Positions 1 through 64,000 of a DNA stretch of 64,000 nucleotides are shown one piece after another. The notes under the pieces were generated by a model. The model saw nothing but the letters and a program-made list of their open reading frames with translations, did no database searches and had not been told where the DNA came from. Numbering within the stretch: the first letter of the stretch is position 1; the number at the start of each line of letters is the position of its first letter. Both the position numbers and the translations under genes were made by a program. This stretch comes from an uncultured Tolumonas sp. (GTDB lineage: Bacteria; Pseudomonadota; Gammaproteobacteria; Enterobacterales; Aeromonadaceae), in NCBI RefSeq assembly GCF_963556105.2, contig NZ_OY829948.1, positions 1 through 64,000 on the forward strand. The letters are read 5' to 3'.

Positions 1-3000
1 CGCGGTGTTTGCCGTGTAAGTCCAGCTGCCGTCGGCATTGACCGTGAACTTGCCGTAGCCGTTGCTGCCCGCCACGTTGGTCAGTGCAACAAAGCTCGCC
101 GGGCTGTCCACGTCGGTGATACTCAGCGTGCCGCTGGTGGTCAGTACCGCGTTGGTCTCGGTCAGATCGACCACCGGCGCCGAGATCACCGCCGCGTCGT
201 TGGTCCCCAGGATGTTCACCGTGATGGTGCTGGTTGTGCCGTCGGCACTCGTCACCGTCACCGTGTCGGTGTAGGTGATACCCGCCTTGAACTCGTCATG
301 CGCGGTGTTTGCCGTGTAAGTCCAGCTGCCGTCGGCATTGACCGTGAACTTGCCGTAGCCGTTGCTGCCCGCCACGTTGGTCAGTGCAACAAAGCTCGCC
401 GGGCTGTCCACGTCGGTGATACTCAGCGTGCCGCTGGTGGTCAGTACCGCGTTGGTCTCGGTCAGATCGACCACCGGCGCCGAGATCACCGCCGCGTCGT
501 TGGTCCCCAGGATGTTCACCTGGATGGTGCTGGTTGTGCCGTCGGCACTCGTCACCGTCACCGTGTCGGTGTAGGTGATACCCGCCTTGAACTCGTCATG
601 CGCGGTGTTTGCCGTGTAAGTCCAGCTGCCGTCGGCATTGACCGTGAACTTGCCGTAGCCGTTGCTGCCCGCCACGTTGGTCAGTGCAACAAAGCTCGCC
701 GGGCTGTCCACGTCGGTGATACTCAGCGTGCCGCTGGTGGTCAGTACCGCGTTGGTCTCGGTCAGATCGACCACCGGCGCCGAGATCACCGCCGCGTCGT
801 TGGTCCCCAGGATGTTCACCTGGATGGTGCTGGTTGTGCCGTCGGCACTCGTCACCGTCACCGTGTCGGTGTAGGTGATACCCGCCTTGAACTCGTCATG
901 CGCGGTGTTTGCCGTGTAAGTCCAGCTGCCGTCGGCATTGACCGTGAACTTGCCGTAGACCGTTGCTGCCCGCCACGTTGGTCAGTGCAACAAAGCTCGC
1001 CGGGCTGTCCACGTCGGTGATACTCAGCGTGCCGCTGGTGGTCAGTACCGCGTTGGTCTCGGTCAGATCGACCACCGGCGCCGAGATCACCGCCGCGTCG
1101 TTGGTCCCCAGGATGTTCACCTGGATGGTGCTGGTTGTGCCGTCGGCACTCGTCACCGTCACCGTGTCGGTGTAGGTGATACCCGCCTTGAACTCGTCAT
1201 GCGCGGTGTTTGCCGTGTAAGTCCAGCTGCCGTCGGCATTGACCGTGAACTTGCCGTAGCCGTTGCTGCCCGCCACGTTGGTCAGTGCAACAAAGCTCGC
1301 CGGGCTGTCCACGTCGGTGATACTCAGCGTGCCGCTGGTGGTCAGTACCGCGTTGGTCTCGGTCAGATCGACCACCGGCGCCGAGATCACCGCCGCGTCG
1401 TTGGTCCCCAGGATGTTCACCTGGATGGTGCTGGTTGTGCCGTCGGCACTCGTCACCGTCACCGTGTCGGTGTAGGTGATACCCGCCTTGAACTCGTCAT
1501 GCGCGGTGTTTGCCGTGTAAGTCCAGCTGCCGTCGGCATTGACCGTGAACTTGCCGTAGCCGTTGCTGCCCGCCACGTTGGTCAGTGCAACAAAGCTCGC
1601 CGGGCTGTCCACGTCGGTGATACTCAGCGTGCCGCTGGTGGTCAGTACCGCGTTGGTCTCGGTCAGATCGACCACCGGCGCCGAGATCACCGCCGCGTCG
1701 TTGGTCCCCAGGATGTTCACCTGGATGGTGCTGGTTGTGCCGTCGGCACTCGTCACCGTCACCGTGTCGGTGTAGGTGATACCCGCCTTGAACTCGTCAT
1801 GCGCGGTGTTTGCCGTGTAAGTCCAGCTGCCGTCGGCATTGACCGTGAACTTGCCGTAGCCGTTGCTGCCCGCCACGTTGGTCAGTGCAACAAAGCTCGC
1901 CGGGCTGTCCACGTCGGTGATACTCAGCGTGCCGCTGGTGGTCAGTACCGCGTTGGTCTCGGTCAGATCGACCACCGGCGCCGAGATCACCGCCGCGTCG
2001 TTGGTCCCCAGGATGTTCACCTGTGATGGTGCTGGTTGTGCCGTCGGCACTCGTCACCGTCACCGTGTCGGTGTAGGTGATACCCGCCTTGAACTCGTCA
2101 TGCGCGGTGTTTGCCGTGTAAGTCCAGCTGCCGTCGGCATTGACCGTGAACTTGCCGTAGCCGTTGCTGCCCGCCACGTTGGTCAGTGCAACAAAGCTCG
2201 CCGGGCTGTCCACGTCGGTGATACTCAGCGTGCCGCTGGTGGTCAGTACCGCGTTGGTCTCGGTCAGATCGACCACCGGCGCCGAGATCACCGCCGCGTC
2301 GTTGGTCCCCAGGATGTTCACCTGGATGGTGCTGGTTGTGCCGTCGGCACTCGTCACCGTCACCGTGTCGGTGTAGGTGATACCCGCCTTGAACTCGTCA
2401 TGCGCGGTGTTTGCCGTGTAAGTCCAGCTGCCGTCGGCATTGACCGTGAACTTGCCGTAGCCGTTGCTGCCCGCCACGTTGGTCAGTGCAACAAAGCTCG
2501 CCGGGCTGTCCACGTCGGTGATACTCAGCGTGCCGCTGGTGGTCAGTACCGCGTTGGTCTCGGTCAGATCGACCACCGGCGCCGAGATCACCGCCGCGTC
2601 GTTGGTCCCCAGGATGTTCACCTGGATGGTGCTGGTTGTGCCGTCGGCACTCGTCACCGTCACCGTGTCGGTGTAGGTGATACCCGCCTTGAACTCGTCA
2701 TGCGCGGTGTTTGCCGTGTAAGTCCAGCTGCCGTCGGCATTGACCGTGAACTTGCCGTAGCCGTTGCTGCCCGCCACGTTGGTCAGTGCAACAAAGCTCG
2801 CCGGGCTGTCCACGTCGGTGATACTCAGCGTGCCGCTGGTGGTCAGTACCGCGTTGGTCTCGGTCAGATCGACCACCGGCGCCGAGATCACCGCCGCGTC
2901 GTTGGTCCCCAGGATGTTCACCTGGATGGTGCTGGTTGTGCCGTCGGCACTCGTCACCGTCACCGTGTCGGTGTAGGTGATACCCGCCTTGAACTCGTCA

Positions 3001-6000
3001 TGCGCGGTGTTTGCCGTGTAAGTCCAGCTGCCGTCGGCATTGACCGTGAACTTGCCGTAACCGTTGCTGCCCGCCACGTTGGTCAGTGCAACAAAGCTCG
3101 CCGGGCTGTCCACGTCGGTGATACTCAGCGTGCCGCTGGTGGTCAGTACCGCGTTGGTCTCGGTCAGATCGACCACCGGCGCCGAGATCACCGCCGCGTC
3201 GTTGGTCCCCAGGATGTTCACCTGTGATGGTGCTGGTTGTGCCGTCGGCACTCGTCACCGTCACCGTGTCGGTGTAGGTGATACCCGCCTTGAACTCGTC
3301 ATGCGCGGTGTTTGCCGTGTAAGTCCAGCTGCCGTCGGCATTGACCGTGAACTTGCCGTAGCCGTTGCTGCCCGCCACGTTGGTCAGTGCAACAAAGCTC
3401 GCCGGGCTGTCCACGTCGGTGATACTCAGCGTGCCGCTGGTGGTCAGTACCGCGTTGGTCTCGGTCAGATCGACCACCGGCGCCGAGATCACCGCCGCGT
3501 CGTTGGTCCCCAGGATGTTCACCGTGATGGTGCTGGTTGTGCCGTCGGCACTCGTCACCGTCACCGTGTCGGTGTAGGTGATACCCGCCTTGAACTCGTC
3601 ATGCGCGGTGTTTGCCGTGTAAGTCCAGCTGCCGTCGGCATTGACCGTGAACTTGCCGTAGCCGTTGCTGCCCGCCACGTTGGTCAGTGCAACAAAGCTC
3701 GCCGGGCTGTCCACGTCGGTGATACTCAGCGTGCCGCTGGTGGTCAGTACCGCGTTGGTCTCGGTCAGATCGACCACCGGCGCCGAGATCACCGCCGCGT
3801 CGTTGGTCCCCAGGATGTTCACCGTGATGGTGCTGGTTGTGCCGTCGGCACTCGTCACCGTCACCGTGTCGGTGTAGGTGATACCCGCCTTGAACTCGTC
3901 ATGCGCGGTGTTTGCCGTGTAAGTCCAGCTGCCGTCGGCATTGACCGTGAACTTGCCGTAGCCGTTGCTGCCCGCCACGTTGGTCAGTGCAACAAAGCTC
4001 GCCGGGCTGTCCACGTCGGTGATACTCAGCGTGCCGCTGGTGGTCAGTACCGCGTTGGTCTCGGTCAGATCGACCACCGGCGCCGAGATCACCGCCGCGT
4101 CGTTGGTCCCCAGGATGTTCACCTGGATGGTGCTGGTTGTGCCGTCGGCACTCGTCACCGTCACCGTGTCGGTGTAGGTGATACCCGCCTTGAACTCGTC
4201 ATGCGCGGTGTTTGCCGTGTAAGTCCAGCTGCCGTCGGCATTGACCGTGAACTTGCCGTAACCGTTGCTGCCCGCCACGTTGGTCAGTGCAACAAAGCTC
4301 GCCGGGCTGTCCACGTCGGTGATACTCAGCGTGCCGCTGGTGGTCAGTACCGCGTTGGTCTCGGTCAGATCGACCACCGGCGCCGAGATCACCGCCGCGT
4401 CGTTGGTCCCCAGGATGTTCACCTGGATGGTGCTGGTTGTGCCGTCGGCACTCGTCACCGTCACCGTGTCGGTGTAGGTGATACCCGCCTTGAACTCGTC
4501 ATGCGCGGTGTTTGCCGTGTAAGTCCAGCTGCCGTCGGCATTGACCGTGAACTTGCCGTAGCCGTTGCTGCCCGCCACGTTGGTCAGTGCAACAAAGCTC
4601 GCCGGGCTGTCCACGTCGGTGATACTCAGCGTGCCGCTGGTGGTCAGTACCGCGTTGGTCTCGGTCAGATCGACCACCGGCGCCGAGATCACCGCCGCGT
4701 CGTTGGTCCCCAGGATGTTCACCGTGATGGTGCTGGTTGTGCCGTCGGCACTCGTCACCGTCACCGTGTCGGTGTAGGTGATACCCGCCTTGAACTCGTC
4801 ATGCGCGGTGTTTGCCGTGTAAGTCCAGCTGCCGTCGGCATTGACCGTGAACTTGCCGTAACCGTTGCTGCCCGCCACGTTGGTCAGTGCAACAAAGCTC
4901 GCCGGGCTGTCCACGTCGGTGATACTCAGCGTGCCGCTGGTGGTCAGTACCGCGTTGGTCTCGGTCAGATCGACCACCGGCGCCGAGATCACCGCCGCGT
5001 CGTTGGTCCCCAGGATGTTCACCTGGATGGTGCTGGTTGTGCCGTCGGCACTCGTCACCGTCACCGTGTCGGTGTAGGTGATACCCGCCTTGAACTCGTC
5101 ATGCGCGGTGTTTGCCGTGTAAGTCCAGCTGCCGTCGGCATTGACCGTGAACTTGCCGTAGCCGTTGCTGCCCGCCACGTTGGTCAGTGCAACAAAGCTC
5201 GCCGGGCTGTCCACGTCGGTGATACTCAGCGTGCCGCTGGTGGTCAGTACCGCGTTGGTCTCGGTCAGATCGACCACCGGCGCCGAGATCACCGCCGCGT
5301 CGTTGGTCCCCAGGATGTTCACCTGGATGGTGCTGGTTGTGCCGTCGGCACTCGTCACCGTCACCGTGTCGGTGTAGGTGATACCCGCCTTGAACTCGTC
5401 ATGCGCGGTGTTTGCCGTGTAAGTCCAGCTGCCGTCGGCATTGACCGTGAACTTGCCGTAGCCGTTGCTGCCCGCCACGTTGGTCAGTGCAACAAAGCTC
5501 GCCGGGCTGTCCACGTCGGTGATACTCAGCGTGCCGCTGGTGGTCAGTACCGCGTTGGTCTCGGTCAGATCGACCACCGGCGCCGAGATCACCGCCGCGT
5601 CGTTGGTCCCCAGGATGTTCACCTGGATGGTGCTGGTTGTGCCGTCGGCACTCGTCACCGTCACCGTGTCGGTGTAGGTGATACCCGCCTTGAACTCGTC
5701 ATGCGCGGTGTTTGCCGTGTAAGTCCAGCTGCCGTCGGCATTGACCGTGAACTTGCCGTAGCCGTTGCTGCCCGCCACGTTGGTCAGTGCAACAAAGCTC
5801 GCCGGGCTGTCCACGTCGGTGATACTCAGCGTGCCGCTGGTGGTCAGTACCGCGTTGGTCTCGGTCAGATCGACCACCGGCGCCGAGATCACCGCCGCGT
5901 CGTTGGTCCCCAGGATGTTCACCTGGATGGTGCTGGTTGTGCCGTCGGCACTCGTCACCGTCACCGTGTCGGTGTAGGTGATACCCGCCTTGAACTCGTC

Positions 6001-6086
6001 ATGCGCGGTGTTTGCCGTGTAAGTCCAGCTGCCGTCGGCATTGACCGTGAACTTGCCGTAGCCGTTGCTGCCCGCCACGTTGGTCA
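1..6086. repeat. Tandem array of 20 near-identical 300-bp units plus a partial unit
   Basis: Units begin at 1, 301, 601, 901, 1202, 1502, 1802, 2103, 2403, 2703, 3003, 3304, 3604, 3904, 4204, 4504, 4804, 5104, 5404 and 5704. A partial unit from 6004 loses identity near 6086. The array continues past the left edge. Only two positions vary between units: GTAGCC or GTAACC (silent), and CACCTGGATGG or CACCGTGATGG (glutamine or threonine in the protein). The first 120 bases of a unit contain 75 G or C, well above the neighbouring lap genes. Near-identity of all units indicates recent amplification or gene conversion. Confidence 0.97.
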
Positions 6087-6963
6087 ATGCGGTAAAGGTG
6101 GTAGCGCTGTCAGTCAATTTACCATTGGTAGTCAATACAGAATTAGACTCAAAAAGATCCACGGCAATTGATGTAACAGTATCCAGGCTGCCGCTGTCCG
6201 TGGCGCTGGAGCTGTTGCCCGCCGAATCTGTGGCCGTCGCTACCACATTGTAGCTGCCTTCCGCCAGCGCGGCCGGCACGTCAGCACTGTAGGTTCCGCC
6301 TGTCTGAACAGTGGCGGTGAATATTTGTTGCACACCAGTACTGTCCGTCACCTGCAGACTCACAGAGCTACCCGCTGGCAGATCCGTGGTACCGGTAATC
6401 GTTGGCGTGCTGTCATTGGTTAAAGCTGGAGCATCAACAGTGATACTTGGTGGTGTTGTATCAACTATAAAAGCAGATGTTACAGCAGGATTGGATACAG
6501 ACAGCGAAAGATCCGATGTGGAAGAAGACACTACAGATGTGTCATAGCCTGATTCGGCAATTGTAGTGTCCCCACTACGCGCTACAGAAACAAATCCCCC
6601 ATTACCGCTACCCACACCACCACCGGCATCAACTGTTGCCCCCGTAGCTGCAGCTTCAAATGCTTTAGTTGGATCCGCCCCATTGAGAATATTTTGTTGT
6701 AACTGAGCTATATCGGCAGAAGGTGAATTATTATCAGCGGTAACAACATCAGCAGATGCTGTCTGTGCTGTATCTTGATGCTCACCTTTTGTGTCTTCGT
6801 TTTTCAGCGTTAATTGCACACCTTCATCAAGGAGTACGACTGTTCCTGGCTGCAAAGTATCACCAGTTTTTAATTCTTTTAAAGCTCCATTTGGCAGACG
6901 AATTTTTGCTACACCAGTGATATGAGTAATAAGAGAAACTTCGGTGATGGCTTGAGTGATCAC
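1..6963 (-). CDS. Giant LapA-type repeat adhesin, N-terminal part (C-terminus outside window; three single-base frame breaks)
   Basis: This is a secreted biofilm adhesin expected to be held in the outer membrane by its N-terminus. It starts with GTG at 6961-6963, with an AAGGA ribosome site 8 bases upstream. Residues 1-125 form a retention module (ITGVAKIRLPNG, then NGADPT followed by an alanine-rich stretch and a glycine linker), typical of LapA-family adhesins cut by LapG. Residues about 170-265 look like one bacterial Ig-like domain (TPTITGTTDLPAGS). The rest is a tandem array of 100-residue VCBS-like domains. The reading frame is broken by extra bases at 959, near 2023 and near 3224; together they add three bases, so the frame at the left edge matches the start. 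The breaks are probably consensus errors. The calcium-binding C-terminal RTX region and secretion signal expected of the family are not in the window. It lies downstream of lapBCEGD, from which it is separated by a terminator. Confidence 0.85.
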
Positions 6964-7084
6964 AGTTTTATTCCTTTGAGGTGCAATTAACGCAATTTAA
7001 CAAATGTTATCAGGTTACAAGAAAAATAATGCGTCATAAATCAGATAGGTAACGTCTTTAACCAGCAGAATTGTTCAAAAAAAT

Positions 7085-7112
7085 CGAATAAAAAAGGGCG
7101 CATATGCACCCC
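7085..7112 (-). terminator. Rho-independent terminator after lapD
   Basis: Read on the minus strand, the arms GGGTGC and GCGCCC enclose an ATAT loop and are followed by six T residues. It lies in the 176-base gap between lapD and the adhesin, so the adhesin probably has its own promoter or depends on read-through. No convincing promoter is visible in the gap. Confidence 0.75.
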
Positions 7113-7139
7113 TTAGTATCATCATTTTATCAATTTAAG

Positions 7140-9062
7140 TTAAATGTCGTGTGCGGGTTGCACTATGCCTTGATATCCATCTACAAATAGCTGATTAATC
7201 AGTTTTACTTGCTCTTGGTTTTCCACTCGCGTAACTACCGTTATAGCACCAGCGTTATGAGCTGTGCGGCATACCGCAGCCAAGACGCTTTGAGCATTTT
7301 CATCTTTACTGATAATACTCATATATCCCTGATCAACTTTCACATACGCAGGTGTCAATTCAGTTAAATACTCTAATGACTGAAAATATCGGCCAAATTG
7401 ATCAATCCCCCACATGACTTTGTGTTGTTGACATATTTCGCTCAACAATTTCACTGCTTCACGTTGATGAATAATGGCATTTTCCGGAATCTCAATGGCT
7501 ATGCGTTTAGTTATTTCATTGTTTCTAATGAAAAAATCTTTCAGATAACTCAAAAACGATGGTGAAGAAATACTGCTGATGGTTAAGTTGACCGACATAC
7601 TCATACCAGTGTTCGTTTGAAGAACAGAAACTGTATGATCGAGCACATAACGATCTAATTTTTCACCCAACTTAAACATTTCAACCGCAGCCATGAATTG
7701 AGCTGCACTAAACCGCTGCCCTTGATGTCTAATTCCTGTGAAAAGTTCAGCTGGTAGTGCTGACTCGCCACTGATCATGGTCACGGGCTGCACTCGAAAA
7801 TCGAATAAGTTATGTTTCAACGCACCTAAAATAATTTCTTTCCAGGCTAAACGACCAATCGTATCCGCACTTTCTGCCTGTTCAATTGTAACGGCACCCA
7901 GCCGTTCATTTCGGGCCCGGCGCAATGCATTATCAGCTTTAGTTAAAAGTACGGATAAATCTTCATCTGGATTTCTGATTGCAACACCAATGACCGACAG
8001 AGCTGTATCAGAATCTAGTGGATTCACAATAAGATCAGCAATCGCGATATTAAGTACATGTGCCGTATCCAATAATTCATCACTAGTAAGCCCAGGCAAC
8101 AACACTGCGTACTCAGTTGCAGTAATTCGAGCTAAAGCCATCCCCTCAAAAACAGATAACTTAGCAGTAAGAATATTAGCAACTTGCTTAACCATTTTAT
8201 CTCGAGCGGTATAACCGTCTGTACGATAAATTTCATCCAGTGAATCAACAGCGATCAACATAACACCGCCACGACCATGATCCGCGATCCAAGCATTAAC
8301 CTGGCCGATGAAATAAGCTCGGTTGCCCAATCCAGAAACCGCATCGCGGAATGCTCTTTCTCGCAACAGATCAGCAGCTTCTGCTTCTTCTTTAAATTGC
8401 TTTGCCAGCTTAATAGTCAGTGTATTAATCGACTGAACAACTTGTCTTAGTTCCAAAGTCTTAGGTAACGGAATTGTTTGATTAAAATGATGCTGTTCAA
8501 TTTCCACTGCTTGCTTGCGGATCCAATCCAGTGGGCGAAGCAAAAATCGCAAAGCTGAAGTGACTAAAATGGATACAACCACAAAACAAATAATATATGC
8601 CCACAATAAATTGGACATGGATCGCCATAGCTGGAAATATGCATCCCCAGGATGCCCTTTAACTTCTAATTTTCCGAGCTGAAGCCAACCTGACGTTAAT
8701 ACTGTTTCGTAGCTTTCACTTTTAAACAAATTCAATTGTGTAAACCAATGCGGAACACCTTCGATATCTGTCTTGTTCACTTTTTCAATTGTTTGTTTAG
8801 ACGCAAGTAGATCAAGATGTATTTTTTGGTAATAACCACCATCAAAAGCTGCATTAATTACTGATTCTGCGCCAACTTTATCACCAGCTTCCAAATAGGG
8901 TGTTAGAGCTAAGCCAACGGAATTAGCGGTGTTAATAACCGAAATGCGTTGTTGCTCGGCCAGATAATCTCTCGTCGATTGGAACTGCACTCCGTAAGCA
9001 ATAATTAATAACCCAGCAAAAAGGCATATCACGAAAGCGAGTATTTGCTTATATAAAGTCAT
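7140..9062 (-). CDS. lapD: LapD-like c-di-GMP receptor (degenerate GGDEF/EAL)
   Basis: This inner-membrane receptor, when bound to c-di-GMP, sequesters the protease LapG and so keeps the adhesin on the surface. Residues 5-27 form a membrane segment. A periplasmic LapD/MoxY N-terminal domain follows to about residue 150 and contains the typical GWLQLGKLEVKGHPG hairpin (125-139). A second membrane segment (about 152-172) and a HAMP region come next. The GGDEF domain is degenerate: RITATEY at 312-318 stands where the signature should be. The EAL domain is also degenerate, with PAELF at 437-441 in place of EALLR. Both are therefore predicted to be catalytically dead and to act by ligand binding, as in Pseudomonas LapD. 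The start lies two bases after the lapG stop, so the two genes are translationally close. Confidence 0.9.
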   Translation of the reverse strand: MTLYKQILAFVICLFAGLLIIAYGVQFQSTRDYLAEQQRISVINTANSVGLALTPYLEAGDKVGAESVINAAFDGGYYQKIHLDLLASKQTIEKVNKTDIEGVPHWFTQLNLFKSESYETVLTSGWLQLGKLEVKGHPGDAYFQLWRSMSNLLWAYIICFVVVSILVTSALRFLLRPLDWIRKQAVEIEQHHFNQTIPLPKTLELRQVVQSINTLTIKLAKQFKEEAEAADLLRERAFRDAVSGLGNRAYFIGQVNAWIADHGRGGVMLIAVDSLDEIYRTDGYTARDKMVKQVANILTAKLSVFEGMALARITATEYAVLLPGLTSDELLDTAHVLNIAIADLIVNPLDSDTALSVIGVAIRNPDEDLSVLLTKADNALRRARNERLGAVTIEQAESADTIGRLAWKEIILGALKHNLFDFRVQPVTMISGESALPAELFTGIRHQGQRFSAAQFMAAVEMFKLGEKLDRYVLDHTVSVLQTNTGMSMSVNLTISSISSPSFLSYLKDFFIRNNEITKRIAIEIPENAIIHQREAVKLLSEICQQHKVMWGIDQFGRYFQSLEYLTELTPAYVKVDQGYMSIISKDENAQSVLAAVCRTAHNAGAITVVTRVENQEQVKLINQLFVDGYQGIVQPAHDI

Positions 9063-9064
9063 GA

Positions 9065-9790
9065 TTAGTTATCCAAATTTAAAATCGGTCGGTTCATATG
9101 CTGAGTATTAAATCTTTTCTGTAGATCGGTCCATAAACTCAATCGATCTGAGTTTCCTGCCAACTGGCCTTGACCTTTTGCTTTCATCAGCCATAGATGA
9201 CTACCATTGAAGCTATATATTGGAATTAAGTCAGTTCGTAAATTGGCTGGTTTAATTGTGGGATCAAGGTTATCCAATATTACTGGCATTGATGCTGGTG
9301 TTGCATAATTTGCGACCACCATATGAAACTGATTATAGCGAATAGCTTTGACATAGATCAGCCGCATACTTTCATCTGATAACCCCATTTCTCGTAACGT
9401 AAAGTACTTAGCAATGCTAAAATCTTCACAGTCTCCACCACCTGCAGCAAGAAACTCCACCGGAGAAGCCCAGTAATCTGGTTGCCCCCATAACTTAATA
9501 TCATCAATAAATATTTGCCGGTTAAAAAAACGATTTGTTGCTTCTAATGCTTGCTGTTGACTCCATTTTTCAGCTCGCGCTCGCTGCACAAGCAGCCGCC
9601 AATCGATGACTCGACGAGCAGCTCTTGAACCATATTTTGCCTGAACTAAATCAGCTAACTGCCGATCTTTCGCATCAAGAACATCAGCAAGAATAGTTGG
9701 ATAAATGCCAACAGTTAACAATGCGCCTAATAGTAATAATAAGGCGCATTGAAAACGTCGGAAATTAGCTAATATGGTCAATGACCACAT
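9065..9790 (-). CDS. lapG: LapG-like periplasmic cysteine protease (BTLCP family)
   Basis: The protein is a bacterial transglutaminase-like cysteine proteinase. It is expected to cut the adhesin retention module when c-di-GMP is low and LapD releases it. An N-terminal hydrophobic segment (residues 14-34) acts as signal or anchor. The catalytic triad is visible: Cys121 in GGGDCEDFS, His156 in NQFHMVVA and Asp173 in ILDNLD. The length of 241 residues is normal. It sits 6 bases after the TolC-like gene and 2 bases before lapD, inside the same minus-strand operon as its predicted substrate and regulator. Confidence 0.92.
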   Translation of the reverse strand: MWSLTILANFRRFQCALLLLLGALLTVGIYPTILADVLDAKDRQLADLVQAKYGSRAARRVIDWRLLVQRARAEKWSQQQALEATNRFFNRQIFIDDIKLWGQPDYWASPVEFLAAGGGDCEDFSIAKYFTLREMGLSDESMRLIYVKAIRYNQFHMVVANYATPASMPVILDNLDPTIKPANLRTDLIPIYSFNGSHLWLMKAKGQGQLAGNSDRLSLWTDLQKRFNTQHMNRPILNLDN

Positions 9791-9796
9791 ATGTTG

Positions 9797-11104
9797 CTAC
9801 TTCTGCCATTCGGCCGGCGCTTTAAAACTCACGCTATCCAATAATTTACCAGTAGCATTGAGTATCCGATATTCTGAATATAATTCATCATAATCGGTAT
9901 TCACTGCATTCTGCCGCGCTTCGAACAGTTCGTTTTCTGTATTAAGTACATCCAATAATGACCGTGTACCTAATAAGAACTGTTTACGATATGCCATTAC
10001 GGTGTCATAGCTTGCCTGAACATGTTGTTGCATAAAATCTTTTTGCTTCAACAACGCTTCTCTCGCATTCCAGGCTAAACTCAGGCCTTCTTGAACCTGC
10101 CGGGCAGCATTCAGTTTGATGTCTTTAGCTTCACCAATCTGAGAGGCAGTTGCCCGTTTTTGTGCTATATCAGCACCACCATTAGACAAGTTATAACGCA
10201 CCATTAACATGACACTGGTGTCATCAACTTTATAACCATCAACACCGCTACTATTTTTGTTTAAATCTTTATTCGCTTCTATTGATAATTTTGGATAAAA
10301 ATTAGCCTTAGATGCTTCATATTGGGCTCGAGTAGCTTCGATGTCCTTATCAGCAGACAACAAGGTAGGATGTATTTTTTGTGCGGATGCAACGGCTTCC
10401 GATAATGTAGCAGGAATTTTAGTGGTATCTGGTACCGGTTGAGTCAAATCAGTTGGTTGATTGTTGGTTACACGGAAAAATTCCGTTTCCGCATCAAGCA
10501 TATTATTTTCTGCTGCGGAAAGATTAGCCTGAGCTCTCGCAACACGCCCTTTGATTTGCATATAGTCAGCGGTAGACCCTACACCGGAATCAGCTCTTTT
10601 ACCTATATCAGCGAGAATTGCCTGGTGAGTTGCCAGGTTTTCTTGCGATAAACGGAACAACTCCTGCCGACGCAACACATTCAAATACACTTCCGTCACA
10701 CGTAGTGCTGTATTATTTGCCTGTGCATAGAGTGCAAACTTTTGAGCTTGCGCTTCTGCTGTTGTTCTATCAACGTTACTGCTGGTTGAAAAACCATCAA
10801 ACAGCATTTGAGTTAGAGAAACACCTAACTCTTGTCTATTCAGATTATTACCATCCTTAGACGAATTATTACTATTGTAGTTATCTTTCCCAACACCTGC
10901 TACTGCATCCACTTTTGGATAATAGCCTGCTTTTGCCTGATCGATCTGATGAGAACGCGTGACATAATTATCGTATGCCTGCTTAACCTGAGGATGATTC
11001 ATTAACGTTTGTGACACAGTTGCATCAAGTGAAGCCGCACCCGCAGAACCAGACAGAGCCGCTATGCATACCGCAAGTGCCGATAATTTTCCTACTTTGC
11101 CCAT
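9797..11104 (-). CDS. lapE: TolC-family outer-membrane channel of the adhesin type I secretion system
   Basis: This outer-membrane efflux protein gives the exit channel for the adhesin. It has a signal peptide ending near residue 23 (SGSAGAAS). Two repeats of long alpha-helical outer-membrane efflux domain follow, with typical segments such as DGFSTSSNVDRTTAEAQ and AARQVQEGLSLAWNAREAL. Near the C-terminus YRKQFLLGTRSLLDVLNTENEL matches the RS(L/V)LDVL signature of TolC/LapE proteins. The length (435 residues) is usual. It lies 21 bases downstream of the membrane fusion gene. It is separate from any general tolC of the genome, which cannot be seen here. Confidence 0.9.
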   Translation of the reverse strand: MGKVGKLSALAVCIAALSGSAGAASLDATVSQTLMNHPQVKQAYDNYVTRSHQIDQAKAGYYPKVDAVAGVGKDNYNSNNSSKDGNNLNRQELGVSLTQMLFDGFSTSSNVDRTTAEAQAQKFALYAQANNTALRVTEVYLNVLRRQELFRLSQENLATHQAILADIGKRADSGVGSTADYMQIKGRVARAQANLSAAENNMLDAETEFFRVTNNQPTDLTQPVPDTTKIPATLSEAVASAQKIHPTLLSADKDIEATRAQYEASKANFYPKLSIEANKDLNKNSSGVDGYKVDDTSVMLMVRYNLSNGGADIAQKRATASQIGEAKDIKLNAARQVQEGLSLAWNAREALLKQKDFMQQHVQASYDTVMAYRKQFLLGTRSLLDVLNTENELFEARQNAVNTDYDELYSEYRILNATGKLLDSVSFKAPAEWQK

Positions 11105-11125
11105 AACTCTATCCCCTTGGTTATT

Positions 11126-12511
11126 TTATCGTTCCCGCAGTGCAGACTGCTTGGCTCTTAAAATAGGTTTCATTAAATATTCGAGCACACTTTTTTTACC
11201 TGTCACGATATCAACACTCGCCATCATCCCAGGAATAATGGGTAGTGGTGTTGCTTTCGTACCAAGATAACTTCTGTCTGTTCGAACCCTCACAAGGTAA
11301 AACGAATTACCTTTATCATCTTGAATTGTGTCAGCACTAATGTGTTCCAGTTTGCCGTGCAAACCACCATAAATAGCAAAATCATAAGCAGAAAACTTAA
11401 CCATGGCCGGCAAACCTGGTCGCAAAAAGGCGATATCCTTAGGTAATACTTTGGCTTCAATAAGCAAATTGTCTTCTGACGGCACAATCTCCACGATATC
11501 CATACCCGGCTGCACAACACCACCAACCGTATTAACTTTCAGCGTCTTAATTGTGCCATCAACCGGTGAAGTCACACTGGTACGAGACACTCGGTCTTGT
11601 AAACCGACTTGCCCTTCATTGAGCTGCGACAAGCGGCTCTGTTTCTCTTCCATCTCTTTTTGTGCATCAACACGGAATTTGAAGGCAACGTCTTTGCGTT
11701 TAAGAATAGCTTCTCTTAACAAAGAATTTTGCTTGGGTAGTAATAATCGGGCGTTTTCTAGCTCACCTTGCATGTCATTCAGCTGACGTTGCATTTTTAG
11801 CAGATCAACCTGAGAGACAATGCCCTCTTTTACGAGAGGGCGGTTGATATCTATCTCTCTGCTAGCCAAACCAACACTACGACTCAACGTTCTGATCTTA
11901 TTGTTAATCTCTAAGATCTCATTTTCTTTTTGCTCGATCTGCTGCCCCATAATAACGAGCTGGTTGTTCAGATTACTGATATTTTCTCGCAGCGCACCCT
12001 CTTGGCGAACCACATTTTCAGGAAAGACTTTCTCGTATCCTGTTGGAAAAGTAATCGGTTTGGTGGTCAATAGAACTTGATCTCGCCATGGTAATGCACT
12101 GTCATTGGCAATCGACAAACTCGCTATTTCCGCCTGCAAGCGAGCGACATCACCCTGCATACTGACCAACTCTTGTTGCTTCTCACGAAAGTCTGAACGA
12201 AAGCGGGTGTCATCTATACGCAGTAACTCTTGTCCAGTCTTCACCATTTGGCCTTCACGAACAAAAATTTCTTTAACAATACCACCCTCTAAATTCTGAA
12301 TGATCTGCAACTGTTTTGAGGGAATAACCTTTCCTTCACCACGGGTCACTTCATCCAGTTCCGCCCACGCAGCCCAAATCGTTGCAACGATAAAGAAAAG
12401 AAAACAGCACCATAATAAAATGCGAGCTTGGCGGGGTGCCGTGAGCATCACTGCTGCCGATGCATCATCGATTAAATTGAGCTGTTTTTGATTCAACTCT
12501 GGACTAGGCAT
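11126..12511 (-). CDS. lapC: HlyD-family membrane fusion protein of the adhesin secretion system
   Basis: This periplasmic adaptor links the inner-membrane ABC transporter to the TolC-like channel. One membrane segment lies near residues 30-48 (LLWCCFLFFIVATIWAAW), followed by a barrel-sandwich start (TRGEGKVIPSKQ), a long coiled-coil hairpin, and the C-terminal barrel (TSVTSPVDGTIKTLKVNTVG). I chose the ATG at 12511 because GGGAG lies 7 bases upstream. The ATG at 12517 is two codons earlier but too close to that site. The start overlaps the end of lapB by 8 bases, which suggests translational coupling. Confidence 0.9.
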   Translation of the reverse strand: MPSPELNQKQLNLIDDASAAVMLTAPRQARILLWCCFLFFIVATIWAAWAELDEVTRGEGKVIPSKQLQIIQNLEGGIVKEIFVREGQMVKTGQELLRIDDTRFRSDFREKQQELVSMQGDVARLQAEIASLSIANDSALPWRDQVLLTTKPITFPTGYEKVFPENVVRQEGALRENISNLNNQLVIMGQQIEQKENEILEINNKIRTLSRSVGLASREIDINRPLVKEGIVSQVDLLKMQRQLNDMQGELENARLLLPKQNSLLREAILKRKDVAFKFRVDAQKEMEEKQSRLSQLNEGQVGLQDRVSRTSVTSPVDGTIKTLKVNTVGGVVQPGMDIVEIVPSEDNLLIEAKVLPKDIAFLRPGLPAMVKFSAYDFAIYGGLHGKLEHISADTIQDDKGNSFYLVRVRTDRSYLGTKATPLPIIPGMMASVDIVTGKKSVLEYLMKPILRAKQSALRER

Positions 12512-14648
12512 CCACATTCTCCCTTACCCTAACCTTGCCCTCTTTGAGTTGCTGTAAAACAAAATCGCGAGAGCCATCAGCAACAACCATCCCCTGTTCA
12601 ATCACAATAATTCGATCAACAATATCGAGCATCGATGTGCGATGAGTAATCAACAGCATGGTGGTATCTGCAGGTAAATGCGCTAGTTCATGTTTAACCA
12701 AACTCTCAGAACGGTTATCCATGTTGGCAGTTGGTTCGTCTAATATCAAAATAGGAGGATCACGCAATATGGCACGAGCCAATGCGATGGATTGACGTTG
12801 CCCACCAGATAAATTACGACCACCTTCACCAACCTGTCGCTCTAACCCATTCGGATCATGATTGGTAAACTGACTGACACCAGCACGTTGCGCAGCACGC
12901 AAGATTTGAGCATCTGTTGCATGCGGATGACCAAGTTGAATGTTTTGACGAATTGACCCATAAAACAGGGTGAAATCTTGTGGTACACAACCGATGTTAT
13001 CGCGAATAGTGGCAGGATGTAGCTGCGATAATTCAAACCCATCCAACAATACCGAACCCGATAGTGGTTTATACAAACCTAATATCAATTTTTCGAGCGT
13101 TGTTTTACCAGCCCCGATGCGTCCGATAACAGCAATTTTCTCGCCGGTACGGATCTTCACATTGATGTTTTTCAACGCTGCTTGGTCAGATTCAGGATAA
13201 CTGAATGAAACATCATTCAATTCAATACGCCCAGTTAAACGTTCATAATCGAGATATTGTTTTTCATCTTCTCTTTCTGAGGGGCTTTTCATGATGTTTT
13301 CGAGTAACAAAAGTGCCGATTTAGCTTGATTGTAACGTGTTGATAAAACAGATAACTGAATCAGTGGCCCGATTGCTCGGCCGGCTAACATAACCGCAGC
13401 GATCATACCGCCTTGCGTCAAATTGCCTTCTGATATTTGGTAAACACCTAAAATAATCAGTGCCACCGTTACCATCTGCTGAACGTAGTTTGCTAACCCT
13501 GACACCATGTTTGTAATTTTACGCGTAACGATGCCAGAATTAGCCATATGGCTAACTGCCTGTTCCCATCGATGTTGGAACTGCCCTTCCGCATTGTGAA
13601 TTTTTACTGACTCTAATCCGGCAATTGCTTCGATCACCGTAGCATATTTTTGTGAAGATAAACGGCTACTTTCTTCAATACTTTGACGTAATGGCGCCTG
13701 AATATAAAAGCTATATCCAATCATGAAAATAATGGCCAGTAATGGAACCGCCACTAGAACACCGGAAAAGATCCAAATCACAATCAAAAAGAGCAAAGCA
13801 AACGGTAAATCAATCAATGCAGAAACGGTGGCTGATGTAAAAAACTCTCGAATTGATTCAAATTCTTGCAGATGACGCGCAAATGCCCCAGTTGAATTTG
13901 GGCGCGATTCCATCCGAATACCTAAGACTTTAGAAAAAATCTTCGCCGAAAGAAGCAAGTCTGATTTTTTACCCGCTATATCAATGAAGTAACTACGGAG
14001 CTGTCGAATAATTACATCAAAAGTAAAAACTAACGATGCACCAATCGCCAAAACCCATAACGAATCGAACGCCATATTAGGCACTATTTTATCGTACACA
14101 TTCATGGTGAACATCGGGCTGACGATCGCAAAAACATTGATCAATATTGATGCAATTAATACATCTTTATAGATAGGGAGGGATTCCAGCAATGTGCCCC
14201 AAAACCAATGCCCACCTTTGGGTTTTAAAACCTCGGGAGCTCGAGAATCAAATTGCAAACGACGTTTAATGTAAAAACCAGCACTAGAAAATTCCTCTTC
14301 TAGCACCGAAAATGGCACAGACTGCTGACCCACACTACCGACTGGAAAAAAAAGCGTTGCTTGTGCATTTGGTTTATCAACCGCAAGCAAAACTGCAGCT
14401 CTGCCATCTCGCATCAGTAATAAGCATGGCATTAGCAAAGAAGGAATGTTATTTAGTGATGAAGAAAAGTAATCAACAACAAAACCGGCTCGGTGAGCTG
14501 CGCGAGGGAAAAGCTCTGCCGTCAATAACCCATTGTGAAGTGGCAGACCTGAGGTTAATGCTTCTCGTGTATTGCCAATGCCATAATGATGAGACATAAA
14601 CAACAAACACGCGAGTAGCGTATCTTGCTGTTCATTGATAGTTGTCAT
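12504..14648 (-). CDS. lapB: Type I secretion ABC transporter (LapB-like), with inactive C39-like domain
   Basis: This is the inner-membrane ATPase and permease that exports the adhesin. Domains in order: an N-terminal C39-peptidase-like domain (about 1-130) without an evident catalytic Cys-Gly site, so likely used for substrate docking; a six-helix transmembrane domain (about 150-430); and a nucleotide-binding domain with Walker A GRIGAGKTT, signature LSGGQRQ, Walker B ILILDEPTANMD and the switch histidine in LLITHRTS. I chose the ATG at 14648 because AAGGA stands 6 bases before it; a longer reading to 14702 lacks such a site. It is the first gene of the lapB-C-E-G-D operon. Confidence 0.92.
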   Translation of the reverse strand: MTTINEQQDTLLACLLFMSHHYGIGNTREALTSGLPLHNGLLTAELFPRAAHRAGFVVDYFSSSLNNIPSLLMPCLLLMRDGRAAVLLAVDKPNAQATLFFPVGSVGQQSVPFSVLEEEFSSAGFYIKRRLQFDSRAPEVLKPKGGHWFWGTLLESLPIYKDVLIASILINVFAIVSPMFTMNVYDKIVPNMAFDSLWVLAIGASLVFTFDVIIRQLRSYFIDIAGKKSDLLLSAKIFSKVLGIRMESRPNSTGAFARHLQEFESIREFFTSATVSALIDLPFALLFLIVIWIFSGVLVAVPLLAIIFMIGYSFYIQAPLRQSIEESSRLSSQKYATVIEAIAGLESVKIHNAEGQFQHRWEQAVSHMANSGIVTRKITNMVSGLANYVQQMVTVALIILGVYQISEGNLTQGGMIAAVMLAGRAIGPLIQLSVLSTRYNQAKSALLLLENIMKSPSEREDEKQYLDYERLTGRIELNDVSFSYPESDQAALKNINVKIRTGEKIAVIGRIGAGKTTLEKLILGLYKPLSGSVLLDGFELSQLHPATIRDNIGCVPQDFTLFYGSIRQNIQLGHPHATDAQILRAAQRAGVSQFTNHDPNGLERQVGEGGRNLSGGQRQSIALARAILRDPPILILDEPTANMDNRSESLVKHELAHLPADTTMLLITHRTSMLDIVDRIIVIEQGMVVADGSRDFVLQQLKEGKVRVRENVDA

Positions 14649-14805
14649 AATTATCCTTGCTCTATCCAGATAAAACCTGACTATCAGGATTGAAGGGGTC
14701 AAATGTTACAGTAAAAAATATTTTTTTCATAACATTAACGTTACATTTGTTTGCTTGCAAAGCCAGATAACAGCCTGAAAAATAACCCACTATAACTATC
14801 GCTCA

Positions 14806-14833
14806 TAAAAAAAGCGCCTGCTATTACAGGCGC
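14806..14833 (-). terminator. Rho-independent terminator after fbaA
   Basis: Read on the minus strand, arms GCGCCTG and CAGGCGC with a 6-base loop are followed by a run of seven T. It closes the pgk-fbaA unit and separates it from the lap operon. Confidence 0.85.
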
Positions 14834-14861
14834 TCTTCATCAGAAAATTAATTTCCTGAAA

Positions 14862-15938
14862 TTACAGTACGTCGATCGCGTTCAGTTCTTTGAATGCCTG
14901 TTCCAGACGGGCAATCATAGTTTCCTGAGCTTTACGCAGCCATACGCGTGGGTCGTAGTATTTTTTGTTTGGTGAGTCAGCGCCTTCTGGGTTACCCAGC
15001 TGGCCCTGCAGGTAAGCTTCTTTAGCTTTGTAGTAGTTCAGGATACCTTCCCACGTTGCCCATTGGGTATCAGTATCGATGTTCATTTTAACTACGCCGT
15101 AGCCTACAGATTCTTCGATTTCTTGCTGAGTAGAACCTGAACCGCCGTGGAATACGAAGTTCAGAGTGTTAGCAGGAACACCGAATTTTTCAGAAACGTA
15201 TTTCTGAGAAGCATCCAGAATGCTTGGAGTCAGTTTAACGTTACCTGGTTTGTAAACACCGTGTACGTTACCGAAAGAAGCAGCGATGGTGAAACGTGGG
15301 CTGATTTTGCTCAGGCGCTCGTAAGCATAAGCAACGTCTTCTGGTTGGGTGTACAGAGCAGACTGATCCATGTGGCTGTTGTCTACGCCGTCTTCTTCAC
15401 CACCGGTGCAACCCAGTTCCAATTCCAGAGTCATGCCCATTTTGGCCATGCGTTCTAGGTATTTGCAGCAGATGTCGATGTTTTCTTCCAATGACTCTTC
15501 AGACAGATCCAGCATGTGAGAAGAGAACAGTGGTTTGCCAGTTTCAGCGAAGTGTTTTTCACCTGCGTCTAACAGACCGTCGATCCATGGCAGCAGTTTT
15601 TTAGCTGCATGGTCAGTGTGCAGAATTACTGGAATACCGTAGGCTTCAGCAACTGCGTGAACGTGTTTAGCACCAGAGATAGCACCGATGATAGCCGCTT
15701 TCTGACCTTCCAGTTTCATGCCTTTACCAGCGATGAATGCTGCACCGCCGTTAGAGAACTGAACGATTACTGGCGCTTTAACTTTAGCAGCTGCTTCCAG
15801 TACCGCGTTTACTGAGTCAGTACCAACACAGTTAACTGCAGGCAGAGCGAATTTGTTCGCTTTTGCTACTTCAAATATTTTCTGTACGTCGTCACCGGTA
15901 ATAACGCCTGGTTTAACGAAATCAAAGATCTTAGACAT
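14862..15938 (-). CDS. fbaA: Class II fructose-bisphosphate aldolase
   Basis: The enzyme cleaves fructose 1,6-bisphosphate to dihydroxyacetone phosphate and glyceraldehyde 3-phosphate in glycolysis, and makes it in gluconeogenesis. Zinc-site motifs are visible: ILHTDHAAKK near residue 107, LELELGCTGGEEDG near 175, and FHGGSGS near 263. The length of 358 residues equals that of the Escherichia coli enzyme. It follows pgk by 113 bases on the same strand, the order known from enterobacteria, but epd, often found before pgk, is replaced here by a transketolase gene. Confidence 0.97.
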   Translation of the reverse strand: MSKIFDFVKPGVITGDDVQKIFEVAKANKFALPAVNCVGTDSVNAVLEAAAKVKAPVIVQFSNGGAAFIAGKGMKLEGQKAAIIGAISGAKHVHAVAEAYGIPVILHTDHAAKKLLPWIDGLLDAGEKHFAETGKPLFSSHMLDLSEESLEENIDICCKYLERMAKMGMTLELELGCTGGEEDGVDNSHMDQSALYTQPEDVAYAYERLSKISPRFTIAASFGNVHGVYKPGNVKLTPSILDASQKYVSEKFGVPANTLNFVFHGGSGSTQQEIEESVGYGVVKMNIDTDTQWATWEGILNYYKAKEAYLQGQLGNPEGADSPNKKYYDPRVWLRKAQETMIARLEQAFKELNAIDVL

Positions 15939-16016
15939 TTCAAAGGTCCTATCAGGTGTTCAACTACAAAATACGAGTTGAACGAGTTGCTAAAAAATTG
16001 TTTGTTGCCGATGGGC

Positions 16017-16045
16017 AAAACAACGGGAGACATAAGCCTCCCGTT
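16017..16045 (-). terminator. Stem-loop between pgk and fbaA
   Basis: Arms AACGGGAG and CTCCCGTT with an 8-base loop, just after the pgk stop on the minus strand. The following GTTTTG is a poor T run, so it may attenuate or protect messenger rather than stop transcription fully. Confidence 0.55.
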
Positions 16046-16051
16046 AAATCA

Positions 16052-17215
16052 TTACGCTTTAGCGCGTTCTTCCAGAATCGCAACTGCAGGCAGCACTTTG
16101 CCTTCTACGAATTCCAGGAATGCACCACCACCAGTGGAGATGTAAGATACTTTGTCAGCGATACCGAATTTGTCGATAGCAGCCAGAGTGTCACCACCAC
16201 CAGCGATAGAGAATGCTGGAGATTCGGCAATTGCTTTAGCAATGATTTCAGTGCCTTTAGCGAATTGGTCGAATTCGAATACGCCTACTGGACCATTCCA
16301 CAGAATGGTTTTCGCGTTCATGATGATGTCAGCCAGTGCTTTAGCAGAATCTGGACCGATGTCGAAAATCATGTCGTCAGCAGTTACGTCAGCAACTGAT
16401 TTGATAGTTGCTGGAGTTGATTCAGAGAATTCTTTACCAACAACAACGTCAGTAGTTACTGGGATGTTGGTTTCAGCAGCCAGTTTCTTAGCAGTATCGA
16501 TCAGGTCGTGTTCGCACAGAGATTTACCAACATTGTGGCCAGCAGCCGCGATGAAAGTGTTAGCGATACCACCACCAACTACCAGCTGGTCAGCGATCTT
16601 TGACAGTGATTCCAGAACAGTCAGCTTGGTAGAAACTTTAGAACCACCAACGATAGCAACCATTGGGCGCTCTGGTTTCAGCATTGCTTTACCCAATGCG
16701 TCCAGTTCACCAGCCAGCAGTGGGCCAGCACAAGCTACTGGTGCGTATTGAGCAACACCGTGAGTTGAACCTTCAGCGCGGTGAGCAGTACCGAAAGCGT
16801 CCATTACGAATACGTCACACAGTGCAGCGTATTTCTTAGCCAGCTCTTCGGTGTTTTTCTTTTCGCCTTTGTTGAAACGGCAGTTTTCCAGAACAACCAG
16901 TTCACCAGCAGCAACTTCAACGCCATCCAGGTAATCTTTCGCCAGACGTACTGGGCAGGACAGTTTGTCTTTCAGGTAGTTCACTACTGGCAGCAGAGAG
17001 AACTCTTCGTTGTACTCGCCTTCAGTCGGACGACCCAGGTGAGAAGTGATCATCAGCTTGGCGCCTTTTTCCAGAGCCAGTTTGATGGTCGGCAGAGTTG
17101 CAACGATACGTGCGTCAGAAGTTACTTTACCATCTTTCACTGGTACGTTCAGGTCCGCACGAATCAGTACGCGCTTACCAGCCAGATCCAGATCAGTCAT
17201 TTTGATAACAGACAT
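16052..17215 (-). CDS. pgk: Phosphoglycerate kinase
   Basis: The enzyme transfers phosphate from 1,3-bisphosphoglycerate to ADP in glycolysis. The N-terminal substrate-binding part shows [11 protein letters not shown] and [13 protein letters not shown]. The C-terminal nucleotide-binding part shows GGSKVSTK and GGGDTLAAI. At 387 residues it has the usual bacterial length. The ATG is preceded by AGGGG in the gap from the transketolase gene. Confidence 0.97.
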
Positions 17216-17525
17216 GTTAGTCCCCTATATTTTTTAGACATATAACGAAGTCAGTGCCATTGGTCTTATTTTGATCTTCCTGAATAAGACTCAACTTATG
17301 AAGTTAGTACGTCAGCCGGATTACAGAGGGGAGACTTCAGTTGTGTGTGTTGTTTTTTTCCTGATGTAAAACCAGGGAGACTGAAGTCATACCCACAACA
17401 GCTATGTTGTGACCTACTAATCATTCAAACGCAAAGAGTTTACTGTGCTTATGCATCAAACGCGATACTTGACACGGATTTTCTGTGAAAAAAACGGGAG
17501 CCGAAGCTCCCGTTTAACATTGCAT
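17216..17525. other. Intergenic region between transketolase and pgk
   Basis: This 310-base stretch holds the transketolase terminator (17488-17512) and presumably the pgk promoter. It also has an inverted repeat with 9-base arms, GACTTCAGT at 17333-17341 and ACTGAAGTC at 17380-17388, with 38 bases between them. No open frame of interest was found. Confidence 0.6.
17488..17512 (-). terminator. Rho-independent terminator after transketolase
   Basis: Read on the minus strand, arms CGGGAGC and GCTCCCG around a TTCG tetraloop are followed by T7. Confidence 0.9.
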
Positions 17526-19526
17526 TTACGCCTGGAACAAACTTTCAACAGTTTGCACCACATTTTCGACCGTGAAGCCGAATTGTTGGAACAGTAATTC
17601 AGCTGGCGCTGACTCACCGAACGTGCGCATACCAATGATTTGGCCGTTCAAGCCAACATATTTGTACCAGTAATCGGCAATACCCGCTTCTACTGCCACG
17701 CGTTTGGTAACCGCAGCTGGTAATACAGATTCTTTGTATTCAGCTGACTGTGCATCAAATGCATCGGTACATGGGATAGAAACAACACGAACCTGACGAC
17801 CTTTAGCTGCCAGTTGATCCGCAGCCAGCATCGCCAATTCAACTTCAGAACCGGTTGCAATCAGGATCGCATCTGGTGTGCCTTCGCTGTCACGCAGAAC
17901 ATAACCGCCTTTGTAGACATTCGCCAACTGAGCCGGCGTACGATCCATTTGCGCCAGATTCTGACGCGAGAAAATCAGTGCACTAGGGCCATCTTTGCGT
18001 TCAACAGCATATTTCCACGCAATCGCTGATTCAACCTGATCACATGGGCGCCATGTGCTCATGTTTGGCGTCAGACGCAGTGAAGCAATTTGTTCCACTG
18101 GCTGGTGTGTTGGGCCGTCTTCACCCAGACCGATGGAGTCGTGGGTATAAACGAAGATAGTACGCTGTTTCATCAACGCTGCCATACGCACCGCATTACG
18201 GGCATATTCCATGAACATCAGGAAAGTAGCACCGTAAGGAATGAAACCACCATGCAACGCCACACCATTCATCATGGCAGACATCGCAAACTCACGCACA
18301 CCGTAGTGAACATAGTTACCAGAGGCATCATCTGCAGTCAGTGACTCAGAGCCAGACCACATGGTCAGGTTCGATGGCGCTAAGTCAGCAGAACCGCCTA
18401 GGAATTCCGGCAGTAATTTACCAAATGCTTCAATAGCATTCTGGCTGGCTTTACGCGAAGCAATTTTTGATGGATTGGCTTGCAGCTGTTCAACAAACGC
18501 TTGTGATGCTTCTGCCCAGTTAGCTGGCAAATCACCATTCACGCGACGTTTATATTCTGCTGCCAGCTCAGGATGAGCTTCGGCATAGGCTGCATATTTC
18601 TCATTCCATGCAGCTTCTTTCGCAGCACCCGCGTCTTTCGCATTCCATTCGGTGGCAATGTCAGCAGGAATAACAAACGGCTCATGATTCCAACCCAGGA
18701 ATTCACGTGCAGCAGCAATTTCAGCAGCACCCAATGGTGAACCGTGGCAATCGTGTGAACCAGCTTTATTTGGTGAACCAAAGCCGATCACAGTCTTACA
18801 GCAGATCAATGTTGGTTTGTCAGTTTCTGCTTTAGCCGCTTCGATAGCTGCTTTGATTGCATCTGCATCATGGCCATCAACAGCACGGATAACATGCCAG
18901 CCATAAGCTTCAAAGCGAGCAGGTGTATCATCAGTAAACCAGCCTTCAACATGACCGTCGATAGAGATACCGTTGTCATCCCAGAATGCGATCAGTTTGC
19001 CCAGCTTTAATGTGCCAGCCAGTGAGCACGCTTCGTGGGAAATGCCTTCCATCATGCAACCGTCACCCATAAACACGTAGGTGTGATGGTCAACGATATT
19101 AAAATCAGGACGGTTGAATTGAGCTGCAAGAACTTTTTCAGCCAGCGCCATACCAACACCGTTGGTAATACCCTGCCCTAATGGACCCGTCGTTGTTTCA
19201 ACACCAGGGGCATAACCATATTCAGGATGACCAGGTGTACGAGAATGTAGCTGACGGAAGTTTTTCAGATCTTCAATGGACAAGTCATAACCAGACAGAT
19301 GCAGCAAGGAGTACAGCAGCATCGAACCATGACCATTGGAAAGGATGAAACGGTCACGCTCGCTCCATTTTGGGTTAGCTGGGTTGTGGTTCAAAAAGTC
19401 ACGCCACAGCACTTCGGCAATATCAGCCATGCCCATAGGGGCGCCCGGGTGGCCGGAATTGGCTTTTTGAACTGCATCCATGCTCAATGCCCGGATGGCA
19501 TTGGCTAACTCTTTACGAGAGGGCAT
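17526..19526 (-). CDS. tktA: Transketolase
   Basis: This thiamine-diphosphate enzyme moves two-carbon units in the pentose phosphate pathway. The N-terminal cofactor domain shows [13 protein letters not shown] near residue 24 and the metal-binding GDGCMMEG near residue 154. The middle domain carries [19 protein letters not shown], containing substrate-contacting histidines. The length of 666 residues is typical. The ATG is preceded by AGGAG. Its stop is followed by a strong terminator, so it is a separate unit from pgk-fbaA. Confidence 0.96.
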
Positions 19527-19707
19527 TTGTCACTCCTGCTTTCAATTGGGTCTATACACTTAAGTAAGGCGTGTATTGTCCCAAACTGATCACCGGTTGC
19601 GCAAATGTTATCTCGGTTATTTTATTGCGACGCACCTCTGACTTAATGATCTGAGGCTTAATTTTCCCCGTACATTGACGATATCTCTATTGACTGCGAC
19701 AATAGTC

Positions 19708-19731
19708 ACATAGATAGACGTCCAGATGTGG
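19708..19731 (+). promoter_or_regulatory. Tandem MetJ boxes before metK
   Basis: Three consecutive 8-base units, ACATAGAT, AGACGTCC and AGATGTGG, resemble the MetJ consensus AGACGTCT; the middle one matches at seven of eight positions. A TTGACT hexamer at 19690-19695 could be the -35 element, so MetJ bound here would cover the promoter. MetJ with S-adenosylmethionine represses metK in enterobacteria. Confidence 0.75.
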
Positions 19732-19801
19732 ATACTGCTATTTGCAATCAGGTTATCAACCACATTGCAATCGCCTTCAACTTTTTACACAGAGAATTAA
19801 A

Positions 19802-20956
19802 ATGGCAAGACTGTTTACCTCCGAATCCGTTGCAGAAGGACATCCAGATAAAATCGCGGATCAGATTTCCGACGCGGTGTTGGATGCCATTCTGGAGCAA
19901 GATCCGAAAGCGCGTGTCGCTTGTGAAACTTTCGTCAAGACCGGTATGGTGTTGGTTGGCGGTGAAATCACCACGACAGCATGGGTTGATATCGAAGAAC
20001 TGGTGCGTAAAACCGTTTGTGATATCGGTTATACCCACTCTGATATGGGTTTTGACGCACATTCATGCGCCGTACTGAATGCGATTGGTAAACAGTCACC
20101 GGATATCAATCAAGGTGTTGATCGTGCCGACCCTAAAGAACAGGGTGCTGGCGACCAAGGCCTGATGTTTGGTTATGCATCAAACGAAACTGATGTATTG
20201 ATGCCTGCACCAATCACTTACGCGCACCGTCTGGTGAAACGCCAATCTGAAGTACGTAAAAATGGCACGCTGCCATGGTTGCGCCCGGATGCAAAAAGCC
20301 AAATCACCTTTATTTATGACAAACAAGGCAAAATCGAAGGTATCGATGCCGTTGTCCTGTCAACACAGCATTCACCAGATATTAGCCAGCCAGATCTGAT
20401 CGAAGCAGTACATGAAGAAATTCTGAAACCCGTATTGCCAGCAGAATGGTTGAGTAAAAATACTAAATACTTTATTAACCCAACTGGCCGTTTTGTTATC
20501 GGTGGCCCAATGGGTGACTGTGGTCTGACTGGCCGTAAAATCATCGTAGATACCTACGGTGGTATGGCTCGTCACGGTGGTGGTGCTTTCTCTGGTAAAG
20601 ACCCATCTAAGGTTGACCGTTCAGCCGCTTATGCAGCGCGTTATGTAGCGAAAAACATTGTAGCTGCCGGTTTAGCTGATCGCTGTGAAATTCAGGTTTC
20701 CTACGCAATCGGTGTTGCAGAGCCAACCTCTATCAGTGTTGAGACTTTCGGCACTGGTAAGGTCGATGAAGAATTGTTGACTCAGTTGGTTCGTGATCAG
20801 TTTGATCTGCGCCCATATGGCTTGATTGAAATGCTGGATCTGATCCAACCGATCTACAAACAAACTGCAGCTTATGGCCACTTCGGACGCGAAGAGTTCC
20901 CATGGGAAAAAACCGATAAAGCCGCATTACTGCGCGACTTGGCTGGTTTGAAATAA
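19802..20956 (+). CDS. metK: S-adenosylmethionine synthase
   Basis: The enzyme makes S-adenosylmethionine from methionine and ATP. Visible signatures are [17 protein letters not shown] at the N-terminus, the loop [12 protein letters not shown] near residue 117, and [19 protein letters not shown] near 260. From the ATG at 19802 it has 384 residues, the same as Escherichia coli MetK. A longer reading from 19742 would add 20 residues not typical of the family. It is divergent from the transketolase gene and preceded by MetJ boxes. Confidence 0.97.
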
Positions 20957-20967
20957 TTCGTGATGTT

Positions 20968-20989
20968 AAGGGGCTTCGGCCCCTTTTTT
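20968..20989 (+). terminator. Rho-independent terminator after metK
   Basis: Arms AAGGGGC and GCCCCTT around TTCG, followed directly by a run of T. Confidence 0.93.
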
Positions 20990-21053
20990 ATCGATAAATT
21001 CCGATGTTTTATCTGTATACTCCCGCCAAAGCAGTCCCCTTTTCCTCCTGTAA

Positions 21054-21578
21054 ATGCTAAATAGACCCAACATCACTAACCTGATCCAGATCGAAGTGGT
21101 TGCCAGCCATTATCTGTCTTTGGCTGCCCGTTACTTCAAACGTGAATTTAATCACCCCAAAATTACGTTAGATCAGCGTGGCAAATGTGCAGGTACAGCA
21201 CGCTTACGCGACTGGCATATAAGGCTTAATCCGGTTTTGTTGCAAGATAATCAGGCTGAGTTTGAAAATGAGGTGATCCCGCATGAGATTGCACATTTGG
21301 TGGTGCATGCAATTTGGGGACGAGCGAAACCGCATGGCGCAGAATGGCGGAAGGTGATGTGGGAGGTGTTTAACATTACGCCCCGCACAACTCACAAAAT
21401 GGATGTAACTAAAGTTCAGGGCGCAGTTTACGCTTATCAATGTGAGTGCCAGCAACATCAATTATCAATCCGGCGTCACCGCGCCATTTTACGCGGTGAC
21501 CGGCAATATTGCTGTCGTCGTTGCGGCGCTAATCTGCAACAACTAACTGACGTAACAGACTCATCTCCTCGCCCGTAA
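21054..21578 (+). CDS. sprT: SprT-family zinc metalloprotease-like protein
   Basis: It is a SprT domain protein, related in fold to zincin peptidases; the bacterial role is not settled. The zinc motif HEIAH lies near residue 78, and the C-terminus has a zinc ribbon with paired cysteines (CECQ and CCRRCG). The length of 174 residues is normal. Its last 50 bases overlap the end of the oppositely oriented DUF5718-type gene. Confidence 0.9.
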   Translation: MLNRPNITNLIQIEVVASHYLSLAARYFKREFNHPKITLDQRGKCAGTARLRDWHIRLNPVLLQDNQAEFENEVIPHEIAHLVVHAIWGRAKPHGAEWRKVMWEVFNITPRTTHKMDVTKVQGAVYAYQCECQQHQLSIRRHRAILRGDRQYCCRRCGANLQQLTDVTDSSPRP

Positions 21579-22359
21579 ATTTACCTGCGTTGGCCATCTG
21601 ACGAATTTGTTCTGCGTTATAACGACGAGCATCATAAACCACCACAATGCTTTCATCCCCCGGTTGCAGGAAGTTTTGCTCACCAAATGGGGTATAGCGA
21701 GTAGCACCGATACTGATAATTACTTGTTGCGGATATTCTGCCACTTTCAATATAGCCGCGATATCTTCTGCTGGGCCTTCATCCTGCTGATGATTCATCT
21801 TATCGATAACCCAATTCAGTAAGGTTTCGTGAAAATAGCTGTATTCCACCGTTGGGCTGTCTAAACCATAAGGATAACATTCCCCATTACGGCGTAAAAA
21901 GCTGGCGATATGGTAACAATCTAACTCGCCACCTTCGGCGAATTTATCCAGTGCGATGCGCTGTGATGACATGCCTTTACTCGATGAGCCCCAGTTTTTC
22001 TTTTCACTGATTTTACGAGCGCCAGGACGACGAATAGAGCAATCATTAAACGCAGCAAACTCACGCGGAATGAGGTCTTTAACGATCTGGCTGTCATATA
22101 CCACATCGCAGATCAAACAAACTTCCGGTTCGATCTGCAGATTATCGGCACCAGCAGGAAACTGGATCTGATGATGGGAAATTGGAAATACATTCAGAAA
22201 ACTGTTTTCAATGTGCGGTACATAAAATGGGAATATCGCTTTCGGCTGAATAGCATCTTTTACTTTAACATTCACAAAGTCACTGGCTTCGCCCGCCTGT
22301 TCCAAATGTCCGGCAAAGTTACCCGCGACACCAAAACCAATCATCTTGGTTAAATCCAT
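21529..22359 (-). CDS. DUF5718-type conserved protein of unknown function
   Basis: I recognise this as the family annotated DUF5718, but no function is known to me. The N-terminus reads MIGFGVAGNFAGHLEQAGE, the middle has EPEVCLICDV and EFAAFNDCSIRRPGARKISEKKNWG, and the C-terminus has ISIGATRYTPFGEQNFL. The combination of an EPE motif, a small-molecule-like pocket pattern and the phrase about KNWG is reminiscent of fumarylacetoacetate-hydrolase-like folds, but this is only a guess. The ATG at 22359 has AAGGAG 9 bases upstream. No signal peptide or membrane segment is seen. It converges on sprT with a 50-base overlap. Confidence 0.75.
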   Translation of the reverse strand: MDLTKMIGFGVAGNFAGHLEQAGEASDFVNVKVKDAIQPKAIFPFYVPHIENSFLNVFPISHHQIQFPAGADNLQIEPEVCLICDVVYDSQIVKDLIPREFAAFNDCSIRRPGARKISEKKNWGSSSKGMSSQRIALDKFAEGGELDCYHIASFLRRNGECYPYGLDSPTVEYSYFHETLLNWVIDKMNHQQDEGPAEDIAAILKVAEYPQQVIISIGATRYTPFGEQNFLQPGDESIVVVYDARRYNAEQIRQMANAGKFTGEEMSLLRQLVVAD

Positions 22360-22500
22360 TGCATGCTCCTTTCTGAATGCCAATTCACGCTTAACAAGAT
22401 TACTATCAAGAATCGCAAGCATGTTATCCTTGCAACATCTGATTTACACCATAGTTATGCGGTTATGGTAAAAATATAGTGAAGGAGCAATGTCGCTAAA

Positions 22501-23232
22501 ATGCGCATTCCAAGAATTTATCAAGACTCACCATTGAGCATTGGCGCCACAGTTAGCTTACAAGAAGATGCAGCAAACCATGTTGGTCGCGTGTTACGCA
22601 TGTTACCCGAGCAGGAAATTTGCCTATTCAACGGCCAAGGTGGTCAATATCAGGCCACGATCGTTGAAAGTGGCAAGAAGCAAGTGATTGTTCGGGTTGA
22701 TAGTTTTAATGATCACTCAGTAGAATCACCGCTTGCGATCCATTTAGGTCAAGTCATCAGCCGTGGCGATAAGATGGAATTTACCATCCAGAAATCGGTT
22801 GAGCTGGGCGTTAACGTGATCACGCCGTTATGGTCTTCCCGGTGCGGCGTCAAATTACAAGGCGATCGTCTGGATAAAAAACTGGAACAATGGCAAAAAA
22901 TTGCCATCAGCGCCTGCGAACAGTGTGGCCGTAATACTATCCCTTTAGTGCGCCCCGTAATGTCACTGGAAAACTGGCTGGCTGAACCCACGGATGAGCT
23001 GAAACTCACCCTGCACCCGCGAGCCGCCTATTCAGTCGGTACTTTACCCGCACCCACAAATGGTGTCCGACTGGTGATTGGCCCGGAAGGTGGTTTGTCA
23101 GATGATGAAATCGCACTAACAGAACAATATCACTTTCAGGAAATGCTGCTTGGCCCGCGTGTATTGCGTACTGAAACAGCAGCTTTGACCGCTATTACCG
23201 CGCTGCAATGTCGTTTCGGCGATCTGTCTTAG
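22501..23232 (+). CDS. rsmE: 16S rRNA m3U1498 methyltransferase
   Basis: This SPOUT-class enzyme methylates uridine 1498 of 16S rRNA. The N-terminal PUA-like part includes NHVGRVLRM. The knotted methyltransferase part ends in [13 protein letters not shown] and [16 protein letters not shown], the cofactor-binding knot of the family. The length of 243 residues equals that of the known enzyme. It heads the rsmE-gshB-yqgE-ruvX block that is conserved in gammaproteobacteria. Confidence 0.96.
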
Positions 23233-23240
23233 GAGAGCAA

Positions 23241-24197
23241 ATGAGCATTAAATTAGGCATCGTGATGGACCCTATTCAATCCATCAATATCAAAAAAGAC
23301 ACTAGCTTCGCCATGTTACTGGAAGCCCAGCAACGTGGTTACGAACTCTATTACATGGAGATGAGCGATCTCTATCTCGAGCAGGGTATCTCTTATGCTA
23401 CCATGCGCCCGCTGGAAGTCCGTCAGGATTACACTTGCTGGTATTCGCTCGGTGAAGTCGTTGATCAGCCATTGCATGAGCTTGAGGTGATCCTGATGCG
23501 TAAAGATCCACCGTTTGATACGGAATTCATTTACGCCACTTACTTGCTCGAACGGGCAGAAGAACAAGGCACGTTGATTGTTAACAAACCGCAAAGCTTG
23601 CGTGATGCTAACGAGAAGCTGTTTACCGCCTGGTTTGCCGAACATACACCAACCACGCTGGTAACCCGCTCATCTGCCAAATTGCGCTCTTTCCACCAGC
23701 AACATCAGGATGTGATCTTAAAACCACTGGATGGTATGGGTGGCGCATCGATTTTTCGCATGAAACAGGACGACCCTAACGTCGGTGTTATTATCGAAAC
23801 ACTCACCGAACATGGTTCCCGCTATTGTATGGCGCAATCTTATTTACCTGCGATCAAAGATGGCGACAAACGCGTATTGGTGATCGATGGTGAACCGGTT
23901 CCTTATTGCCTGGCTCGTATTCCTTCACAAGGGGAAACACGCGGAAACCTGGCTGCCGGCGGACGCGGTGAACCGCGCGAACTGACTGAAGCGGACTGGA
24001 AAATTGCACGTGCGGTGGGCCCAACGCTGAAAGCCAAAGGGCTGATTTTTGTTGGCTTAGATATTATCGGTGATCGACTCACTGAAATTAACGTGACCAG
24101 CCCTACCTGTGTTCGGGAAATCGAAGCACAATTTGATATTAATATTTGTGGTTTGCTGATGGATGCGATTGAACGCCGCATCAGTAAAGCCAGTTAA
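23241..24197 (+). CDS. gshB: Glutathione synthetase
   Basis: The enzyme joins gamma-glutamylcysteine and glycine using ATP. It is an ATP-grasp protein with KLGIVMDPI at the N-terminus, KPLDGMGGASIFR for ATP binding, and the C-terminal INVTSPTCVREIE metal and substrate site. The ATG at 23241 has AGGAG 5 bases upstream and gives 318 residues. It lies 8 bases after rsmE. Confidence 0.97.
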   Translation: MSIKLGIVMDPIQSINIKKDTSFAMLLEAQQRGYELYYMEMSDLYLEQGISYATMRPLEVRQDYTCWYSLGEVVDQPLHELEVILMRKDPPFDTEFIYATYLLERAEEQGTLIVNKPQSLRDANEKLFTAWFAEHTPTTLVTRSSAKLRSFHQQHQDVILKPLDGMGGASIFRMKQDDPNVGVIIETLTEHGSRYCMAQSYLPAIKDGDKRVLVIDGEPVPYCLARIPSQGETRGNLAAGGRGEPRELTEADWKIARAVGPTLKAKGLIFVGLDIIGDRLTEINVTSPTCVREIEAQFDINICGLLMDAIERRISKAS

Positions 24198-24213
24198 GGA
24201 ACTTTCTTTAGGA

Positions 24214-24771
24214 ATGATGCAGTCATTACAGAATTATTTTCTGGTTGCGATGCCAACGCTCAACGACTCTGTTTTTGAGCGTTCCCTTATTTATTTATGT
24301 GAACATAACGAAAAAGGCGCAATGGGAATTGTGCTGAATGTGGAACTTGATCTCGATATTTGCCAATTACTGACGCAGATGAAACTAGGTAATGCCGCAT
24401 TTTTTCTTTCCGGCAAACCAGTTATGGCGGGTGGACCAGTGAACACCGATCGAGGTTTTGTCTTACATACACCGATGGACGGTTTTCATGCGTCGCTATC
24501 AATAACTGATGAGCTGATGATGACCTCGTCATTGGATATTTTATCGACACTGGGCACGTCTGCCGAACCGAAAAATTATCTGATTGCGCTCGGTTATGCA
24601 GGCTGGGAGGCTGGCCAGCTAGAACAGGAAATTTTGGATAATGTCTGGCTGACAATCCCTGCATCTTCAGAAATCATCTTTAATACACCAGTTGAAGATC
24701 GCTGGTTAGCGGCCAGTAAATCAATCGGTATTGATATCTGGCAGCTTGCGCCAGGAGCCGGCCACGCATGA
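24214..24771 (+). CDS. yqgE: YqgE/AlgH family protein
   Basis: Conserved protein of the UPF0301 (YqgE/AlgH) family, of uncertain function. Family features are [20 protein letters not shown] at the start, [27 protein letters not shown] and [15 protein letters not shown]. Two adjacent ATG codons at 24214 and 24217 are possible starts. The last four bases overlap the start of ruvX. Confidence 0.93.
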
Positions 24772-25202
24772 AAGAAATCGGTAATCGTTCGCTCATGGGT
24801 TTTGATTTTGGTACTCGCAGTATTGGTATTGCCACCGGGCAAGAAATTACCGGCACTGCGTCACCACTAACCTCGTTGAAAGCCAACGATGGTATTCCTG
24901 ACTGGAGCCAGCTTGAAAAGCTACTGAAGGAATGGCAGCCAGATCTGTTAGTCGTCGGTTTACCGCTCAACATGGATGGTACTGAACAGGAAATGACAGT
25001 ACGGGCGCGTAAATTTGGTCAACGGCTGCATGGACGTTTCGGCTTTCAGGTGGAATTCAAAGATGAGCGGCTCACAACTACCGATGCCAAAGCTCGTCTA
25101 TTTGAACATGGCGGCTATAAAGCGTTAGGTAAAAGCCGTGTTGATGCGGTATCTGCCCAATTGATTTTAGAAAGTTGGATGGAATCGCACTACGGCGCAT
25201 AA
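24768..25202 (+). CDS. ruvX: Putative Holliday junction resolvase / pre-16S rRNA nuclease YqgF
   Basis: This RNase H-fold nuclease is implicated in pre-16S rRNA 5' end processing. [14 protein letters not shown] holds the first acidic residue, [14 protein letters not shown] the second, and DERLTTTDA the next. The C-terminal [14 protein letters not shown] has the last catalytic aspartate. The length of 144 residues is usual. Its ATG overlaps the stop of yqgE. Confidence 0.95.
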
Positions 25203-25218
25203 CAGAAGCACATAACAA

Positions 25219-25240
25219 AACTCCCGCTTTAGCGGGAGTT
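25219..25240. terminator. Bidirectional hairpin between ruvX and flgP
   Basis: Arms AACTCCCGCT and AGCGGGAGTT around TT lie between the ends of two converging genes. T runs are weak on both sides. Confidence 0.65.
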
Positions 25241-25248
25241 CACTGAAC

Positions 25249-25677
25249 TTAATAAGCATGATCCATCTGATAAATGTTGTAGAGCACCTTGGTATCCAGC
25301 TCCAGCTCTGTCGCATACATATTATCGACCGGATAACTCTTCACAACCCGCGCTCCACGCAATAGACCATCAACATTCGCATGCATGCGGTTACTAGCCT
25401 GACGATTGTCTTTATACGTTGTATCCGCTTGGATGGCGTTGCCATACACCTGTTCCGTCAATTCACGATAGGCATCGAGTTTTGACGCTCTGATTGCCTG
25501 CAGAATTTTTTCCGAACGAGTCGGCCCTGGTTGCACATCGACAATACCGTAACCAACTGAACGCAATACCGGAAATTCATCGGGTGTTTCACGGGCATAA
25601 TGGGTTACCCGATGCGTGGTGCAACTAGCCAGAAAAACAGAACTTAGCAGCAACAATATCCAATACCAGCGAGACAT
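25249..25677 (-). CDS. flgP: FlgP-like outer-membrane lipoprotein (LPP20 family)
   Basis: This lipoprotein is associated with the flagellar basal body in Vibrio-type flagella. The signal peptide ends in a lipobox, FLASC, giving Cys19 as the lipidated residue. The mature part has the LPP20 pattern AIRASKLDAYRELTEQVYG and an ELDTKVLY C-terminus. It lies 9 bases downstream of flgO on the same strand. The flgO/flgP/flgT group is known from Vibrio and Aeromonas. Confidence 0.88.
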   Translation of the reverse strand: MSRWYWILLLLSSVFLASCTTHRVTHYARETPDEFPVLRSVGYGIVDVQPGPTRSEKILQAIRASKLDAYRELTEQVYGNAIQADTTYKDNRQASNRMHANVDGLLRGARVVKSYPVDNMYATELELDTKVLYNIYQMDHAY

Positions 25678-25686
25678 AGTCGCCTC

Positions 25687-26316
25687 CTAATGTGTCATCA
25701 TAAGGGGTCTGCCGTATTGGTCATACGGAAACTCTCCACGAACCACCATACCTTTCGTAACCAGTACAGTGCGCCCAGATTCAAAATTACCTTTGAGCAT
25801 TTCATTTGGTACGAAGCCTTGTGATGTCGCTTCTACCAAACGCGTACGCATATTGATGATGCGCATATTGAGTACCATGCCTAAATCATTCCGCGACATA
25901 GTGCCGGTCAGCACACGTCCAGCAGGGATCCGTTTTGACAATTCGGTCCAATCACGACTCATTGTGAAATCGCCTTCCGGTGTCACTTTGATGCTACCAG
26001 TTATTTTATAGTCGAGAACGACTTCACCACGCCGGTGTAATTCATGCACAAAATCTTCCGAGATTTGCTGCCCGATCGGGCTCGTGCTTTCCAATGAACT
26101 GAGATTCACCATCGATGTCACCGCGATAGGCGATAAAACCGTGTTGCCCGGGATCTTCGTAGCAAACAAGCGGTCTGTCATATCAGACACCAAACGGTTC
26201 AGCGCCAGCCCATTTTCTTTTTTTGGCCCGTCATAGTTCATACCGGTTTGTTCAGCGCATGCTGATAACGCAAAAACGGCAGTTAAAACCACCATTAACG
26301 GTCTGTATTTTTTCAT
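25687..26316 (-). CDS. flgO: FlgO family flagellar outer-membrane protein
   Basis: It is a FlgO-domain lipoprotein-like protein needed in Vibrio for flagellar stability and motility. The ATG at 26316 starts a signal peptide with a lipobox-like FALSAC, giving Cys20. The FlgO domain then runs from NGLALNRLVSDMTDRLF through LTGTMSRNDLGMVLNMRIINM. An upstream reading to 26349 lacks a better ribosome site. It is followed closely by flgP and is divergent from flgT. Confidence 0.88.
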   Translation of the reverse strand: MKKYRPLMVVLTAVFALSACAEQTGMNYDGPKKENGLALNRLVSDMTDRLFATKIPGNTVLSPIAVTSMVNLSSLESTSPIGQQISEDFVHELHRRGEVVLDYKITGSIKVTPEGDFTMSRDWTELSKRIPAGRVLTGTMSRNDLGMVLNMRIINMRTRLVEATSQGFVPNEMLKGNFESGRTVLVTKGMVVRGEFPYDQYGRPLMMTH

Positions 26317-26397
26317 TATTAGACCCAACCCTTCTCCTGGCATAACCAATTATCGGCCATTCGCATAATATCTTGAGGCCGGATGTCAATTTTCCGC

Positions 26398-26414
26398 TGG
26401 TATAGATTGTGCAT
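26398..26414 (+). promoter_or_regulatory. Putative sigma-54 promoter of flgT
   Basis: TGGTATAGATTGTGCAT has the invariant GG and GC exactly 10 bases apart, as in the -24/-12 consensus TGGCAC-N5-TTGCA. Transcription would begin near 26424, about 25 bases before flgT. Vibrio flagellar genes of this class depend on sigma-54 and FlrC. Confidence 0.6.
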
Positions 26415-26449
26415 AGCAGAGTTATCTTGTCTCTCATTCACCAAATGCC

Positions 26450-27622
26450 ATGAAACGTTGGATTATTCTGCTTTTATGCATGATCGCCCTGCCCTCGCAA
26501 GCCGCTTGGTATAAAACCATTGGCAGTGCCCCTATTATCAACAATGATGAGGAATATGCACGCCAGCAAGCGATTCAGGATGCATTACGCCAAGCCATGC
26601 TGAAAGCGGGCGCCTCTGTTTCCAGCATTCAGCAACTCAGCAATGGTGCACTGACGCGTGATGATTTCCAAATCCGTGCCAACAGCGAAGTTCGACAATA
26701 TCAACTGTTGGACGAAGAGATCCGTGAGCAACGCATGTTTGTTAATGTGCGCTCTTACATAGTTGCCGATCGTTCTGGCTGTGCCGGTGGCTTATATGCC
26801 AAAGATATTTCGCTGATCCGGTTTAACTGGCAACACAAAGATGACGGCCGTTATGGCCAGATCTATCAATTGGACCGCGCCGTAACTCGCGCATTGTTCG
26901 ACCGCTTAGGGCAACAGCGTCAGGTTTTTGTCACTCACAGCTGGCTGGATAATAATCTCGGCGTCGACCCCGGCAAATTACATCAAGGTGACAGCACGTT
27001 TGCGCAGCAGATCCAAAGCTTAGCCGTGCAGACTGACAGCCAATATCTCATTTTTGGCAGTATCGTAGATGCCTCGCTACAGAAACCAGACCAAGGCATT
27101 CTCGACAATGTCTTTCCGGGAACATGGTATAAAAATCCACTACGCCATTTTACCTTGCAACTGTATATCTACGATGGGCTAACCGGGCAATTACTGGACC
27201 AGCCTTTTTATCAAACTCAGGCACAATGGACATTTGATCGAGACGCTATCGTTGATCCAATCAGTCAAGATTTCTGGCAGTCATCATATGGTATGGAAGT
27301 GATGGCGACGGTTAACCGTGTAACAGAAGAACTGAAAGGCCGTTTGCAATGCGAACGCCCTACTGCACGGATCATCCGCGTGGAAGGTCTCGATTATCAT
27401 ATTAACCTGGGCAAAAATAATGGCCTGAAAGTAGGCGACCGCTTTCGTATTCTGCATAAAGCTGATTTCACTGATACCTATGGGCAAGAACATCCATTAC
27501 GGAATGAAGCGTCTGGTGTGATGGAAGTGAAAAAGGTGTATCCGGAAAATGCGGTGATTCGGTCATTATCGCAATATGCCGCTGGCAATATTCAGGTGAA
27601 TGATTTGGCGGAATTGGAGTGA
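26450..27622 (+). CDS. flgT: FlgT flagellar H-ring/T-ring assembly protein
   Basis: This periplasmic protein forms the H ring around the basal body and helps in T-ring assembly in Vibrio-type flagella. A signal peptide (IILLLCMIALPSQAAW) ends near residue 18. Family segments include AIQDALRQAMLKAGASV, EIREQRMFVNVRSYI and a C-terminal SH3-like part with LGKNNGLKVGDRFRIL. The length of 390 residues is usual. It faces away from flgO-flgP and has a likely sigma-54 promoter. Confidence 0.9.
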   Translation: MKRWIILLLCMIALPSQAAWYKTIGSAPIINNDEEYARQQAIQDALRQAMLKAGASVSSIQQLSNGALTRDDFQIRANSEVRQYQLLDEEIREQRMFVNVRSYIVADRSGCAGGLYAKDISLIRFNWQHKDDGRYGQIYQLDRAVTRALFDRLGQQRQVFVTHSWLDNNLGVDPGKLHQGDSTFAQQIQSLAVQTDSQYLIFGSIVDASLQKPDQGILDNVFPGTWYKNPLRHFTLQLYIYDGLTGQLLDQPFYQTQAQWTFDRDAIVDPISQDFWQSSYGMEVMATVNRVTEELKGRLQCERPTARIIRVEGLDYHINLGKNNGLKVGDRFRILHKADFTDTYGQEHPLRNEASGVMEVKKVYPENAVIRSLSQYAAGNIQVNDLAELE

Positions 27623-27637
27623 TAAAAGGGATAACAG

Positions 27638-27713
27638 TGGTGTCCCCACCAGGACTCGAACCTGGATCTTACGCTTAGGAGGCGCACGCTCTATCCTGCT
27701 GAGCTATGAGGAC
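27638..27713 (-). tRNA. tRNA-Arg (anticodon CCT)
   Basis: The minus strand folds into a full cloverleaf. The acceptor stem is GTCCTCA with TGGGGAC. The D stem is GCTC/GAGC. The anticodon stem is TGCGC/GCGTA with loop CTCCTAA, giving anticodon CCT. The T arm is CCAGG-TTCGAGT-CCTGG. The discriminator A is followed by an encoded CCA. Total length is 76 bases. Confidence 0.97.
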
Positions 27714-27734
27714 ATGCCATAATGCAGCGGCGGC

Positions 27735-27740
27735 ATTATA
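27735..27740 (-). promoter_or_regulatory. -10 element of the tRNA-Arg promoter
   Basis: Read on the minus strand there is a perfect TATAAT followed by a GC-rich discriminator (GCCGCCGC), typical of stable-RNA promoters. It stands about 21 bases before the mature tRNA 5' end. The -35 element is not clear. Confidence 0.6.
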
Positions 27741-27787
27741 GCAAACCGCAAGGTAAACGCTAGATTTTATCTTTTAAGATCAGGTTG

Positions 27788-29500
27788 TTATTTGATTTGC
27801 TCTTTTCTGACAAAACCAAATTTAATCTGATTTTTTGCACCCCATAACAGGCATATTAAAAATGCGAGTGTACTGATAATTTGTCCGACACGTTCTTCGA
27901 TTAAAGTATCGAGTGTTAGCAAAATTTCATGTTTCCCTGCAGGAACAGATAATTGCAGCAGCCCGTTATCTGATGGGCTCACAGATAATTTGGTTTGGTT
28001 ATCTAATGTGGCGGCCCAGCCAGAGTAATAAAACTGATGAACGGTTATCTTTGACTCAACATTGGCATTTATCAACAACTGAATTGTGCGTGGTTGCCAA
28101 CGTTTGATTTGCCAACTCACATCTGTTTTATCACTTTGCAACTGCGGCGTGTCGTGGCCAAGTTTGCGAATATTATCGTAACTAAAGTTTTCTTCCGGCA
28201 CCCAATGTGGCCGATATTCAACCGGGCTTCGGCTAACCATCAGAGATTTAACAACCTCTTTTTCTTCTACTCGATTGAAAAATATAGCATTAGTACCATA
28301 AATCAACTCACTGCTTAATAATACAGTCAGCAACAAAAACCAAATGATCAAAGGATTTCGTCCATGCATACGGAATTTAATTTCATCGAATTGGGAAACC
28401 GCTAATGCAAACACTGTAATTGCGGCAATAGTTAATATGGTATTAAAGCGCCATGGAAATTGAATTTTTTGCAAAGTTGGTAATAAATCCCATATGAACT
28501 GACTGAAAGGCAACGTCATAAATAATGATAAAAATACCACCACAATCCAATAGTTGGTTTCCCTTCTAATAATCAGGTGTGTTTGCATTCGACTGAATAA
28601 CCATGCGCCGTACGCCAAGGTGCTCATTAACACCGTGATAAAGGTCAGATAACGCCAGAATGTTCTACTATGCCCGTAGATAGGGCCACTAAGAAGAAAA
28701 TTGTTAGTATAATTAAACATACCTGAAAACATACTTTGCATAGAAACATTACCTTGTGTTGTCATTGCTGGCACCCAATATATTGCCGATAAGCCAACAG
28801 CAAGCATGATCGCTATCAGATGGTTTAAAAAAACAAATTTCCGTAACTCTTTATTAGTAACAAATAAAAAATGTCCGACAAATACAGGCATAAAAATAAT
28901 AAAGGTTGGCAAATGTGTAAAAATCAACAATGCAATACTGATACTTAGCCATATGATTGATTTTTTCGATCCCTCGGAAACCTTAAGACTCCAATAAAGA
29001 ATCAAAGGCATCCAAACAAAACTCCATAACTCAGCAAAAGCAAAGCGAATATATAAATCAACAACAAAGTGATAAGGTAACACCATATATATGATGGCGA
29101 GGATTAAAGCGAATTGGGTACTGGTAAATTCTTTCAGCCAAAAATAAACTGTTATGCCGGATAGGATTAATGCAAACGATGCAGAGAAAAGCAACGCATC
29201 ACAATCAGCTGTATTCAGATTAAACAATAATGAAAATAGGCTGGTTATATAATATGGCAAGGGAGCATAGAAAAAAAAGGTAGGGCTACCAAAACCTGCA
29301 TTCATGTTGAGCATCCAACGCGGGTAGAGATCACCGTTCCAAAACTGTTCCGTGAAATGATGACTGAAAATCACATGAAAGAAAAAATCATGTCCATTCA
29401 TACAGCCATTAATCAATAATGGCATTGTCAGCAGCAGACCTACCGCAACAATAATAATGAGATGACGCCATGGTGATATTAGAGCCAGAATTTTTGACAT
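27788..29500 (-). CDS. Large membrane protein, 6-pyruvoyl-tetrahydropterin-synthase-related (GT-C-like) type
   Basis: The protein has about ten predicted membrane helices over residues 10-400 and a periplasmic C-terminal part. The early motif NGCMNGHDFFFHV and the strings GDLYPRWMLNMNAGFGSPTFFFY match membrane proteins with the PTPS-related domain. These resemble GT-C glycosyltransferases and may build surface glycans, but no substrate is known. The C-terminal part has a beta-rich FYYSGWAATLDNQ segment, seen in YfhO-type proteins. ATG at 29500 or GTG at 29503 is the likely start, with GAGG 8-11 bases upstream. It is low in GC and stands alone. Confidence 0.75.
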   Translation of the reverse strand: MSKILALISPWRHLIIIVAVGLLLTMPLLINGCMNGHDFFFHVIFSHHFTEQFWNGDLYPRWMLNMNAGFGSPTFFFYAPLPYYITSLFSLLFNLNTADCDALLFSASFALILSGITVYFWLKEFTSTQFALILAIIYMVLPYHFVVDLYIRFAFAELWSFVWMPLILYWSLKVSEGSKKSIIWLSISIALLIFTHLPTFIIFMPVFVGHFLFVTNKELRKFVFLNHLIAIMLAVGLSAIYWVPAMTTQGNVSMQSMFSGMFNYTNNFLLSGPIYGHSRTFWRYLTFITVLMSTLAYGAWLFSRMQTHLIIRRETNYWIVVVFLSLFMTLPFSQFIWDLLPTLQKIQFPWRFNTILTIAAITVFALAVSQFDEIKFRMHGRNPLIIWFLLLTVLLSSELIYGTNAIFFNRVEEKEVVKSLMVSRSPVEYRPHWVPEENFSYDNIRKLGHDTPQLQSDKTDVSWQIKRWQPRTIQLLINANVESKITVHQFYYSGWAATLDNQTKLSVSPSDNGLLQLSVPAGKHEILLTLDTLIEERVGQIISTLAFLICLLWGAKNQIKFGFVRKEQIK

Positions 29501-29863
29501 CACTGGAAACACCTCTTTATTCGGATGCTGTTAGTCACGATCCCTGACAGCAGTGATGTTTGTATAGCCGTTATGCCGCAGACTTCCTTCATCCACTTCC
29601 GTTATTAATTCTAGCTCCTCTGCGCAAGATGTGTACGAGTGACATCATTTGGTTTGAATGAGTACAAAATTTCAAAAAACCACGATCATGATCACATTTA
29701 TAGTGAAGTTGGCAGCAGCTTAATAATAAAAATATGTGTTTTTTATCAAGCTAATAGCCAATGATATAGATTTAATCTATATCACAAGTTAAAAAAAATA
29801 TTTCATTATTAGTAAAAGGATGTTTAGCATGCCTGAGATCCAGTCAACTACAGGAGTAACCTC
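29501..29863. other. Intergenic region before the orphan EIIB gene
   Basis: This AT-rich 360-base stretch holds a 23-bp LysR-type palindrome (29762-29784) and the promoters of two divergent genes. No short reading frame with a ribosome site was seen. A possible CRP half-site (GATCACA near 29693) is too weak to call. Confidence 0.6.
29762..29784. promoter_or_regulatory. LysR-type operator 1 (upstream of EIIB gene)
   Basis: A near-perfect palindrome with arms TGATATAGATT and AATCTATATCA around one central T. It contains the T-N11-A core of LysR-type boxes. It matches 21 of 23 positions of the site upstream of the LysR gene and the sugar ABC operon, and stands 80 bases before the EIIB start. 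Confidence 0.8.
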
Positions 29864-30196
29864 ATGGATGCTAAAGTGGTCGCGCAACAAATTTTTGAAG
29901 CGCTAGGCGGTAATGAAAATATTATTTCATTGGTCTATTGCGCCACGCGGTTGCGGTTTGTACTCAATGACGATTCAGTGGTCGATGAAAATAAACTGGC
30001 ACAAATCACTGAGGTCACAGGAACATTCCGTACCGGTGGTCAATATCAGATCATTCTGGGTATGGGTAAGGTCAAATTGGCTCATGATGAATTAATACAA
30101 TTGATCGACTCAGCACAACAAGAAGTAGCACCGGAGTCTCTGAACCCTGTGCAGAAAGCCGTAAAAGTGATATCCGATCTAGTCAGTAAAAACTAA
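29864..30196 (+). CDS. Orphan glucose-family PTS EIIB domain protein
   Basis: It is a stand-alone EIIB domain (110 residues) of the glucose/glucoside PTS family. The phosphorylated cysteine is present at residue 26 in VYCATRLRF. The C-terminal tail (NPVQKAVKVISDLVSKN) looks like the linker that leads to an EIIC domain in fused permeases, but a stop follows and no EIIC is nearby. It may be a truncated permease or a free phosphocarrier with a regulatory role. The start has AGGAG 7 bases upstream. The shared operator links it to the following alpha-glucoside ABC operon, an unusual pairing. Confidence 0.85.
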   Translation: MDAKVVAQQIFEALGGNENIISLVYCATRLRFVLNDDSVVDENKLAQITEVTGTFRTGGQYQIILGMGKVKLAHDELIQLIDSAQQEVAPESLNPVQKAVKVISDLVSKN

Positions 30197-30203
30197 TAAG
30201 CAC

Positions 30204-30236
30204 AGTCGGGAATATGGCCTGTTCATATTCCCGACT
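30204..30236. terminator. Bidirectional hairpin between EIIB gene and LysR gene
   Basis: A perfect 13-bp stem, AGTCGGGAATATG with CATATTCCCGACT, and a 7-base loop between two converging genes. The T runs are short. Confidence 0.65.
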
Positions 30237-30250
30237 GATTATATTTATGA

Positions 30251-31177
30251 TTAAACAATTAAATGACGATTATTATCAAGATTCTCTCTAATTAATTTCA
30301 ATACATCTTGTATATGCATGTCATCTTGTTTCTCTCTAATTAGATAGATACCAACCGATCCTTTTGTATATTCCTCAGCCAAATCCAAACTGATTAAATT
30401 AAATTTATCGAAGAAACTGGCCATCGAACCTGGAAATGGTAAAAGCCCATTTGTATTACAAGCCAAATCAATCGAAGTTATAATTGAATTACTGCGATAC
30501 AGAATTTTTTCTGTTAAATGTAATTGCGTACGTTCTAGCTTTTTCGGCTGTAAATCTTCCATCACATGCACATGGCGTATTTCATCGGGTGTAATTTCAA
30601 TTGTTGGATATTCCACTAAATCATCTAGCGTGCAAGGTCGTAAACTCAGCGGATGCCCTTCCCTGACAAACACTTTATCATGTGAAATAAATAGTGGAAT
30701 AAACAGTACACCGGCACGTTTATTCAGCCCGGATATTTCATGACCAATAAATAGATCAATGTCGCCGCTTAATAGCAGATCCATTAAGCGCAGATGGTTA
30801 CCAATATCGATATAAATATTCGCAGCCGGATGTTCTTGGCGATAGGCATCGATTGTGTCTTTTAGAAAAACATACCACCACGCATGACCAGAACCGATGC
30901 GTAATTCCCGTTCATGACGCTCTTTCAACATCTCTATTTTGGTCAGCGTATTATCATAAATACGCTGCATGATCCGGGTTTGCTCTAGTAATACTTCTCC
31001 AAACTCCGTTAATTTCATGCCGTTAGAAGTACGGATAAACAATTGCACATCGAGTGACTCTTCCAGCTTCTTCATATTGTGAGTCAACGTTGGTTGACTC
31101 AAACACAGTTTTTTCGCTGCATGACTCACATTTTGTAACGTGGCGACTTCGAGGAATTGCTGCAAAATCTTATCCAT
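30251..31177 (-). CDS. LysR-family transcriptional regulator of the alpha-glucoside cluster
   Basis: The N-terminal winged helix-turn-helix covers residues 3-62, with SHAAKKLCLSQPTLTHNMKKLE as the recognition region. The rest is a LysR substrate-binding domain. The ATG at 31177 is preferred over a GTG two codons earlier. It is divergent from the sugar-binding-protein gene, the usual LysR layout, and its product is expected to bind the palindrome at 31196-31218. The same layout, a LysR regulator (palR) next to alpha-glucoside ABC and GH13 genes, is known from the palatinose cluster of Erwinia rhapontici. The inducer is unknown. Confidence 0.85.
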   Translation of the reverse strand: MDKILQQFLEVATLQNVSHAAKKLCLSQPTLTHNMKKLEESLDVQLFIRTSNGMKLTEFGEVLLEQTRIMQRIYDNTLTKIEMLKERHERELRIGSGHAWWYVFLKDTIDAYRQEHPAANIYIDIGNHLRLMDLLLSGDIDLFIGHEISGLNKRAGVLFIPLFISHDKVFVREGHPLSLRPCTLDDLVEYPTIEITPDEIRHVHVMEDLQPKKLERTQLHLTEKILYRSNSIITSIDLACNTNGLLPFPGSMASFFDKFNLISLDLAEEYTKGSVGIYLIREKQDDMHIQDVLKLIRENLDNNRHLIV

Positions 31178-31195
31178 GATCACTCTCTGATATCC

Positions 31196-31218
31196 TGATA
31201 TAGATTAATTCTATATCA
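31196..31218. promoter_or_regulatory. LysR-type operator 2 (between regulator and ABC operon)
   Basis: Arms TGATATAGA and TCTATATCA around TTAAT. It is nearly the same as the site at 29762-29784. It lies 18 bases before the regulator start and 137 bases before the binding-protein gene, fitting autoregulation and activation of the operon. Confidence 0.82.
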
Positions 31219-31355
31219 CAGCCAAAATAAAGCATTTCTTTTTGACCTTTAGCCTCATTAACATAGCCCTCGTTCAAGCATCACACGTTCAGCTGGCTAT
31301 GCTTTATGGATGATTATCCGGCTGAATACTCTAATAACGATGACGAGAGGTTACT

Positions 31356-32624
31356 ATGAAAAAACACACCCTGGGTCTTATCGCTACGTTGGTTGCCGGC
31401 GCACTGAATACTGCGCACGCCGATACGCTGAAAATGGAATGTGCCAGCACCAGCACCGGTAAAGCCTACTGTGATTACATCAAAGCCCGCTTTGAAAAAG
31501 AAACCACCAACAAACTGGAGTTTGTGCAGTTACCTCCCGCATCTGACGAAAAACTAGGTTTATTCCAGCAAATTTTCGCCGCTAAAGACAGTAAAGCCGT
31601 CGATGTATTCCAAGCCGATACCGTGTGGTTGGGTGTGTTAGACAAGCATCTGTTAGACCTGAGTGACAAAGTAAAAGATCTGCAACCACTGTTCTTCCAG
31701 TCTGCCTGGAACAACGATGTAGTTAACGGCAAAGTGAAAGCCATTCCCGCCTTCCTCGATGCGGGTGCTATGTATTACCGCAAAGACTTACTGGCTAAAT
31801 ATAACGAACAACCACCACAAACCTGGGAAGAGCTGACCCGTATCGCCGCGAAGATCCAAAAAGGTGAACGCGACGCCGGTAAGAAAAACTTCTGGGGTTT
31901 TGTTTTCCAGGGTAAAGCCTATGAAGGTATGACTTGTGATGCGATGGAATGGATTGCTTCTTATAACGGCGGCACATTCGTGGATAAAGATGGCAAAGTC
32001 ACCGTGAATAACCCTCAGGCCGCCAAAGCCTTGAATACAGCAGCTGGCTGGATCGGCACCATTTCACCGAAAGGTGTATTGGGATATATGGAAGAAGAGT
32101 CCCGTGCTGTCTTCCAGAATGGCGATGCGGCTTTCATGCGTAACTGGCCATATGCCTATGTATTGGCACAAGATCCAACCAGTCCGATTAAAGGTAATGT
32201 CGGTGTTATTCCAGTACCGAAAGGCGGTGCAGATGGTCAGCATGCTGCGACATTGGGTGGCTGGCAATGGGCAGTTAGCGCTTACACTGAACACCCTGAT
32301 GCAGCTATTCAGCTGATCCGCATTCTGACTGATGCTGAATCACAAAAAATGCAGTTCAAAACCGTGGGCGTCGCGCCATCTCGTTTAGATGTGTATCAAG
32401 ACCCTGAAGTTATGGCCTCTGCACCTTATCTGGCTGAATTCAAGGATGTCTTCGCCTCTGCAGTTCCTCGTCCTGCAGTAGAAACCAAGTCTCAGTTCCC
32501 GAAAGTATCGAAAGCTGTTTTCAATGCGGCCTATGACGTGTTGAGCGGTCGGGCAACCGGTGAAAAAGCAGTTGCCGATCTGGAAAGCAAACTGAAACGC
32601 ATCAAAGGTAAAGAGTGGAAGTAA
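31356..32624 (+). CDS. Sugar-binding protein of alpha-glucoside ABC transporter (PalE/ThuE-like)
   Basis: This periplasmic family 1 solute-binding protein is predicted to capture an alpha-glucoside such as a sucrose isomer, trehalose or maltose. The signal peptide ends near residue 22 (LNTAHA-DTLK). The mature part has the SBP_bac_1 pattern, including AVDVFQADTVWLGVLD, AIPAFLDAGAMYYRKDLL and GGWQWAVSAYTEHPDAA. The ATG has GAGAGG upstream. It is the first gene of the operon; an intercistronic hairpin follows it. Confidence 0.87.
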   Translation: MKKHTLGLIATLVAGALNTAHADTLKMECASTSTGKAYCDYIKARFEKETTNKLEFVQLPPASDEKLGLFQQIFAAKDSKAVDVFQADTVWLGVLDKHLLDLSDKVKDLQPLFFQSAWNNDVVNGKVKAIPAFLDAGAMYYRKDLLAKYNEQPPQTWEELTRIAAKIQKGERDAGKKNFWGFVFQGKAYEGMTCDAMEWIASYNGGTFVDKDGKVTVNNPQAAKALNTAAGWIGTISPKGVLGYMEEESRAVFQNGDAAFMRNWPYAYVLAQDPTSPIKGNVGVIPVPKGGADGQHAATLGGWQWAVSAYTEHPDAAIQLIRILTDAESQKMQFKTVGVAPSRLDVYQDPEVMASAPYLAEFKDVFASAVPRPAVETKSQFPKVSKAVFNAAYDVLSGRATGEKAVADLESKLKRIKGKEWK

Positions 32625-32631
32625 GCATGAT

Positions 32632-32659
32632 AGTGCTGCCCTGATTTCGGGGCAGCACT
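32632..32659 (+). promoter_or_regulatory. Intercistronic hairpin after binding-protein gene
   Basis: Arms AGTGCTGCCC and GGGCAGCACT with an 8-base loop and no T run. Such structures often stabilise the upstream messenger so that more binding protein than permease is made. Confidence 0.7.
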
Positions 32660-32695
32660 GCCGTTCTGCTTTCGGACCACAAGGAGTAAACGTTG

Positions 32696-33697
32696 ATGAA
32701 CCACCATTCCGAATCATTGCCTTCCAAAGGAAGTAGCTCGAAGGCAACGCTGCACAACGAAGTCATTCCTCAGAAGAAAAAACGCAGTCTGCAACAACGC
32801 CGCAGCCGTGCAGCATGGATCTTAATTGCTCCTGCACTGATCTTGTTGGCATCGGTAGCGGGCTGGCCATTACTGCGCACCCTGTTTTACAGCTTTACCG
32901 ACGCCGCATTAGATACCCCGGATGTTTATAACATGGTGGGCTTTGATAACTACCTATCTTGGGTTGATGGCGAAAGCTTTGGTGTATTAGCTGACCCACT
33001 GTGGTGGAAAGCGGTATTAAATACACTCTGGTTTACCGGCATTTCGGTGTCATTTGAACTGTTCTTCGGTATGTTGTTGGCATTATTGATGAACCAAAAA
33101 TTCCGCGGGCAAGGTTTGGTTCGTGCAGCCATTCTGGTGCCATGGGCCATTCCTACTATCGTGACTGCCAAGATGTGGGGCTGGATGTTCCACGATCAAT
33201 ACGGTGTGATCAACGATCTGCTAACACGCGTTGGTATCATCCATGAACCACTGGCATGGATCGCGGAAGCGAATCTTTCTATGTGGGCGGTGGTTTTTGC
33301 TGATGTGTGGAAAACCGTGCCATTCATGGCGCTTATGTTGCTGGCAGCCTTGCAGATGATCCCGTCCGATCTCTATGAAGCCGGTCGTGTCGATGGTGCT
33401 ACTGCATGGCAACGCTTCACCCGTATCACCCTGCCGTTGATTATGCCTGCCATGATTGTGGCGCTGATCTTCCGGGTCATGGATGCCTTGCGTGTGTTCG
33501 ACCTGATTTATGTGCTCACCTCTAACAGTGAAGCCACCATCTCTATTTCTGGTTATGCCCGTGAACAGATGGTCTCTTATCAGCAAATGGGTTCCGGTTC
33601 TGCCGCTTCCGTTTTGGTATTCATGATGGTTGCCGGTATCGCTGCCTGTTTCCTCTACATCGGCCGTATGAATGACGAAGGCAAGGAGAACAAATAA
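32696..33697 (+). CDS. Sugar ABC transporter permease (MalF-like, PalF-like)
   Basis: This is an inner-membrane permease with a basic N-terminal tail (residues 1-40) and six predicted helices. The EAA loop that contacts the ATPase is visible as EAGRVDGATAWQRFTRITLPL near residue 225. The ATG at 32696 has AAGGAG 9 bases upstream; a TTG just before it is less likely. Its TAA overlaps the ATG of the next permease by one base. Confidence 0.88.
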   Translation: MNHHSESLPSKGSSSKATLHNEVIPQKKKRSLQQRRSRAAWILIAPALILLASVAGWPLLRTLFYSFTDAALDTPDVYNMVGFDNYLSWVDGESFGVLADPLWWKAVLNTLWFTGISVSFELFFGMLLALLMNQKFRGQGLVRAAILVPWAIPTIVTAKMWGWMFHDQYGVINDLLTRVGIIHEPLAWIAEANLSMWAVVFADVWKTVPFMALMLLAALQMIPSDLYEAGRVDGATAWQRFTRITLPLIMPAMIVALIFRVMDALRVFDLIYVLTSNSEATISISGYAREQMVSYQQMGSGSAASVLVFMMVAGIAACFLYIGRMNDEGKENK

Positions 33698-34542
33698 TGA
33701 AATTAACTCGTTGCCAACGCCATATTACTCACCAGACGTTGATTTATGCTGCTGCAGCGCTGGTCAGTGTTATCTGTGTGTTCCCGTTTTATAACGCTAT
33801 CTTGACATCTCTGCGTACCGGTCAGGAGTTGTTTCTGACTAACTATCTGCCCACATCGTTCCATTGGGAAAACTACGTAAACGCTCTGATGGTGAATGGT
33901 ATTGCCCGCAGTCTGCTGAACTCATTCATCGTCGCCTCCGTGACGGTGGGGATCTGCTTACTGGTTTCCATTACCGCGGCCTTTGCTCTGGCTCGCATCA
34001 AGTTCAAAGGTCGTAAATATATCCTGTTCACCATCCTGTGTGTCTCCATGTTCCCGCAGGTAGCGGTGCTGTCAGGCATGTTTGAGCTGGTGCGCTTCCT
34101 CGGTTTGTATGACTCACTGGGCGCGTTGATCCTCTCTTACACCACCTTTTCACTGCCATTCACGGTGTGGGTACTGACCACGTTCATGAAGTCACTGCCT
34201 GTGGAATTGGAAGAAGCGGCCATCGTGGATGGTGCTGGTTTGTGGGTCATCATCAGCCGGATTTTCGCTCCCATCATGGGGCCATCGCTGGTCACTACCG
34301 GTCTGCTGGCATTCATTGGTGCCTGGAATGAATTCATGTTCGCTCTGACGTTCATTATCTCTAACGAACAACGCACCGTACCCGTCGCTATCGGCATGTT
34401 ACAGGGCGCCTCTCAGTTTGAATTGCCATGGGGCAACATCATGGCTGCCTCGGTTGTAGTGACGCTGCCGATTATTGTGATGGTACTGATTTTCCAGAAA
34501 CGCATTGTCAGCGGGTTGACCAGCGGTGCGGTGAAAGGTTAA
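33697..34542 (+). CDS. Sugar ABC transporter permease (MalG-like, PalG-like)
   Basis: This is the second inner-membrane permease of the transporter. Six helices are predicted, with a start of TLIYAAAALVSVICVFPFY. The EAA loop reads EEAAIVDGAGLWVIISRIF near residue 170. The length (281 residues) is standard for MalG-type subunits. It overlaps the end of the first permease by one base. Confidence 0.88.
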   Translation: MKLTRCQRHITHQTLIYAAAALVSVICVFPFYNAILTSLRTGQELFLTNYLPTSFHWENYVNALMVNGIARSLLNSFIVASVTVGICLLVSITAAFALARIKFKGRKYILFTILCVSMFPQVAVLSGMFELVRFLGLYDSLGALILSYTTFSLPFTVWVLTTFMKSLPVELEEAAIVDGAGLWVIISRIFAPIMGPSLVTTGLLAFIGAWNEFMFALTFIISNEQRTVPVAIGMLQGASQFELPWGNIMAASVVVTLPIIVMVLIFQKRIVSGLTSGAVKG

Positions 34543-34628
34543 CGCCACATCCACCCGATTATCTGAACGAACTTTTGTGATTAATGGTGTTCCCCACGGG
34601 AACGCCCCACAGTACAGGATGTAAAGCC

Positions 34629-35744
34629 ATGTCTCATTTAAGATTAGAGAAATTAAACAAACGTTACAGCGAACACGCTCAGGTCATCAAATCACTCGAT
34701 CTGCAGGTAAACAGCGGCGAATTTATCGTGATTGTTGGCCCGTCTGGCTGCGGTAAATCGACCCTGCTGCGCATGATCGCTGGTCTGGAAGATATCTCCG
34801 CTGGCAGTATGTATATCGATGGCACCTATGTGAACGATGATACCCCTTCCGAGCGTGGTATCGGTATGGTATTCCAGTCCTACGCGCTTTATCCGCACAT
34901 GAGCGTTTATCAAAATATGGCGTTTGGTTTGGAGCTGGCCGGTAAATCAAAAGAAGAGATCGATGCGAAAGTACAAAACAGTGCACGCATTCTGCAATTA
35001 GAACCATTGTTACAGCGTCGCCCGAAAGATCTCTCCGGTGGCCAGCGCCAGCGTGTCGCGATTGGTCGTGCCATTGCTCGCGAACCGAAATTGTTCCTGT
35101 TTGACGAACCGTTGTCGAACTTGGATGCCGCCCTGCGCGTTCAGATGCGTATGGAAATCGCCAATCTGCATAAACGTCTGGGCTCGACTATCATCTATGT
35201 TACCCACGATCAGGTGGAAGCCATGACACTGGCCGATCGTATTGTGGTGCTGAACAAAGGCAATATCGAGCAAGTCGGTACACCACTGGAATTGTATGAC
35301 CACCCGGCCAATGAGTTTGTTGCACAGTTTATCGGTTCTCCAAAAATGAATTTGATCCCCGCCAGTCTGGTTCAGGCTGGAGAGACAGAAAGCGTAGTGC
35401 GTCTGGATAACGGCAAACAATTGGTACTGCCTATCAGCACACCTCGCCATGCGGAAGGTCAGAGCGTCAATTTAGGTATCCGCCCAGAACATATTCTGTG
35501 GGGCAATGTGCAGGAATCACAATATCAGGCCAATGTTATGTTTGTTGAGCACATGGGTAACGAAACCTACCTCTATCTCGACAATGGCAATGCCAGCGAG
35601 CCATGGGTCGTGCGCAACGCAGAGCGTTCGGTCATTTCTGCCGGACAAACAGTTGGCGTGCAGTTGCCAGTTGAACATTGCTACTTATTTGATGGTGACG
35701 GTAATGCGTTTCAACGCCTGATCTCGACACAAAACAAACATTAA
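34629..35744 (+). CDS. Sugar ABC transporter ATPase (MalK/UgpC-like)
   Basis: ATP-binding subunit that powers uptake. It has Walker A GPSGCGKST, Q-loop FQSYALYPH, signature LSGGQRQRVA, Walker B LFLFDEPLSNLD and the switch histidine in YVTHDQVEAM. A C-terminal TOBE-type regulatory region follows from about residue 235. ATG at 34629 gives 371 residues and has AGGA upstream; an earlier in-frame ATG at 34584 has no support in the family. Confidence 0.9.
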   Translation: MSHLRLEKLNKRYSEHAQVIKSLDLQVNSGEFIVIVGPSGCGKSTLLRMIAGLEDISAGSMYIDGTYVNDDTPSERGIGMVFQSYALYPHMSVYQNMAFGLELAGKSKEEIDAKVQNSARILQLEPLLQRRPKDLSGGQRQRVAIGRAIAREPKLFLFDEPLSNLDAALRVQMRMEIANLHKRLGSTIIYVTHDQVEAMTLADRIVVLNKGNIEQVGTPLELYDHPANEFVAQFIGSPKMNLIPASLVQAGETESVVRLDNGKQLVLPISTPRHAEGQSVNLGIRPEHILWGNVQESQYQANVMFVEHMGNETYLYLDNGNASEPWVVRNAERSVISAGQTVGVQLPVEHCYLFDGDGNAFQRLISTQNKH

Positions 35745-35811
35745 TTAATTCTTCTGGCAGTCGTTCAGACTGCCAGTCTCTGGTTTCCATTACGAAATTA
35801 ACAGGCCGTGC

Positions 35812-37479
35812 ATGATGGACAGTAAAGTATTAGCTAAAAAATGGTGGCATAACGCGGTGGTGTATCAAATTTACCCACGCAGCTTCTGTGATGCCAATAA
35901 TGATGGTATCGGTGATATCGCCGGCATTATCAGCAAACTCGATTATTTACAGCAACTGGGGATCAACATCATCTGGTTGTCCCCTGTTTATAAATCACCG
36001 ATGGACGATAACGGTTATGACATCTCTGATTATCAGGATATTGCCGCCGAATTCGGTACGCTGGCTGAGATGGAAAATCTGATCGCGGAAGCGAAACAGC
36101 GCGATATCCAGATCGTGATGGATTTAGTGGTTAACCATACTTCCGATGAACACCCATGGTTTGTTGAAGCCAAAAAATCCAAAGACAACCCCTACAGGGA
36201 TTATTACATCTGGCGCCAGCCACAAGCTGACGGCTCGGCACCGAACGATTTTCACTCCTACTTCGGTGGTAGCGGCTGGGAGTTTGATGCCACCACAGGC
36301 GAATATTATTTCCACCAGTTCTCCAAACGCCAGCCGGATCTGAACTGGGAAAACCCCAAAGTGCAGGCCGAAGTGCACAACATGATGAACTGGTGGCTGG
36401 ATAAAGGTATCGGTGGCTTCCGCATGGACGTTATCGATCTGATCGGCAAAGAAATCGACCAAAAAGTCATGGCGAATGGTGCCCGACTGCATCCATTATT
36501 GCAGGAAATGAATAAAGCCACCTTCGGACATCGTGATGCCCTGACCGTTGGTGAAGCCTGGAGTGCCACACCAGAGATCGCCAAACTGTATTCTGATCCG
36601 GCACGTAATGAACTGTCGATGGTATTCCAGTTTGAACACATCACTATCGGCTGGCACCCGCAGCAGGGTAAATGGGAGCCACAAGCTTTTGATCTGATCA
36701 AACTGAAAAAAGTCTTCACCAAATGGCAAACCGAGCTGGCAGATAATGGCTGGAACTCCCTGTTTTGGGATAACCACGATTTGCCACGCGCGGTATCTAA
36801 ATACGGTGATACCGGTGAATTCCGCGTGGAATCGGCCAAGATGCTGGCAACCGCCCTGCACTTCCTCAAAGGCACGCCTTACGTCTATCAAGGCGAAGAA
36901 ATTGGCATGACGAACGTGCGCTTTGATTCCATTGATGATTATCAGGATATCGAATCGCTGAATCTGTATTACGAGCGCACTGCCGCTGGCGTACCTCATG
37001 AAAAAATGATGGAAGGGATCTACGCAAACGGCCGCGATAATGCCCGCACACCGATGCAGTGGAACAATGAAATCAATGCTGGTTTCAGCACCGCCAAACC
37101 ATGGCTGAAAGTGAACCCGAATTACACCGAAATTAATGTGCAAGCCGCATTGAATGAACCAGGTTCTGTCTTCTTCCACTACCAGAAACTGATCAAACTA
37201 CGCAAAGAACAGCCGATCATGACCTACGGGCAATACATCCCGTTGCTGGAAGATCATCCTGACGTCTTTGCCTATTTACGGGCACAGGATGATGAGCGCA
37301 TCGTCGTGATCAATAACTTCAGCGCGAAAAAAGTCACTTTGTCGTTACCGACTGAGATCCAATACATCAAAGGCCAGAGCCTGATCAGTAACTATCAGTC
37401 ACACCACAGTCTGGCTGATGAGATCACCCTACAACCTTATGAATCTTTTGCTGTTGCCTACAAGCAACCAGTGGCATGA
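35812..37479 (+). CDS. GH13 alpha-glucosidase, oligo-1,6-glucosidase-like (PalQ-like)
   Basis: A cytoplasmic retaining glucosidase of family GH13 (subfamily 29/31 type). The calcium loop DANNDGIGD lies at residues 28-36. Catalytic residues are Asp206 in GFRMDVID (nucleophile), Glu248 in TVGEAW (acid/base) and Asp323 in DNHD. The residue after the nucleophile is valine, which in Bacillus oligo-1,6-glucosidase favours alpha-1,6 bonds; isomaltulose or isomaltose are therefore plausible substrates (inference). No signal peptide. It follows the ATPase gene and precedes a second GH13 gene by 25 bases. Confidence 0.88.
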   Translation: MMDSKVLAKKWWHNAVVYQIYPRSFCDANNDGIGDIAGIISKLDYLQQLGINIIWLSPVYKSPMDDNGYDISDYQDIAAEFGTLAEMENLIAEAKQRDIQIVMDLVVNHTSDEHPWFVEAKKSKDNPYRDYYIWRQPQADGSAPNDFHSYFGGSGWEFDATTGEYYFHQFSKRQPDLNWENPKVQAEVHNMMNWWLDKGIGGFRMDVIDLIGKEIDQKVMANGARLHPLLQEMNKATFGHRDALTVGEAWSATPEIAKLYSDPARNELSMVFQFEHITIGWHPQQGKWEPQAFDLIKLKKVFTKWQTELADNGWNSLFWDNHDLPRAVSKYGDTGEFRVESAKMLATALHFLKGTPYVYQGEEIGMTNVRFDSIDDYQDIESLNLYYERTAAGVPHEKMMEGIYANGRDNARTPMQWNNEINAGFSTAKPWLKVNPNYTEINVQAALNEPGSVFFHYQKLIKLRKEQPIMTYGQYIPLLEDHPDVFAYLRAQDDERIVVINNFSAKKVTLSLPTEIQYIKGQSLISNYQSHHSLADEITLQPYESFAVAYKQPVA

Positions 37480-37504
37480 ACGCGGCAATTAAAGGATTAA
37501 TGTT

Positions 37505-39181
37505 ATGAGCAAACAAGTTACTCAACGCTGGTGGAAAGAAGCGGTTGCTTACCAGATCTACCCGCGCAGTTTTATGGATTCCAACGGCGATGGCATCGGC
37601 GATCTGAATGGCATTACCAGCAAGCTGGATTATCTGAAAAACTTAGGTATTGATGTCATCTGGATTTGTCCTATGTACAAATCACCAAACGACGATAACG
37701 GTTACGATATCAGTGACTATCAAGACATCATGGATGAATTCGGCACCATGGCCGACTTCGATCGCCTGCTCAGTGAAGTACATAGCCGTGGCATGCGCTT
37801 GATCCTCGATTTGGTGGTAAACCACACCAGTGATGATCACCCGTGGTTTCTGGAATCTCGTTCCTCGAAAGATAACCCCAAACGCGATTGGTATATTTGG
37901 CGTGATGGCAAAGATGGCAAAGAACCGAATAATTGGGAAAGCATCTTTAAAGGTTCTGCCTGGAAAAAAGACGAATTAACCGATCAATATTTCATGCATT
38001 TGTTCTCCAGTCGCCAGCCCGATCTGAACTGGGACAACATGGATGTGCGTAAAGCCGTGTATGACATGATGCATTGGTGGCTGAACAAAGGCATTGATGG
38101 TTTCCGTATTGATGCCATCAGCCATATGAAAAAAGAAGATGGCCTGACTGATATGCCCAACCCGGATGATCTGGAATATGTGCCCTCTTTCGATAAGCAT
38201 CTCAATGCCGATGGGGTGCTCGATTATCTCGACGATATGTGTAAAAACACCTTCACGCATTACGACATCATGACCGTGGGTGAAGCCAATGGTGTCTCAG
38301 CACTCCAGTCGGATGAATGGGTTGCAGAACGTCATAATCGCTTAAATATGATCTTCCAGTTTGAACATGTGAAATTATGGGAAGGCGACCCCACCAGCCC
38401 GCTGAACTTGTGTGAACTGAAAAAAATCTTCACCCGCTGGCAAGAAGAGCTTCACGGTAAAGGCTGGAATGCGCTGTATGTCGAGAACCACGACATTCCA
38501 CGCGTTATCTCTAAATGGGGTAATACTGATCGTTACTGGCGGGAAAGTGCAACAGCGATTGCGGCCATGTATTTCCTGATGCAAGGCACACCCTTTATTT
38601 ATCAGGGGCAAGAGATCGGTATGACTAACACCAAATTCTCATCTATTGAGGATTTTGATGATGTCTGGTCAAAAAACCGTTATCACAGCATGAAAAAAGA
38701 AGGCATGAGCGATGAAGCCATTCTGGGCTGGTTGTCGCTGACCTCTCGCGATAATGCACGAACCCCAATGCAGTGGGATGCCACCGCCAATGCGGGTTTC
38801 TCCACCACCAAACCGTGGTTGAAGGTGAACCCGAACTACACCACAATCAACGTGCAGCAACAGGAAGCGCAACCAGATTCAGTGCTTAATTTCTACCGTC
38901 AGATGATCCGTCTGCGTAAAGCGGAATCAGCGCTGGTATACGGTAACTATGAATTATTGATGGCTGATGACCCGCAGATCTATGCGTATACACGAACATT
39001 GAATTCACAAAAAGTAGTTATCATCTGCAACATGAGTGATCACGAAGCGTTATATCATCATGAGGAATTTAAGCTCTACCATGATCATCTGTGGCTGAAT
39101 AACTACGCGGTATTACCGCACACAGCCGTAAATCGTTTGTTATTGCAACCTTATGAAATTCGGGTTTATCGGGTAAGTTAA
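37505..39181 (+). CDS. GH13 alpha-glucosidase with GEANG signature (PalZ/trehalulase-like)
   Basis: A second cytoplasmic GH13 hydrolase of 558 residues. The calcium loop is DSNGDGIGD (25-33). Catalytic residues are Asp203 in GFRIDAIS, Glu260 in TVGEANG and Asp330 in ENHD. The residue after the nucleophile is alanine, which in Bacillus enzymes favours alpha-1,4 over alpha-1,6 bonds, so it may complement the first glucosidase (inference). The RLDRD-type motif of sucrose isomerases is not seen, so hydrolysis rather than isomerisation is expected. The ATG has AGGA about 8 bases upstream. It is the last gene of the operon. Confidence 0.87.
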   Translation: MSKQVTQRWWKEAVAYQIYPRSFMDSNGDGIGDLNGITSKLDYLKNLGIDVIWICPMYKSPNDDNGYDISDYQDIMDEFGTMADFDRLLSEVHSRGMRLILDLVVNHTSDDHPWFLESRSSKDNPKRDWYIWRDGKDGKEPNNWESIFKGSAWKKDELTDQYFMHLFSSRQPDLNWDNMDVRKAVYDMMHWWLNKGIDGFRIDAISHMKKEDGLTDMPNPDDLEYVPSFDKHLNADGVLDYLDDMCKNTFTHYDIMTVGEANGVSALQSDEWVAERHNRLNMIFQFEHVKLWEGDPTSPLNLCELKKIFTRWQEELHGKGWNALYVENHDIPRVISKWGNTDRYWRESATAIAAMYFLMQGTPFIYQGQEIGMTNTKFSSIEDFDDVWSKNRYHSMKKEGMSDEAILGWLSLTSRDNARTPMQWDATANAGFSTTKPWLKVNPNYTTINVQQQEAQPDSVLNFYRQMIRLRKAESALVYGNYELLMADDPQIYAYTRTLNSQKVVIICNMSDHEALYHHEEFKLYHDHLWLNNYAVLPHTAVNRLLLQPYEIRVYRVS

Positions 39182-39210
39182 TTTTGTGGTAATAAAAAAT
39201 ATAGTCGTAA

Positions 39211-39236
39211 AAAAGCCGCTCGATTGAGCGGCTTTT
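39211..39236. terminator. Bidirectional terminator between glucosidase and aapP
   Basis: AAAAGCCGCTC and GAGCGGCTTTT around GATT; A and T runs on both sides let it stop transcription from either direction. Confidence 0.9.
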
Positions 39237-39253
39237 CATTTAATCTGCGCTGA

Positions 39254-40006
39254 TTAATGCTGCAGGATCTGACTCAGGAACAAACGACCACGTTCAGATT
39301 GTGGATTGTTAAAGAACTCTTCTGGTGTATTTTCTTCAACAATCTGACCTTTATCCATGAAGATCACGCGATCAGCCACTTTGCGAGCAAAACCCATTTC
39401 GTGAGTAACGCACAGCATCGTCATACCGTCTTTTGCCAGTTCAATCATAACATCCAGCACTTCACTGACCATTTCAGGGTCCAAAGCAGACGTTGGTTCA
39501 TCGAACAGCATAATTTCCGGGTTCATACACAAGCTGCGGGCAATTGCCACACGCTGTTGTTGACCACCAGAAAGTTGACCTGGATATTTTAATGCCTGAT
39601 CCGGAATGCGCACACGTTCCAGATATTTCATTGCTGTCGCTTCAGCCTCTTTACGTGGAATTTTACGAACCCACATTGGCGCCAGACAGCAATTTTCTAA
39701 CACAGTCAGGTGCGGGAACAGGTTAAAGTGTTGAAACACCATACCCACTTCACGGCGAACATGTTCAATGTTTTTCAAATCATTCGTTAATGGCGTGCCT
39801 TTAACAATGATATCGCCCTGCTGGTGTTCTTCCAGACGGTTAATACAACGGATCATGGTTGATTTACCGGAGCCTGATGGTCCGCAAACAACGATTTTTT
39901 CACCTTTTTGCACACGCAGGCAAACGTTCTTGAGAACATGGAATTCGCCATACCACTTGTTGACATCATTCAGTTCAACAACGATTTCATTTTTACCGAT
40001 ATTCAT
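39254..40006 (-). CDS. aapP: Amino-acid ABC transporter ATPase
   Basis: ATP-binding subunit of a general L-amino-acid importer. It shows Walker [10 protein letters not shown], signature [10 protein letters not shown], Walker [13 protein letters not shown] and the switch histidine in CVTHEMGFA. The ATG at 40006 is preferred over the TTG one codon before. It is the last gene of the aapJQMP operon and overlaps none of its neighbours. Confidence 0.92.
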
Positions 40007-40016
40007 CAATATGTCC

Positions 40017-41114
40017 TCAGCGCTTATGACCTGTATGTAACAAATTCTCTAGATACATAGAGTAACGAGACATACCAAAACAGAAAACCCAAAAAACTAA
40101 CGCAATAAAAGCATATGCTTCAGTGGAATAACCTAACCACGCCGGGTCAGACAACCCTGCTTTAGCAACTGCCAGCAAATCAAATAGCCCGATAATGGTG
40201 ACCAGACTGGTATCTTTAAACAACTCAATGAAGGTGTTTACCAGCGACGGAATGGTGATCTTAAGAGCCTGCGGCATAATGATCAAACCCATTGATTTCC
40301 AGTAACTCAGCCCTAACGCTTTCGCCGCTTCATACTGTCCTTTAGGGATCGCCTGCAAACCACCACGGATAACCTCAGCCACATACGCCGATTCAAACAG
40401 AATGATGCCGATCATGGCTCGCAGCAGTTTATCCATGTTCACTTCACCAGACAGGAACAGGGGCAACATTACTGACGCCATAAACAGTACAGTGATCAGT
40501 GGAACCGCACGCCAGAATTCGATAAATACAATCGACAGAGCTCGGATCATCGGCATCTCAGAACGGCGCCCTAATGCCAGCACGATCCCGATAGGTAACG
40601 CGGCTAATGTACCCACGATACCTAACAGCAGAGTGAGCATTAAGCCACCCCATTTGTGGGTTTCTACAACTTCAAGGCCAAACGCACCGCCATACAGCAG
40701 ATAGAACACCACAAACGGATAAATAATAAAGAAAATACCCGTCAGAATCGATTTATATGGTGTTTTCGGATACAACAGCGCCGCGACTTGCAATGCCGTT
40801 AACGCATAGATCCAATTCACACGCCAGTGTTCACTTTCCGGATAAAAACCATAAATGAACAAATTCAGACGATTGGTAATAAACACCCAGCAAGCACCGC
40901 CGGATACGCATTGATCACGGCTAGAGCCAAACCAATCAGCAGAAATAAATGCCCAATGGATCAAATGCCAAAGTTGCGGGATCAGAATATAAAGTAACGT
41001 TAGCGAAACAATACTGTTCAACCATGAGGAAAACAGATTCTTACGCAGCCAAGCCGCAAAACTACTTTGCCCTGCAGGTGATGGCAAACTGGGCTGTTCG
41101 CGATATACAACCAT
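40017..41114 (-). CDS. aapM: General L-amino-acid ABC transporter permease AapM
   Basis: Inner-membrane permease of the HisM/GltK type, with the long N-terminal extension typical of AapM (YhdY). The C-terminal part contains the EAA loop [22 protein letters not shown]. At 365 residues it is longer than GltK, as expected. The stop is 10 bases before aapP. Confidence 0.92.
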
Positions 41115-41115
41115 A

Positions 41116-42306
41116 TTAACGCTCCACTAACGCGTTTTTCGCGTTGTACACATTCATTAAAGCAGAGGTAACCAGACTAATAGTCAGATATACAGCCATG
41201 GTCATTGCAATGATTTCTACGGCCTGACCGGTTTGGTTCAATGTACTTCCCATGAAGACTGAAACCAGATCCGGATACCCTACTGCAGTCGCCAGAGAGG
41301 AGTTCTTCACCAAGTTCAGGAACTGACTGGTTAATGGTGGAATAATCACTCGCATAGCTTGAGGGATGATAACAAATCGTAATGTCAGCCCACTACGCAA
41401 GCCAAGAGCACTGGCTGCTTCAACTTGACCTTTAGATACCGACATGATCCCGGAACGAACAATCTCAGCAATTGACGCTGCAGTGAAAATAGTCAGCGCA
41501 ACTGCCAGTGAAAACAGCTCCGGAATGATGGTAAAACCACCACGGAAATTGAAACCTTTTAAACCCGGCATATCCCAATGCAAAGGCATACCACTTAACA
41601 GGAACGTCAGTAATGGCAAACCAATCAACAAACCTAGCCCACTATAAAATACCGGAAATATCTGACCGGTCAGATATTGGCGTTTCTTCGCCCATTTACG
41701 GAGCACAACAATAGCGATAATCGCAACGATAAAGGCACCGAAGACGAATGAAAAACCAGGCTCAATGACGGGCGCAGGGATCGATAAGCCGCGGACATTC
41801 AGAAACACTATATCGGCTAACGACATACTTTGTCTGGGTGCTGGTAAGTTGCGCAATACACAGAAGTACCAGAAAAAAATCTGTAACAACAAAGGAATGT
41901 TACGGAAAGTCTCGATATAAACGGCAGCAGCACGACTTAATAACCAGTTCTTAGATAATCGCGCAATACCGACGATAAAACCAAGCAACGTGGCCAGAAT
42001 AATCCCGATCACTGACACCAACAGTGTATTCAGCAACCCGATAACAAAGGCGCGGCCGTACGTATCGTCTTCCGTATACGAAATCAACGTTTGGACGATC
42101 CCGAAACTGGCACGGTTATGAAGGAATGCAAAACCAGTCGCAATACCGCGGGTTTCCATGTTATGCAAAGCGTTGCTGATAAAATAGAACAGCATCCATG
42201 CAACACATGCAACAGCGACGGTCTGGAAAATAATTCCTCGGACTTTTGGATCATAAATCCAGCGCGAAGCTGCATTGTTTTGATTTTTTGAGTTTTCAGC
42301 AGGCAT
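41116..42306 (-). CDS. aapQ: General L-amino-acid ABC transporter permease AapQ
   Basis: The partner permease, 396 residues with about eight predicted helices. The early part (RGIATGFAFLHNRASFGI) and the EAA loop (EAASALGLRSGLTLRFVIIPQA) match AapQ/YhdX. It ends two bases before aapM. Confidence 0.92.
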   Translation of the reverse strand: MPAENSKNQNNAASRWIYDPKVRGIIFQTVAVACVAWMLFYFISNALHNMETRGIATGFAFLHNRASFGIVQTLISYTEDDTYGRAFVIGLLNTLLVSVIGIILATLLGFIVGIARLSKNWLLSRAAAVYIETFRNIPLLLQIFFWYFCVLRNLPAPRQSMSLADIVFLNVRGLSIPAPVIEPGFSFVFGAFIVAIIAIVVLRKWAKKRQYLTGQIFPVFYSGLGLLIGLPLLTFLLSGMPLHWDMPGLKGFNFRGGFTIIPELFSLAVALTIFTAASIAEIVRSGIMSVSKGQVEAASALGLRSGLTLRFVIIPQAMRVIIPPLTSQFLNLVKNSSLATAVGYPDLVSVFMGSTLNQTGQAVEIIAMTMAVYLTISLVTSALMNVYNAKNALVER

Positions 42307-42340
42307 GCTAACTTTTAACTCCAGTAAAACTTAGAACTTA

Positions 42341-42365
42341 AATGGGCGGATAAAAACCGCCCATT
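42341..42365 (-). promoter_or_regulatory. Intercistronic hairpin between aapJ and aapQ
   Basis: Arms AATGGGCGG and CCGCCCATT with a 7-base loop and no useful T run. It resembles the hairpin after the sugar-binding-protein gene and may protect the aapJ messenger. Confidence 0.7.
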
Positions 42366-42375
42366 CCTGATGCTA

Positions 42376-43404
42376 TTAACGTACTGGTGGCGCGTACAGG
42401 AAACCGCCTTTGTTCCACAGGTTGTTTTCTGTGCGAACAATTTTCAGTGGGGAATCTTTACCTACGTTACGATCGAAAACTTCTGCGTAGTTACCTACTT
42501 GTTTCACGATCTGATAGCCCCAGTCTTTAACTGCACCCAAAGTAGTTCCATCCGGAGCATCTAAACCCAGCAGACGTTTAACATCTGGGCTGCCAGTAGT
42601 TTTCATTGCATCAACGTTTTTGCTGTTAACACCCAATTCTTCCGCATTGATCATGGCGAAAACAGACCATTTCACCAGCAATTCCCATGACTCGTCGCCT
42701 TGGCGAACCATTGGGCCTAAAGGTTCTTTAGAAATGATTTCTGGTAATACGTCAACAGAATCAGGTTTAGCCAGTTTTACACGTACAGCGAACAGCTGTG
42801 ATTTATCAGATGTCAGTACGTCACAACGACCAGACTCAAAACCTTTTACAGTTTGATCGGAGTTGTCGAATACAACAGGTGTGTATTTCATGTTATTAGC
42901 ATGGAAGTAGTCAGCCATGTTCATTTCAGTGGTAGTACCACCTTCTGTACAAATGGTTGCACCATCTAATTCTTTAGCGCTTTTCACACCCAGAGATTTG
43001 TTAACCATGAAACCCTGGCCATCATAATAGGTGGTCGCAGTTGATTTCAGACCCAGAGTCGCGTCACGAGTCATAGTCCAGGTTGTGTTACGAGACAGGA
43101 TATCTACTTCGCCAGACTGCAGTGCAGTAAAACGCTCTTTACCACCCAGCGGGATATATTTCACTTTGCTTGCATCAGCAAAAACAGCAGCCGCTACAGC
43201 ACGGCAAACATCAACGTCCATACCTTCCCAAACACCTTTTGCGTTAGGGCTGGAAAAACCAGGTAAACCATCATTCACACCACACTGTACATAGCCTTTC
43301 TTCTTAACATTGGCCAGAGTGTCACCTGAAGCAGCCTGTGCATTTCCTACGATCAATAAAGCTACAGCTGATGCAACACCGGTTAAATATTTTAGTTTTG
43401 ACAT
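42376..43404 (-). CDS. aapJ: General L-amino-acid ABC transporter binding protein AapJ
   Basis: Periplasmic family 3 solute-binding protein. The signal peptide ends near AQA-ASGD (residue 24-25). The mature protein shows VQCGVNDGLPGFSSPNAKG and NRNTTWTMTRDATLG-like segments of AapJ/YhdW. The ATG at 43404 follows GGGAAG; a longer reading to 43470 has no signal-peptide logic. A sigma-54 promoter and an NtrC box lie upstream, so nitrogen-limited expression is likely. Confidence 0.92.
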   Translation of the reverse strand: MSKLKYLTGVASAVALLIVGNAQAASGDTLANVKKKGYVQCGVNDGLPGFSSPNAKGVWEGMDVDVCRAVAAAVFADASKVKYIPLGGKERFTALQSGEVDILSRNTTWTMTRDATLGLKSTATTYYDGQGFMVNKSLGVKSAKELDGATICTEGGTTTEMNMADYFHANNMKYTPVVFDNSDQTVKGFESGRCDVLTSDKSQLFAVRVKLAKPDSVDVLPEIISKEPLGPMVRQGDESWELLVKWSVFAMINAEELGVNSKNVDAMKTTGSPDVKRLLGLDAPDGTTLGAVKDWGYQIVKQVGNYAEVFDRNVGKDSPLKIVRTENNLWNKGGFLYAPPVR

Positions 43405-43484
43405 ACTTTCTTCCCTGCGAGGTTGAGTGAATAGCATTATTTGATTAGTGCAGACCATGCTAGTCAGCACCTGTAATCAATAAA

Positions 43485-43500
43485 AGCAACTATCAGGCCA
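43485..43500 (-). promoter_or_regulatory. Putative sigma-54 promoter of aapJQMP
   Basis: On the minus strand TGGCCTGATAGTTGCT has the GG and GC dinucleotides at the exact -24/-12 spacing and matches TGGCAC-N5-TTGC at eight of the ten defined positions. Transcription would start near 43474, some 70 bases before aapJ. Confidence 0.75.
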
Positions 43501-43570
43501 CATTGCAAAGCAGAAAACCCCTCACTTCTGGCGATTTAATGAACAACATTCCCTTGCGGCACCATCCATG

Positions 43571-43587
43571 AACACCAAATTGGTGCA
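43571..43587. promoter_or_regulatory. Putative NtrC box upstream of aapJ
   Basis: AACACC-AAATT-GGTGCA matches the NtrC consensus TGCACC-N5-GGTGCA at ten of twelve arm positions. It is centred about 105 bases before the predicted sigma-54 start site, a normal enhancer distance. Confidence 0.72.
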
Positions 43588-43752
43588 GGCAGTCGAAAAT
43601 CAAGATTTTCTCAAGAAATGCGGCCGTTGTTTCGATAGATTGCTTTAATACCTAGAAGTAAAAATCACCACAATCCAGTTTACCAGCATAAAAAACTAGA
43701 AAGAATTCAAAAGCGTTCACTTCAAGACGATAAGATAGCAAAAAAAGTGTTT

Positions 43753-44409
43753 TTAAGGGATAAAATTTTGCAAATGTAGCTTACAGTCTATTTTTTCACC
43801 CCACTCAGAGTCTACTTCTACGCTATATTCTGCTCCGGCATAGCTAAATTGCAGTCGCCACGCATGTAAATAGGTTCGATCTGCTACCGTACCACCATAG
43901 CGCTCATCACCCAGAATCGGCGCACTAATGCTCTTTAATGCGACTCGAATTTGGTGAGTTTTTCCTGTGTGCGGGGAAACGATATATAAACGATGATGAG
44001 GAATAGCCAAAGAAACACTCTGAAAATAGGTAATTGCAGGGTTGTCAGACGAATGCAGTAATTTCCAACTACCATTTCTTCCTTTAGCCATATCCCCTTT
44101 AACCCACCCCTGCTTCTTTTTCGGCGTTCGATCGCTGATAGCCAAATAGGTTTTCTTTACACATCGATCCGCAAACGCCTGACTAAGTGCCGAGGTCGCT
44201 TCTTTGTTTTTTGCTAATAACACCAACCCAGACGTCACCTTATCCAAACGATGTACTGGGTAAACATTTTGCCCCCAAAATGCCGACACACGAGAAACTA
44301 AGCCAGGCACACCGGCATCATCGTGCATATCAATACCTGCCTCTTTGTTCACCACAAAAAAATCAGGTTGTTCCAGAACAACCGTAAATCCGGTGCATAG
44401 CTCAGACAT
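43753..44409 (-). CDS. RluA-family pseudouridine synthase
   Basis: Short (218-residue) RNA pseudouridine synthase. The catalytic aspartate stands in HRLDKVTSGLVLLAK near residue 55. HTGKTHQIRVALKSI and GDERYGG complete the family pattern. The reading frame extends upstream to 44640, but the added 77 residues look unrelated and the ATG at 44409 begins the domain. Its target RNA cannot be told from sequence; it resembles the small RluA-type group, not RluC or RluD, since no S4 domain is present. Confidence 0.82.
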   Translation of the reverse strand: MSELCTGFTVVLEQPDFFVVNKEAGIDMHDDAGVPGLVSRVSAFWGQNVYPVHRLDKVTSGLVLLAKNKEATSALSQAFADRCVKKTYLAISDRTPKKKQGWVKGDMAKGRNGSWKLLHSSDNPAITYFQSVSLAIPHHRLYIVSPHTGKTHQIRVALKSISAPILGDERYGGTVADRTYLHAWRLQFSYAGAEYSVEVDSEWGEKIDCKLHLQNFIP

Positions 44410-44730
44410 GGAAAAACTCTTGAAAGTAGGATTCGAAATAACGAAAAACAGTTCATCATTATTACAGGCAAACCCTATTGAGGGAAACCAACACCGCAGC
44501 GGCGAGAGATCAGAACTAACATCACAAGTACGTTGATAGGATCTATAATCTTTATTATGCTTTTTTGCCGATGTTCCACAGCGTTGATTATTTGCGGCTT
44601 TAATTGTGTGATTCATAGACATCATTTCAACTATATTCAATGTCTATGGATAGAGAAATTCATCAGCGATTACTATAGGTAAAACTGTATGGGGATTGCC
44701 ATGATGCAAGCATTGTCTGTCAGGGCAAGA

Positions 44731-45289
44731 TTACAAAAGCCCTTGCCCCACAAGGACTAGCGCCAGATAGTCTGGACTAAGTTCCGCTTTTAACCGTTTA
44801 CGCTTGATACCCACTTTCACAGTGTTCTCATTTGTCAGCAGATTCATTGGCACATGTCTGAATCCAGCTAAGTTCTCGGCAGCATCACTTCGGCGTATCC
44901 GGCACTCATCTTCCTTCATTGCTACGTCGAGTTTCCAGTGTAATTGAACCTCGATTTGCCAATGGGCCCTGATCGCCTTGGCAAACTCTTTCGCTGTCAA
45001 TTTCGCTGAACTGATGTAGTAGCGAACTGACATGGTTTTGTCCCGAATATCATCACTCACTAAATGCAAACGTTGTTCGCTGCGTCCATGGCCTTTTTCT
45101 TCCTTATTATAATAATCCCCCGAATAGTGACTTAAACTGCTCAACGGGAAATGTTTGTCAAACGCCGCTTCCAGTTTTCCCTGGTTACCTTTCACTGCTA
45201 GCAAGTAATCAGCTTCACGTTCTAGAATGGTTTTTGCGATCACTTTCTGACATTCCATGGGGTCAATAGTGACAATACATCCTTTAATT
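44731..45289 (-). pseudogene. ISAs1-family transposase, C-terminal fragment
   Basis: The frame carries the C-terminal half of an ISAs1 transposase (KGCIVTIDPMECQK, LLAVKGNQGKLE, HGRSEQR, RAHWQIEVQLHWKLDVAM). It is cut at 45289 by the left end of the IS256-family element. About 200 N-terminal residues are missing and do not reappear on the other side. The outer end of the old element is probably at 44721 (CAGGGCAAG, with nearby inverted copy CTTGCCC). Confidence 0.88.
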
Positions 45290-46600
45290 GAGAGTGTAAA
45301 AAAATTTGTGTTAGTGGCATTCTGAACAACCTGTTAAAAGGAAACTGGAATGCCAATTACCGATCAAATCCTCGATCAACTTCTTGCCGATTGTAAATCC
45401 CCTGAAGACCTGATGGGGGAACAAGGTTTACTCCGCCAGTTGACTAAAAAGCTGGCTGAGCGTGCTTTAGAAGCCGAGATGGAACATCATCTTGGTTATC
45501 CCAAAAACTCGCCTTCAGGTAAAAATACCGATAATTCCCGCAATGGGAAAACGGCTAAAACCGTTCGCTCTGTTCATGGTGAACTTGAGCTGGAAATCCC
45601 CCGTGACCGGAATAGTTCTTTTGAACCTCAGTTGGTGAAAAAGGGCGAAAAGCAACTGGCTGGTTTCGATGACCGTATTCTCTCGCTTTATGCCAGAGGC
45701 ATGTCTACCCGTGATATTCAGGCCCATTTTGAAGAAGCCTATGGCGTTGAGGTTTCCCCGACATTTATTTCACAAGTTACCAATGCCGTTCTAAATGAAG
45801 TCAAAGCCTGGCAGCAACGGCCACTCTCAGCGGTTTATCCGATTGTCTATCTTGACTGTTTAGTTGTTCGTAGCCGCGATTCAGGTGTCATACAAAACAA
45901 AGCCGTCTATCTGGCTCTGGGCGTGAACACCGAGGGCGAGAAAGAATTACTGGGGTTATGGCTGGCGCAAAATGAAGGCGCCAAGTTCTGGCTCGGCGTC
46001 ATGAACGAACTTAAAAACCGTGGAGTTACCGATATATTCATTGCCTGCTGTGATGGTCTGAAAGGGTTTCCGGAGGCCATCGAAGCCGTCTATCCAAAGA
46101 CGCAAATTCAGTTATGCATCGTCCATCAAATTCGTCATAGCCTGAAGTTTGTGAGCTGGAAAGAACGCAAAGCGGTAGCCGCTGATTTACGAACCATCTA
46201 TGCAGCAGCCACCGATCAGGAGGCTGAGCAAGCGCTGGAACAATTTGCATTGAACTGGGACAGCCAGCATCCGCAAATCAGTCAATCATGGCGAAACAAC
46301 TGGAGCCGGTTGAGTGTCTTCTTTGATTATCCGCCGGAGATCCGTAAAGTGATCTATACAACCAATGCGATTGAGTCACTAAATGCCAGCTTGCGGCAAG
46401 TGACGAAAACACGGCGCTCGTTCCCGAACGATGATGCGATCATGAAATTACTGTATCTGGCTTTACATCAGATAGGGAAGAAATGGACAATGCCGATAAG
46501 GGACTGGAAACCCGCCATGAAGCAATTCATTATCATGTATGGTGACCGTTTACCGCTGTAATCACTAAACAGCCACTTACACAGAAAATTTTACAGACTC
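45290..46600 (+). mobile_element. IS256-family insertion sequence, intact
   Basis: The terminal inverted repeats are 29 bases long and match at 22. The left end begins GAGAGTGTAAAA and the right end, read inward, GAGTCTGTAAAA; both end in AGTGGC. The flanking octamers CTTTAATT (left) and GACTGGGC (right) differ, so no target duplication is seen. The single gene inside is complete. Confidence 0.9.
45350..46561 (+). CDS. IS256-family (mutator-type) transposase
   Basis: DDE transposase of 403 residues. The first aspartate is in YLDCLVV near residue 168, the second in CCDGLKGFPEA near 233, and the glutamate in TTNAIESLNASLRQ near 342. These are IS256 signatures. It has no internal stop and may be active. 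Confidence 0.95.
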   Translation: MPITDQILDQLLADCKSPEDLMGEQGLLRQLTKKLAERALEAEMEHHLGYPKNSPSGKNTDNSRNGKTAKTVRSVHGELELEIPRDRNSSFEPQLVKKGEKQLAGFDDRILSLYARGMSTRDIQAHFEEAYGVEVSPTFISQVTNAVLNEVKAWQQRPLSAVYPIVYLDCLVVRSRDSGVIQNKAVYLALGVNTEGEKELLGLWLAQNEGAKFWLGVMNELKNRGVTDIFIACCDGLKGFPEAIEAVYPKTQIQLCIVHQIRHSLKFVSWKERKAVAADLRTIYAAATDQEAEQALEQFALNWDSQHPQISQSWRNNWSRLSVFFDYPPEIRKVIYTTNAIESLNASLRQVTKTRRSFPNDDAIMKLLYLALHQIGKKWTMPIRDWKPAMKQFIIMYGDRLPL

Positions 46601-46653
46601 GACTGGGCTTGGACGCTTCGTTGACTGGTCTCTATTTATTAAATAATTCACTT

Positions 46654-46678
46654 AACCTGCTTCGGCAGGTTTTATTTT
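46654..46678 (+). terminator. Terminator-like hairpin right of the IS256 element
   Basis: AACCTGC and GCAGGTT around TTCG, followed by TTATTTT. It has no obvious gene upstream and may be left from a lost gene. Confidence 0.6.
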
Positions 46679-46730
46679 GCATTGATGCTGCTACCCTAAA
46701 ATTAACCGTAAATTAAGTGCAAAATAAACC

Positions 46731-46979
46731 TCACTTCAATGCAAAATTATTCGCCGCCTTACACTCTCTGATTCGCTGTTGTTCTTGAGTCATTGGGGTT
46801 GCTTTCGATGGGATACCTTGCCGTTCTGACCGTAGTTGTCGAACCCACTTATCCATCGTTGATTTACCAACACCCATGGCCTCAGCAGCTTCTCGAACTG
46901 AGTAACCCTGCTGAAGAACGAGTTGAGCCGCTTCAAGTCGAAATTCAGGACTGAAATTAGGTCTGTTTGGTTTTGTCAT
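46731..46979 (-). pseudogene. IS3-family transposase OrfA, truncated
   Basis: The N-terminal helix-turn-helix part of an IS3 OrfA is clear ([41 protein letters not shown]). After IREC the expected leucine zipper is missing and unrelated sequence ends the frame. OrfB is absent. Confidence 0.85.
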
Positions 46980-47015
46980 CACCGGATAGTCTTTATAACG
47001 AAAATAGCCAACGAT

Positions 47016-47312
47016 CTATTCTAGACTCCAATGCAATTTCAGTAAGGCATCAACCAGCAGAAAGTCCATGTGATCATACCGTTTGTTCCTTCGGGCTTTC
47101 TTTGTTCTTACCCTGACTTTTTGCTGGGCTCGCGCTGGTTGGTAACTATAAAGCTGGTCATAATTGCACCATCGGGAGTTTCGTTCCACTTCCCGGTAGA
47201 CCGTACTTTGGTGACGACCTAAGGCTTTGGCGATGGATGCGACAGTCAGTCCTTGCTTTCTCAAGGCTGACAACATATACCTTTCATTCTCAGTGAGATG
47301 TGTGTATTTCAT
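47016..47312 (-). pseudogene. IS30-family transposase, N-terminal fragment
   Basis: About 95 residues of an IS30 transposase (HLTENERYMLSALRKQGLTVASIAKALGRHQSTVYREVERN). The catalytic domain is lost; the frame stops next to the IS3 fragment. Confidence 0.88.
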
Positions 47313-47417
47313 TGCCTTTTCACTTCTTGGCGGGAGTAAAAATCCTGAGTATCACATCTCGCTGTTTTTATGTTTAAAGTTGTCGCACTTCGTAATTGAA
47401 TCCGCCAGGTTCAACAA

Positions 47418-47774
47418 ATGCTTATGATGTACGGAATTAAATTCCGGCCTAATAAACCGGCTTCCCCTCATTTAAATGGAAAAGTCGAGAGTTCTCAAAA
47501 GACAGATAAAAGTGAGTTCGACCCGACAATTAATCTGAATATGGGGCTTGAACAGTTAGATATGCTTCTGTCTGAATGGTTGCACTATTACAACTGACAG
47601 CGACCGCATAGTTCTCTGAATGGACACCCCCCCGTAAGAAGGCTCTGTTAATTAGCTGATAAGACCCCGTTATCTGAAGAGGTTCAGGTGCATTACCAGC
47701 TTAAAAATGAGCGATTCCAAGAACAGAACTATAAGCGCGATCTTCAATTGCAAAAATTGAAACGATCTCGATGA
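47418..47774 (+). pseudogene. IS481-type (rve-domain) transposase, C-terminal remnant
   Basis: The frame reads GIKFRPNKPASPHLNGKVESSQKTD, then WLHYYN-stop-QRPHSSLNGHPP and later LADKTPLSEEVQVHY, a typical integrase-core C-terminus. In-frame stops lie at 47595 (TGA) and 47649 (TAA). A serine-free N-terminal part and the first catalytic residues are missing. Confidence 0.85.
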
Positions 47775-47779
47775 ATCAC

Positions 47780-47935
47780 ACAAACGTGCTGAGCAGGAAT
47801 AAGTCTTACACTATATCCCATAGAACTTAGATTTCTCCTCCCAAAATGAGAAGTTGAGAAGGCCTCCATCGCAATTAAAGTACCCGGTTCAAATTGGCGA
47901 AGAGTATCCAGTAATTTCTGACGTGAAATTTTTCT
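47780..47935 (-). pseudogene. IS110-family transposase remnant
   Basis: On the minus strand a short stretch reads SRQKLLDTLRQFEPGTLIAM followed by EAFSTSHFGRRNL and GYSVRLIPAQHV, matching the part of IS110 transposases around the conserved MEA...H and VRL(I/M)PPQ motifs. Both ends are missing. Confidence 0.7.
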
Positions 47936-48279
47936 GTTCCGATGGCTAACTCTTCACTTGCTCTGCCAGCAAATGCTTGACTGGGGTGCAATCATCAGCC
48001 AGAAGTTGTTCCCGTTCGCTCTAAGTTTGCTACTGACGAGGTTTATTTTCCATTAGTAAACTGAGACTCTTGAACACTGATCTGAGTAGCGGCTTTGGCA
48101 AAACCAACCAGTTCAGCTATGCAAGCCGATATCCTCTTTGTAATTTTAAGAATATTGAGCTCGATCAGCTTCCATTTGGATCACATTTCAATTCTAGGAG
48201 TAATTTTACTCGTTAAATGAAATGCAGTAATGCAGCGATAGATAAATATGCTTATGAATCATGCAGATAAATTCAAATT
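47936..48279. other. Non-coding stretch beyond the IS remnants
   Basis: Some 340 bases with no supported gene. It probably contains further worn insertion-sequence debris, but I could not match any part to a family. Confidence 0.5.
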
Positions 48280-48753
48280 TTAGAGATAATTTTTTTCATG
48301 CTCAAGTAACCATCGTTTCATACCCAAACCGCCACCATAGCCAACTAATTGACCATTCGCACCAATCACTCGATGGCAAGGAACAATAATAGCAATCGGA
48401 TTACGATTATTCGCCATGCCCACTGCGCGCATCGCTTTAGGTCTGCCTATCTGTTCAGCAATTGCTTTATAGCTAACTGTCTTTCCATAAGGGATCGTTT
48501 GTAAAGCATGCCAGGCGGCTAATTGAAACTCCGTTCCAGTCATTGCTAACGGAACGGTGAAGTCATAACGAGAACCAGAAAAGTATTCCAGTAATTGCTG
48601 ATGAGCCAAGACAAGAACTGGGTGTGAAGGAGCAAGCCCCGCCAACTCATCAGCTGGCGGGCTATTTAACAACAGTGACTGCAATCCATCATGATCTGCC
48701 TCTAAGCGCAGATACCCAACCGGAGATAGAAAATAACTGATCGCAATCATCAT
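48280..48753 (-). CDS. ogt: Methylated-DNA-[protein]-cysteine S-methyltransferase
   Basis: Suicide DNA-repair protein that takes alkyl groups from O6-methylguanine or O4-methylthymine. The reactive cysteine is in IIVPCHRVIG near residue 127, and GKTVSYKAIAEQIGRPKAMRAVG forms the DNA-binding helix region. 157 residues, no AdaA-type regulatory domain, so Ogt-like. It follows purT by 15 bases. Confidence 0.92.
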   Translation of the reverse strand: MMIAISYFLSPVGYLRLEADHDGLQSLLLNSPPADELAGLAPSHPVLVLAHQQLLEYFSGSRYDFTVPLAMTGTEFQLAAWHALQTIPYGKTVSYKAIAEQIGRPKAMRAVGMANNRNPIAIIVPCHRVIGANGQLVGYGGGLGMKRWLLEHEKNYL

Positions 48754-48768
48754 CGAATTACCTCTGAA

Positions 48769-49953
48769 TTAGAATTTCACATCTACAGCAGCAGCAACTT
48801 GTTTCGCTTGTTCAATCGCTAATTCAACATTTTCGGCACGCACTAAAGCAACACCTAAACGACGACGTCCAGCAATCTCTGGTTTACCGAACAGACGTAA
48901 CTGCGCGCCAGGAATCAAAGCCAAAGCAGATGATAAGTTACCATAGCCAATATCAGTGGAATCACCGTCACGTAAGATAACTGCAGAAGCAGCCGGTCCA
49001 TATTGCGTGATCTTGCCAATTGGTAAACCCAAAATCGCACGGACATGCAAAGCAAACTCAGATAAATCCTGAGAGATCAGGGTTACCATACCCGTATCAT
49101 GTGGGCGTGGAGAGACTTCACTGAAGTAAACCTCATCCCCTTTGATAAACAATTCAACACCGAACAAGCCATAACCACCCAGTGCTTTTACCACTTCACG
49201 AGCAACATGTTGCGATTTAGCCAGCAATTCATCGCTCATCATCTGCGGCTGCCATGATTCACGATAATCACCATCTTCTTGCCGATGGCCAATAGGTGCA
49301 CAGAAATGAATACCATCGACAGCGCTGATAGTCAGTAACGTGATTTCATAGTCAAAAGGAACAAAACCTTCAACGATCACGCGACCACGACCAGCACGGC
49401 CACCTTCTTGTGCATACTGCCAAGCAGTGGCTACTTGTTCTGGTTTACGCACTACACTCTGGCCTTTGCCAGAAGAACTCATGACTGGTTTTACAACATA
49501 AGGAAAACCAATTTTCTCTACAGCCTGTTGATAATCGGCTTCTGTTTCTGCAAAGAAATATGGCGAAGTAGGCAAGTTTAATGTTTCAGCAGCTAAGCGG
49601 CGGATGCCTTCTCGATCCATCGTGAGTCTAGTCGCTAAAGCAGTTGGAATTACATTGAAACCACTTTGCTCCAACTCTTGCAGCGTTTCAGTGGCAATAG
49701 CTTCAATCTCAGGAATGATAAAATGCGGCTGTTCTTGTTGCACCAGCTGGCGTAATGCCACACCGTCCAACATAGAGATCACATGACTGCGATGAGCGAC
49801 CTGCATTGCTGGTGCATTGGCATAACGATCAACCGCAATGACTTCCACGCCCAATCGCTGTAATTCAATCGCAACTTCTTTGCCCAGCTCACCCGAGCCC
49901 AGCAACATAGCGCGAGTCGCACCATTAGAGTATGGAGTTCCTAAAAAAGACAT
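48769..49953 (-). CDS. purT: Formate-dependent phosphoribosylglycinamide formyltransferase
   Basis: ATP-grasp enzyme that makes formyl-GAR from GAR, formate and ATP in purine synthesis. [19 protein letters not shown] begins the nucleotide region; [12 protein letters not shown] and [23 protein letters not shown] are ATP-grasp and metal-site motifs. ATG at 49953 gives 394 residues, close to the 392 of the known enzyme; the 21 residues further upstream are not family-like. Confidence 0.95.
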
Positions 49954-50044
49954 AATCTCTGTTCCCTGAGTGAAATATCGGAATTTTGACCCACCGATCA
50001 TACAAGTATCTGGCAACAGAGCAACTGGAAGCAGGAAAGATGCA

Positions 50045-50075
50045 GAAAAAAGAAAGGGGATGATCTCTCATCCCC
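50045..50075 (-). terminator. Rho-independent terminator after prc
   Basis: On the minus strand GGGGATGA and TCATCCCC around a 4-base loop, followed by TTTCTTTTTT. Confidence 0.88.
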
Positions 50076-50087
50076 TTCATTGACCAA

Positions 50088-52097
50088 TCAGGATTTACTC
50101 AGCTGGACCAAATCGGCAGTAATATTAGCTGCCTCTTTAAGATAACCATCCGGAAATTTAACATCCGTAGGGATCTCAGTCAGCGATTTCACCATCGGTT
50201 TCCCCATTCGAGTCAGGCGCTCATTGGCACGTTGCAGTGCTTTTTTATCCTGTTCATCACGGGTTTTAATTCGCTCGGCTTCATTAAGAGAAATATATTT
50301 CTTACTCTTCTCTGCCTGATACCAAGCAATATCTTCTTCTGCGTATTTAAACTCAGGATCACTCTTCACGCGCTGCTGATGAAACTCTTTCAGCTTCGGT
50401 AACAGAGCAGTGAAATCACCTAATTTAGTGTATTGCGCCGGATCAATCTTATCCCATTGCAATGCATTCAACTCGACACTCTCACCGGTTTCATTAGGAT
50501 CAATCAACGGAGGGAAATCGATATCCGGTTGCACACCTTTGTTCTGAGTGCTGCCACCATTGATACGATAAAATTTCGCGATGGTGTACTGAACATGACC
50601 GAGTTCATTGTCAAAGAAGTCATAGATTTTGCCTAAAGCCCGATGCTGTTGCACCGTTCCTTTACCAAAGCTATTTTCTCCGATGATCAACGCACGACCG
50701 TAATCATTCATCGCAGCAGCAAAGATTTCAGAAGCCGAAGCACTGTAACGATCGATCAATACGGTCATTGGACCATCATAATATGATTTTCCATCTGTAT
50801 CTTCGTTAACAGCCACTCGGCCCATGGTGTCACGGATCTGAACTACTGGGCCTTGTTTCATAAACAAGCCAGTCAATTCAGTCGCTTCAGTTAAAGCGCC
50901 ACCACCGTCATTACGTAAATCGATCAACAAACCGTCAATTTTCTGCGCTTTAAGTTTAGCCAGCTCTTTCTGCACATCTAAATGCAGATTGACATAAAAA
51001 CTTGGCACCTCAATCACACCGATTTTTTTACCTTCGGATTTGATGACTTGTGATTTTGCCGCTCGATCTTCAAGACGTACTTTGTCGCGAACTAACTCAA
51101 TTAACTGCGTTTGATGAGTCGCACCCTTGCCACGCTGGATTTCCAAGCGGACTTTAGTACCTTTGCGACCCTTGATCAGATCAACAACATCATCTAAACG
51201 CCAGCCAATAACATCAATGACTTTACCGCTTTCTTGTGCAACGCCAGTGATACGATCATCTGGTCGCAGCAGTTTTGTTTTATCCGCCGGGCCACCAGGG
51301 ATCAACGAGCGAACGATAGTGAAATCATCATCGGCTTGCAAAACTGCGCCAATCCCCTCTAGAGAAAGATTCATCTCTGAGTTGAAACGATCGGCATTCC
51401 GCGGCGATAAATAGCTGGTATGCGGATCGATAGAACGGGCAAATGCATTCATGACTGCCTGAAAAATATCTTCGCTTTCGTCCTGCTTAAGGCGTTTGAT
51501 TGCGTTGCTATAACGTTTCGTCAGCAGTTCTTTAATTTCAGCTGGTTTCTTACCTGCCAATTTCAAATTCAGCGCATCGTATTTAACTCGTTGGCGCCAA
51601 ATTTCATTTATTTCGGCGTCGTCTTTAGCCCAGGCACTTTTACTACGATCAAACTCATATTTATCTGTCACATCGAATGACATCGGCTCATCGAGCAAAG
51701 AGAGCGCATATGCATAGCGTTCAAAACGACGTTTTGTACTCAAGTTATACATTGCATAGGCATTTTTCAAATCACCGCTTTGCAATGCATCATCAAACTG
51801 ATGTCTGAATGCCTGAAAATTTGCAATATCAGAAGCAAGTAAAACACTACGGTTATAATCTAAGGCTTGCAGATAGAGATCAAAAATCTTCTCTGACATT
51901 TGATCATCAAGAACAAAATGTTTGTAGTGACTACGAGTAAATAGTGCGGCAATACGTTTGCTTGCGATCGCATGTTGATCTTCTTGCGCCAACGTAGGTA
52001 ATGAATCTTCAGATATAGGAGGAGCTACCGCATAAGATAGCCCCGCATAGAAAACGCCAAGTGCAACTGCAGTGCTCTTGAACAAATTTACTCTCAA
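50088..52097 (-). CDS. prc: Tail-specific periplasmic protease Prc (Tsp)
   Basis: Periplasmic endoprotease of the S41 family that degrades proteins with non-polar C-termini and processes penicillin-binding protein 3. A signal peptide ends near AVA (residue 25). A PDZ domain lies near residues 240-320 (SLEGIGAVLQADDDF). Catalytic serine is in SASASEIF near 455, with lysine in FGKGTVQ about 25 residues later. The start appears to be TTG at 52097, with AAGGAG 7 bases upstream, an uncommon start codon. It follows proQ by 11 bases, the usual proQ-prc order. Confidence 0.95.
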   Translation of the reverse strand: MRVNLFKSTAVALGVFYAGLSYAVAPPISEDSLPTLAQEDQHAIASKRIAALFTRSHYKHFVLDDQMSEKIFDLYLQALDYNRSVLLASDIANFQAFRHQFDDALQSGDLKNAYAMYNLSTKRRFERYAYALSLLDEPMSFDVTDKYEFDRSKSAWAKDDAEINEIWRQRVKYDALNLKLAGKKPAEIKELLTKRYSNAIKRLKQDESEDIFQAVMNAFARSIDPHTSYLSPRNADRFNSEMNLSLEGIGAVLQADDDFTIVRSLIPGGPADKTKLLRPDDRITGVAQESGKVIDVIGWRLDDVVDLIKGRKGTKVRLEIQRGKGATHQTQLIELVRDKVRLEDRAAKSQVIKSEGKKIGVIEVPSFYVNLHLDVQKELAKLKAQKIDGLLIDLRNDGGGALTEATELTGLFMKQGPVVQIRDTMGRVAVNEDTDGKSYYDGPMTVLIDRYSASASEIFAAAMNDYGRALIIGENSFGKGTVQQHRALGKIYDFFDNELGHVQYTIAKFYRINGGSTQNKGVQPDIDFPPLIDPNETGESVELNALQWDKIDPAQYTKLGDFTALLPKLKEFHQQRVKSDPEFKYAEEDIAWYQAEKSKKYISLNEAERIKTRDEQDKKALQRANERLTRMGKPMVKSLTEIPTDVKFPDGYLKEAANITADLVQLSKS

Positions 52098-52108
52098 AAT
52101 AGTGCTCC

Positions 52109-52651
52109 TTAAGGAACTAGGTGTTCCGCTTTTACGCGCACCTGCATACCCGTAGCCAGTTCAACCTGAACATCATCACGAGTAATTTCTTTGATATTAC
52201 CGGTGATTGGTGATTTGCCTACCATCACTTGGATCTGTTGTCCGGTTTTAAGCGTGGAAAGATCAACCACAGGTTTTTTCTGTTTAGCTGGTTTGTTACC
52301 ACCTTTGCGACGAGAAGAGAAAATCTTATCTTTGCTCTCTTTCAACGCAGTTTTAGCGTGAGTAACATGCTCTTCAGTTAGTTCACCTGCAGGATTACCA
52401 TCTAGGTCAACACGAATCATGCCAGGGCGCAAGCCATGCAGATAACGCCAACTAGAGGTGTATTGACGAAGCGCTGAACGTAATACGGTTTTAGATACTC
52501 GTGGGTCGTCAGCCAAACGGGCAGCAAGATCCTGGAAAATACCGATTTTCAACGGACGAGCTTCGCCTGTAGCGATAAAACAAGCAGGAAACAGTTCAGA
52601 AAGGTATGCGATCAATTCTTTGCTGTTATTGATTTTTTCGTTGTTTTCCAT
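52109..52651 (-). CDS. proQ: RNA chaperone ProQ
   Basis: FinO-domain RNA-binding protein that acts on small RNAs and on messenger 3' ends. The FinO domain covers residues 8-115 ([22 protein letters not shown]). A basic linker ([15 protein letters not shown]) and a Tudor-like C-terminal domain ([20 protein letters not shown]) follow. At 180 residues it is somewhat shorter than the Escherichia coli protein. It is co-directional with prc. Confidence 0.93.
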
Positions 52652-52818
52652 TTACGACCTTAACTAATAAAGATGGTTGTACCAGCCACTCAAGCACCAG
52701 CCACTGTAAAGTATATGCACGTTATACTGTGCTTATTAACTCTTTTCAATGTCTGACCCTCTTTCACCTACGAGTTCTGACGAATCCGCACGGTATATTA
52801 CAATTAAATTCACGAGGT

Positions 52819-52851
52819 AAAAAACAAGGCAGAAAAGAAATTTCTGCCTTG
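52819..52851 (-). terminator. Rho-independent terminator after ppiD
   Basis: On the minus strand CAAGGCAGAAA and TTTCTGCCTTG-type arms are followed by TTTTTT. Confidence 0.85.
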
Positions 52852-52862
52852 TCATATACTTA

Positions 52863-54779
52863 TTATTCAACAGCCTGCTTGCTGACAGGCGCATATTTGA
52901 TGCTTGCTTTCTGTCGCAACAACTCAATCAATGCACCGTAAAGCTGTTCTTGTCTCAACTTGACCAACTGTTGAGCCAGACCTTGCTTAAGTTGTGCATC
53001 TTTAGCTTCTGGTGCTGCTGTGATTTTCTGCAATACCAATACCGACTGATTGCCTTGTTCATCAGCATACAAATCAGCACTGATTGCTTTATCGGCAGGT
53101 TTTGCCAGTTTAAATACTGCTTGAGAGAATTGAGCTGGAACATTACCCGCAAAACGGGTTAAACCAGCCTTCTCTTCAACTTTAGCATTCAGTTTGGCAA
53201 CTAAGTCATCTACCGGCTGATTCGCTTTTACTTTCTCAAGTAATGTAACTGCTGCTTCCCGCGCCTTATCAGCTGCTTTAACTGCTTGCAATTTAGCCAT
53301 GACCAACGCTTTTACGTCTGCTAATGGCTTCACAGCACTCGGTTTATAATCAACCACGTGCAACATCACGACAGCCGAATCAGAAACAGTAATTACTTCT
53401 GAGTTCGTATTTTCATCACGTAACTTTTCAGCAAACGCTTGAGTGACAACCGCTGGAACATTAATCGCAGCAGGCAATTGCTTGGATGTAATGAAATCAG
53501 TTTTTTGCAGTGGTAATTTTAACGTTTCCGCCACTGAATCCAGAGAGTCTGGGTTTTCAAAACCGAGGTCGGATAGTTTTTGTTGCTGTTCTGCATACAA
53601 TTCACGTGATTTGTCATCAATAAATTTCTGACGGATCACTTGTTGCGCTTTGTCATAAGGCAGCACAGTCGCATCTTGTTTATCCAGCAATTTGATAATG
53701 TGATAACCAAAAGCCGATTTCACAACAGCAGACAGTTCATTTTTCTGATTTAAGGCAAATGCTGCTTTCTCAAAAGCAGGATCCATCACCCCTTTTTCAA
53801 ACCAGTCTAATTCACCACCTTGTCGAGCTGACAATGTGTCTGCAGATTCAGTTTTTGCTAATTGAGCAAAATCACTGCCAGATTTTAATCTAGCCAGCAC
53901 ATCATTCACTTTATCTTGTGCGGCTTTGTCATCTTTGTTAGTGATCAGGATATGCGCCACTTTGCGACGTGCAGGCTCGGTAAATGAATCTGTATGTTGC
54001 TGATAATACGCCTTCAAATCACTATCAGTTGGTTGGATAGATTTAGCCAGATCTGCTGCACTTAACAGTATGTAATTCAACTTAACCTGTTCTGACTGCA
54101 TAAACTCTTTGCTGTGAGCCTTGTAAAACTCATTGATTTCATCATCACTGACTTTTACCTCTTGGCGGAATGCATCAGCAGGGATTGTGATCATTTTTAC
54201 ATCACGTTTTTGCTGATACAACGCTTCCAGCTGAGCAACTTCTGCAGGCAGAGTGAACTCGGTAGTCAATACACCATCTAACCAAAATTGGCGAGCCAGA
54301 TCCTGACGCATGGAGTTACCAAATGATTCAGGTGTATAACCCACTCGCGATAACGTAGAGATGAACTTTTCATTACTGAATTTGTTATCAACCTGGAATT
54401 CCGGCATCTGACGAATAGCGTCTTTTACCTGTTCATTACTCAGACGAATTCCAGCTTTCAACGCTTTATGGTTTAGCAGGGCCTGATTGATCAGTTTATC
54501 TAACACTGATTTTTTCAGTTGCGCTAAATATTGCGGATTATCCAGCAATTGAGAAGCAGCTTCACCATATTGAGCTTGCATATTGGCGCGCTCATTCTGA
54601 TAACTTTTTTCTAATGTCTGAGCGGAAATAACCTCATCATCAACCACGGCCGGATCATTACTGGCCGGACGATTAAGATAACTACCAACACCTGCCAGTG
54701 CGAATGACAGAATAATTAACCAAAAAATAGTTTTTGCGATACGGCCCTGGGCACCATCGCGCAGCTTATCCATCAGCAT
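52863..54779 (-). CDS. ppiD: Periplasmic folding chaperone PpiD
   Basis: Membrane-anchored chaperone at the Sec translocon exit. One helix near residues 17-35 (IFWLIILSFALAGVGSYL) anchors it, a SurA-like N-terminal chaperone region follows, and the parvulin-type domain is near residues 268-365 (ARRKVAHILITNKDDKAA to FGYHIIKLLDKQ). The length of 638 residues is usual. GGAG lies 10 bases before the ATG. It is downstream of hupB, with a terminator between. Confidence 0.94.
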   Translation of the reverse strand: MLMDKLRDGAQGRIAKTIFWLIILSFALAGVGSYLNRPASNDPAVVDDEVISAQTLEKSYQNERANMQAQYGEAASQLLDNPQYLAQLKKSVLDKLINQALLNHKALKAGIRLSNEQVKDAIRQMPEFQVDNKFSNEKFISTLSRVGYTPESFGNSMRQDLARQFWLDGVLTTEFTLPAEVAQLEALYQQKRDVKMITIPADAFRQEVKVSDDEINEFYKAHSKEFMQSEQVKLNYILLSAADLAKSIQPTDSDLKAYYQQHTDSFTEPARRKVAHILITNKDDKAAQDKVNDVLARLKSGSDFAQLAKTESADTLSARQGGELDWFEKGVMDPAFEKAAFALNQKNELSAVVKSAFGYHIIKLLDKQDATVLPYDKAQQVIRQKFIDDKSRELYAEQQQKLSDLGFENPDSLDSVAETLKLPLQKTDFITSKQLPAAINVPAVVTQAFAEKLRDENTNSEVITVSDSAVVMLHVVDYKPSAVKPLADVKALVMAKLQAVKAADKAREAAVTLLEKVKANQPVDDLVAKLNAKVEEKAGLTRFAGNVPAQFSQAVFKLAKPADKAISADLYADEQGNQSVLVLQKITAAPEAKDAQLKQGLAQQLVKLRQEQLYGALIELLRQKASIKYAPVSKQAVE

Positions 54780-54813
54780 GTATCTAATGCTCCTAATGCA
54801 GTGGATATAAACA

Positions 54814-54837
54814 CAAAAAGCGCATCAGAGGATGCGC
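54814..54837 (-). terminator. Rho-independent terminator after hupB
   Basis: On the minus strand GCGCATC and GATGCGC around a 4-base loop, followed by TTTTTG. Confidence 0.82.
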
Positions 54838-54910
54838 TCTATGGTCGATTGGATATCGAAACAGGCACTCCAATCGAGAAGAACAATTAATCAAATTCAT
54901 CACAGACAAA

Positions 54911-55183
54911 TTAATTAACAGAGTCCTTTAATGCTTTTCCTGCTTTGAATGCAGGTTGCTTGCAGGCAGCAATTTCAATGGTGGCGCCAGTCTGAGGATT
55001 ACGACCAGAACGAGACGCACGCTCACGCACTGCGAAGGTACCAAAACCAACCAGAGAAACCTGATCACCTTCTTTTAATGCCTCGCCCACTGCGTCAATG
55101 AAAGCATCCAGAGCGCGACCTGCAGCCGCTTTGGAGATATCCGCGCTTTCGGAAATTTTATCAACCAACTGTGATTTGTTCAC
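54911..55183 (-). CDS. hupB: DNA-binding protein HU-beta
   Basis: Small histone-like protein (90 residues) that bends DNA. The start is a GTG at 55183, with GGGGAAAG just before; it gives the conserved NKSQLVDKI beginning. [25 protein letters not shown] is the DNA-clasping arm. A longer frame to 55246 runs into the lon terminator and is rejected. It follows lon, as in enterobacteria. Confidence 0.95.
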
Positions 55184-55244
55184 TTCTTTCCCCTTATGAT
55201 TTTTGTGGCTGGTTATTCCGTTAGAAAACAGCTCTCGGTTATAC

Positions 55245-55274
55245 AAAAGCCGGTTGCAGTTTGCAACCGGCTTT
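55245..55274 (-). terminator. Rho-independent terminator after lon
   Basis: AAAGCCGGTTGCA and TGCAACCGGCTTT form a 13-bp stem with a 3-base loop, ending in a short T run. Confidence 0.85.
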
Positions 55275-55321
55275 ATATCAGTACTCGTCAGGATTCACGC
55301 TTTCGCGCAAAAAACATCTGA

Positions 55322-57670
55322 TTATGACACGCTTACCCGATCAACAGGTTCTTGCAGTGCCAGCGCAAGCACCTGATCAATCCAGCGAACAGGATGAATT
55401 TCAAGATCCTGTTTTACGTTATCCGGAATTTCTTCCAAATCTTTTGTGTTCTCAAATGGAATGACAACACGCTTAATTCCACCACGATGCGCTGCAAGTA
55501 GTTTTTCTTTCAGACCACCAATAGGCAGCACTTCACCGCGTAGCGTAATTTCACCGGTCATAGCCACATCAGCACGCACAGGATTCCCCGTCAGACTGGA
55601 CACCAGCGCAGTACACATCGCGATACCCGCACTTGGGCCATCTTTCGGTGTGGCACCTTCCGGAACGTGCACATGGATGTCGCGTTTCTCATAGAAATCG
55701 GCATTAATGCGTAACGACTCAGCCCGCGCTCTGACGACCGTCATCGCAGCCTGAATAGACTCTTGCATCACATCGCCCAGCGAACCGGTGTAGGTCAGTT
55801 TACCTTTACCTGGCACATTAGTCGCTTCAATCGTTAACAGATCACCACCGACTTCGGTCCATGCCAGACCAACAACTTGTCCGACTTGGTTATGATCTTC
55901 CGCTTTACCAAAATCAAACCGCTGAACCCCTAAATAATCTTTCAGATTATCGGCATTCACAGTCACATGCTTGAGATCTTTATTCAGCAAAATTGCTTTT
56001 ACTGCTTTACGACAAATCTTTGAAATTTCTCGCTCTAGACTACGGACACCGGCTTCTCGGGTGTAATAACGAATAATATCGATGATAGCGGAATCGTCGA
56101 TAGTAATTTCGTTTATTTTCAGTCCATTACGTTCAATTTGCTTTTGCAGTAAATGACTTTTGGCAATGTTCAGCTTTTCATCTTCTGTATAACCAGAGAG
56201 ACGAATGACTTCCATACGATCCAGTAATGGGCCAGGAATGTTCATCGAATTAGACGTTGCGACAAACATAACATCCGACAGGTCGTAATCAACTTCCAGA
56301 TAATGGTCGCTGAAACTATTATTCTGTTCTGGATCAAGAACTTCCAATAAAGCAGAAGCCGGATCACCACGCATATCAGAAGACATCTTATCGATCTCAT
56401 CTAACAAGAACAGAGGGTTTTTCACCCCGACTTTTGCCATTTTCTGAATCAGTTTACCAGGCAGCGAGCCGATATACGTCCGACGGTGACCGCGGATCTC
56501 AGCTTCATCTCTGACGCCACCCAGCGCCATACGGACGTATTTACGTCCGGTGGCTTTAGCAATGGATTGGCCTAAACTGGTTTTACCAACCCCTGGAGGC
56601 CCAACCAGACACAAAATCGGGCCTTTCAATTGGTTGATCCGGCTTTGTACTGCCAGATATTCCAGAATACGCTCTTTTACCTTTTCCAGACCGTAGTGAT
56701 CTTCATCCAGCACTTTTTCCGCCAGCTGCAGATTTTTCTTCACTTTGGTACGGGTTTTCCAAGGTACTGCAATCAGCCAATCAATGTAGCTACGAACTAC
56801 TGTGGCTTCAGCAGACATCGGTGACATCATCTTCAGCTTGGTCAATTCCGCCAACGCTTTGTCTTTTGCTTCCAGCGTCATGCCTGCATCGACAATCTTG
56901 TTATGCAGCGTTTCGAATTCGTCAGGCGTATTTTCATCCAGCTCACCCAGCTCTTTCTGAATCGCTTTCATCTGCTCATTCAGATAATACTCACGCTGGC
57001 TTTTTTCCATCTGCTTTTTAACACGAGAACGGATCCGTTTTTCAACCTGCAGCAGGTCAATTTCCGATTCCATTTTCGCCATCAAAAACATCAGGCGTTC
57101 TGATACTTCCTGAATTTCAAGCACACGCTGCTTATCTTCCAGTTTCAGAGGCATGTGCGCAGCCATCGTATCAGCCAGACGGACCGGATCATCAATGGCC
57201 GCGATCGACGTTAATACTTCAGGCGGGATTTTTTTATTCAGTTTGATATAACCTTCAAACTGAGTAATTGCAGAGCGGATCAGGACATCGCTTTCGGCTT
57301 CAGGAATGTCAACGCACTCCAGTGGACAAACGATACCCACATAATAAGTTTCTTCGTCGGTTAGCTCTTCCAGCAATACACGTTCCGCACCTTCGACCAG
57401 CACTTTAACTGTGCCATCAGGTAACTTCAGTAATTGCAGAATATTGGCAATAGTACCAACAGGATAGAGATCCGACTTTTCCGGATTATCAGTGGCCGCA
57501 TCTTTCTGCGCCACTAACAGAATTCTTTTATCCTGTTCCATTGCCACTTCCAGACAACGGATTGATTTTTCACGGCCGACAAACAACGGGATAACCATGT
57601 GGGGATATACCACTACATCCCGGAGCGGCAGAACAGGTAGCACGATACGATCTGAGCGCTGTAAATTCAT
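55322..57670 (-). CDS. lon: ATP-dependent protease Lon
   Basis: Cytoplasmic AAA+ protease of 782 residues for damaged and short-lived regulatory proteins. The N-terminal substrate domain starts [18 protein letters not shown]. Walker A is [11 protein letters not shown] near 356, and Walker [11 protein letters not shown]. The proteolytic dyad is Ser in [10 protein letters not shown] and Lys about 43 residues later. A sigma-32-like promoter lies upstream. It follows clpX, the standard order. Confidence 0.97.
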
Positions 57671-57717
57671 AGAATTATTCTCTTGGCTTATGCCTGAAAG
57701 CTGAGCATAGGATCAGT

Positions 57718-57744
57718 ATATGGGGCTATTTCACTGTTATTCAA
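57718..57744 (-). promoter_or_regulatory. Sigma-32 heat-shock promoter of lon
   Basis: Read on the minus strand TTGAAT is followed after 13 bases by CCCCATAT, a full match to the -10 consensus CCCCATNT. It is placed like the known heat-shock promoter of Escherichia coli lon. Confidence 0.82.
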
Positions 57745-57754
57745 TCTCATTACC

Positions 57755-57790
57755 TGCAAAAAATAAGAAAGGGGCCAAAGCCCCTTTCTT
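57755..57790 (-). terminator. Rho-independent terminator after clpX
   Basis: AAGAAAGGGGC and GCCCCTTTCTT form a perfect 11-bp stem around a 4-base loop; on the minus strand ATTTTTT follows. Confidence 0.92.
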
Positions 57791-57809
57791 TTGTTCATTT
57801 TTCAGTCAA

Positions 57810-59090
57810 TTACTCAGCTGATGCAGCCTGTTTTTCTGGATTGTCATAGATCAGAATTGGTTGTGTTTCGCCTTTAATGACGTGTTCATCAACAACAACC
57901 TTGCTGACATGCTCAACGGATGGCAGATCATACATCGTATCCAGCAATACACCTTCCACGATGGAACGCAAACCACGTGCACCGGTTTTACGCTCCATTG
58001 CTTTGCGGGCAATTGCTTTCAGAGCATCTTCACGGAACTCAAGCTCCGCACCTTCCAGTTTGAACAATGCCTGATATTGTTTAGTCAGTGCATTTTTGGG
58101 CTCAACCAAGATCTGAATCAGTGCATTTTCATCCAATTCAGTCAGTGTTGCGACAACAGGCAAACGACCAATGAACTCTGGAATCAGACCGTATTTAACC
58201 AAATCTTCTGGTTCAACTTTGGCAAATGATTCGCTTAATGTCACTTTTTGATCTTTTGATTTAACTTCTGCATTGAAACCGATACCGGCACCCTGTGCAG
58301 TTCGTTGTTCCACCACTTTATCCAGACCAGCAAATGCGCCGCCACAGATAAACAGGATCTTAGAGGTATCAACCTGCAAGAATTCCTGTTGTGGGTGCTT
58401 ACGACCACCTTGTGGCGGTACTGCAGCAATAGTTCCTTCGATCAGTTTCAGCAATGCTTGCTGAACACCTTCACCGGATACATCACGTGTAATAGATGGA
58501 TTATCGGATTTGCGAGAAATTTTATCGATTTCGTCGATGTAGACGATACCGCGCTGTGCTTTCTCAACATCATAATCACATTTCTGCAGTAACTTCTGGA
58601 TGATATTTTCAACGTCTTCACCCACATAACCTGCTTCGGTCAGAGTGGTCGCATCAGCCATTGTAAATGGCACATCCAGCAGACGAGCTAATGTCTCTGC
58701 CAGCAATGTTTTACCACTGCCGGTAGGGCCGATCAGCAGAATGTTAGATTTACCCAGTTCAACACCGTCAGAGGTGTTACCACTGCGCAAACGTTTGTAG
58801 TGGTTATATACCGCAACAGCCAGCACTTTTTTGGCCAGTTCCTGTCCGATAACATAATCGTCGAGGTGTGCGCGAATTTTGTGTGGTGTTGGTAATTCAG
58901 TTGTATGAGGACGTGCACCACTGATGTCACGGATCTCTTCACGAATAATATCGTTACACAGATCGACGCACTCATCGCAAATATAAACTGATGGACCAGC
59001 AATCAGTTTACGGACCTCATGCTGGCTTTTGCCGCAAAATGAGCAATACAACAGTTTGCTATGGTCACTGTCTTTGCGTTTATCTGTCAT
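57810..59090 (-). CDS. clpX: ClpX ATPase subunit of ClpXP
   Basis: AAA+ unfoldase that feeds substrates to ClpP. The N-terminal zinc finger has four cysteines ([11 protein letters not shown] and CDECVDLC). Walker A is [12 protein letters not shown] near 121, Walker [11 protein letters not shown], and the ClpP-binding loop is IGFNAEV at residues around 270. 426 residues. It follows clpP by 75 bases. Confidence 0.97.
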
Positions 59091-59165
59091 TCAAAACCTC
59101 TTGTACTTACGATTCCGTGCTCATGACTACACATCCTTTGAATGTAGCGCAGAATAACTGATATG

Positions 59166-59789
59166 TCAGGCGCGTTTATTCAGGATGGCATCAACCAAAC
59201 CATATTCTACGGCTTGATCGGCTGACATGAAGTTATCACGGTCAGTGTCACGCTCAATTCGCTCCAGTGGCTGACCAGTATGATCTGACAGCAGCTGGTT
59301 CAATCGTTCTTTAATCTTCAAAATTTCCATCGCGTGGATCTGAATATCAGATGCTTGCCCTTGGAAACCGCCTAACGGCTGATGGATCATTACGCGAGCG
59401 CTCGGCAGGCAGAAACGTTTGCCTTTGGTTCCTGCCGACAGCAGGAATGCGCCCATGGAACATGCCTGGCCCATACACACGGTACTTACATCTGGTTTGA
59501 TGAATTTCAGCGTGTCATAAATCGCCATGCCTGCAGTCACCGAACCGCCCGGAGAGTTGATATAAATATAGATATCTTTGTCCGGACTTTCTGATTCCAG
59601 GAACAGCAACTGTGCCACAATCAGGTTTGCCATCTGGTCTTCAACCTGACCAGTCAAAAAGATCACTCGTTCTTTTAACAGGCGAGAATAGATATCGTAA
59701 GAACGCTCGCCCCGTGCTGTTTGTTCTACAACAATCGGCACCAGAGAATTCAACGGAGATGAAGTTTGATCATTGAACAAATTGGTCAT
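59166..59789 (-). CDS. clpP: ClpP protease subunit
   Basis: Serine protease subunit that forms the 14-mer of ClpXP/ClpAP. The catalytic serine is in [11 protein letters not shown] near residue 111, histidine in [10 protein letters not shown] near 136, and aspartate in [10 protein letters not shown] near 185. 207 residues. It is preceded by the tig terminator, so it has its own promoter. Confidence 0.97.
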
Positions 59790-59802
59790 AGTCAGAATAC
59801 CT

Positions 59803-59839
59803 AAAAAAATGGCCCGAATTCTTTCGCTTTCGGGCCATT
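59803..59839 (-). terminator. Rho-independent terminator after tig
   Basis: AATGGCCCGAA and TTCGGGCCATT form an 11-bp stem with a 10-base loop; on the minus strand seven T follow. Confidence 0.92.
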
Positions 59840-59874
59840 ATACGCATTAGATTGTGTGTTCAGTCAATTTCTGA

Positions 59875-61185
59875 TTACGCAGCAGCGCCAGGTTTGTTGA
59901 TCACTTCATCAAATGAGGTCGCTTTTTCAGTTACCTGTGCTTTGCTCAGCAGGAACTCGATAGCTTGATCTTCAACAGCCAGATCACGCATGTTGTTCAG
60001 CAGACGTTCATTTTGGAAGTAGTAATCAACAACTTCTGATGGATCTTCGTAAGCAGTAGCCAGTGATTCGATCAGTGTTTTAACACGTGCGTCATCAGCT
60101 TTGATGTCTTGTTCGCGGATCACTTCGCCTAACAGCAGACCTACACGAACACGGCGTTCAGCTTGTTCCTGGAACAATTCGTCTGGCAGTTGTGGTACGT
60201 TTTTGCTGTTTGCCGCGCCGAAACGTTGCATAGCTTGTTGACGCAGCGCTTCGATTTCGCGAGTTACGGCAGCTTTTGGTACGTCGATTTGGTTCTGTTC
60301 CAGCAGACCAGACAGGATCTGTTCTTTAACCTGGTTTTTCAGCGCCTGATTCAGTTCGCGTTCCATGTTTTTACGGATTTCAGCTTTCAGGCTTTCGATA
60401 GAACCATCTTCAACGCCGAAACGTTTGATGAATTCTGCATCCAGTTCTGGCAGTTCTTGCTTCTCAACTTTGTTCAGTTTGATAGCAAATTTAGCTGCTT
60501 TACCTTTCAGGTGTTCAGCTTGGTAATCTTCTGGGAAAGTCACTTCGATATCGAAAGACTCACCTGCTTTTTTACCAATGATACCGTCTTCAAAGCCAGG
60601 GATCATACGGCCAGCGCCCAGTACCAGTGCGAAACCTTCAGCTTTACCGCCGTCGAATTCTTCACCATCAACTGAACCTACGAAATCCATGTTCACACGC
60701 AGTTCGTTGGCAGCCGCTTCATCAGCGTCAACCCATGCCGCGTGCTGCTTACGCAGCGTGGTCAGCATTTTGTCCAGATCAGCATCGCTAACAGTAGCAA
60801 CTTGTTTTTCTACTTTAACGGCGTCCAGATTTTGTACTTTGAATTCTGGGTAGACTTCAAAAGAAACAGTGAAAGTGAAATCAGAACCCGGAGTCAGTTG
60901 GTTTGGTTCCAGAGTCGGAGCGCCAACTGGATTCAGTTTTTCAGCTACCAGCGCTTCAACAAAGTGACGTTGCATAACTGCATCAGCCACATCAGCAACA
61001 ATCGCTTCACCGTACATTTTCTGGATCAGTGCTTTTGGCGCTTTACCAGGACGGAAACCATCAATACGACGGGTTTTAGCAACCTGATTCAGACGGCTGT
61101 TATATTCTTTTTCGATTTTATCAGCTGGTACGGTGATGGTAAGACGGCGTTCCAGACCTTGGGTCGTCTCTACAGAAACTTGCAT
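59875..61185 (-). CDS. tig: Trigger factor
   Basis: Ribosome-bound chaperone with peptidyl-prolyl isomerase activity. The ribosome-binding signature GFRPGKAP lies at residues 44-51. The FKBP-like domain is near 160-245 ([20 protein letters not shown]), and the C-terminal chaperone domain completes 436 residues. It is at the head of tig-clpP-clpX-lon. Confidence 0.97.
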
Positions 61186-61369
61186 TGCATTACCTCGTAA
61201 AACTCAGCACCTGGTGCTGTTGCTATTGTTGGTGGTCGGTTGACCGCCACTAAAAATGATACGCAAATTGCGACGGTTACAAAATGACGCGCCATTATAG
61301 CGGTGGAGATTCAGCGAGTCGAGGGAGGTATGCGCTAGCTGACGTTTTTTCTGACCAAGGCCAAATTAA

Positions 61370-62104
61370 TCAATCAGGAATGTCAGATTGACTCATTCTT
61401 CGGAGAATAACTGCTGATTTATGCAGCAAATGCGCTGATCGTCTGTGTGTTTGGTAATAACGCGGGTTGGTTACCATCGCAGCTAAATAAGCGGATTGGG
61501 ATGGACTAAGCTGTTTTGCGGAGATCCCATAATAATTGCGGGCAGCCGCTTCAGCGCCATAAATCCCCTCGCCCCATTCGATCACATTCAGATAAATCTC
61601 ATAGATCCGCTGTTTATCCAGAATAGTTTCCAACATGACGGTAATAAGGGCTTCATCCAGCTTACGCCATGGTGTTTTATTCGCGCTGAGGAATAGATTT
61701 TTGGCCAATTGCTGACTAATTGTAGAGCCACCTGCAACAATTTTTCCTTTCGCCAGATTCTTTTCCCACGCATTTTCAATCCCATCCCAATCAAAACCAT
61801 CATGATCGAGAAACTTGGCATCTTCCGCTGCGATTAAGGCACGTTTTAATGATTTAGAGACGGAGGTATAGGGTATCCACGTCTGCTGTTTTTTTATGGC
61901 TGAATTTTCCAACTGCAACATGGCTAATTGTTCATCCATAAATGAAGTGGATGATGGGTCATACCAGATATAACTGACAATACGTAAAAATATAGAGAGG
62001 TGCCAAGCGCAAAACCAGAGCAGCCATAAGACCAGTAACTTTTTCAGCCACATGGTCCAAGTCATATTATTAAAGCTCAGGAAATTACGACAAGCAGCCA
62101 GCAT
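61370..62104 (-). CDS. mtgA: Monofunctional biosynthetic peptidoglycan transglycosylase
   Basis: Inner-membrane glycosyltransferase (family GT51) that polymerises lipid II. A membrane helix lies near residues 20-45, followed by the GT51 motifs AAEDAKFLDHDGFDWDGI with the catalytic glutamate, GGSTISQQLAKNLFL and EIYLNVIEWGEGIYGAEAAA. The start is uncertain: ATG at 62104, 62065 or 62053 are all possible and none has a clear ribosome site. Confidence 0.93.
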   Translation of the reverse strand: MLAACRNFLSFNNMTWTMWLKKLLVLWLLWFCAWHLSIFLRIVSYIWYDPSSTSFMDEQLAMLQLENSAIKKQQTWIPYTSVSKSLKRALIAAEDAKFLDHDGFDWDGIENAWEKNLAKGKIVAGGSTISQQLAKNLFLSANKTPWRKLDEALITVMLETILDKQRIYEIYLNVIEWGEGIYGAEAAARNYYGISAKQLSPSQSAYLAAMVTNPRYYQTHRRSAHLLHKSAVILRRMSQSDIPD

Positions 62105-62175
62105 AAACAGAATTCAGGTGATCCTAAAACGCACAGTTTAACCAAATCGGAAATGCCTGACGAGTCTGCAGTGCA

Positions 62176-62556
62176 CTACATAGCCAATGAAACGTGTGAA
62201 CGTAATTCGGATGCTGATTTTTTTGCCGAGAGATCAGCTAAAAAATCGCGAATGCTGGAATAACAAGTGATGGTTCGATCAATATGCAAAATAGAAAGCA
62301 AATCGCGAGGTTGACCCTGTTTGCAGATCAAACGCATTCGTCGGTCATTATTTTGCAGTTGTTTGTAGAGGTAAATTAAAGAGCCAATGCCAGCAGCATC
62401 AATAAAACCCACCGCACTGATATCAACCAATACATCTGTGTGTTTTTGAATTAATGCATCAATGATTGGCCGGATTTCTTCAACCATATTATTATTGAGT
62501 TCGCCATCAACTGTCAGCACGAGTGTGTGATTCATTGTGTAAGTAATGACTGGCAT
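62176..62556 (-). CDS. STAS-domain (anti-sigma antagonist-like) protein
   Basis: Single STAS domain, 126 residues. The core VDISAVGFIDAAGIGSLIYL aligns with anti-sigma antagonists, where D-S-S/T-G carries the phosphorylated serine; here Ala54-Ala55 stand in that place. It cannot be switched by serine phosphorylation in the usual way. No kinase, phosphatase or sigma gene is nearby, so its partner is unknown. Confidence 0.8.
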   Translation of the reverse strand: MPVITYTMNHTLVLTVDGELNNNMVEEIRPIIDALIQKHTDVLVDISAVGFIDAAGIGSLIYLYKQLQNNDRRMRLICKQGQPRDLLSILHIDRTITCYSSIRDFLADLSAKKSASELRSHVSLAM

Positions 62557-62729
62557 ATTTGCTCCGAAATAGTTTCAGCCGATCACATCTGGCGAAGTTG
62601 GTCTTAGCTGCAATAACTAATTCACATTTGATGCCAATTTTTTTACAAACAAATAAAACACTTCAACCTATTGATATTAAATGATTTTATTTATTACATA
62701 CGGAGATATTGCACTGATTAGATGCATAT

Positions 62730-62777
62730 GACTGCAAAATGCAAAATACTTTTCCTATTTTTTCGCATTTTGCAGTC
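62730..62777. repeat. Strong inverted repeat between thiH and STAS gene
   Basis: Perfect 13-base arms GACTGCAAAATGC and GCATTTTGCAGTC, 22 bases apart. The loop can pair further (AAAATA with TATTTT). It stands 14 bases past the thiH stop and may act as a terminator or messenger stabiliser. Confidence 0.7.
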
Positions 62778-62791
62778 TCTGCTTAATGATT

Positions 62792-63934
62792 TTATTGAGA
62801 AATCGGCGCGTTATGCCAATGTTGTGGACTGGACTCTTGCCAGATCACTTCCATACCTTGCTTTTGAATCACTGATGCCACCTGAACGGGGCTGCGCTCA
62901 TCACTTACCGCAAATTGTTCCAGTTCGGGATGATCTTCGGCGTAGCCGCCCGGCTGAGTTTTCGAACCTGCGCTCATGGTGGTGATACCGACTTGCATCA
63001 GGAAATCCCTGAACTCCGGCCCTTCGCGGGTGGAAAGCGATAATTCCACTTCCGGATCGAATAACCGATAAGCGCAGATCAGTTGTAATAACTGACGATC
63101 ACTCATTGGGTTTGCCGGTTGGAAACCGCCGGTGCATGGGCGCAAGCGCGGGAATGAGATGGAATAACGGCTCTGCCAATGGGTTTTACGCAGGTATTGC
63201 AGATGACGCGCCACCATTAAGCTGTCAGTACGCCAATCCCCTAACCCCAGTAATGCGCCTAGGCCGATTTTATCCACCCCTGCTTCCCCCAGACGGTCTG
63301 GGGTTTCCAGACGCCAGCGGAAATCTTTCTTCTTGCCGCGCAGATGATGCTCGTCATAGGTCGGCTCATGATAGGTTTCCTGATAGACCATCACGCCATC
63401 AAGCCCCATACTCACCAGTTCTCGGTAATCATCAGTGGAGAGCGGCTGTACTTCCATCATCAGATAAGAAACATACGGTTTGATGACCGGGAAAACCTGC
63501 CGGAAATAATCCATGCCGGATTTGCGTTCATGTTCACCCGTCACTAGTAACAGCGACTTAAAGCCCATCTGACGAATGACCTGACATTCGCGATCAATCT
63601 CTTCCAACGACAGCACTTTGCGTTTGATTTTGTTGCTCATCGAAAAACCGCAATAGGTACAGTCATTGGCGCAAAGGTTAGCCAGATAAAGCGGCAGATA
63701 CATATTGATGGTGTTACCGAAACGCTGGCGGGTCAGTTTTTGCGACAATTCGGTCATGGGCAGGAGATATTTTTCGGCAGCGGGCGAGATTAATGCAGCA
63801 AAATCGGCAAGTTCTCGTTTGCCGGTACGCGCTAATCGGGCCAAAGCGCGTTCCACATCGGCGTCAGTTTGTGCAAGCACCCACGCTTGCTGCTCGCCCC
63901 AATCGAGTTTGGCCCATTCATCGTAGAAACTCAT
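62792..63934 (-). CDS. thiH: 2-iminoacetate synthase ThiH
   Basis: Radical S-adenosylmethionine enzyme that cleaves tyrosine to give dehydroglycine for the thiazole of thiamine. The iron-sulphur cluster motif is CANDCTYCGFS near residue 87. Further family segments are LLVTGEHERKSGMDYF and GLGALLGLGDWRTD. 380 residues. Its ATG overlaps the stop of thiG, as in thiamine operons. Confidence 0.96.
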   Translation of the reverse strand: MSFYDEWAKLDWGEQQAWVLAQTDADVERALARLARTGKRELADFAALISPAAEKYLLPMTELSQKLTRQRFGNTINMYLPLYLANLCANDCTYCGFSMSNKIKRKVLSLEEIDRECQVIRQMGFKSLLLVTGEHERKSGMDYFRQVFPVIKPYVSYLMMEVQPLSTDDYRELVSMGLDGVMVYQETYHEPTYDEHHLRGKKKDFRWRLETPDRLGEAGVDKIGLGALLGLGDWRTDSLMVARHLQYLRKTHWQSRYSISFPRLRPCTGGFQPANPMSDRQLLQLICAYRLFDPEVELSLSTREGPEFRDFLMQVGITTMSAGSKTQPGGYAEDHPELEQFAVSDERSPVQVASVIQKQGMEVIWQESSPQHWHNAPISQ

Positions 63935-64000
63935 GCCAGTGTCTCCAAAAATGCCGCTAACGGGCTGGAAGCAATGGCTTGCTGATTTACTGCACCGAGA
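63931..64000 (-). CDS. thiG: Thiazole synthase ThiG, C-terminal end (partial)
   Basis: The last 22 codons of a gene running in from the right edge read AIASSPLAAFLETLA at the end, the usual ThiG tail. The stop overlaps the thiH start (ATGA). The active-site part is outside the window. Confidence 0.8.
   Translation of the reverse strand, partial: LGAVNQQAIASSPLAAFLETLA

Follow-up and report, generated by a model that had tools for sequence, protein, structure and literature searches.

The control that the phosphotransferase system (PTS) has over ABC importers is usually put down to an action of EIIA-Glc on the transporter. In the Mlc/EIIB-Glc regulation of E. coli, the regulator is a ROK repressor and its EIIB partner is tethered to EIIC. 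Promoters activated by LysR-type regulators usually carry, in this order, a recognition site, an activation site and a -10 element. Structurally, such promoters are marked by a T-N11-A dyad, a second box near -35 and a divergent regulator gene. In E. coli, EIIA-Glc binds and inhibits MalK (inducer exclusion; PMC10305011, PMC6123446). In PMC4079955, ganC of Dickeya dadantii is entered as a truncated EIIBC component of a PTS, marked as putative. The gan locus of Dickeya and other enterobacteria resembles the locus described here in setting an orphan EIIB of the glucose superfamily beside a MalFGK-type ABC importer and glycosidases. It differs in its PtsG-type EIIB lineage, in the LacI-type regulator nearby and in its galactan substrate; its EIIB is also the 3'-terminal gene of the operon, whereas the EIIB described here has its own LysR-type promoter. 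An orphan EIIB beside an ABC importer is already known (ganC), and the alpha-glucoside case is a new form of it; a search of literature listings, mostly outside subscription papers, showed no alpha-glucoside ABC locus in which an orphan EIIB goes together with a LysR.

The locus lies in the window, the whole stretch of 64,000 nucleotides of Tolumonas DNA that was analysed. Its gene order is an orphan EIIB gene on the plus strand, a LysR gene on the minus strand and an ABC/GH13 operon on the plus strand (31356-39181), with the following features:

29762..29784, no strand, 23-bp palindrome before the EIIB gene, predicted recognition site, TGATATAGATTTAATCTATATCA (read directly)
29790..29810, plus strand, activation-site-like second box TAAAAAAAATATTTCATTATT, its centre and that of the palindrome 27 bp apart (promoter layout)
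29825..29830, plus strand, -10-like TAGCAT, start 52 bp from the palindrome centre (read by eye)
29864..30196, plus strand, orphan PTS EIIB, 110 aa, glucose superfamily, sucrose-type, Cys26 (Pfam PF00367, 7.5e-15)
30203..30237, no strand, terminator-like hairpin where the convergent EIIB and LysR genes meet (-23.8 kcal/mol, z -5.84)
30251..31183, minus strand, LysR-family regulator, 310 aa (PF00126 and PF03466)
31196..31218, no strand, 23-bp palindrome between the LysR gene and the ABC operon, TGATATAGATTAATTCTATATCA (read directly)
31227..31241, plus strand, second box ATAAAGCATTTCTTT, its centre and that of the palindrome 27 bp apart, overlapping the expected -35 (promoter layout)
31259..31264, plus strand, -10-like TAACAT, start 52 bp from the palindrome centre (read by eye)
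31356..32624, plus strand, ABC sugar-binding protein, SBP (PF01547)
32693..33697, plus strand, ABC permease, UgpA/MalF-like (PF00528)
33697..34542, plus strand, ABC permease, MalG-like (PF00528)
34629..35744, plus strand, MalK-like ABC ATPase; the longest ORF starts at 34584 (E. coli MalK, 1.3e-120)
35812..37479, plus strand, GH13 alpha-glucosidase-like enzyme 1 (PF00128)
37505..39181, plus strand, GH13 alpha-glucosidase-like enzyme 2 (PF00128)

The LysR gene product has both the HTH and the substrate-binding domain (Pfam). The EIIB and LysR genes are convergent with a strong hairpin between them, so the EIIB gene has its own promoter and its transcript is probably monocistronic. A tRNA-like candidate, by sequence only, is seen at window positions 27640-27712. 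The importer is like E. coli MalEFGK2 in its permeases and its MalK-like ATPase (192 of 365 alignment columns identical to E. coli MalK), but a LysR gene and not MalT adjoins it, and the positions taken to be EIIA-Glc-sensitive mostly differ. Isomaltulose or trehalulose as its substrates would be guesses. At eight MalK positions which we take to be sites of inducer-exclusion-resistant mutations, the window ATPase is identical to MalK at two and differs at six, so that it might be insensitive to EIIA-Glc altogether; related ATPases of EIIB-less operons differ from MalK likewise.

The original prediction held that one 23-bp palindrome with a LysR-type core stands before both the EIIB gene and the ABC operon. 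Read directly, the two palindromes are indeed identical at 21 of 23 bases, both have the form TGATATAGA-N5-TCTATATCA, and each contains the T-N11-A core TAGA-N5-TCTA, with the LysR gene divergent from the ABC operon. Counted from the palindrome centre, the EIIB ATG follows the first palindrome at 91 bp and the SBP ATG follows the second at 149 bp; the second palindrome also lies 13-35 bp ahead of the LysR start codon at 31183. At up to three mismatches the pattern matches exactly twice within the window, and 100 dinucleotide shuffles of the window gave a mean of 0.02 matches, none reaching two. Across the whole genome (4.0 Mb, six contigs), two places match with no mismatch and one more with three; a reversed control pattern matched four places at up to three mismatches and one at up to two. 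The shorter TATAGA-N5-TCTATA, at up to one mismatch, occurs at six genome places versus 18 for its control, and only the two palindromes are exact. Neither the full pattern nor the shorter core gave extra operator copies above background in the 4.0-Mb genome. The search for further copies that came with the prediction thus returned only these two at up to two mismatches, and the motif does not stand at many unrelated genes. Two relatives carry a similar dyad elsewhere, TGATATAAAT...ATTTATATCA or close to this, at G071:C4:645632 and G070:C108:316.

The shared control region exceeds the palindromes alone. After them, 27 of 52 ungapped positions are identical between the two window promoters, a number reached by none of 20,000 mononucleotide shuffles (mean 14.5); within the 20-bp box, 13 positions are identical (shuffle fraction 0.01). 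Boxes, hexamers and spacing were read by eye from aligned promoter rows. The EIIB-side box of relatives is AAAAAAGCATTTC (G065, G066, G067 and a Klebsiella plasmid), AAAAATATTTCATT or, in genus g4, AAAAATCGATTT; the SBP-side box is ATAAAGCATTTCTTT or a close variant. On both sides, the centres of palindrome and box are about 27 bp apart. A TANSAT hexamer is located at +52/53 from the palindrome centre in all ten EIIB promoters (seven of genus g1, three of g4) and in 11 of the 12 SBP promoters laid out, G068 being the exception and the one-mismatch SBP promoter of G044 standing outside the count. Both promoters share this layout in eight relatives of two genera (G042, G045, G065, G066, G067, G070, G071 and G074). 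The arrangement is that of LysR-activated promoters, with the difference that it is also present at a separate, non-divergent promoter, that of EIIB.

Searches of the family spanned 75 genomes. Of the 11 genomes in the window's genus, eight encode an EIIB orthologue of at least 65% identity, and both sites (up to two mismatches) are at the locus in seven (G000, the window's own genome, G065, G066, G067, G070, G071 and G074), a count in which the G070 locus is spread over two contigs, the contigs of G068 and G072 end inside the locus, and G069 and G073 are incomplete. Outside the genus, single pattern matches are found in 9 of 64 genomes; two of these (G042, G045) were traced to the locus. Genus g4 (G042, G044, G045) keeps the order EIIB-LysR-ABC-GH4-GH13-GH13, with one site ahead of EIIB and another ahead of SBP (in G044 with one mismatch). 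A third site, 27 bp upstream of LysR, fits autoregulation. The g4 genome G061 holds a degenerate copy in which the permease genes are fused together and EIIB is a 37-residue fragment. The ABC operon includes a GH4 gene in g4, G066, G068 and the Klebsiella plasmid. This conjugative plasmid (NZ_CP017452.1, L165) carries the entire EIIB-LysR-ABC-GH4-GH13-GH13 module between transposase genes, with identities of 64% over 77 residues for EIIB, 71% for LysR and 96% for permG. It keeps both palindromes and boxes; at +52, TAGCAT stands in the EIIB promoter, and TATTCT takes the place of TANSAT in the SBP promoter. A carbohydrate porin is encoded directly ahead of EIIB on the plasmid.

SBP orthologues (E <=1e-120) occur in 7 of 394 genomes, representing few, related lineages. 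Three of them (G000, G045, G268) have LysR and EIIB adjoining, and four (G181, G207, G269, G357) have neither in the 19-kb stretch, G207 holding an unrelated LysR, 27% identical, 7 kb off. G268, of another family, shows the ABC genes, then a gene with two tandem EIIB domains (L141:4363-4947; two PF00367 stretches, both with YCATRLRF), then LysR; the tandem form is found in 1 of 24 genomes of its family (E <=1e-18). The only exact core in this stretch lies between EIIB and LysR, and none that is exact precedes EIIB or SBP. In the same genome a second, shorter LysR frame closely like that of the EIIB locus (L157:729-1307) lies beyond the GH13 genes.

The core ATAGA-N5-TCTAT is exact within 400 bp before 18 of 19 LysR genes examined and has one mismatch at G009; mononucleotide shuffles reach such a match in 0-0.3% (0.65% for G009). 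The 19 are counted without G070, whose site was seen separately, and without a partial G021 match. Seven of the 19 belong to other genera of the family. At the loci of G009, G010 and G013 (L113, L115, L116) only homology and motif matches were considered. At the four with genes listed (L110, L111, L112, L114), LysR adjoins genes of about 1100 codons, and L111 and L114 also carry LacI, a MalX-like EIICB and an aminotransferase gene (Pfam-confirmed for L111). Three of the long genes were scanned and gave weak six-hairpin glycosidase matches (MGH1-like, GDE_C), L111 falling below the cut-off; as the Pfam matches are of this kind only, a reading of these genes as pullulanases was rejected. No orphan EIIB is beside LysR at these four loci, so this LysR subfamily is not always dependent on EIIB. 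The core is absent before the two GH4-linked LysR paralogues scanned (G000 and G065, two mismatches each, shuffle fraction 0.21-0.26), one of them GH4-linked by Pfam; the homology search gave six further paralogues of about 56%. The 56% paralogue divergent from a GH4 gene at L080:6945-9445 (G000:C1) has an upstream dyad, ATTGA-N5-TCAAT, at the same position. The core motif tracks this LysR across differing gene contexts, so the palindromes very probably belong to the LysR encoded between them. The idea that one regulator governs EIIB and the ABC/glucosidase operon gains from the promoter layout and from conservation across genera, and the adjacent LysR very probably controls EIIB, itself and this operon.

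The EIIB protein keeps its phospho-Cys in CxTRLR and belongs to PF00367/EIIB_glc; its best NCBIfam match is TIGR01996 (sucrose EIIBC), over residues 3-106 and below the full-length cut-off. Cys26, Arg29, Arg31, Gly59, Gln62 and Gly66 are invariant in all 17 aligned rows (nine orphan, eight full-length EIIBC). The protein is modelled with an EIIB fold (mean pLDDT 84.5, exceeding 90 over residues 1-80 and dropping to about 60 in the tail). Foldseek matches the model to three EIIB structures: 3ipj, then 3bp8, in which EIIB is bound to Mlc, and 1o2f, in which the partner is EIIA-Glc. Its tail, LNPVQKAVKVISDLV, resembles in alignment the linker of sucrose-type EIIBC, LNIVQRAARTLSN, which suggests that the orphan EIIB arose by truncation of an EIIBC. 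It is under purifying selection, with dN/dS about 0.1 (0.07-0.13 in 12 of 15 Tolumonas pairs with computable dS). Its named close relatives are 98 and 97% identical in a Tolumonas sp. MAG and 74% in T. osonensis, which places the host in or close to Tolumonas. There is no linked EIIC among the locus genes scanned, nor does the annotation of the Klebsiella plasmid show one within 14 kb, and without an EIIC the protein cannot transport alone. The genome contains a stand-alone EIIA-Glc-like gene, which together with the kept active site argues for phosphoexchange between EIIB and EIIA-Glc.

Linking a PTS phosphocarrier to an ABC sugar system had been called unusual, a description that finds no support in that form, as an orphan EIIB also ends a galactan ABC operon here and in other gammaproteobacteria. 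In G000, a second orphan EIIB, PtsG-type and 138 aa long, ends a galactan ABC/GH53/GH42 operon (G000:C2:208436-208849; L082:4437-4853), after which come LacI, galE and galT. Eight further gan-type loci show an orphan EIIB with ABC; they were picked for holding one and are uninformative on frequency, L145 and L148 being partial and the L145 EIIB overlapped by a longer frame. The combination is also present on plasmids of Pantoea (galactanase not annotated), E. coli, Citrobacter and Enterobacter, the last two found via their galactanase. The gan locus of Vibrio pSEA1 has no EIIB annotated, and a Lactococcus GH53 record has a lactose PTS near and neither an ABC system nor an orphan EIIB annotated nearby. 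A tree was built of 57 EIIBs; its alignment has few columns, its branches are long and many of its forks are uncertain. In this tree the gan EIIBs form their own clade among the PtsG-type (99/100) with the window EIIB outside this GanC-type clade, the window EIIBs group with G268 (87/84), and the g4 EIIBs group with the glucokinase-linked EIIBs of g4 (99/95). This placement suggests two or three separate recruitments of the orphan EIIB. The g4 protein may be a different EIIB lineage, so the trait would not be simply inherited. The g4 glucokinase gene has a one-mismatch LysR-type site ahead of it in G042, G044 and G061, and is followed by a further orphan EIIB in G044 and G061 (L109:1461-3016, L153:2042-3579); the G042 contig ends inside the gene, and the G045 flank has no glucokinase match.

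On balance, we consider it probable that LysR co-activates EIIB and the alpha-glucoside importer and that EIIB is a phosphoacceptor of P~EIIA-Glc that reports or buffers PTS state. The palindromes would be the recognition sites of LysR, binding being read from co-conservation. Together with a sugar-derived inducer, LysR would activate two promoters of the same layout, that of EIIB and that of the ABC importer and the two GH13 alpha-glucosidases, and its own gene is probably autoregulated through the second palindrome. EIIB would be phosphorylated on Cys26, most likely by P~EIIA-Glc, and would serve the locus as a dedicated phosphoacceptor, both steps leaning on knowledge of the family; use of the ABC-imported sugar would thereby be matched to the supply of PTS sugars. 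The direct target of EIIB could be LysR or EIIA-Glc, both being plausible. LysR is a plausible one because the genomes with SBP orthologues hold both LysR and EIIB (three) or neither (four), in a small, related sample. A narrower proposal, possible but doubtful, is that the phosphorylation state of EIIB, set via EIIA-Glc, directly alters LysR activity, making a built-in, plasmid-carried PTS sensor that evolved more than once. As in Mlc/EIIB-Glc, whose 3bp8_C chain the model matches, a free EIIB could in principle bind a transcription regulator; unlike there, the regulator here is a LysR and the interaction is conjectural.

EIIB may instead be a decoy or sink for EIIA-Glc, induced with the importer and freeing the MalK-like ATPase from inducer exclusion. 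The inhibition of E. coli MalK by EIIA-Glc (PMC10305011, PMC6123446) and the likeness of the window ATPase to MalK speak for it, as do the match of the EIIB model to 1o2f, the EIIB bound by EIIA-Glc, the company that orphan EIIBs keep with MalK-type ABCs in two kinds of operon, and the doubled capacity that a tandem EIIB would give. Such shielding of the importer is downgraded to unlikely because six of the eight MalK positions considered differ in the window ATPase; the ATPases of EIIB-less operons differ likewise, and a decoy does not strictly require the Cys. We favour the reporter of PTS state as the reading of EIIB.

The genome also encodes full-length EIIBCs of this superfamily, and EIIB might act in trans to complete a PTS permease that lacks an EIIB. 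This is very unlikely: of 18 EIIC places, eight carry an EIIB of their own in frame, and the other ten are of classes with other EIIBs (four lactose/cellobiose-type, one mannitol, five fructose-type), so that no intact glucose-type EIIC without its own EIIB is among them. Outside the 18, the sole broken glucose-type EIIC (G000:C5:269469-270738, with in-frame stops) adjoins its own EIIB on the same contig, and the transporter co-regulated with the orphan EIIB is an ABC system. That EIIB is a functionless relic of a truncated EIIBC, as its linker-like tail and the broken copy in G061 could indicate, is the least credible account given the low dN/dS, the kept promoter and catalytic residues, and the plasmid-borne locus. 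Perfect long dyads are typical of other regulator families too, and the palindromes could serve one of those with LysR a bystander; this is highly improbable, as the core follows this LysR through different contexts and a scan of three enterobacterial-type ABC loci without it (L142-L144) found no exact core.

The pairing of EIIB with an importer in several bacterial groups and on a Klebsiella plasmid suggests that the protein has a job. With a conserved, apparently co-induced and non-transporting EIIB in two operon types, once in tandem, the reporter of PTS state that we favour would represent a second kind of link between the PTS and ABC importers.
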